Shown one piece after another: positions 1 to 28,669 of a stretch of DNA of 28,669 bases. Source of the stretch: a virus. The translations under genes were made by a program, and so were the position numbers. Location of the stretch: the IMG/VR virus record IMGVR_UViG_3300030202_001703, positions 1-28,669 of that record. One strand, written 5' to 3'. Position 1 is the stretch's first letter; every line of letters starts with the position of its first letter. The notes below the pieces were generated by a model, which was given only the letters and a program-made list of their open reading frames with translations, was not told the origin of the DNA and ran no database searches.

Positions 1-30
1 GTTCTGAGAGTAAAAAGTTTTGTGATACAT
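1..30 (-). CDS. possible start of a gene running off the left edge
   Basis: On the minus strand an ATG at 30-28 opens ten codons (MYHKTFYSQN) with no stop before the window edge. It is preceded by GAAAGGGG, which could act as a ribosome binding site although the rest of this genome rarely uses one. Only ten residues are visible, so no function can be given, and a chance open frame is quite possible. Confidence 0.15.
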   Translation of the reverse strand, partial: MYHKTFYSQN

Positions 31-101
31 ATACCCCTTTCTATATATTTATATTATTATATATATAAATAATTATATGTTGTACTGTGGTTGGGGATTG
101 T

Positions 102-133
102 ATGCGATTAAGCTTTAGTTGGTGCAATCGTAT
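102..133. repeat. inverted repeat, 8-bp arms
   Basis: Arms ATGCGATT (102-109) and AATCGTAT (126-133) pair with one G-T wobble around a 16-nt loop. It lies in the gene-free left end and could be a protein-binding dyad. No matching site was identified elsewhere. Confidence 0.3.
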
Positions 134-321
134 TGAACTCGACCAAACTGACACGAAAACAATCAAAAAAAAAAATAAAATATTTTATGTCAGTAGATTT
201 AATTTAATTTGATGTAAAATATATGTGTGTACTATTGAAAGCAACACAATGTTATTTAAGGCGATTTGAGACGTATCTAATGCCCTTAATAAACTTAGTA
301 AGGTGTTTATATGTTAGATAT

Positions 322-344
322 AAAAAAAAGCCTTGTAAAAGGCT
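322..344 (-). terminator. Rho-independent terminator, second of two
   Basis: Read on the minus strand, a 6-bp stem AGCCTT/AAGGCT with a 4-nt loop is followed at once by a run of seven T (plus-strand A run 322-328). It lies 40-60 bases beyond the first terminator and backs it up for the leftward operon 1719-434. Confidence 0.8.
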
Positions 345-383
345 CTAAATAGATTATAATAAAAAAGCTTTAATATATACCAA

Positions 384-408
384 TAAAAAAACCCACTATA
401 AAAGTGGG
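384..408 (-). terminator. Rho-independent terminator, first of two
   Basis: On the minus strand a 6-bp stem CCCACT/AGTGGG with a 5-nt loop is followed by a run of eight T (plus-strand A run 384-391). It starts about 25 bases after the stop of the gene ending at 434, as expected for the end of the leftward three-gene operon. Confidence 0.85.
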
Positions 409-433
409 CTTAATAAATTAGTGTTGATTTAAT

Positions 434-1057
434 CTATACAATTTCAGCATTAAAACACGCTTTACGTATTTGGTCAAGTTTATAAGATAGTTTGTAGTTT
501 TCTTCTCTTAGTTCTTTTAGTTCTTGTTTACTTTCTACATTTTTAGAATTATCAAACCAATGATTAGCTTGGAAAATATACTGTTCAATCCTTACTTTAA
601 GTTTATTGATTTTGATTTTATCGTTCGCTTTCTGTGGGTTGTTAAGATATAATTTACCCAACGAAGTAAGGCGATAAAATTTACCTTTTTTAATTATTAG
701 ATTGGTATATTTCCAATCGCATATATTAGTACAATAATAGCCTCTTTTATACTCTTTATTTGCGTCCTTTCCTTGACTTGTAAGAACGTGTTTTTGTATA
801 CTTGTATAAGTACATTTTTTATCTTTAGAAATTGCTAAAAGCGTCTTAAATTTGATAGTGTTTTTATTTTGCCTAATTTCTGTTTTTTTTATTAATTGTT
901 CTTGTAAAGTGTTAATAAGTAAGCCAATTTCTAAGCCTGTTTTTGTTTCGTCATATTGATGTAAGTCCTCCAAAGTATACAAAAGACTAAATAATTTTTC
1001 TTTTGTTTGTTCATTAATACTATACAATTTAGAAGTTTGTTTTTTACATTTTTGCAT
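434..1057 (-). CDS. hypothetical protein, possible winged-helix DNA-binding domain
   Basis: The protein has 207 aa and no family I can name. The N-terminal ~60 residues are lysine-rich and helical. Residues ~70-135 alternate a helix (FKTLLAISKDK), a second helix (YTSIQKHVLTS) and a strand-turn-strand ending in LTSLGKLYLNN, a layout that resembles a winged helix. The C-terminus (residues ~175-200, LKELREENYKLSYKLDQI) looks like a short coiled coil and could dimerise. It is the last gene of the leftward operon and is followed by two terminators. Its position opposite the early promoter suits a regulator, but that is inference. Confidence 0.6.
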   Translation of the reverse strand: MQKCKKQTSKLYSINEQTKEKLFSLLYTLEDLHQYDETKTGLEIGLLINTLQEQLIKKTEIRQNKNTIKFKTLLAISKDKKCTYTSIQKHVLTSQGKDANKEYKRGYYCTNICDWKYTNLIIKKGKFYRLTSLGKLYLNNPQKANDKIKINKLKVRIEQYIFQANHWFDNSKNVESKQELKELREENYKLSYKLDQIRKACFNAEIV

Positions 1058-1069
1058 AATCTCTATTTT

Positions 1070-1396
1070 TTAGTAAGTTCTTAATTTGTTTATATTTCTA
1101 TCAATTAAAACATTATAGTATTGTTTTAAATTGATTCGCTCAGCGTTGGACACGTTGCAAAAATGCTGAGGGTTATCAGTGGCAAACTTTACAAACCTTT
1201 TAAGGCTATAAAAGTATTTAAATACATTTGTTTTAGTTTTAGCCGATCCTTTAGAGAAATAAATATATTTTATTTGCTCGTGTAAAGCGAATCGAACCGC
1301 ATCCCAATAATTTGAGAAAGTATATTCATTTTCTACATTTCTAGTAATTAAGCCAAAAAAAGCTTTTTTCGTTTGTGTTTGTTTTATTGTGTACAT
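1070..1396 (-). CDS. hypothetical protein
   Basis: A 108-aa basic protein of unknown function. It has no signal peptide or membrane segment. Tyr, Phe and Lys are abundant, with a central helical stretch (YWDAVRFALHEQIKYIYF). The gene sits 12 bases upstream of the 207-aa gene and 5 bases downstream of the 105-aa gene on the same strand, so the three are almost certainly co-transcribed. The tight spacing and clean ATG start support a real gene. It may act with its neighbours early in infection. Confidence 0.6.
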   Translation of the reverse strand: MYTIKQTQTKKAFFGLITRNVENEYTFSNYWDAVRFALHEQIKYIYFSKGSAKTKTNVFKYFYSLKRFVKFATDNPQHFCNVSNAERINLKQYYNVLIDRNINKLRTY

Positions 1397-1401
1397 AGTT
1401 T

Positions 1402-1719
1402 TTAATTTAAGTTTTTAATTTTTACTTCTTTGTTTTCGATTGCTTTAAGGATTTCTTTTTTTCTCATTCCTCGTAATTTGCTAACATCATCCAAAAATTG
1501 ATACAAATATTTAGATGTAGTACGAGAATAGTCTAAAGCGTTTTTATCTAAAATAACAATTTGCTCACCATTTTTATAAATAACTTTTGCAATTATTGTG
1601 TAATAACTTTGAAAGGTGTAAGAGGTTGTTTTTTTTGTACTCTCATAGATTTCAAATTGATTCTTTACGCTTTCGCCACTTCTTGGGCTTTTCAAATTAC
1701 TTACTTTAATAGTTTTCAT
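1402..1719 (-). CDS. small phage protein resembling DUF8033
   Basis: A 105-aa protein. The pattern NLKSPRSGESVKNQF at the N-terminus, then FQSYYTIIA, LDKNALDYSRTTSKY and QFL, and a C-terminus ending in KNLN, is what I recall of a family of small phage and mobile-element proteins of unknown function (DUF8033-like). That assignment is from memory of the motif, not from a search. It is the first gene of the leftward operon. The ATG at 1719 has an A-rich leader containing AACCAAA and no Shine-Dalgarno sequence. Function unknown. Confidence 0.65.
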   Translation of the reverse strand: MKTIKVSNLKSPRSGESVKNQFEIYESTKKTTSYTFQSYYTIIAKVIYKNGEQIVILDKNALDYSRTTSKYLYQFLDDVSKLRGMRKKEILKAIENKEVKIKNLN

Positions 1720-1783
1720 TTTTTTGTGTTTTGGTTAATAATACGTGCAATTTAATTTTAAAATATTTCTAAAAAAAATGCTT

Positions 1784-1791
1784 CAAAGTTT
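1784..1791 (-). promoter_or_regulatory. possible -7 element of the leftward operon
   Basis: On the minus strand AAACTTTG matches the Bacteroidota -7 consensus TAnnTTTG at all fixed positions except the first T. It lies ~65 bases upstream of the first leftward gene. No good TTTG element was seen at the expected distance upstream, so this is weak. Confidence 0.3.
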
Positions 1792-1938
1792 GCAACTGAC
1801 AGAAAGACACCTCTAAACCTCTACCCTATCGCACATATATAATTTTCTCGATATGTTGCCTATCCCCTACCCTCAACCTCTCCCCTCCTATGTAATTTTT
1901 AGTCCATTTAGTAATACGCTTTTATTTTGTGGGGTCGG

Positions 1939-1969
1939 TTTGGAAATTAAAAAAATGTTTATATCTTTG
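1939..1969 (+). promoter_or_regulatory. rightward early promoter
   Basis: A TTTG at 1939-1942 and TATCTTTG at 1962-1969 (exact match to TAnnTTTG) are separated by 19 bases. This fits the housekeeping promoter of Bacteroidota (-33 TTTG, -7 TAnnTTTG). Transcription would begin near 1975, ~35 bases before the first rightward ATG at 2011. It is the only strong candidate to drive the early module. Confidence 0.8.
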
Positions 1970-2010
1970 CCTTCGAACCAAAAAACAAAATCTAATTTAA
2001 ATTGCTAAGA

Positions 2011-2289
2011 ATGAGTAAAGAACAAGAAAATCTACTAAAGCAAGTTCGACCAATGTTAATAACTGGTTGGAACTTAAATAACGAAGAGAAGTGTTACGAT
2101 GTTAAGTTATCGTTTGCATATTTCCCAACCGAATATGATGGAGGTAATCCACCTCGAATCAGATATACTTTAATTATGGAAAGTGGTCGAGAGCAAAGTA
2201 ATTTAAATTGTTCTAAGCACTTTACTGATATGATTCATTGTATTACTAAGTGTATATATGAGGGGCAGTCACAGTACCGACCTCAATAG
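2011..2289 (+). CDS. hypothetical early protein
   Basis: A 92-aa protein when started at ATG 2011. A TTG three codons upstream (2002) is also in frame, but ATG gives the natural start MSKEQENLL. The sequence has an N-terminal helix followed by what look like beta strands (CYDVKLSFAYF, RIRYTLIME) and a helical C-terminus. No family recognised. It is the first gene after the early promoter, a position often held by host-takeover proteins, though nothing in the sequence proves that. Confidence 0.65.
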   Translation: MSKEQENLLKQVRPMLITGWNLNNEEKCYDVKLSFAYFPTEYDGGNPPRIRYTLIMESGREQSNLNCSKHFTDMIHCITKCIYEGQSQYRPQ

Positions 2290-2345
2290 TGAAAGTTCCA
2301 TTTTGAAGATAATTTAATTTAGGTTTATATACCGCCCCTACTTAT

Positions 2346-2651
2346 ATGTTAAACAAAGAAGAACAAATAGATTTAATAGTTTTGATAGCTACTTTTAAGA
2401 GCTTTAACGAGCAATTATATAATATGAAAGGTAAGCACAAGGCTCAAACGAAGATGTGGTTTAATAGACTACTTAACACAGCTCGTAGTTACGAGAATAG
2501 TATCAAGTCACAAACTGATTTGATTGATGATGAGAACTTAGAGATAATCTATGATTCTATCACAGAATTAATTTATGCAATTAAAGAAAACACAATTAAT
2601 CAAGTAAATAAAGAAGAAACAAATGAAGGGACATTGGAAGAAACAATTTAA
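2346..2651 (+). CDS. hypothetical early protein, all-helical
   Basis: A 101-aa protein predicted to be almost wholly helical, with an acidic C-terminus (NKEETNEGTLEETI). No family recognised. Its last 29 bases overlap the next gene in another frame, suggesting translational coupling. The gene lies directly upstream of the recombination pair (162-aa protein and exonuclease) and may belong to that unit. Confidence 0.65.
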   Translation: MLNKEEQIDLIVLIATFKSFNEQLYNMKGKHKAQTKMWFNRLLNTARSYENSIKSQTDLIDDENLEIIYDSITELIYAIKENTINQVNKEETNEGTLEETI

Positions 2652-3111
2652 TTACGAGTACTTAGGATCGTATTCGTTAGATGGTAAGAAAGAGATTGTA
2701 GTAACAGTTAGTAAACTATCTCAAGAGAAGGTTACTGGACAACAAGGTAGAAAAGAAGATTGCTTTGTAGTTTACTTTAAGGAGTTTGACAAAGGGATGA
2801 TACTTAACCGAACTAATGCAAGAGCAATAGAGAAAGTAGCGGGAAGCGGATTGATTGAAGATTGGGTAGGTACACAAGTTACGTTGTATGTAGAGAAAGG
2901 TGTCAAAGCTTTTGGTGATGTAGTCGATGCGTTGCGAATCAGAGATAAGAAACCGACTAGACAAACTATGACTAAGGAAATCGAAACGAGTATGTTAGAT
3001 GCTATTAAGAATGGCAAGTCGGCTCAAGTAGAACAAGCTCTAATTAAGTACAATATGAGTGATAAGCAAAGAGAGAGAATTGAGTTAAACTTACAATCTA
3101 AAGGATTATGA
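2623..3111 (+). CDS. conserved phage recombination-module protein
   Basis: A 162-aa protein. The start MKGHWKKQFNYEYLGSYSL, followed by KKEIVVTVSKL, EDCFVVYF, LNRTNARAIEKVAGS and VTLYVEKGVKAFGDVVDALRIR, matches a widespread phage family without an assigned activity. In my experience it sits beside exonucleases of the RecE/DUF3799 type, as here. Residues ~1-115 form the conserved beta-rich domain; the rest is a charged helical tail. By context it may bind DNA or partner the nuclease, but this is inference. It overlaps the previous gene by 29 bases. The ATG at 2623 agrees with the usual family start. Confidence 0.75.
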   Translation: MKGHWKKQFNYEYLGSYSLDGKKEIVVTVSKLSQEKVTGQQGRKEDCFVVYFKEFDKGMILNRTNARAIEKVAGSGLIEDWVGTQVTLYVEKGVKAFGDVVDALRIRDKKPTRQTMTKEIETSMLDAIKNGKSAQVEQALIKYNMSDKQRERIELNLQSKGL

Positions 3112-3263
3112 TGTTATTAATAATTGTTGCTTGGATATTAGTAGTAGCTAAAGCTCCTTGGTGGCTTTGGGTTTGTTATGTAATTCACGTTGTAGGTGGT
3201 TTATCTTTATGGTTATTTGAAAGCAACGATACTGTAAATAAATTAATCGATAAACTAAAGTAA
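3108..3263 (+). CDS. small single- or double-pass membrane protein
   Basis: A 51-aa protein. The start ATG at 3108 overlaps the TGA of the upstream gene (ATGA); a second ATG follows at once. Residues 2-15 (MLLIIVAWILVVAK) and ~18-37 (PWWLWVCYVIHVVGG) are strongly hydrophobic, so one or two membrane spans are likely, followed by a charged tail. The tight overlap and the next small membrane gene 2 bases downstream support expression. Function unknown; small inner-membrane proteins of this kind can serve superinfection exclusion or host takeover. Confidence 0.55.
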   Translation: MMLLIIVAWILVVAKAPWWLWVCYVIHVVGGLSLWLFESNDTVNKLIDKLK

Positions 3264-3265
3264 TT

Positions 3266-3361
3266 ATGGACACTTATATACCATTATTAGTTATACTTGT
3301 TATTGTAAGTTATGCAGCTTACTTAGCAATATTAGTAAATGACCAAGAAGATAATAAATAA
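3266..3361 (+). CDS. very small membrane protein
   Basis: A 31-aa protein. Residues ~5-24 (IPLLVILVIVSYAAYLAILV) form one membrane helix, followed by the acidic tail NDQEDNK. The stop codon overlaps the ATG of the exonuclease gene (TAATG), and the start lies 2 bases after the previous stop. This gap-free packing is the main reason to believe it is translated. Function unknown. Confidence 0.5.
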   Translation: MDTYIPLLVILVIVSYAAYLAILVNDQEDNK

Positions 3362-4104
3362 TGAAAACATTTAAGACTGACCAAGAATACTACGGAGACT
3401 GGGAGTACACTACAAACTCTCAATTAGGTTACATTAAGAAAGGGTGGGAGTACTATGATATGATGAAGCGTGGAGGTATGATAGACTCACCTGCTTTAAG
3501 ATTCGGTAATTTAGTTCACACTCTTATACTAGAGCCTAAAGAGTTCCAACGTAAGTTTGTTGTAATTAATCCTGAAGATAGACCTGAACCAACTAAGTCG
3601 ATGGCAAGTAAATTAAATAAAGCTTGGAAGATTAAGATGGAGGAAAGAGAAGGTATTGTAATCGGAATGGATCAGTACAACTTAGCTTTGAATCTTCGGG
3701 ACAAGTTATCTAGGATTGATGAGGTTAAATCTATTTTAGATAACTCTGAGAAGGAAGTACCAAAGTGTTGGATAGATTTTAACACGATGCGAAAGTGTAA
3801 AGGTAAAGCCGATATAGTTGTAGATGGAGGTGATATGTTAGTAGACATAAAGACTACCTCTAAACCCATTAGTGAGTTTAGGAAGAGTGCTTACAGGTAC
3901 AATTACCACAGACAAGCTGCGTTCTATTTAGATGGCTTCGGAGCAAAGGAGTTTGTCTTTATTGTAGTAGAGACGCAAGAACCTTATCAAGTAGGTATAT
4001 TTAGATGTACTGAGAATTTTATAGACCAAGGTAGGCAAGAGTACGTTAGCTTACTGGAAATGTTAAACCAACCAAAAACTAAAGTAATACACGAAGAATT
4101 ATGA
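3361..4104 (+). CDS. PD-(D/E)XK exonuclease, RecE/DUF3799 type
   Basis: A 247-aa nuclease of the kind that chews one strand of double-stranded DNA ends for phage recombination. The family signature is visible in order: FGNLVHTLILEP (residues 48-59, His53), KGKADIVVD (148-155, Asp151), VDIKTT (161-166, the D-x-K core Asp162 and Lys164) and YNYHRQAAFYLDGF (180-193, with the family's Gln185 and Tyr189). The length fits this group. The gene follows the conserved 162-aa partner and two tiny membrane genes. It overlaps the next gene by ATGA. No RecT/Redbeta-type annealing protein is recognisable nearby, so the 162-aa protein may do that job or the host may supply it. Confidence 0.85.
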   Translation: MKTFKTDQEYYGDWEYTTNSQLGYIKKGWEYYDMMKRGGMIDSPALRFGNLVHTLILEPKEFQRKFVVINPEDRPEPTKSMASKLNKAWKIKMEEREGIVIGMDQYNLALNLRDKLSRIDEVKSILDNSEKEVPKCWIDFNTMRKCKGKADIVVDGGDMLVDIKTTSKPISEFRKSAYRYNYHRQAAFYLDGFGAKEFVFIVVETQEPYQVGIFRCTENFIDQGRQEYVSLLEMLNQPKTKVIHEEL

Positions 4105-4526
4105 AAAGTGAAGTTTTACCAAGACACGCAAGAACAAGATTGTTGAAGTGTCTACCAAAAGTTTGCGAATATTGGAATGTTAGTGCTGATGAAGTATTAA
4201 GTACAAGTAGAAAAAGACACATAATATACGCAAAGCACAGTTTAAGATATTTTTTACACACTTATGGAGATTTAACTGCTTGTGATATAGGTACGTTAAC
4301 TAATTGCGACCACTCAAGTGTTTTACACTCTGTAAAAACTTTTAAAGTTTATTGTGAATATGACGAAGATTTTAGAACTTTCAAGCGATTAGTTTCAAGA
4401 GAAACAGTTTGTGACATAGATTATAGCGTATCAAGTAAGATAAGAAAGATTATAAAGTCTAATAACTATATAAGCAAAAAAGTGGATTTAATCAAAAAAA
4501 TATTTGACTACAATGAAAATAGATAG
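4101..4526 (+). CDS. stand-alone DnaA domain IV-like DNA-binding protein
   Basis: A 141-aa protein. Residues ~14-100 look like the C-terminal DNA-binding domain of DnaA: VCEYWNVSADEVLS (21-34), RKRHIIYAKHSLRYFL (37-52, counterpart of the basic loop and following helix), then DIGTLTNCDHSSVLHSVKTF (62-81), where DHSSVLH (70-76) matches the DH(T/S)(T/S)VLH signature that contacts DnaA boxes. The ATPase and DnaB-loading domains of DnaA are absent. The C-terminal ~40 residues are basic and helical. The gene overlaps the exonuclease by 4 bases. It could mark a phage origin, compete with host DnaA or regulate transcription. Domain call is firm; role is inference. Confidence 0.75.
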   Translation: MKSEVLPRHARTRLLKCLPKVCEYWNVSADEVLSTSRKRHIIYAKHSLRYFLHTYGDLTACDIGTLTNCDHSSVLHSVKTFKVYCEYDEDFRTFKRLVSRETVCDIDYSVSSKIRKIIKSNNYISKKVDLIKKIFDYNENR

Positions 4527-4749
4527 AATAGACGTTTGTCACGAGACGATCCAAGAGGAAACAAATGAGAGCGTAATAGTATCTGTAGTAGAAACAGATA
4601 AAGAAGATGAGTTTCAAATTAGGTTTCATTTAAATTACCACGAGGAGCTTAGTCCACTTGTAGGATTATGTGTAGATGAGATGAATAAGACTCCCCAAGC
4701 AAGAGAATTTTTTTTAAAGGTCGTAGACCAATATTATGAGCAATTTTAA
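4513..4749 (+). CDS. small acidic hypothetical protein
   Basis: A 78-aa protein from ATG 4513. A TTG at 4504 is in frame but the ATG is preferred. It has two beta-like stretches (ESVIVSVVET, EFQIRFHLNY) and an acidic helical C-terminus. No family recognised. The start lies inside the end of the DnaA-like gene (14-base overlap, other frame), so the two are probably coupled, and the SSB-like gene follows 28 bases on. Confidence 0.6.
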   Translation: MKIDRIDVCHETIQEETNESVIVSVVETDKEDEFQIRFHLNYHEELSPLVGLCVDEMNKTPQAREFFLKVVDQYYEQF

Positions 4750-4777
4750 TTATTAATTTTAACTAAACACGAAAAGG

Positions 4778-5143
4778 ATGAGAGATTTATCTTTAAAAGG
4801 CGAGATTACAAAAATCGCTAAATTAGAAACTGGAACGTCAAAATCGGGAAAGGAATGGAAAAAGTTAGGGTTTGTTATCACCACAGAAGGTGAGTACCCT
4901 AAAGATGTTTACTTCACAGTATTTGGTGAAGAGAAAACTACAAACTTTATGACTTACAATAGAGTTGGTAAAATTGTAGAGGTATTCTTTAATATCTTTG
5001 CAAGAGAGTTTAACAACAAATGGTACACGGATCTTGGTGCGTGGAAAGTAGTTAGTGAAAAGATTACTGAATCTACTACTCCTGTAACAGAGACAGCTTC
5101 TGCTAACGGATTTCACAAAGCTACTGAAGATTTACCATTTTAG
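4778..5143 (+). CDS. ssb: DUF3127-type single-stranded DNA-binding protein
   Basis: A 121-aa OB-fold protein. The order LKGEITKIAKLETGTSKSG, WKKLGFVITTEGEYPKDVYF, VGKIVEVFFNIFAREFNNKW and YTDLGAWKV corresponds to DUF3127, a small SSB-like family common in Bacteroidota and their phages. The C-terminus ends EDLPF (117-121), like the acidic tip by which bacterial SSBs recruit partner proteins; a Thr/Ser-rich linker (~95-110) connects it. It would coat single-stranded DNA made by the exonuclease and helicase. The start carries AAAAGGATG, with a purine run too close to the ATG to be a normal Shine-Dalgarno sequence. Confidence 0.85.
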   Translation: MRDLSLKGEITKIAKLETGTSKSGKEWKKLGFVITTEGEYPKDVYFTVFGEEKTTNFMTYNRVGKIVEVFFNIFAREFNNKWYTDLGAWKVVSEKITESTTPVTETASANGFHKATEDLPF

Positions 5144-5370
5144 TTACTAAAGGTGTGGGTGATTAACTGTTAAACCCTTATAATCTCAGCTACAGAGTGC
5201 GATATTGCAAGACCAAACCTGAGAACCTTTTATAATAACGAGAGTGGGCTGCGTGAGTGCTACATATTCAAATCCTAGTTTTAAGCAATATGGCTAGGTT
5301 ATTCTTGTACGAGGGGAGTTAGATTTTGATTTGGTCGTCGGTTTTACTCTCCTCTACTTTTTTTTTTAAC
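5144..5370 (+). ncRNA. candidate structured RNA or leader ending in a terminator
   Basis: A gene-free 240-base gap in an otherwise packed operon. It folds on paper into four elements: a hairpin 5157-5177 (GGGT...ACCC with inner TTAA/TTAA); a long-range stem 5178-5189 with 5219-5224 and 5230-5235 (TTATAA/TTATAA and TCTCAG/CTGAGA) enclosing a small hairpin at 5199-5210; a stem CCTAG/CTAGG (5274-5278 with 5294-5298); and the terminator at 5311-5367. No TAnnTTTG promoter was found upstream, so it may be a processed operon RNA, an attenuating leader of the initiator gene, or a DNA origin structure. Confidence 0.45.
5311..5367 (+). terminator. Rho-independent terminator before the initiator gene
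   Basis: A 9-bp stem, GAGGGGAGT (5311-5319) with ACTCTCCTC (5346-5354), contains one G-T wobble and is followed by a run of ten T (5358-5367). The loop is long (26 nt). It lies inside the early operon, only 18 bases before the next start codon, so it probably attenuates rather than fully ends transcription. Confidence 0.7.
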
Positions 5371-5384
5371 CAAAGAAAAAACGA

Positions 5385-6011
5385 ATGAAAATGGCAAAGA
5401 GATTTACAGAAACAATGAAATGGAATGAGGATTGGTATTTAGACCTTTCCCTAGCAGATAAATTATTTTGGATATACATTTGCGATAATTGTGACCACGC
5501 AGGTATATTCAAACCGAATAAAAGAATGTTTGAGTTATTAATAGGTCACGAGATTAACGTACAATCATTCTTAGACAATGTAAACTTAAACAAACCAAGA
5601 ATTTGCGTTCTAGGTAATGGAAGGTGGTTTCTTACTGGCTTTATAGAATTTCAGTACGGCAATAAACTCAACCCTAATAACAGAGTACATAAGTCTATAT
5701 TAAAGTTATTGAATGAAAACGATATTAGTTTAGATTTTCCTAACAATAAAATTAGTTTAGCAGAACCTATTAATAATCGAAGAAATATTCCTGAGTCTGC
5801 CCAAGAAGTTATTACATACTTCCTAGAAAAAGGTAGCAACAAAAGGGAAGCTGAAAGATTCTTTTACTACTACGAATCCCAAGGATGGAATGTAGGTAAG
5901 AATCCAATGAAGGATTGGAAGATGGCAGCTTCAGGGTGGATTTCAAGGAATAAAAAAAATCAGCCTGACTCTGATTACTTAGGAGGTCAATTAAATGCTA
6001 TGAAGAACTAA
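5385..6011 (+). CDS. replisome organiser / replication initiation protein
   Basis: A 208-aa protein. The N-terminus (residues ~8-75: ETMKWNEDWYLDLSLADKLF, then YICDNCDHAGIF and FLTGFIEFQYG) is the winged-helix layout seen in phage replisome organisers. The C-terminus (~140-185: FYYYESQGWNVGKNPMKDWK, AASGW) resembles DnaD/DnaT-like helicase-loading segments. The helicase gene begins 1 base after its stop, the usual initiator-helicase pairing. A second in-frame ATG follows at 5391; either could be used, and the leader AACCAAAGAAAAAACGA gives no Shine-Dalgarno help. It would bind the origin and recruit the helicase. Confidence 0.75.
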   Translation: MKMAKRFTETMKWNEDWYLDLSLADKLFWIYICDNCDHAGIFKPNKRMFELLIGHEINVQSFLDNVNLNKPRICVLGNGRWFLTGFIEFQYGNKLNPNNRVHKSILKLLNENDISLDFPNNKISLAEPINNRRNIPESAQEVITYFLEKGSNKREAERFFYYYESQGWNVGKNPMKDWKMAASGWISRNKKNQPDSDYLGGQLNAMKN

Positions 6012-6012
6012 A

Positions 6013-6945
6013 ATGGCTCTTTATAAAGTAACCTCCAAACAAGAGGTGACTGATTATTGTAAAGAAATTTACTCTAATGGTTACACAAAGGGTCTTACTA
6101 CTGGTATCAAACCTTTAGACCCTCACTACACTTTCCGTAAAGGTGAACTAACTATAATGACTGGGTTCGCTAACATCGGAAAAACTACTACACAACTTTT
6201 TTTAATGATGATGGCTTCTAAGCTTTACGATTATAAGTGGCTTATGTATTGTCCTGAGAACGAACCTATCGGTGACTTGATGATAGACATAGCTGAGATG
6301 TATTGTGGTAAGACAGCCGACAAAGAATTTACCGATAGGATTAGTCAAGATAATTATCTAAGAGCTATTGAGTGGGCTTATGAGCATTTTACTGTGCTTA
6401 CATTTGATGAAACACCAACTGTAGATGAGGTGTTAGAGTCGTTTGAAGAGTATTTGCAAGTAGTTGAGATAGATGGTATATCTATAGACCCTCTAAACGA
6501 TTTAAAAGCACCACCAAAGGTAAGTAAATATGATTACTATTATGATGCTTTAAGTAATGTAAGAAGGTTTATTAAAAGGCACAATGTAATGTTTTACTTA
6601 GTGGTTCATCCTGGAACAGCAGCTAACAGAAGAAGAAACGAAGATGGTACTCGACCTGCTCCTAATATGAGTGATGTAGAGTTTGGTGCTATGTTCGGGA
6701 ATAGGGCAGATAACTTTCTTGTATTCCATCGTAACCCACAAAGTGAGAAGTGGAATGTTACTGAGATACACGCACAGAAGATTAAGTTTCAGAAGTTAGT
6801 CGGAGTGCCTACACCTGAACTTACACCTGTCTGTTTGTTTTATTCTTATAGTTTGCGTAGGTTTAGATACCTTAATGAGAACGGAACTTTAATTGATCCG
6901 ATACAAGAGACTATAATCAAAAGACCAACTAACGATATATTTTAA
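6013..6945 (+). CDS. DnaB-like helicase, RecA core only
   Basis: A 310-aa RecA-fold ATPase. TGIKPLDPHYTFRKGELTIM (30-49) leads into the Walker A loop GFANIGKTT (51-59). The Walker B strand is IDGISIDPLNDL (~153-164). An internal HPG (~200) and RADNFLVFHR (~230-240) correspond to the sensor and arginine-finger regions of DnaB/Twinkle-type helicases. The N-terminal primase-binding domain of full DnaB (~450 aa) is missing, as in several phage helicases. It would unwind the fork together with the initiator encoded just upstream. Its last codons lie in the first copy of a 31-bp direct repeat. Confidence 0.8.
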   Translation: MALYKVTSKQEVTDYCKEIYSNGYTKGLTTGIKPLDPHYTFRKGELTIMTGFANIGKTTTQLFLMMMASKLYDYKWLMYCPENEPIGDLMIDIAEMYCGKTADKEFTDRISQDNYLRAIEWAYEHFTVLTFDETPTVDEVLESFEEYLQVVEIDGISIDPLNDLKAPPKVSKYDYYYDALSNVRRFIKRHNVMFYLVVHPGTAANRRRNEDGTRPAPNMSDVEFGAMFGNRADNFLVFHRNPQSEKWNVTEIHAQKIKFQKLVGVPTPELTPVCLFYSYSLRRFRYLNENGTLIDPIQETIIKRPTNDIF

Positions 6946-6949
6946 TTAT
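6919..6949 (+). repeat. 31-bp perfect direct repeat, left copy
   Basis: Begins AAAAGACCAACTAACG and ends TTTTAATTAT. It encodes the helicase C-terminus (KRPTNDIF and stop) and reaches the first two bases of the next start codon. An identical copy lies at 7378-7408, exactly 459 bases downstream. Confidence 0.95.
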
Positions 6950-7391
6950 GAGTTTATACTTAACACCAATATTTCAAAGCGAAGCAAAAGAATTTGTTAA
7001 AAGACATCATAGACACAGTAAGCCACCTGTAGGTAGTATATTTCAAGTAGCAGTAGCTAAAGAAGGTAAGATAGTAGGAGTTGCTATAGTAGGTAGACCA
7101 GTAGCTAGAAACTTACAAGATGGATTTACTTGTGAAGTTATAAGATTAGCAACTGATGGAACTAAAAATGCTTGTAGTAAATTATATTCTGCCTCTTGGA
7201 GAGCAGCTCGAGCCTTGGGGTATAAAAAATTAATAACTTACATATTAGATACAGAACCTGGCACTTCATTAAAAGCAAGTGGTTGGAAGGAAATAGGTTT
7301 AGCAGGAGGTGGAAGTTGGAGTAGACACAGCAGACCTAGAATAGATAAGCATTCATTACAAACCAAAATAAGATTTGAAAAGACCAACTAA
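6948..7391 (+). CDS. XF1762-family GNAT-like acetyltransferase
   Basis: A 147-aa protein. The run HHRHSKPPVGSIFQVAVA, then GVAIVGRPVARNLQDG, EVIRLATDGTKNACSKLY, SASWRAARALGYKKLITYIL and TEPGTSLKASGWKEIG is the pattern of the XF1762 family, a small GNAT-related group found in phages and prophages; the substrate is unknown to me. The gene is bounded by perfect 31-bp direct repeats, and its last residues (KTN and stop) come from the right-hand copy read in a different frame from the helicase. This suggests that it arrived as a discrete cassette between helicase and methyltransferase. Confidence 0.8.
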   Translation: MSLYLTPIFQSEAKEFVKRHHRHSKPPVGSIFQVAVAKEGKIVGVAIVGRPVARNLQDGFTCEVIRLATDGTKNACSKLYSASWRAARALGYKKLITYILDTEPGTSLKASGWKEIGLAGGGSWSRHSRPRIDKHSLQTKIRFEKTN

Positions 7392-7408
7392 CGATATATT
7401 TTAATTAT
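7378..7408 (+). repeat. 31-bp perfect direct repeat, right copy
   Basis: Identical over 31 bases to 6919-6949. It spans the end of the acetyltransferase gene and the 2-base space before the methyltransferase ATG at 7410. Homologous recombination between the copies would delete exactly the acetyltransferase gene and leave both neighbours intact. Confidence 0.95.
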
Positions 7409-7409
7409 T

Positions 7410-8495
7410 ATGCTAAAAGTAGGAACAGATTTTAGTGGTATAGGCTCACCCGAAGCAGCCTTAAGAAGATTAAATTTACCTCACAAAAATGTATTTGCTT
7501 GTGAGATAGATAAGTTTGCTAAACAAAGTTATTTAGAGCTTAACGATCCTGATACATTTTATGAAGATATAACTACTCGTAATCACAGCGAAGTAGAACA
7601 ATTAGATTTGTATGTAGCAGGATTTCCTTGCCAAGCATTTAGTTACGCAGGTAAAAGAAAGGGTTTTGCTGATGAGACAAGAGGTACATTGTTTTTCGAT
7701 GTAGCCGAATTTATCAGAGTAAACCAACCTAATTGTTTTATTTTAGAGAATGTAAGAGGATTAGTTTCTCACGATAAGGGAAGGACATTCCAAACGATTA
7801 CAGACATTTTATCTAATGGTGGTGGAAGTTTAAATGGTCAAGTAGGATTAGATACTATTGATAATGGTTTAGGCTATCACGTTTATTATAAGATACTAAA
7901 CACTAAGAATTTTGGAATACCTCAGAACAGAGAAAGGATATTTATAGTTGGTTTTAAGAACTGGAGAGAGTTTAGATTTCCTAAAGAGTTTCCGTTAGAT
8001 ATAACTTTGAAAGATTTATTAGAGTATGATGTAAATGAGAAGTATTACCTAAGTCAAAAGATGATAGATGGTTTTAATAGACACAAGGAAAGACACGAAG
8101 ATAAAGGGACTGGATTTAAGTGGCAACCTAAAAGTGGTGATGATATAGCTAATTGCCTTAGAGCTAATGCAGCTCTTTGTCCTACTGATAATAGTGTAAT
8201 AGTTCACAACCTACATCCAAGATGTGGCGATCCAAAGAAAGGAGGTACAGGTCATTTAAGTAAGACCGATGGTATTGCATATTGTTTAGATGCAGCTAAT
8301 AGTATTGCTGTTGAGAGAGAGCAAAAGATAAGAAGATTAACTCCACTTGAAACTTGGAGATTACAAGGGTTTACTGACAAGGAGTTTTGGAAGGCTCAAA
8401 AAGTAAATTCAGATACACAGCTTTATAAACAAGCAGGAAACACTATAACAGTTAATGTTATGGTAGAACTATTAAAGAAAATTTACCTAAAATAA
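7410..8495 (+). CDS. dcm: DNA (cytosine-5) methyltransferase
   Basis: A 361-aa enzyme transferring a methyl group from S-adenosylmethionine to C5 of cytosine. Visible motifs: I, DFSGIGS (7-13); IV, GFPCQAFS (71-78, catalytic Cys74); VI, ENVRGL (113-118); VIII, QNRERIF (172-178); then a target-recognition stretch (~225-300) and, near the end, LTPLETWRLQGF and QAGNTITVNV (motifs IX-X). All catalytic motifs are present, so it should be active. No restriction enzyme of known type is adjacent, although a PD-(D/E)XK-like protein lies two genes on. Phages use such orphan enzymes against host restriction or to mark their DNA. Target sequence unknown. Confidence 0.93.
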   Translation: MLKVGTDFSGIGSPEAALRRLNLPHKNVFACEIDKFAKQSYLELNDPDTFYEDITTRNHSEVEQLDLYVAGFPCQAFSYAGKRKGFADETRGTLFFDVAEFIRVNQPNCFILENVRGLVSHDKGRTFQTITDILSNGGGSLNGQVGLDTIDNGLGYHVYYKILNTKNFGIPQNRERIFIVGFKNWREFRFPKEFPLDITLKDLLEYDVNEKYYLSQKMIDGFNRHKERHEDKGTGFKWQPKSGDDIANCLRANAALCPTDNSVIVHNLHPRCGDPKKGGTGHLSKTDGIAYCLDAANSIAVEREQKIRRLTPLETWRLQGFTDKEFWKAQKVNSDTQLYKQAGNTITVNVMVELLKKIYLK

Positions 8496-8505
8496 CCAAA
8501 CTACT

Positions 8506-8841
8506 ATGCCCGACCAAATTACACTAAAAGCAATTAATTTATTGCGAGAAGCCGACCCGAATTTAGACGAGATGAATAGTCTCGATAAGTTTATAGCACA
8601 TCAAAGCGAGGTGATAAAGATGTATAAGCAATTCGAGGGACATCCACAAGCTGAGAAGTTAAAGCCTAGATTAAAGGTGTTCGAGGAAAGTGCGTTAGCA
8701 TTTACTTGGGTACACACACAAATGATGGCTTATAAAAGAGAAAAGCTTTTAGCCAATGCCAATGAAATGGAGATGGCTAATGCTGTTATAGAACTCAAGC
8801 AAGAGTTAGATATATTAACTAAATTAAACAAAAGTGACTGA
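8506..8841 (+). CDS. hypothetical helical protein
   Basis: A 111-aa protein predicted to be helical throughout (LKAINLLREADPNLDEMNSL, then a C-terminal amphipathic helix VIELKQELDILTKLNK). No family recognised. It lies 10 bases after the methyltransferase with AACCAAA in its leader, and overlaps the next gene by 8 bases. It may be an accessory of the nuclease or methyltransferase; this is only context. Confidence 0.65.
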   Translation: MPDQITLKAINLLREADPNLDEMNSLDKFIAHQSEVIKMYKQFEGHPQAEKLKPRLKVFEESALAFTWVHTQMMAYKREKLLANANEMEMANAVIELKQELDILTKLNKSD

Positions 8842-9265
8842 GCAAGAATTAGAATTATTAGACCGATTTTCTTCTAAATATAATATTGATTGTATTCCTA
8901 GTAATGGTCAATTTGATTTTTGGGATTTTACTTACGAATGGAAAGATAAAAAGTATTATTGTGAAATGAAAAAAAGAAATTTTACGTTAGACTTAGCTAA
9001 GAGTAAATATTCTGAAGGTTTAATATTAGAGATGCACAAGTACGAAAGGATATTAAGAAGAACTAAGAATGAAAAAGCTGCACAAGGTTTGTACATTAAC
9101 TTTTTTAGTGATAATACAGCTCTTATATTTAATTTAAACAAAATAAGGATTGATAGTTGGATATGGAAAACAATGCCTGAGACAAGTACTTTTGGAAGAA
9201 AAAACTTTGTTTATAAGTATATTACTTTATTAGAGTATGATAAAGGAAAAGTTTTGTATATTTGA
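8834..9265 (+). CDS. putative PD-(D/E)XK-fold nuclease
   Basis: A 143-aa protein starting at GTG 8834, inside the end of the previous gene. GQFDFWDFTYEWKDKKYY (25-42) followed by CEMKKRN (43-49) gives a candidate core: Asp28 or Asp31, then Glu44-x-Lys46. A helix (EGLILEMHKYERILRR) and a strand (GLYINFFSDNTALIFNL) follow, the expected order for a small PD-(D/E)XK domain. It ends the main early transcription unit, 52 bases before a terminator. It might be a VRR-type or Holliday-junction nuclease, or the nuclease partner of the methyltransferase. Fold assignment is moderate; role unknown. Confidence 0.5.
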   Translation: MTEQELELLDRFSSKYNIDCIPSNGQFDFWDFTYEWKDKKYYCEMKKRNFTLDLAKSKYSEGLILEMHKYERILRRTKNEKAAQGLYINFFSDNTALIFNLNKIRIDSWIWKTMPETSTFGRKNFVYKYITLLEYDKGKVLYI

Positions 9266-9316
9266 GCGTTCTTACGTTTTTTGCATAGTTCGTAAGTTTT
9301 TTGGTTAGAAATAAGG

Positions 9317-9350
9317 AAAGGATGTCTATTTGTAGATGTCCTTTTTTTTT
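9317..9350 (+). terminator. Rho-independent terminator ending the main early operon
   Basis: Stem AAAGGA-TG-TCTA with TAGA-TG-TCCTTT (12 pairs including two G-T wobbles) and loop TTTG, followed by nine T (9342-9350). The loop TTTG doubles as the -33 element of the next promoter. Confidence 0.85.
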
Positions 9351-9359
9351 GTACTTTAG
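9329..9359 (+). promoter_or_regulatory. promoter of the two last rightward genes
   Basis: TTTG (9329-9332) and TACTTTAG (9352-9359, one mismatch to TAnnTTTG) are 19 bases apart, the same spacing as the early promoter at 1939-1969. The predicted start site (~9365) is only a few bases before ATG 9368, so the mRNA would be nearly leaderless. Confidence 0.55.
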
Positions 9360-9367
9360 CGAGTGTT

Positions 9368-9559
9368 ATGGCAAAATTTAAATGCAATAAGTGCGAAGAA
9401 GTTTTAGAGCTATCAAGTTATTCAATTAAGGTAGTTGATGATAAGGCAGTTAGTCCCGAAGCGATTTGTTGCGATGAGTATATGGATCGTATAAAGGAAG
9501 ATAATGGATTTGGAGGTATTATAAAGAAGCCTAACGGAACTGTAAGTGGAAAATTTTAA
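9368..9559 (+). CDS. small zinc-ribbon-like protein
   Basis: A 63-aa protein. FKCNKC (4-9) gives one CxxC pair and AICCDEYM (33-40) a second pair of cysteines, a plausible four-Cys metal site. The pattern resembles small conserved phage proteins with a CxxC start and EYM-x-x-I centre; the function is unknown. It sits alone behind its own candidate promoter, with the MazG-like gene 11 bases downstream. Confidence 0.65.
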   Translation: MAKFKCNKCEEVLELSSYSIKVVDDKAVSPEAICCDEYMDRIKEDNGFGGIIKKPNGTVSGKF

Positions 9560-9570
9560 CCAAAGAAATT

Positions 9571-9864
9571 ATGAGTAGCATAGAAGAACAAGTTTGTTTT
9601 AAGATTTTAAAGCGTTCTGATGTAGGTAAAAAGAAATATGGCACTACGATGGAACGAAAAGATTTAAGTAAGTTAGATTGGCTTAAACACGCTCAAGAAG
9701 AAGCGATGGATTTAGCTGTGTACTTACAAAAGTTAATCGAGCTTGAGGAAAGTAAGCCGTTTCGATACGAGTGGAATATGACTAAGCCTATTGATACTGA
9801 CCACAACAGAAAAATGCTTGACTTGGAGATAGAAAACTTAGGAAAAGAAAAAGAGGACAATTAG
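9571..9864 (+). CDS. MazG-like nucleotide pyrophosphohydrolase-like protein
   Basis: A 97-aa protein. VGKKKYGTTMERKDL (17-31), then WLKHAQEEAMDLAVYLQKL (36-54), is the pattern of small phage MazG-like/dNTP pyrophosphohydrolase proteins, in which EE-x-x-D supplies metal ligands (here Glu42-Glu43 and Asp46). Only one EExxD helix is obvious and the protein is short, so activity is uncertain. Its stop codon lies inside the hairpin of the convergent terminator. The leader contains AACCAAAGAAATT and no Shine-Dalgarno sequence. Confidence 0.6.
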   Translation: MSSIEEQVCFKILKRSDVGKKKYGTTMERKDLSKLDWLKHAQEEAMDLAVYLQKLIELEESKPFRYEWNMTKPIDTDHNRKMLDLEIENLGKEKEDN

Positions 9865-9876
9865 TCCTCTCCTTGT
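9842..9876. terminator. bidirectional terminator between early and late modules
   Basis: A 7-bp stem AGAGGAC (9852-9858) / GTCCTCT (9864-9870) with a 5-nt loop sits where the rightward and leftward operons meet. On the minus strand it is followed by TTTTTCTTTTCC, on the plus strand by the T-rich CCTTGTTCTT. The MazG-like stop codon and the stop of a small minus-strand ORF both fall within the hairpin. Confidence 0.7.
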
Positions 9877-9959
9877 TCTTCTTCAGTAGAATCCACTATC
9901 CAACTTCCGAATATTTCTTGTGCTATCTCTTCGGGTGTTTTTTGCCTTCCTTTATCCAT
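9861..9959 (-). CDS. possible small acidic protein at the end of the late operon
   Basis: A 32-aa ORF (starts MDKGRQKTPEEIAQEIFGSW, then an acidic tail). Its ATG lies inside the endonuclease I gene (37-base overlap, other frame) and its stop falls in the terminator hairpin. The composition and clean fit between last gene and terminator make it plausible, but it is very short and has no recognisable relatives. Confidence 0.3.
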   Translation of the reverse strand: MDKGRQKTPEEIAQEIFGSWIVDSTEEEQGED

Positions 9960-10318
9960 TCTGTAGGTATATATTTGTTAGCCCATTTTATGTTATTCTT
10001 ATCGCACCATTGAGCATAAGTTGTGCGACTATTCTTATTTAACTTATTGTTAGGTCTCATAAACACCATTCGTATATCCAACTCAGGGTGTTGTGCTATT
10101 ACCAGTAACATTTTCTTGCGATCCTTAGAGGTGAACCTTCCCTTTAGTTCAATAATGATTCCGTTTGGGAGTATAATATCAGGAATATATTTTCGCTGTT
10201 CGGAAATCTCGTAGTAAAGATTAATAGTTTCATACTCAAAAGGGATTTTACTTTTATGCAATTTAGAACAAACATCCTCTTCATATTTACTCCTATATCT
10301 ATTGTTGTCTATTTTCAT
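9923..10318 (-). CDS. T7-type endonuclease I (Holliday junction resolvase)
   Basis: A 131-aa nuclease closely resembling phage T7 gp3. RYRSKYEEDVCSKL (7-20) supplies the counterpart of T7 Glu20 (Glu13). YIPDIILPNGIIIELKGRF (44-62) supplies Asp47, Glu57 and Lys59, the full metal-binding set. DRKKMLLVIAQHPELDIRMV (66-85) and the end KWANKYIPTEWIKEG also follow the T7 enzyme. It acts on branched DNA as a dimer, with roles in recombination and clearing junctions before packaging. The start overlaps the HNH gene by 20 bases. It is the last substantial gene of the late operon. Confidence 0.9.
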   Translation of the reverse strand: MKIDNNRYRSKYEEDVCSKLHKSKIPFEYETINLYYEISEQRKYIPDIILPNGIIIELKGRFTSKDRKKMLLVIAQHPELDIRMVFMRPNNKLNKNSRTTYAQWCDKNNIKWANKYIPTEWIKEGKKHPKR

Positions 10319-10595
10319 AATAAGTCTTTTTATTGTGGCAACTGTGACACAAAGGTTGCAGATTAGATTCGTCTAACTCAGCTCCACCTTTCTTAATCGG
10401 TACAATGTGGTCGACTACATCAGCAGGTTTTACCATATCATCGTTTAAACAATGAACGCACAAAGGGTTCTTATCTAATACAACCCTCCTTAACTTTCGC
10501 CAAGCGTACTTTCTGTAGAACGAAGTGTCTCCACCCCAAGACTTGTTTTTCTCAGCCTTAGTTCGTCTATCTCTTGGTTTAGGAAGCCAAGGCAT
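10299..10595 (-). CDS. HNH endonuclease
   Basis: A 98-aa protein with a classic HNH motif: CVHC (46-49), VDHIVPIKKGG (61-71, with the catalytic His63), SNLQPLCHSCHNKKT (78-91, with CxxC 83-86). The two CxxC pairs bind a structural zinc. Small HNH proteins of this type usually sit beside the terminase genes and assist packaging. Here it lies at the far end of the late operon, between holin and endonuclease I. In a circular or concatemeric genome it would still be distant from terS. Confidence 0.88.
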   Translation of the reverse strand: MPWLPKPRDRRTKAEKNKSWGGDTSFYRKYAWRKLRRVVLDKNPLCVHCLNDDMVKPADVVDHIVPIKKGGAELDESNLQPLCHSCHNKKTYYENRQQ

Positions 10596-10604
10596 ATTAT
10601 TATC

Positions 10605-10997
10605 TTACTTAGATTTTGATGAACCACCAAAGAAGAAATCTATGATAGTATTTACCTTACTTGACATAGCACCGAATACTGTACTAATAAAACCTATTTC
10701 GTAATCTGAAAGTTCTAAAGTATTTGTTATAAAACACTTGAACATAAAGTAAGATATAAGGAAATAAGCACAAGTAAAGATGATAGCCAATATCTTTTGT
10801 ATGAAGCTATCGTCCATAAACATTGTTCTAGCACTATCTCTATCTTGAACCTCCAAAGCGAACATATCCTTCTCGTGGTCTTGTATAACTTTCTCAAACT
10901 CATTTTTAAGTTTTAATCGTTCTTCATCAGTTGTTACTACATTGTCTATTATAGTAGAAGCTTGTCCTACTAAATTTTTAATAATATTTTTTATCAT
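10605..10997 (-). CDS. holin, 3TM family
   Basis: A 130-aa membrane protein. A charged N-terminal half with DRDSARTMFMDDS (52-64), then membrane segments at ~66-90 (IQKILAIIFTCAYFLISYFM) and ~98-123 (IGFISTVFGAMSSKVNTIID), and a short basic tail GGSSKSK. This is the layout of the GTA-type/3TM holin family. It would form the lesion in the inner membrane that lets the endolysin out. The start overlaps the endolysin stop by ATGA. Confidence 0.8.
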   Translation of the reverse strand: MIKNIIKNLVGQASTIIDNVVTTDEERLKLKNEFEKVIQDHEKDMFALEVQDRDSARTMFMDDSFIQKILAIIFTCAYFLISYFMFKCFITNTLELSDYEIGFISTVFGAMSSKVNTIIDFFFGGSSKSK

Positions 10998-11461
10998 AAT
11001 GTAATTATATCAGGTGCGAATCTGTATTTAGTATCACCATCTTTATCTTTATAGGCTTCTAATACTTCTCGTCTGTTGTTAGATTTTTTTAGAGATATAT
11101 GAATCCAAGAGAAATCAAATTCATTTATCATTTGGTCGAACTCGACTGCATTGTCTATAATCCAGTCGTAAACTTCTTTATTACACATTTGACCTTCCTT
11201 CCAAAATTGTATATCAAGTGCTTCGCCTTTACAATGCTGTGACTTAGTGCTTCCACCAATAGCACGATTGAGTTCCTTGTTGCGATAACCACTACTAATC
11301 CTGATAGGACCAAGATGGTTACGAAGAGGCTGTAAAATATTTGTAATAAGTCTTTGGATATTTTCCAAGTCTTTTTTTGTCGGTTCATTATCTATTCCAA
11401 GTCTTTTGGCTGTGTTACTTCGAGTAATCTCTGATAACACAAAGTTTTTACTTAGTCTCAT
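10994..11461 (-). CDS. endolysin, M15A-type peptidase
   Basis: A 155-aa zinc peptidase predicted to cleave peptide cross-links of peptidoglycan. The zinc site is intact: SQHCKGEALDIQF (74-86) gives His76 and Asp83, and WIHIS (119-123) gives His121. ISSGYRNKELNRAIGG (55-70) is the conserved substrate-side motif. No signal peptide, so export would depend on the holin encoded next. The 4-base ATGA overlaps on both sides tie it into the lysis cassette. Confidence 0.88.
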   Translation of the reverse strand: MRLSKNFVLSEITRSNTAKRLGIDNEPTKKDLENIQRLITNILQPLRNHLGPIRISSGYRNKELNRAIGGSTKSQHCKGEALDIQFWKEGQMCNKEVYDWIIDNAVEFDQMINEFDFSWIHISLKKSNNRREVLEAYKDKDGDTKYRFAPDIITL

Positions 11462-11799
11462 TGCTCACTTTTTGCTTGTTTAATTTCTAAATCTTTAACT
11501 ACTTTGCGTAGATTATCTACTTCTTTTTGTAGATAGTTTATTTTTAAATCTTGTTTAGCATCATCAGGTAAAGCACCCATCTCACCTCTAGGCCATTTAA
11601 CTCTAAACTCGTGGTTAAGTGCTACATCATCTTGCATACGCATAACATCTAACTGTAATTGAGAAATTTCCGCAGTCAATGTAAACCATATACCTGCAAG
11701 AGAAATAATACCCGCTACAATACCTATCAAACTTTTTACATCTAAATGAATCTTAGAGCTTTCATTTAAATCAAAAGTATCTTGCACCTCTTTACTCAT
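11458..11799 (-). CDS. membrane-anchored coiled-coil protein, lysis region
   Basis: A 113-aa protein. One membrane segment at ~22-43 (VKSLIGIVAGIISLAGIWF) is followed by a long heptad-rich region (~45-110, ending YLQKEVDNLRKVVKDLEIKQ). The topology is compatible with a bitopic lysis accessory or spanin-like protein, but there is no lipobox and no family match. It overlaps both neighbours by ATGA, so it is translated with the lysis genes. The second coiled-coil membrane protein upstream may be its partner. Confidence 0.65.
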   Translation of the reverse strand: MSKEVQDTFDLNESSKIHLDVKSLIGIVAGIISLAGIWFTLTAEISQLQLDVMRMQDDVALNHEFRVKWPRGEMGALPDDAKQDLKINYLQKEVDNLRKVVKDLEIKQAKSEQ

Positions 11800-12023
11800 T
11801 TTTCTTTGATTTGATTAGCAGCTAACAATAATTCTATCTTGTGTAACTTAGTCGATATATCTGCTAAGATAGTCTTTAATTCATTATCAGACTGCTCTAA
11901 GTGATATACCCTAGAAGAAAGTTTAGTTACTTTAGTTTGTAGATTAGTCCAAACACCTACACCAGTTGAGAGTAATACAACTATTGATATTATCAACTCT
12001 ATTAATCCTATTGTTACTTGCAT
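11796..12023 (-). CDS. small membrane-anchored coiled-coil protein
   Basis: A 75-aa protein from the ATG at 12023. An in-frame TTG at 12098 would add 25 residues, but those lie in the intergenic hairpin region and are less credible. Residues ~2-24 (VTIGLIELIISIVVLLSTG) form one membrane helix, followed by a heptad-rich stretch to the end (KLSSRVYHLEQSDNELKTIL). Function unknown. It is paired with the next gene, which has the same plan, and opens the lysis cassette. Confidence 0.6.
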   Translation of the reverse strand: MQVTIGLIELIISIVVLLSTGVGVWTNLQTKVTKLSSRVYHLEQSDNELKTILADISTKLHKIELLLAANQIKEK

Positions 12024-12043
12024 TACTTTATTTTGTTTTATAT

Positions 12044-12107
12044 AAAGGGAGTGAAAGTAGTCTATCGAAAAGGTAGCGAAAAGATACACTGCAATCAACC
12101 TCCCTTT
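12044..12107. repeat. long-loop inverted repeat before the lysis cassette
   Basis: Arms AAAGGGAG (12044-12051) and CTCCCTTT (12100-12107) pair perfectly around a 48-nt loop that contains a smaller hairpin (CTATC GAAAA GGTAG, 12062-12076). On the plus strand a T run follows; on the minus strand, the direction of the late operon, only TATATAAAAC follows. It may slow transcription or set an RNA processing site between tail and lysis genes. Confidence 0.45.
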
Positions 12108-12109
12108 TT

Positions 12110-15100
12110 TTATATTGCTTGTATTGTTATTCTTGCACCATAAATTTCGTCACTAGATGCACCTATATAAATTTTTATTATTCCATACTTACCAACCGCA
12201 AACTCGTGTGCTGTTGACAGTGTCATAGTGGTGTTCATTGTACCACTAGTTTGTACATTTGTCACCGAGTCTGCATTGTGATTCGCCTCAGCTAAATCAA
12301 AAGTTCTATTGTTCGCCCCGTAAACGTCTACTGCCGTAACCTCATAATCACTAGGTGTAAAAAACATAGCAAAAACGTATGTATGCCTAATATAAGTTGA
12401 GGGTTGAACGCTTCCACCATTATCTCTTGAATACATTTTAAATGTAGTTCCACTTGTAGTTAGAAAATCACTAGGCTTTAGGTAAATGTATTGTGTTGTT
12501 ATACCTTGGTATAAATTTTCAAGACTTGAGCCACCTGTTATTACGTTGGTTAGGTCATATAATAAAGGGCTTAATATTGACCCTGATGGATAAGATAATG
12601 TAAGTGTAAACGAAACTAAATCTATTACTGTATCACTTGTAGTTGAATCTCCTGCTGCTGTTAAAATTAATGGATTAGAGCCGTCAGGATAAGTTAATAA
12701 TAATTTTTGCCCATTATATATTTTACCCTTACTATTTGCACTTAATGTAACTTTTGTATCAGTTGTTCCATTAGTTAAAGTAGAAGTAATTTTACCATAG
12801 CTATTGTTGTCAAGCATCTGTCTACCTGCTGTGTTTTGCTGATTGACTATTTGCTCTGTATCACCAACTGGAGGTTGTGGAGAAGGTCCGTTAGGTGTCG
12901 TTCCACCTGTAATATTTGTAGTAATAGAATTTATTTTATACCATTCACCACTAAGTATTTCTGATTGAGCTTTAAATGTCCCTCCTAAAAAACTATAATA
13001 TTTAAAATTACTATCATCATTTATAGAGTACTTAATTAATTTTAATGGAGAAATATTATCACTTTGTATATCAGCTTGTAATATCTCTAAAGGCTCTACT
13101 TGTAATTGTAAAAACTCATTTACTAATAATTGTGATGCGTTTATATAACTACCACTATTACCTCTTCTAAATCCAGGTACTACTTCATAAATTGAGCCTG
13201 AGTTGTATTGAAAAGAATATAAACTATTAACTGAACTTTGACCTAAATTAACATCACCTAAATCAAATTGCTCAATAGCTGTATTATTAGTTTGTGTTGC
13301 AGTATATATAATACCATTAGTAACATCATTATCTTGATTATTTTCTGTTGGTATAAGTGTAATACTTTCACAAGTTACTGCTGTTGATCCTGGAGTCGGA
13401 TCGTTCAAATTTCCATATACAACACCACCCGTAGGTACTGTGTACATTTGATAATAATCATTATCACAAGTAAGTTGAATATAAAGATTTCCTGATATTG
13501 GAGGCTGTTCAACAATCGCATCAAAAATTAAGTCAGTATAAAATTGTTGATTATTGCTAACAGTAATGTTCGTACTACAAGGACCACCACTTTGACCATA
13601 TATATTACTAACAAGTCCTACAGCCATATTTGAAGTATCATTAACGGGTAGACTGGTGTTTGCTGCGTAACCTCTTTTAATGTCTATAGATGTAGATGTA
13701 TTTTGCCAAGTTAAAATATTACTCCCCTCAGTTTGTTTTAACCAATGATTATTAGTACCATCAGTTATATATATTGTAAGAGTACCAGTTGTTAAAAAAC
13801 TTGACCTATCTACACTATAATTAGATGCTATCGTTCCAGGCGCAACATTAAAACTGAAATCTGATACAGCCAACCTTTCATAGTATTTAGCAAAAAAACT
13901 TAATTGAAGTTCACCTGTTAATCCTGATTGTATCTGACCTGCAAGAAATGAAGTATTTAAAAATTGACCTGAACCTATATCAAAATTACTAAAACCTCCA
14001 TTATGATTTACTTTTACACTCTCAAAGCTAGGCTCATAATTAATTGTAGAGCCTTGTAAAATTACATTATTAGATTGGTCTATAGTAAGTAATGTATTTA
14101 CAGTTTCAGAAGGATTAACTATAGGTATTTGTGTGTCTCTATAATCGTAAAATTTTAAATCTCCTGATGTATTATCTGCTAAACTATTTGGTTGAATGAA
14201 ATTGTAATGACCCTCTGCTAAAAACCCAACAGTATTAAAACTTTTTAGAACACCATCAAATACATCAGATGGTTTGTATTTGTAAGCATCTTTATCCTCT
14301 TCAATATTATTATCTTCATCATAGGTTGTAGGTTTACTAACAAAACCTTTAGAAACAAAATAAAGTATAGCAGGGTTATTTGAGTCGTAATCTCCCTCTC
14401 TCCACCAGTCTAAACTTGTCCGAAGCCATCTAAACGCTGAAGGTGCTGGTGCTAAATTACCATAATTTGAGTTTACTATACCCATATCACTACCTATACT
14501 AACAAGAATGTCTTTTATACTATGTGCAGCATTTTTTTCAGCTTCACCACTAAAAAATCTATCTTTTTCTTTAGCCCAAAAACCATAAGAATCTGTTGCT
14601 GTTATATTAAATTCATAAGGATAAGGTGCGTTTTCTATAGCATCAAATGCAGGTTGTACCCACCCATACCACCAAATATTATCATTATTAACAGCACCTC
14701 TATATATTCTTATAAAATATTCTCTATAACCTAAATTAAATGAATCGTATAAAAAGTTTTCATCGGTATTATTTTCAACTATATAATTAAGTTTACACTC
14801 TGAACCTAAAAACTCTCTATCTCTTGTACCTCCACGACCATTCCAAGTAATCTCAAATCCTTCACCTCCAGTATTAAATTCAAGAGCAGGTGCAAAATAT
14901 TTTTTTAATGATATTGATTTAACATCTCCTGCAAAGGCAGCAAGAGGGTCTATATATAATTGAGTTCCGTTAGCTGTTAATATTTCGGTGTGTGTACCAT
15001 TTTCATTTAAAAGAGCCGTTGCTGCTGTTCCTAATTTTACTTGAACACTTCCTGCCGTTACACTAGCTAACTCTATTGTTACCTCATAAGCAGCACCATT

Positions 15101-15403
15101 TGTAAGTAAATTAGTATCAAAATTGTAAGGTAAAGCATCTGAATTACCTGCTGTGTGCCTTGCAGCACCTCCATTATCTGAAGTCCAAGACCAACCAGGT
15201 ATAGTAACTCCTTGACCTGTCCAATAAGTTATATAAGATGGTGAGTTTGGGAAATCTCTTGCAGCACTTGGGGAAGGATAAATAGAATCACTACCATCAA
15301 TTTCTGTATCAGCATAATCTTTTTTCCAAATCTCAATATTCCAATTTGAACCTTTTTCACCTAGAATGTTAGTGTATCGGTATTTACCAAATCTTAAAGC
15401 CAT
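12110..15403 (-). CDS. large tail-tip / receptor-recognition protein
   Basis: A 1097-aa structural protein directly after the tape measure gene and the only large tail gene there, so it must form much of the tail tip. Residues 1-44 and ~170-290 (EFNTGGEGFEITWNGRGG, then IRIYRGAVNNDNIWWYGWV) look like one tail-hub domain split by an insertion. The insertion, ~45-170, resembles a carbohydrate-binding-type beta sandwich (YEVTIELASVTAGSVQVKL ... DVKSISLKK). The remainder is Thr/Asn/Ser-rich and beta-structured, with a Pro/Gly linker (~848-858), as in receptor-binding tail proteins. No enzymatic motif seen. Confidence 0.7.
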   Translation of the reverse strand: MALRFGKYRYTNILGEKGSNWNIEIWKKDYADTEIDGSDSIYPSPSAARDFPNSPSYITYWTGQGVTIPGWSWTSDNGGAARHTAGNSDALPYNFDTNLLTNGAAYEVTIELASVTAGSVQVKLGTAATALLNENGTHTEILTANGTQLYIDPLAAFAGDVKSISLKKYFAPALEFNTGGEGFEITWNGRGGTRDREFLGSECKLNYIVENNTDENFLYDSFNLGYREYFIRIYRGAVNNDNIWWYGWVQPAFDAIENAPYPYEFNITATDSYGFWAKEKDRFFSGEAEKNAAHSIKDILVSIGSDMGIVNSNYGNLAPAPSAFRWLRTSLDWWREGDYDSNNPAILYFVSKGFVSKPTTYDEDNNIEEDKDAYKYKPSDVFDGVLKSFNTVGFLAEGHYNFIQPNSLADNTSGDLKFYDYRDTQIPIVNPSETVNTLLTIDQSNNVILQGSTINYEPSFESVKVNHNGGFSNFDIGSGQFLNTSFLAGQIQSGLTGELQLSFFAKYYERLAVSDFSFNVAPGTIASNYSVDRSSFLTTGTLTIYITDGTNNHWLKQTEGSNILTWQNTSTSIDIKRGYAANTSLPVNDTSNMAVGLVSNIYGQSGGPCSTNITVSNNQQFYTDLIFDAIVEQPPISGNLYIQLTCDNDYYQMYTVPTGGVVYGNLNDPTPGSTAVTCESITLIPTENNQDNDVTNGIIYTATQTNNTAIEQFDLGDVNLGQSSVNSLYSFQYNSGSIYEVVPGFRRGNSGSYINASQLLVNEFLQLQVEPLEILQADIQSDNISPLKLIKYSINDDSNFKYYSFLGGTFKAQSEILSGEWYKINSITTNITGGTTPNGPSPQPPVGDTEQIVNQQNTAGRQMLDNNSYGKITSTLTNGTTDTKVTLSANSKGKIYNGQKLLLTYPDGSNPLILTAAGDSTTSDTVIDLVSFTLTLSYPSGSILSPLLYDLTNVITGGSSLENLYQGITTQYIYLKPSDFLTTSGTTFKMYSRDNGGSVQPSTYIRHTYVFAMFFTPSDYEVTAVDVYGANNRTFDLAEANHNADSVTNVQTSGTMNTTMTLSTAHEFAVGKYGIIKIYIGASSDEIYGARITIQAI

Positions 15404-15406
15404 AAT

Positions 15407-17455
15407 TTATCTTCTACTTTTTCTTCTTTGTGCTTTATCAAATACAATCAATAAATCATCACCTGTAATTCTTACATCAGGTATTACTGAACCACCAAAT
15501 CCACCATTAGGAATTATAGTTCCTTTTTGTGAAGGTACGAATAATTCAGGTCCTTGTTCCCCAACTAAACTAACTTTACCTAAAGGCGGTTGACCTCCGT
15601 TGGCGAAACTACCACCCATCATACCAAGCATTGTTTGTTTAAAGCCTGACATTCCTTGACCTGCAAAAGCACCTCCCGCAGGAGCAACTCCTAAAGCACT
15701 AAATATTGCCGTCATTATAAGGGCTTGAATAACCATCTTAGCCATAGCTTTAAGTAAATCAAAAAACAAGTTACCTAAGTTTTTTAAACTTAATTCTCCT
15801 GATACTGCCATTTGAGCAAACGCATCAGAAAATGCAAATCCTACATCTAAAGCAAATCCAGTTAGTGTATCTTTTACAGCTTGAGTCTTAGCATCAAAAT
15901 TGTCAACCATTTGTTGCATAGCATCTGTAGTGTTAATCAAAGTTCCTTGAACTACATTTGATATAGCTGTTGGTGCTATAGCACCTAAAGTTGGAACTGC
16001 TTTTGCACTATCTACAGCTTTTTCTTGCTTAAATTTTTCTTGTCTATCTAATTCTTTATTAATTTCTTCAAGTGCTTTGGCTTCTGCCTCTAAAGCTTGA
16101 TGAGTTGCCCAAGTTGAAAGCATAAAGCCTTTTTGACTCTGTATAGCTTTATTTCTTGCAGCCTCTTGCTCTTTTAATCTTGCTTCATCACCTAATGTAT
16201 CTGCAAACGATGCGATAGATGCGAATATTGCTGAACCTGCAATAACTTCTAAACCTAGGGCAGATAATGCTGTTCCTACAGTAGCAACTGCCCCTGCTAC
16301 TACTCCAAATCCTGTTGTTAATAATGGTATAAGTGCTACCATAGCACCTAGAGCTATTAAAACTGGTCCTGCTGCTAGAGCAATACCACCTATTGTTACA
16401 ATTAATTTTTGAGTATCTCTGTCTAATTTTCCAAACTCACCAAATAATTCTGTAACAGTTTCTATCATAGGCATTAACATTTCTGATAATACTTCACCTA
16501 ATTCTAACCTAAAACCTTCAAATGCACTCTCTAACTTTTTAACCTTAGCAAAAGTAGTTTGACCCATAAGGTCAGCCATTTCTTTTAACTTAGTAGTATT
16601 AGTTGCATAAGCACTTGATAACTCATTTACCTTTTCTAAGTTATCTGTTAATACAAGTAATTGGTTGGCTGCCGTAGTACCAACTAATTCTTGCGCTCTA
16701 TTAAGATCCATTTCACCTTCAGCAGCTTCCTCTAGTACACTAGAAAACTTTGTACCAGTTTCATTTAACTTCATAAATATTTTACGAAGTCCTGTACCTG
16801 CTTTAGATGCCTTAATACCATTATCCATTAAGACACCCATCATAGCAGACAACTCTTCTATGTTAACACCTACTGCGTTAGCTGAAGCACCTGCGTGACC
16901 AAAGGCTGTTGCGAATGTATTTAATTGAATTGATGAATCTGAGGCTGCCGAGGCTAGTGTGTTTGATATACGAGCTGCATCTTCTGCCTCTAAATTAAAA
17001 GCATTTATTGATGCTGATACAACTTCAGATGCTAAAGATAAATCTTCTCCTGTAGCTAAGGCAAGGTCTAGTATAGACTCAGTCATACCTTGTATTGCAT
17101 CAGGATTAAATCCTTTACGACCTAATATTAATTGTAAGTCGGCTACTTGAGATGCTGTAAATTGAGTAGTAGAACCTAATCTCTTAGCTTCTTTTGTGAG
17201 CATTTTAAACTCTTCGGTTGTAGCACCAGTAACAGCATTAACCTTCATCATAGAGTTCTCAAAATTAGAGAACGTATCGAAGGCTTGTTTACCCATAGCA
17301 GTTAAAGGTGCTGTAACACCAAAAGTCAGCATAGAGCCGACACGAGCTGCTTGTGAAGCAAAACCTGCTATTGATTTATTTGCTTTACCAAGACCTGCTT
17401 CCAAGCCTTTGATATTAGCAGCTACAATTATCGATATAGTTTTTACTCCACCCAT
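15407..17455 (-). CDS. tail tape measure protein
   Basis: A 682-aa protein. The N-terminus has the PhageMin_Tail/TP901 tape-measure core (~60-330: MMKVNAVTGATTEEF, LGSTTQFTASQVADLQLILG, LASAASDSSIQLNTFATAFG, MDNGIKASKAGTGLRKIFMK). Residues ~350-420 are strongly hydrophobic (GGIALAAGPVLIALGAMVAL), and another hydrophobic block lies near 580-620. The C-terminus has VGEQGPELFVPSQKGTIIPN, a motif common at tape measure ends. By the usual length rule (about 1.5 angstrom per residue) the tail would be ~100 nm. It follows the chaperone frameshift pair, as in most siphophages. Confidence 0.92.
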   Translation of the reverse strand: MGGVKTISIIVAANIKGLEAGLGKANKSIAGFASQAARVGSMLTFGVTAPLTAMGKQAFDTFSNFENSMMKVNAVTGATTEEFKMLTKEAKRLGSTTQFTASQVADLQLILGRKGFNPDAIQGMTESILDLALATGEDLSLASEVVSASINAFNLEAEDAARISNTLASAASDSSIQLNTFATAFGHAGASANAVGVNIEELSAMMGVLMDNGIKASKAGTGLRKIFMKLNETGTKFSSVLEEAAEGEMDLNRAQELVGTTAANQLLVLTDNLEKVNELSSAYATNTTKLKEMADLMGQTTFAKVKKLESAFEGFRLELGEVLSEMLMPMIETVTELFGEFGKLDRDTQKLIVTIGGIALAAGPVLIALGAMVALIPLLTTGFGVVAGAVATVGTALSALGLEVIAGSAIFASIASFADTLGDEARLKEQEAARNKAIQSQKGFMLSTWATHQALEAEAKALEEINKELDRQEKFKQEKAVDSAKAVPTLGAIAPTAISNVVQGTLINTTDAMQQMVDNFDAKTQAVKDTLTGFALDVGFAFSDAFAQMAVSGELSLKNLGNLFFDLLKAMAKMVIQALIMTAIFSALGVAPAGGAFAGQGMSGFKQTMLGMMGGSFANGGQPPLGKVSLVGEQGPELFVPSQKGTIIPNGGFGGSVIPDVRITGDDLLIVFDKAQRRKSRR

Positions 17456-17456
17456 T

Positions 17457-18127
17457 TTAAACTTTGATTTTTTTAGGTTCTGTTAGTTTGTATCTCTTTA
17501 AAACCTCAGCGATTTGCTCTTTACTAGCAACATCTTTTTTAATTTTAACTTTGCTGTCCCAAGGGAAAGGCATTAATTCTTTTGGTTTAAGTCGATGTTT
17601 TGAGTGAGGTACTATACAACTGTGTACTATCATTCTAGTTTGTTCCCATCTGTTTTGAGAAAGCTGCTCGTTGTACTTTCTAAAGCCTCTTATTTTGTTG
17701 TCTAAGGAACGTGGGGTCAAATCATATAACTCTTCATCACTTAACCCCAACATTCCCAATCCAACTTCTTCTAACTTATCCCAATTTACTTCACCTGTAT
17801 CTTCATCAATAATTTCCTCTCCCTCTTCTACTTTCCCTTTTTCTGAGGTTGGTCTAATTGGAACGCTTCAAAGATTTCATTTATCTTAGAGAAATCTTCA
17901 TTGTCTATCCATTGTTCAATATCTCGAACTTTGTACTTAAACTCTTCTCCGTTCTTCTTAGCACCATATTTTAGACCATAGTAAGCTATAATACCAACGT
18001 GGTCTATCTCTGTTCCTAATTGATCCATTTGATTTAACTTTAACTTACAATCGTTACAGATGTCTTTTAAAGCTAAATAACTAAATCTAATTGGTCGTTT
18101 CTGACCGCCTATTTCTACCTTTTTCAT
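17457..18127 (-). CDS. tail assembly chaperone GT fusion (-1 frameshift product)
   Basis: The reading frame after the G stop is open without interruption in the -1 frame from the slippery site at 17831-17840 to 17457. A -1 shift gives a 223-aa protein: 98 residues of G, then 125 residues beginning K-V-E-E-G-E-E and continuing through MLGLSDEELYDLTPRSLDNK. The T part is basic toward its end (LKRYKLTEPKKIKV). In lambda-like phages G and GT coat the tape measure and recruit tail tube subunits. A separate start for the T part (TTG 17757-17759) is possible but less likely than the shift. Confidence 0.85.
17828..18127 (-). CDS. tail assembly chaperone G
   Basis: A 99-aa protein. The position (after the tail tube genes, before the tape measure), size, acidic helical sequence (IEQWIDNEDFSKINEIFEAF) and the frameshift site at its very end identify it as the G-type tail chaperone. 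Sequence similarity within this group is low, so the call rests on context and the -1 open frame. It would be produced in excess over the GT form and does not enter the finished tail. Confidence 0.85.
   Translation of the reverse strand: MKKVEIGGQKRPIRFSYLALKDICNDCKLKLNQMDQLGTEIDHVGIIAYYGLKYGAKKNGEEFKYKVRDIEQWIDNEDFSKINEIFEAFQLDQPQKKGK
17831..17840 (-). promoter_or_regulatory. -1 ribosomal frameshift slippery site
   Basis: In the zero frame of gene G the codons CAG AAA AAG GGA AAG TAG contain two overlapping heptamers of the X XXY YYZ type: A AAG GGA (17834-17840) and G GGA AAG (17831-17837). The second is the sequence used by lambda G/GT. The UAG stop follows at once. Slippage at either one yields the same peptide (Gly-Lys-Val). 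Confidence 0.9.
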
Positions 18128-18156
18128 TTTTTGTTACCTTTTTAATTTAAATTGAT

Positions 18157-19866
18157 TTATAAAACTTTCTTTAGTGATATTGAACTTAGCCAAATGTCGG
18201 TATTTGCAGATCCCCTCTTTAGATATAAACCTGATACACCTGCTTTTATTGTAACTTTATGAGTTCCTACTGTTACAGGAATCAACACATCTTGTGCAGC
18301 CCAACCATCAGTTATAAGTATTGCTCCTGCATTTTGTTGAGCAACTGTATATTCAAGTAAATAAAAATCAGTTGGATTCATTATGCTTAATTTTGCCACA
18401 TAACTAGCATCATTAGAAGCGTTACTTTTAATTTTTGCATAGCCGTTTTCTACAAGACTTAATGATTGATTTGAAGGGTCAACTGACCAATAACTAGCAT
18501 CATCAAACCCTGTATCAGCAATTAACTCAGGTCCAAGTCCATTAGGATAAACATTACCTGTACCTGTAAATGTAGCCGAACAAGTTAGATTATCTTCAAC
18601 TCCTGCATCAAAGCTTACCGATGATACAAGTGCGTTTCCTTGCCAATGTGTAATATCGGTAGGGTCTTGATAATCGGTTGCTTCAGGTGCTAATTCAATT
18701 TGCCAAGATGATAAAAATATTTCACTTGAATTTTGTGAGTTATATACGCCAGGATATACAACTAACCTAAAATCTTGTGGGTCAGACTCAGAACCTACAG
18801 AAGTAGATATATTATTCATTTGAAAAGATACTCTAGTATAGCTTGATGTACTTAACCCTGTTATATTCCAATATTGAGAACCTACACCAGCTTGTGCAAT
18901 ACTCCCATCACCCTCTAATTTTGTTACTATTGCTGATTGTGCAGTTGCAATATTACTAACTGTAAAAGTAGCTGATGTTGTACTACCACTCCCTTTAAGA
19001 TAAAAAGACCAATTTACATTTTTACCCTCTAATCTAGCTGATTTTATTGTATATTTTATAAATTTAAAACTAGTAGATGCACCTGTGTTAAATTTACTAG
19101 CTGTACTACCCCCAAATGGATCAGCTTGTAAATTATATTGTGTGCCACTTGATGAAGCAAACCCATCAACCCCACTTTGTGTAACGTTAGTACGAATAAT
19201 GTTTCTAATTCTATCTGAGAAACTTAAATCGACTAAACTTCTATTTTTAAGTTTATCGAAGAAATCAGTACCATCTAAAGGTACATCGGGATTTATTGAT
19301 TGTAATATATCGGTTGATACTTCAAAAGACTTTAAACCACCCAAAGACTCAGACCATCCGCCTGAATCCTTGTTGGTTACATCTCTTAAATCCATATTAG
19401 TGCTAAATGAAGCTGATGTACTAAAAGCTACAGGGTCAAATATTGCTGATGAACCAGGAGTAACTATTTCTATTATGATAGCATCATCGTTAAGAGTAGC
19501 TGTTCCATTTACAATTTCTAAAGTAGGAACTATTCCAACAGCACCATTAGTAAAATCTCTATAAGTATAATTACCATCTGTTTGGTCAGACCCTAAAGAA
19601 TCAACATAATCATAAGTTGCTGATGTTAATACAGCATTTATAGCAGCTAAAACAGTAGAACCTGTATTGGTACTTGCTGCTGTAGATATATCATCAGAAA
19701 CAACACCACTATCATTAGTAATGTTATTTATTTTAACTGTACCTGTAGTTCCACCATCAGGAACTTCGATAGGATCTGTAGTCAATACTCTAATCCTAGT
19801 AATTTGAGCCACAGCACTTGCTGTCTTAGCATAAACCAATAAATCCGAAGCGTTTTGAATTGCCAT
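18157..19866 (-). CDS. second tail tube protein with inserted domains
   Basis: A 569-aa paralog of the 136-aa tail tube protein encoded just upstream. Shared core: MAIQNA start; SASFSTNMDLRDVTNKDSGG and WSESLGGLKSFEVSTD (151-186); GNALVSSVSFDAGVEDN (410-426). Three additions interrupt or extend it: ~21-145, ~226-404, and the C-terminal ~438-569. The middle insert ends LSSWQIELAPEATDYQDPTD, and the last ends DIWLSSISLKKVL; both look like carbohydrate-binding-type beta sandwiches. It may form a few decorated rings of the tail tube, or a surface-displayed adhesion protein. Confidence 0.8.
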   Translation of the reverse strand: MAIQNASDLLVYAKTASAVAQITRIRVLTTDPIEVPDGGTTGTVKINNITNDSGVVSDDISTAASTNTGSTVLAAINAVLTSATYDYVDSLGSDQTDGNYTYRDFTNGAVGIVPTLEIVNGTATLNDDAIIIEIVTPGSSAIFDPVAFSTSASFSTNMDLRDVTNKDSGGWSESLGGLKSFEVSTDILQSINPDVPLDGTDFFDKLKNRSLVDLSFSDRIRNIIRTNVTQSGVDGFASSSGTQYNLQADPFGGSTASKFNTGASTSFKFIKYTIKSARLEGKNVNWSFYLKGSGSTTSATFTVSNIATAQSAIVTKLEGDGSIAQAGVGSQYWNITGLSTSSYTRVSFQMNNISTSVGSESDPQDFRLVVYPGVYNSQNSSEIFLSSWQIELAPEATDYQDPTDITHWQGNALVSSVSFDAGVEDNLTCSATFTGTGNVYPNGLGPELIADTGFDDASYWSVDPSNQSLSLVENGYAKIKSNASNDASYVAKLSIMNPTDFYLLEYTVAQQNAGAILITDGWAAQDVLIPVTVGTHKVTIKAGVSGLYLKRGSANTDIWLSSISLKKVL

Positions 19867-19890
19867 AATATATGGATTTAAAAGTTAATA

Positions 19891-20301
19891 TTATGATTTA
19901 ACTAAAGGTCCAGTTCCAGTTAAAGAGATTGAAAAAGTTGCGTTTTCTTCTACACCTGCATCTACAGATATTGAAGTGATTAAAGCGTTTCCAGTAAAAG
20001 TCATACCAGTCATACCAAAAGTACAAGATATTGCGTTTCTTGCTTCCCAAGCTACATATAATTCTTCTAAGTAAGCTTTACTACCATCTGTAGTAGGGTC
20101 TACTTCTACAAAAGCGTCTCCACTTAATTCATAAGATTTAAGACCACCTAAGTTATCTTGCCACCCATCTGAAGATTTTGTTGTAGAATCACGAAGATCC
20201 ATATTAACAGAAATTGAAGCTGAAGTACAATGAGCTATCGGCTCTAATCCTGCTGCTGTAGTTACACTTAAAACTACGTTTGTTGCGTTTTGAATTGCCA
20301 T
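19891..20301 (-). CDS. major tail protein (tail tube subunit)
   Basis: A 136-aa protein with the compact beta-rich plan of TP901-1-type tail tube subunits: SASISVNMDLRDSTTKSSDG, WQDNLGGLKSYELSGDAF (47-64), a central helix (AYLEELYVAWEARNA) and GNALITSISVDAGVEENATF (104-123). It lies between the tail completion gene and the chaperones, the standard place. It is the undecorated member of a tandem pair. An A-rich leader without Shine-Dalgarno sequence precedes ATG 20301. Confidence 0.88.
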   Translation of the reverse strand: MAIQNATNVVLSVTTAAGLEPIAHCTSASISVNMDLRDSTTKSSDGWQDNLGGLKSYELSGDAFVEVDPTTDGSKAYLEELYVAWEARNAISCTFGMTGMTFTGNALITSISVDAGVEENATFSISLTGTGPLVKS

Positions 20302-20307
20302 TTTATT

Positions 20308-20718
20308 TTAATTTTTAATTATTAGACAGTTAAAATTTACGTTTTTGTAGAATTTCTCAGGAGTCTTAAAATAGTCATCGTCTAAATCAAGAAATCTGAA
20401 TTTCGCTGTGTAGCTTACACTATCTTCAGTATAAGTCACCTCGTACAAGTCTAAGGCTTCTACGGCTGCCTTGGCTTGATTATATGTTGTGTTATAAGTG
20501 TCTGCGAAACAAGCGATGCGAATTGACACATCACACGAGTTAAGCGAACCACCTTTAGATAAAAAGTTCGATACGTTAGTTATTTCAAACGTAGAGCAAG
20601 GGTAAGATACACCTTGAGGTATTATAACAGGGAAAACCTTGTTACTACCATTGGCTGTAGTAAAAGCAGCCGTTGCTTGTAATCTTGTTACTATTTCTTT
20701 TCCTATTACTGCAAACAT
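20308..20718 (-). CDS. tail completion/terminator protein, DUF3168 type
   Basis: A 136-aa protein. IGKEIVTRLQATAAF at the N-terminus, then VFPVIIPQGVSYPCSTFEI and the alternating strands with CDVSIRIACFADTYNTTYNQ and AKAAVEALDL (helix) fit DUF3168/SPP1 gp17-like tail completion proteins, which cap the head-proximal end of the tail tube. It lies between the gp10-like gene and the tail tube gene, as in HK97-type gene orders. Confidence 0.8.
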   Translation of the reverse strand: MFAVIGKEIVTRLQATAAFTTANGSNKVFPVIIPQGVSYPCSTFEITNVSNFLSKGGSLNSCDVSIRIACFADTYNTTYNQAKAAVEALDLYEVTYTEDSVSYTAKFRFLDLDDDYFKTPEKFYKNVNFNCLIIKN

Positions 20719-21201
20719 CTAAAATCCTGCTTGTTTAATCATTTTATCTAATAACTTATCTAAGTCTTTCTCAGCTTGTAAATAAATCTGCGATTCCATC
20801 TTTCTAGCTGTAGCCTGAAACACGTCAGGTCTAGGGTCTTGTATAGCATTACCTTTAATTTGCATCGCAGGTAAGTTTTTACTATCTCTCCCTTTAATTC
20901 TTATAGGTGTGGTTTTACGAACAATAGGACCAACAAATAAACCTGGCTCTCTCGATTTACGAGCTGTAATTACACCAATGGTTTTAAAAGTTGGTGTTCT
21001 ACCACTTTTTCTTTTATAATTAGAGTTACTATTAAACTCTCTTTTATAAGCACTTTGAATACCTCTAGCTAATTTATTAGCAGCAGGTCTTAACGCTTTA
21101 TTTATGGCTGTACGAGATTGACGAGATGTTTGACCTAGCTTTTTTAAACTACGTTGCACATCTTGAATACCTTGTACTCGTATCGTTCTATTATCAGCCA
21201 T
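20719..21201 (-). CDS. HK97 gp10-like neck/tail protein
   Basis: A 160-aa basic protein. VQGIQDVQRSLKKLGQ at the N-terminus, KALRPAANKLARGIQSAYKR (45-64) and a C-terminal helical segment with ATARKMESQIYLQAEKDLDK fit the HK97 gp10 family, needed for head-tail joining or tail completion. The stop is followed directly by the DUF3168 start, and its own start lies 2 bases after the head-tail adaptor stop. Confidence 0.8.
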   Translation of the reverse strand: MADNRTIRVQGIQDVQRSLKKLGQTSRQSRTAINKALRPAANKLARGIQSAYKREFNSNSNYKRKSGRTPTFKTIGVITARKSREPGLFVGPIVRKTTPIRIKGRDSKNLPAMQIKGNAIQDPRPDVFQATARKMESQIYLQAEKDLDKLLDKMIKQAGF

Positions 21202-21203
21202 AA

Positions 21204-21578
21204 CTATATTGGTGAAGCTGTTGGTAAATCTTGCTTTACAAAAACTTCAATGAACTCTTTTCTAGGGTCTATAACGAAACCTAATATCTCGTATATATCG
21301 CTAGTCTCTACTTCCTCAATAATCCAATTAGCTTTTATACCTTTTGTCTCACTTGAGTATCTTATAGTATAAACAAATCGACCATAAGATTGTAATTCTT
21401 TTCCTTCAAACTTCTCTTCGATGTCTCTAAGGGTCTTAACATTCTTATTAGCCCAAATTGTTGCTTGAACAGAATAAGAGTCTGAAATCCCTCCAAAACC
21501 ATCTTGAGTTGAAGATACTGACTTTAACTTGATTCGTTGGTTAAAATCACCTGCCTTTATTTTTGCAATAAAAGCCAT
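21204..21578 (-). CDS. head-tail adaptor (SPP1 gp16-like)
   Basis: A 124-aa beta-barrel type protein. AGDFNQRIKLKSVSSTQDGF (9-28) and YSVQATIWANKNVKTLRDIE (35-54) match the start of the phage head-tail joining family; GRFVYTIRY and EILGFVIDPRKEFIEVFV complete the barrel. It would form the ring that closes the capsid portal after packaging. Located between the connector and gp10-like genes. Confidence 0.85.
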   Translation of the reverse strand: MAFIAKIKAGDFNQRIKLKSVSSTQDGFGGISDSYSVQATIWANKNVKTLRDIEEKFEGKELQSYGRFVYTIRYSSETKGIKANWIIEEVETSDIYEILGFVIDPRKEFIEVFVKQDLPTASPI

Positions 21579-21581
21579 ATA

Positions 21582-22247
21582 CTATAAATAGCATTTATAA
21601 GGTTGTAGTAATATCTCAGAAGCCATTGGAAACGCTCTCTTGCGATCCTCTCTGAAATAATACATATCACTTGCAATTAATTTAATCGCTTGTTTGATAG
21701 CATCAGGCACATCACTTGCTGCCGTTCCCATACCTGTAGTAAAACGAAATAAATAATTTCCTTTTGTACTTTGAGCAAATTCTACAGCACTTGTTGGTGT
21801 CTTTTCTACAACTACATAACAAGGGTTTGCATATCTATCAATATAATAATCAGCTACTGGTACAGTTGCAGATGGTTCTGATAAAGCTTCTACACTTCTA
21901 TAAAACAAACCATCATCTGTTGTTGCTGAGTGGGTAAGGTCAATAGTAACATCAGGAAAATATAAACTAAATTTAGAAGGTAAATCTTTTAAAAATATTA
22001 CTTCATACCTAGCATTTATAAAATGTCTGTTACAATAGTGTTCAGCCATTTGTGTCGCAGCAGATATATATGTAGCTAACAAAATGTCCTCATCAGAAGT
22101 ATCAATTCTAAGTTGAGCCTTTAACTCAGCAGTTGTAACAACTTGAGTATCAGGATAAGTGTAAAGTTCTAAATTCCCATATCTGTTTTGACTTGGGTTT
22201 AGATACTCGTAATTGTTAAAGTTATATATATTATCTATGTACGACAT
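21582..22247 (-). CDS. head-tail connector, gp6/gp15-like
   Basis: A 221-aa protein. VTTAELKAQLRIDTSDEDIL (37-56), LATYISAATQMAEHYCNRHF (57-76) and the C-terminal helix region (VPDAIKQAIKLIASDMYYFR) match the phage QLRxD-type connector family that docks below the portal. It is separated from the capsid gene by a hairpin at 22261-22296. Its ATG at 22247 is preceded by CAACCAAAAT with no Shine-Dalgarno sequence. Confidence 0.85.
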   Translation of the reverse strand: MSYIDNIYNFNNYEYLNPSQNRYGNLELYTYPDTQVVTTAELKAQLRIDTSDEDILLATYISAATQMAEHYCNRHFINARYEVIFLKDLPSKFSLYFPDVTIDLTHSATTDDGLFYRSVEALSEPSATVPVADYYIDRYANPCYVVVEKTPTSAVEFAQSTKGNYLFRFTTGMGTAASDVPDAIKQAIKLIASDMYYFREDRKRAFPMASEILLQPYKCYL

Positions 22248-22260
22248 ATTTTGGTTGAAT

Positions 22261-22296
22261 AAATAAAAGGGAAAGGGAGTTACCCCTTTCGCCTTT
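22261..22296 (-). terminator. hairpin after the major capsid gene
   Basis: GAAAGGG (22271-22277) pairs with CCCTTTC (22284-22290), extended past a 1-nt bulge by AAAGG/CCTTT. On the minus strand it is followed by TTATTTATT rather than a pure T run, so it may be a partial terminator that keeps capsid mRNA above downstream levels, or a 3'-end stabiliser. Confidence 0.55.
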
Positions 22297-22317
22297 ATAA
22301 AATTAATCTAATTATTA

Positions 22318-23577
22318 TTATGAACCTGAGATGCAGTTTACTGCAGATTCTTTACCTGTTGCTGCTGCTAAAGCACCATCAACTAAAGCTGTCATAATTA
22401 ATCTTACTCCACCACTTGTAGCTACAGAATAAGGGTCTACAAGCATATCAAGACCACCAAATAAAGCTAGATGTACTTTTGATATATCTACTAATAATGC
22501 TCTTGCTTTATCATCATTAGAACCATTACCTACATTTTGAGAAACATAGTAGTTTTGATTCAAGTATTGCTTACTTACTAAGTTAGCAGTACCTGCTGCA
22601 AATCCTGATTGAGAACCTCCTACTTGAGCCATTAAGTCTGAATAAGCATTTCCATTGAATAACCAAACAAGGCTGTCAAGTGAGTTACCTTTTTCAACTA
22701 AGTCACCAATCATTGTTTGTGAATTTCCAATAGCAGAAGTGTTAGTCCAAGTTGTTGGTCCTTGCAATGTTCCTGCGTAAGTAGTTTTAAAGAAAGATAC
22801 AACAGTATCATCAGCTTGACCTAACAAAGCACCTTCTAATTTAGACATAACTGCTTTTGCCATACTATTACGAAACGCTTGTTCCATAGAAGCACTTTGA
22901 ACCATAGAAGCAGCAGATACATTAGTAGCAGCAATACAAGTGTTTGGTGCTAATAATTTATTTACTACAGTACCACCTGGTGTTATTGCACTTGAACCAT
23001 CTTCAGGTTTAAAACCTGTTTCAATAGCACTAATAATAGGTAGCTTTTGAGAAGCACTAATTCCTGAGTAAAAGTTTGCACCTGCTTCAACCAATACAGA
23101 AGCTGCAGACATTAATTCTGTGAAAGATTGTACTCCAACAGCATTACTTGTTGAACTTACAACAGAGTTTGCTCTTGATTCTAAAGCTGTGTAAGGAATT
23201 GCTACACCTTTAAAATCTTGACTTGGGTTTTGCAATCTAGCTTCTTGGTCAAATTCTTTAATTAAACCATCAACTCTTCCTGAAGCTGCTGCTTTTGCTG
23301 CTTCAATAAAAGAATAATCTCTTACCTCTTTAGAATCAGCTATATTTTGTGTGTCGTGAGAAACTGGAATAGAAGCTGCTTCAGCGTTTAATTTTTCTTG
23401 ACGTTCAACTACCTCAACATCTTTAGCTAGTTTGTCAATGTTTTCCATCATACCATCGTATGAAGTTTGCTCGTCAGCAGTAAAGTCACGAGCCTCGTCT
23501 TTTGCCAAGTTTAATAAAGCGTCAGCTTTTCCAATAAGCTCTGCTCTGTCTTGACGAATTTCAATCGAATTTTTCAT
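22318..23577 (-). CDS. major capsid protein, HK97 fold
   Basis: A 419-aa protein. Residues ~1-75 form a charged coiled coil (ELIGKADALLNLAKDEARDF, KLAKDVEVVERQEKL), the scaffold-like delta domain normally removed by the protease. The rest (~105-419) follows the HK97 pattern: FTELMSAASVLVEAGANFYS, KLPIISAIETGFKPEDGSSA, IAATNVSAASMVQSASMEQA and the C-terminal DMLVDPYSVATSGGVRL. It overlaps the protease by ATGA and is followed by a hairpin. Mature protein is probably cut somewhere near residues 75-110. Confidence 0.92.
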   Translation of the reverse strand: MKNSIEIRQDRAELIGKADALLNLAKDEARDFTADEQTSYDGMMENIDKLAKDVEVVERQEKLNAEAASIPVSHDTQNIADSKEVRDYSFIEAAKAAASGRVDGLIKEFDQEARLQNPSQDFKGVAIPYTALESRANSVVSSTSNAVGVQSFTELMSAASVLVEAGANFYSGISASQKLPIISAIETGFKPEDGSSAITPGGTVVNKLLAPNTCIAATNVSAASMVQSASMEQAFRNSMAKAVMSKLEGALLGQADDTVVSFFKTTYAGTLQGPTTWTNTSAIGNSQTMIGDLVEKGNSLDSLVWLFNGNAYSDLMAQVGGSQSGFAAGTANLVSKQYLNQNYYVSQNVGNGSNDDKARALLVDISKVHLALFGGLDMLVDPYSVATSGGVRLIMTALVDGALAAATGKESAVNCISGS

Positions 23578-24548
23578 ATTCGTTTTTTTAATTTTAATTC
23601 GTTACTTAATAAATTTAACTTTGAATCATCAAATGATTCCTCAACCTTTTGCTCCACTTCTTCCACTTGAGGGGTTTCTTCTACAGTTGCTTCCGTCTCG
23701 AAAGCTTCTTTAGAACGAAGTGCAACATCAGTATTAGCATAAGCACCAACACCGACTATACTGACATCGACCAATCGACCAATCTTATTGATTTGTCTAC
23801 GAGTTGTATCTCCGTCTTTACTCCAATCATCCTCTTCTACTGTAAAAGCAAATGAAGATTCATAAAGTAAACCTCTTTTCATTAATTCTGCTACATCTTT
23901 ACCAGTTGTTGTGTTTGGTAAAGTTGCATCGTATCGTAATCCTCTTTCATCTACAGATAATTTTAAAGTACCACCCATATTTCTATCCAATATTAAGTTT
24001 GGATCGTGATTGAAAGTTAAGATTACATTATCTTCTAAGCGACCATCAAAAGCTCGTTTAGAAATTGTTTCTCTAAAGCCTAAATCTCTACTATCAGTAT
24101 CGAACAAGGCAGCATAACCACTAACTCTAGTTTCTTTTGAATATTCATCCAATCGAACTTCGTAGTTACCATTATATATTCTAGTTTCTTTATTTTCCAT
24201 AATATAACTATTTTTTTCTTCTTGTCTAGCTATCTCTTTAACCTTTTTCTTAGACCAACTAAATCCTGCGTTTCCTCCCCATAATGCCCAAGCTATTCTC
24301 CAAGCTGTAGGTCCACCATCATTTTCTTTAGCAGAATAGTGTTTAGCCTTGTTGTTTTCGTGTCGGCTAAAAAAACTAAACATTCTTTTAATACTTGAGA
24401 TACTTAAATCACCATTGATTATATCTCTTGCACGTGAAACACCTGTTTGAGTTCCACCTCGACCATATTCTTTTCTCCATTCTAAGCCCTTACGAGCCTC
24501 TTCTTTCATTCCACTTGTTGGAGTAGTATTTATATCTTTTAATGCCAC
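23574..24548 (-). CDS. prohead protease with N-terminal extension
   Basis: A 324-aa protein. Residues ~117-290 are an HK97-type protease: ETRVSGYAALFDTDSRDLGF, LTFNHDPNLILDR (catalytic His181), RGLLYESSFAFTV (225-237, catalytic Ser at 231/232) and VDVSIVGVGAYANTDVALRS. The first ~105 residues form a separate phage domain (TPTSGMKEEARKGLEWR, KRMFSFFSRHE, AWRIAWALWGGNAGFSW) whose role I do not know. An in-frame ATG at 24200 (residue 117) could give the protease alone. The start is GTG, overlapping the portal stop by one base (TAGTG). The acidic C-terminus may be a scaffold segment. Confidence 0.85.
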   Translation of the reverse strand: MALKDINTTPTSGMKEEARKGLEWRKEYGRGGTQTGVSRARDIINGDLSISSIKRMFSFFSRHENNKAKHYSAKENDGGPTAWRIAWALWGGNAGFSWSKKKVKEIARQEEKNSYIMENKETRIYNGNYEVRLDEYSKETRVSGYAALFDTDSRDLGFRETISKRAFDGRLEDNVILTFNHDPNLILDRNMGGTLKLSVDERGLRYDATLPNTTTGKDVAELMKRGLLYESSFAFTVEEDDWSKDGDTTRRQINKIGRLVDVSIVGVGAYANTDVALRSKEAFETEATVEETPQVEEVEQKVEESFDDSKLNLLSNELKLKKRI

Positions 24549-25798
24549 TATAAATCTTTTCTTGTAGTAGATTCACCTAAATTATCTAAAGGCATCATAT
24601 TACTTTGCATATAAACACTTTCACTTGGTCCACCCATTGAGTTCATATCTTCAAAAGCTCTAACCTCATCAGGAGATAATACACCAATGTTTACAAGTGT
24701 TCTATAATAATCTGCTCTTGACTTAGAGTCACCTCTTAGAAGAGCTGTTAAATTAAATTTAAAGTATTGTTTACCTTTTTGTTTTACAGGTATTAACTTT
24801 TGATTAAGTGCCATTTCTATTCTCTTAATCCAAGGTGTTATAGTATGAACTACAAAATCTATTTGCTGTGCCTCGATATTAGAGTAGGTGGCATTACTGA
24901 GGTCATTCACATAATGGTTAGGCACTCTAAAGATGCGACAAATATCACTAATTTGATATTGTCTAGTCTCAAGGAACTGTGCCTGATTGTTCGGAATCTG
25001 TCTTGGAGAGAAGTCCATTCCCTCTTCTAAAATTGCAGTTTTACCTGCATTTATTGAACCACTATAAGTTTGATTCCAACTAGCTCGTAATCGTTTAGCT
25101 GTCTCAGGTTTTAATACTCCAGGATGTTTGAGGATTCCCCCGATAGAGGCTCCATTTTTGAAGAAAGAACCTGCAAATTGTTCAATAGATAAGGATATAC
25201 CTAAAGATTCTGCAGCACTTTGTATTGGTGACTTACCCATAATACCATCACAAGAAAGTCCTTTTATATGAATCATATTGTCAGAACCAACTTTACCAGT
25301 ATAAGGATAAGGAACACTTGAATTTTGTTCTATTTCGTAATAAACTTCTCTCCCATCAGGTGATACATAGACACTTACGTCACTACATTGGATAGGGATT
25401 ATTTGAGTAGGTAGACCACCATTGTTTCTTTCTATGTAACCATAAAAATTACCATCTAAACAAAGGTCTACTAAAACTTTTTCAAAAAAGTCAAAAGAGT
25501 TATAGAGAGCTGAAGGTTGCTCTCCTACTAAAGAGTGAAGTGGATTGTCAGATAATATATATCTTTTATTACTTGCATCTTTTTCGTATAACGAGATAGG
25601 TAGAGAAGCTATTGTTTCAGAAATAACTTTAACACAACTCCAAACAGTTGATAATTGTAAAGCTCGTTCTTTTGAAATTGGTTGATTAGATGAGTTGCCT
25701 ATTATTGAAGCGTTCCCATATAAACTTGTGTTGTAGTACCTTTCTTCTTGTTTAGGTTCTACTTGTTTTCTTCTAAAAAAATCAAATATTGTTGCCAA
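24548..25798 (-). CDS. portal protein, HK97 family
   Basis: A 416-aa protein. ATIFDFFRRKQVEPKQ at the start, STVWSCVKVISETIASLPIS (49-68), VDLCLDGNFYGYIERN, MIHIKGLSCDGIMGKSPI, GILKHPGVLKPE and IFRVPNHYVNDLSNATYSNI are the successive signatures of HK97-type portals, the dodecameric DNA gate. Translation apparently begins at TTG (25796-25798); no ATG lies nearby and residues 2-10 match the usual portal start. The unusual codon may lower its output relative to capsid genes. Confidence 0.92.
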   Translation of the reverse strand: MATIFDFFRRKQVEPKQEERYYNTSLYGNASIIGNSSNQPISKERALQLSTVWSCVKVISETIASLPISLYEKDASNKRYILSDNPLHSLVGEQPSALYNSFDFFEKVLVDLCLDGNFYGYIERNNGGLPTQIIPIQCSDVSVYVSPDGREVYYEIEQNSSVPYPYTGKVGSDNMIHIKGLSCDGIMGKSPIQSAAESLGISLSIEQFAGSFFKNGASIGGILKHPGVLKPETAKRLRASWNQTYSGSINAGKTAILEEGMDFSPRQIPNNQAQFLETRQYQISDICRIFRVPNHYVNDLSNATYSNIEAQQIDFVVHTITPWIKRIEMALNQKLIPVKQKGKQYFKFNLTALLRGDSKSRADYYRTLVNIGVLSPDEVRAFEDMNSMGGPSESVYMQSNMMPLDNLGESTTRKDL

Positions 25799-25862
25799 AT
25801 CCCTGTGGTTTTAATGTACCTTATCCATATAGATATATAAAAAAAGTGTTTTTGTGAACCTT

Positions 25863-26360
25863 TTATTTGTATTTTTTTCTTAAATAACCCGTAATCCTTT
25901 GTAAATACTTGTAAATTTGCCTTGATGAAACCTTCTTAATTTTAGCTATTTCGGTTACTTTAAAGCCAAAAACATACCTTAATTCTACGATTTCTCTCTC
26001 TTTTTTAGTCAATAAATGGTGTATATCTGCCCAAATCATATCAGCAGTATAGTTATACTCTTCATCATTTATTTCTACAAATGGTATTTGACCTCTGTAC
26101 TTTTTATGAAATGGTGATGTACTTGAAAAAACTTGATTTGTAATAATCCTAGCTATATAAAATTTAAAGTAACCTTGTTCGTAGATAGTCTGTACAGACT
26201 CATCATTTTGATTAAGCAAAATTAAACAAACCTCTTGCACTAAGTCATCAACAAGGTAAAGGTTTTTATTGCTCCTAAGAACATTCGTACAAATCTCTAT
26301 AATTGAGTTGTACTCTTTTTCTACTATCTCGTTCTTAGATAAAAAATATTTCCTTGTCAT
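25863..26360 (-). CDS. sigma-70-like regulator between terminase and portal
   Basis: A 165-aa protein from ATG 26360; a GTG at 26375 would add five residues that lie inside the terminase gene. Residues ~13-80 resemble sigma region 2 (LVDDLVQEVCLILLNQ, FKFYIARIITNQVF). Residues ~115-162 resemble region 4 (LLTKKEREIVELRYVFGFKV, TEIAKIKKVSSRQIYKYLQR), the helix-turn-helix that reads the -35/-33 element. It overlaps the end of terL by 26 bases. Its place in the late operon suits control of late transcription or packaging. Whether it binds core RNA polymerase cannot be told from sequence alone. Confidence 0.75.
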   Translation of the reverse strand: MTRKYFLSKNEIVEKEYNSIIEICTNVLRSNKNLYLVDDLVQEVCLILLNQNDESVQTIYEQGYFKFYIARIITNQVFSSTSPFHKKYRGQIPFVEINDEEYNYTADMIWADIHHLLTKKEREIVELRYVFGFKVTEIAKIKKVSSRQIYKYLQRITGYLRKKYK

Positions 26361-27918
26361 CGTAAGCCGAGCCACCTTTGTTTTTATTTTCCATAGCCTC
26401 AGATAGTGCCATAATACAAGCTACGATACCATCAATCTTTTCGTTACTTTTTGCTTTATTTGGTTTTACGTTACCTGCAGGGTCAAGCGTAAGGACTACG
26501 TTACTCATCATCCATCTAAGGACTGGGTCTCCTCCGTGTCGAATCTTACCACTAAGTATTAGTGTTTCAAATTCTTTAGTTGCAGGTGACATAGTTTTAA
26601 ATCCTTGACCTACTGGAATACAAGGACAACCATCTTCTGTTAAATCAATTATTAGCTGACTTGAGTTCCATCGGTCATAAGCTACTATCTGAATATCAAA
26701 TAGTTCACTTAACTCAACAATCTTTTGCTTTATGTAGTTGTAGTCAGTTACATCTCCAGGAGTATAGATAACATAATTCTCTCTTTCCCATTTATCATAA
26801 TTTACCTTATCTCTCTCTGACCTTCTCTTAGCGTTTTCTTCAGGTACAAAATTGTAGTTAATTATATCGTAACCACCCTCTTCGTCAGGAAATAATAAAG
26901 CTAAACAAGTAATATCTCGTGTACTTGCAAGGTCTAATCCTGCAAAACAAGGTTTTCCTCTTAGATAATTTCTATCTACCTCACCATCACACAGCATCCA
27001 TTTCTCGTCACTAATCCACTTAGTTTCATTGGCAACCCATTGATTAGCGTGAAGTCTACGGAAAGTATTTTCGTATGAAGGCTCATTTTTTGCTTTAATA
27101 GCTTGTTGCTTCATATACTCTTCTTTAATGATTGTGCCATAACCTGGATTCGCTTTCTTCCAAACCTCTTCGCTAAAAATATCATCTCCTTCATCAGCCT
27201 CATATACAATTCCTAAGAACGAATCGTCCTCAATAGAACCATCAATTAATTTTTTAGAATAGTCGTAAAGCTCTCTCGATATGTGGTCTTTCTGATTACC
27301 TGCCCCTGCCGTAGTTATTCCTAACATTAGAGGTTCTTTTCTAGCACCCATAGAGGTAAGTAACACATCGTAAAGGTCACGATTCTTGTGTGAGTGAATC
27401 TCATCCAGTAAACAACAAGATAGGTTTAGTCCGTGCTTAGTATCTGCATCAGCCGAAATAACTTTGTAGTACGATCCAACTTTATCGTAAGTAATTGAAT
27501 CACGATAAGTACCTGCTCTTTTGATAAGGTTAGGTTCTTGTAAAACCATTTGTTTAGCTATCGAAAAACTTAACCTTGCTTGTTCTTTATCAGCAGCAGC
27601 CGATACAATCTCAGCTCCTTTCTCTCCATCAGAAAAAAGCATATAGAGTGCTATACCAACCATCATCGTAGTCTTTCCATTCTTACGAGGAATGAAGATA
27701 AAGCACTGTCTGAATTTTCTAAGCTTTGTTTTCTTAGACTTCCAACCAAATATAGCTTCTATGATTTCTATTTGCCAAGGCTCTAGTACAAATGGCTGAC
27801 CTGCTAACTCTCCCTTAGTGTGCTTACAAAAAGTTTGAATAAAGTCACAAGCCCTCTTCGCTGACTTCTCATCAAAGTAGTATTTAGTCTTGTTTATTCT
27901 GTGAAGATTATTCGCCAC
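26335..27918 (-). CDS. terL: terminase large subunit
   Basis: A 527-aa packaging motor and nuclease. ATPase: adenine motif near LEPWQIEIIEAIFGW (45-59), Walker A FIPRKNGKTT (75-84), Walker B CCLLDEIH (168-175), then the coupling motif (MLGITTAGAGN). Nuclease: FAGLDLASTRDITCLALLF near 320-340 supplies the first metal-binding Asp, VAYDRWNSSQL and the final DGIVACIMALSEA the others. The start is GTG at 27918, overlapping the small subunit stop by 11 bases. Belongs to the Terminase_1 (HK97/P27-linked) group. Confidence 0.94.
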   Translation of the reverse strand: MANNLHRINKTKYYFDEKSAKRACDFIQTFCKHTKGELAGQPFVLEPWQIEIIEAIFGWKSKKTKLRKFRQCFIFIPRKNGKTTMMVGIALYMLFSDGEKGAEIVSAAADKEQARLSFSIAKQMVLQEPNLIKRAGTYRDSITYDKVGSYYKVISADADTKHGLNLSCCLLDEIHSHKNRDLYDVLLTSMGARKEPLMLGITTAGAGNQKDHISRELYDYSKKLIDGSIEDDSFLGIVYEADEGDDIFSEEVWKKANPGYGTIIKEEYMKQQAIKAKNEPSYENTFRRLHANQWVANETKWISDEKWMLCDGEVDRNYLRGKPCFAGLDLASTRDITCLALLFPDEEGGYDIINYNFVPEENAKRRSERDKVNYDKWERENYVIYTPGDVTDYNYIKQKIVELSELFDIQIVAYDRWNSSQLIIDLTEDGCPCIPVGQGFKTMSPATKEFETLILSGKIRHGGDPVLRWMMSNVVLTLDPAGNVKPNKAKSNEKIDGIVACIMALSEAMENKNKGGSAYDDKEIFFI

Positions 27919-28381
27919 TATTGAAGAAATTTTCTATTTTAACATCAGGAGTTGTAGATGCGTTTTCAATAGCATTTACCTTAGCTCTACTCGAAGGGGT
28001 TAAACCAAATTCTTTAAGAAGCTGAAAGACTCTAACAAAAGATTGATTAGCTATTTGTACTTCAGGTCGGATAACAGATTTAGAATTACCTTCCCTAGAA
28101 GTAACTTCCATAGTCGCACCTAGTTCGTTAACAACTTCTTTAGCTTTTTTGTATTCACTATAAGCATCACAAAGTAAAGTTAAAGCTAACTCATCTGCCT
28201 GAGTCAGGACAGACATATCGTGAAGTAAATTGCTTAGTTCACTAAATGCCTTTTGTCCATCTTCAGATAACCAAGTTGGTATAGGAGGGATAACAGAAGG
28301 TAGCTTCGGTTCGTTTTCGTTTAAACGATCCTTGCGAAGTGTACCTCTTTGTTTTTTTAATTCTGTTGGTAGTCTTTTCAT
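27908..28381 (-). CDS. terS: terminase small subunit, P27 family
   Basis: A 157-aa DNA-recognition subunit. LPTELKKQRGTLRKDRLNEN (4-23), PPIPTWLSEDGQKAF, SVLTQADELALTLLCDAYSE (73-92) and the C-terminal RVFQLLKEFGLTPSSRAKVN (125-144) follow the P27-type small terminase pattern. It binds the packaging start site, probably close upstream, where tandem repeats and a hairpin lie at 28457-28513. It has its own candidate promoter only a few bases before the ATG. Confidence 0.9.
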   Translation of the reverse strand: MKRLPTELKKQRGTLRKDRLNENEPKLPSVIPPIPTWLSEDGQKAFSELSNLLHDMSVLTQADELALTLLCDAYSEYKKAKEVVNELGATMEVTSREGNSKSVIRPEVQIANQSFVRVFQLLKEFGLTPSSRAKVNAIENASTTPDVKIENFFNSGE

Positions 28382-28394
28382 TTTTGACTTTGCA

Positions 28395-28402
28395 CAAATA
28401 TA
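28395..28402 (-). promoter_or_regulatory. possible -7 element of the late operon
   Basis: On the minus strand TATATTTG is an exact match to TAnnTTTG. Transcription would start near 28389, giving a leader of about 8 bases before terS. No TTTG is found 19-21 bases upstream, so it may need an activator, for example the phage sigma-like protein. Confidence 0.45.
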
Positions 28403-28428
28403 TAAAAATTATATAAACTATATATACT

Positions 28429-28446
28429 ATCTTTATCTTTATCTTT
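28429..28446. repeat. three tandem hexamers
   Basis: ATCTTT repeated three times without interruption (GATAAA-type on the minus strand: AAAGAT). It lies between the candidate late -7 element and the 23-bp repeats and could be a regulator or terminase contact site, or simple slippage DNA. Confidence 0.7.
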
Positions 28447-28456
28447 AACCCTATCC

Positions 28457-28489
28457 TTGACCCCTAAGTAGGGGTTTATTAGAGGTCAA
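28457..28489. repeat. nested hairpin upstream of terS
   Basis: ACCCCTA (28460-28466) and TAGGGGT (28469-28475) form a near-perfect palindrome, enclosed by the wider pair TTGACC (28457-28462) / GGTCAA (28484-28489). The hairpin has no T run, so it is not a simple terminator. Confidence 0.65.
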
Positions 28490-28513
28490 ACAAGGGGCTT
28501 ATTTGAGGTCAAA
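28468..28513. repeat. two 23-bp tandem direct repeats
   Basis: Copy A 28468-28490 and copy B 28491-28513 lie back to back and differ at 4 of 23 positions. The shared parts are AGGGG, TTAT and the end GAGGTCAAA. They straddle the 3' end of the small upstream gene. Tandem repeats plus dyad symmetry beside terS suggest a packaging initiation (cos or pac) or late-control site. Confidence 0.7.
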
Positions 28514-28656
28514 GTAACCCCTTTAATTTCAGTACCATATTTTTCATAATACTTTCTAGCTACCTTACCCGACAGGTGTATTGGTGATAGTTTCCAACCC
28601 CACATTAATTCATCAGTTCCTTTAGTCACTAGCTTAACTTCTTTTTTTTCTTCCAT
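28486..28656 (-). CDS. small hypothetical protein upstream of terS
   Basis: A 56-aa protein starting MEEKKEVKLVTKGTDELMWG and ending TLTSNKPLV. It has a basic, helical centre (LSGKVARKYYEKYGTEI) and no membrane segment. No family recognised. The 105-base gap to terS holds the hairpin, tandem hexamers and candidate late promoter. The end of the gene overlaps the 23-bp repeats. It could be the last gene of a unit entering from beyond the right edge. Confidence 0.5.
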   Translation of the reverse strand: MEEKKEVKLVTKGTDELMWGWKLSPIHLSGKVARKYYEKYGTEIKGVTLTSNKPLV

Positions 28657-28669
28657 CACTTTTTTTTTA

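Follow-up and report, generated by a model that had tools for sequence, protein, structure and literature searches.

Phage T4 gp32 binds a pseudoknot in the 5′ leader of its own mRNA, and this binding is autoregulatory. GOLLD RNAs contain or adjoin tRNAs. GOLLD and ROOL are large, ornate, highly structured RNAs of several hundred nucleotides that are associated with phages and contain pseudoknots (PMC12286853). In the STAXI motif a pseudoknot recurs in tandem, often with UUCG tetraloops, near genes for single-strand DNA-binding protein (SSB) and DNA handling, and 6S-flavo and Flavo-1 are noncoding RNAs of Bacteroidetes (PMC2864571).

The window analyzed here is the whole stretch of 28,669 nucleotides (28.7 kb) of the IMG/VR virus record IMGVR_UViG_3300030202_001703. 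Comparison with relatives shows that a genuine structured RNA is encoded on the plus strand of the gap between its SSB and putative replication-initiator genes (5144-5384). One unit of this RNA (unit A) recalls the T4 gene 32 element in that its pseudoknot adjoins the SSB gene of a phage, but it lies downstream of SSB instead of in a 5′ leader and also occurs away from SSB genes. Some arrays of this family have tRNAs inside or next to them, as GOLLD does. The RNA also shares with GOLLD and ROOL its phage association, structure and pseudoknot (PMC12286853), but the window copy measures only about 220 nt against several hundred, and its units recombine and occur alone. Like STAXI, it places a pseudoknot near SSB and other DNA-handling genes (PMC2864571); unlike STAXI, unit A is single copy (15/15 carriers among the 23 records tested) and has an outer stem and, in the window, no UUCG. 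It resembles 6S-flavo and Flavo-1 in being noncoding and in coming from what is likely the same host phylum. Unlike all of these, the window RNA had no match in Rfam 15 (4,227 families) at gathering thresholds; a relaxed search returned only far sub-threshold hits (top score 19.3, for a gathering score of 76.1), with none for the copy in L137, and the GOLLD and ROOL family models found no match. No description of this RNA was found in the open-access literature, in line with an earlier note on the window, made from sequence alone, which knew of no matching family. A structured RNA unrelated to Rfam, kept in single copy across phages of <30 kb to >90 kb and more conserved than the adjoining replication genes, is uncommon.

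The window comes from a tailed marine phage with terminase, portal, head and tape-measure genes on the minus strand and replication genes on the plus strand. The gap extends from the SSB stop to the next start, that of the putative initiator; after the initiator gene comes a helicase-like gene at 6013. A Porphyromonas phage encodes a distant relative of the putative initiator, which carries the annotation "replication initiation protein". The earlier note had correctly seen an ORF-free gap in a tight module: no plus-strand ORF of at least 40 aa is present, and the neighboring genes are almost contiguous. The hosts are likely marine Bacteroidota, judging from DUF3127, from TANNTTTG boxes near some copies and from weak matches to Porphyromonas and Tenacibaculum phages. 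Elsewhere in the window, a small protein two genes 5′ of SSB (4101-4526) has the DnaA C-terminal helix-turn-helix domain (Pfam E = 4e-12) and is a candidate origin binder. A Mom-like DNA modification protein adjoins a cytosine-5 DNA methylase (6948-7391 and 7410-8495), and a 1,097 aa protein encoded 3′ of the tape measure gene (12110-15403) has no PHROG match at E <= 0.001.

Table 1. Elements of the RNA and the two flanking genes in the window.
Feature	Positions	Strand	Sequence	Basis
SSB gene, upstream neighbor	4778-5143	+		PHROG 4932 (E = 2.6e-19), Pfam DUF3127
Unit A, pseudoknotted fold	5150-5229	+		46-sequence alignment, covariation
P1, outer stem of A	5150-5154 / 5225-5229	+	AAGGT / ACCTT	
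P2, helix of A	5157-5160 / 5174-5177	+		
Pseudoknot of A	5167-5170 / 5192-5195	+	CTGT / ACAG (RNA: loop CUGU with ACAG)	alignment of 46
P3, helix of A	5185-5189 / 5219-5223	+	CTCAG / CTGAG	
P4, small enclosed hairpin of A (5198-5209)	5198-5200 / 5207-5209	+		
Unit HCD (hairpin H, stem C, hairpin D)	5238-5367	+		covariation of all three elements
Unit H	5238-5264	+	ACGAGA, then bulged hairpin (5244-5263)	43 variants
H stem	5244-5249 / 5259-5263	+	GU-G-GGC / GCU-AC	
H loop	5250-5258	+	UGCGUGAGU (conserved, 9-base)	
Stem C (5274-5298)	5274-5278 / 5294-5298	+	CCTAG / CTAGG	covariation
Unit D, terminator-like hairpin (5307-5367)	5307-5319 / 5346-5357	+	GTA-C-GAGGGGAGT / ACTCTCCTC-TAC	
D inner hairpin, loop	5331-5336	+	UUGGUC (conserved hexaloop)	
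T run after D	5358-5367	+	ten T	
Putative replication-initiator gene, downstream neighbor	5385-6011	+		phrog_15768 (function unknown)

Relatives were collected from IMG/VR through the two flanking proteins, which led to 59 and 36 loci. The unit A alignment holds 46 sequences and 22 proposed pairs in four helices and a pseudoknot. Standard pairs fill 94.3% of the cells, and both sides have changed at 15/22 pairs. Double-change cells number 173, against 52.6 in shuffles, and the covariation score is 0.454 against 0.152; when the partners are slid by 1-3 bases, pairing falls to only 32-48%. The shuffles leave the kinship between sequences in place, but the many distinct pair types, together with the slid controls, make chance a very unlikely source of the covariation. 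The pseudoknot forms in relatives with other letters (GCAGU/ACUGC, CGGU/ACCG, AGAGU/ACUCU), and its pairs 27-56 and 28-55 have both sides changed in 7 and 15 sequences and are broken in none. The weakest pairs are the third of P4 (unpaired in 30/46) and the fifth of the pseudoknot (unpaired in 16), the latter being absent from the window. The covariance model finds the window copy with E = 3e-18, the window being a member of the training set. Weak scores or pattern scans also gave diverged A-like elements at L128:2032-2112, L213:2404-2484(-) and L232:1-110. By eye, these appear to keep the plan of unit A with other sequence: a GAGA/UCUC or GAG/CUC hairpin, a GAGU loop with ACUC, and a UAAGACU-like loop.

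The H hairpin, represented by 43 variants, is paired in 98.1% of cells and has 49 double-change cells against 14.6 in shuffles. Its search pattern fixed some flanking letters and left the three inner pairs of the five-pair bulged stem all free; these read AGC/GCU, CCA/UGG, UCC/GGA, ACC/GGU or GGU/GCC. The loop consensus is WRCGUGARY. An extra pair in this loop (GC/GU), predicted in the sequence set A2, was dropped, as it is not kept in UACGUGAAC variants. Stem C covaries widely, and occurs elsewhere as CCTGC/GCAGG, CCTCAAC/GTTGAGG, CCTACTG/CAGTAGG and CCTATTGG/CCGATAGG. The stem of D is built from many unrelated sequences that retain pairing around an invariant UUGGUC loop. The T run 3′ of D is long in the group of the window and weak in other groups, so termination may not be all that D does. 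A stem closing H and C (ACGAGA with UCUUGU) was rejected, being broken in several relatives. RNAalifold on A2 recovered the H, C and D stems with little covariation because the A2 sequences are too similar.

The earlier proposal of a structured RNA thus stands: compensatory changes occur in the stems of A, H, C and D among relatives, and the covariation is far above the shuffled and slid controls, despite an ordinary fold energy. The minimum free energy structure of the gap is not unusually stable (z = -0.93, equaled by 36/200 shuffles), and the earlier fold therefore needed relatives for its testing. Such RNAs go unnoticed because fold energy by itself gives no sign of them and because their phages are uncultured. 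In detail, the hairpin proposed at 5157-5177 is exact and covaries as P2, the small enclosed hairpin is P4, and the CCTAG/CTAGG stem and the T run lie where they had been placed. The long-range two-part stem (5178-5189 with 5219-5235) is half retained: CTCAG/CTGAG is P3, but the TTATAA/TTATAA half is a linker, with P1 forming instead. P1, the pseudoknot and the H hairpin had been missed, and the single RNA first envisaged is better described as two units.

Unit A was found by pattern scan in 55 IMG/VR contigs, and A and/or strict H matches in about 135 distinct IMG/VR records (165 pattern loci minus 29 same-record repeats, counted by hand). Nearly all these relatives are metagenomic, and many are fragments. 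The family is probably wider, since pattern searches favor close sequence. Units occur singly, jointly or in longer arrays, of which some include tRNAs. The gaps between SSB and initiator are of three kinds. The first, as in the window, has A, H, C and D, to which an additional inserted hairpin and a second H are added in some gaps. The second has A alone (L016, L018, L026, L028, L033 and L071, and in diverged form L038 and L040). The third has only a short GC-rich hairpin. The unit A model finds nothing in the 15 distinct hairpin-only sequences, all from related SSB-initiator loci, and the RNA is therefore present or absent there as a whole and has not faded. Exact A and C patterns gave 0 matches in 84,980 prokaryote genomes, so that neither host copies nor prophages were found. 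DNA similarity searches of phage records gave no match for the gap (50,697 records), nor when the A-H-D stretch from a relative of 94 kb served as the query. Between the window and L072, nucleotide identity is 94% in A and 92% in HC, but 80% in SSB and 67% in the initiator gene; the RNA is more conserved than the adjoining genes.

The A and H units adjoin many different genes. In the majority of the A loci examined for context, the unit lies directly 3′ of an SSB-like gene whose product ends in LPF. About 24 follow other genes (helicase, nuclease or unknown), for example a DEAD-type helicase gene in L144 and L176 and a PDDEXK-nuclease-like gene in L114, and H-C-D follows endonuclease-like genes in the L183 group. 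A protein gene separates A from the H unit in L128 and L195, so the two are independent units that tend to co-locate. In L114, L125 and L131 a strong terminator hairpin precedes the A-H-C-D RNA and the gene beyond the RNA is convergent, with no same-strand gene downstream.

We consider the gap to encode a phage noncoding RNA of a new class, about 220 nt long, composed of two separately folding units (A, and H with C and D) and acting in trans, and give this reading a probability of roughly 0.6. The conserved structure is independent of neighboring genes, which is the mark of a trans-acting phage noncoding RNA. Trans action is preferred because the loops are kept while the neighbors vary and because three copies lack a downstream target. 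The stand-alone small RNA of the earlier note is thus upheld by the covariation, the lack of an Rfam match, the varied neighborhoods and these three loci. Most likely, the RNA would be transcribed with the SSB-initiator operon, partial termination at D would set its 3′ end, and it would serve a phage or host protein as scaffold or binding partner. The remaining transcripts would continue past D into the genes for the initiator and the helicase. Between the T run and the initiator start codon lie only 17 bases, which leave no room for a promoter, so these genes should need either read-through or a promoter overlapping D. A role in phage DNA replication or defense evasion is a first guess, based on how often copies follow DNA-handling genes (SSB, helicase, endonuclease-like). 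With a covariation-backed structure, a covariance model and many natural variants in hand, the partner and purpose are directly testable.

As the earlier note had remarked, no promoter is evident just upstream of the RNA in the window. The nearest TANNTTTG box is at 4993-5000, inside SSB, and such boxes occur at chance frequency. Among relatives, this Bacteroidota-type box is weakly enriched close to the first unit (7 observed, 3.6 expected), as in L137, L174, L181 and L228. A sigma-factor-like protein encoded between the terminase and portal genes (25863-26375) might direct phage promoters, which would account for the lack of visible host-type ones.

The serious rival, which we judge unlikely, is that A is a cis element of the SSB message, protecting its 3′ end or serving SSB autocontrol, with HCD an added terminator or attenuator. 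The frequent position behind SSB fits this, including the many phages with A alone directly after SSB, a fact that counts against a trans RNA; so do the plain hairpin at the same site in related phages and the end of D just ahead of the initiator start. But the cis element has to accommodate the two dozen or so A loci behind other genes, an upstream gene on the opposite strand in L137 and L174, and a T4 counterpart that is 5′, not 3′. The attenuating leader of the earlier note fails as a general role at the three loci with a convergent gene, but here D may limit read-through into the initiator gene, the T run being so close to its start codon. More improbable still is a ligand-sensing riboswitch or processive antitermination RNA acting on its own transcript. 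The size, pseudoknot and highly conserved unpaired bases of A do recall small aptamers, and where A stands alone, a start codon follows about 25-40 bases after its end; against this, the downstream genes vary by locus, and three copies lack one on the same strand.

A replication origin or other DNA-level structure, also raised earlier, has very little likelihood, even with SSB, putative initiator and helicase genes adjoining the gap. Wobble pairs are strand-specific in A (14 G-U/U-G cells against 2 A-C/C-A) and in H, where one pair is U-G in 15/43, the second commonest form there, and thus favor a plus-strand transcript as the functional form. The same RNA recurs in non-origin contexts in unrelated phages, and close ones have a plain hairpin instead. 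GC skew does not turn at 5.1-5.4 kb, although in a phage of 28.7 kb whose skew follows gene strand the test is weak.

Beyond the trans-acting RNA itself, we tentatively entertain the possibility that A and H/C/D belong to one modular marine-phage RNA system, with interchangeable A, H repeats, linker hairpins, embedded tRNAs and 3′ domains joined into RNAs of about 80 to >500 nt, forming a phage-made RNA or ribonucleoprotein machine of a function new for RNA.

Longer arrays, with at least two H units and further hairpins, were seen in L137, L138, L146, L174, L195, L213 and L228. They also have another 3′ domain, AAGTCC..AGGCAA ... GTTGAAAG..CTTCAAC, which looks like a further structured unit. 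Within or beside H arrays are tRNA-like genes with an insert of about 75 bases (L216:12578-12721 and L138 at about 2200-2600). ARAGORN detected neither; Rfam scored the L216 gene as tRNA (E = 4.7e-6, with a long unmodeled stretch) and did not recognize that of L138. An ordinary tRNA-Val (CAC) directly follows the H unit at L204:368-441 and L221:12854-12927, as though H belonged to a transcript carrying the tRNA. A recurring element, GGTAATGTCTCAACAATACCAATAAGAC, found before or between units in L142, L144, L148, L166 and L202, is probably another RNA hairpin unit. Finally, larger phages encode a short protein, hydrophobic at its start (MEIFLGVICVILLYV...), directly after H-D (L144:5602-5784 and L146:1439-1636), followed soon after by a spore-photoproduct-lyase-like protein in L144 and a similar CxxxCxxC protein in L146.
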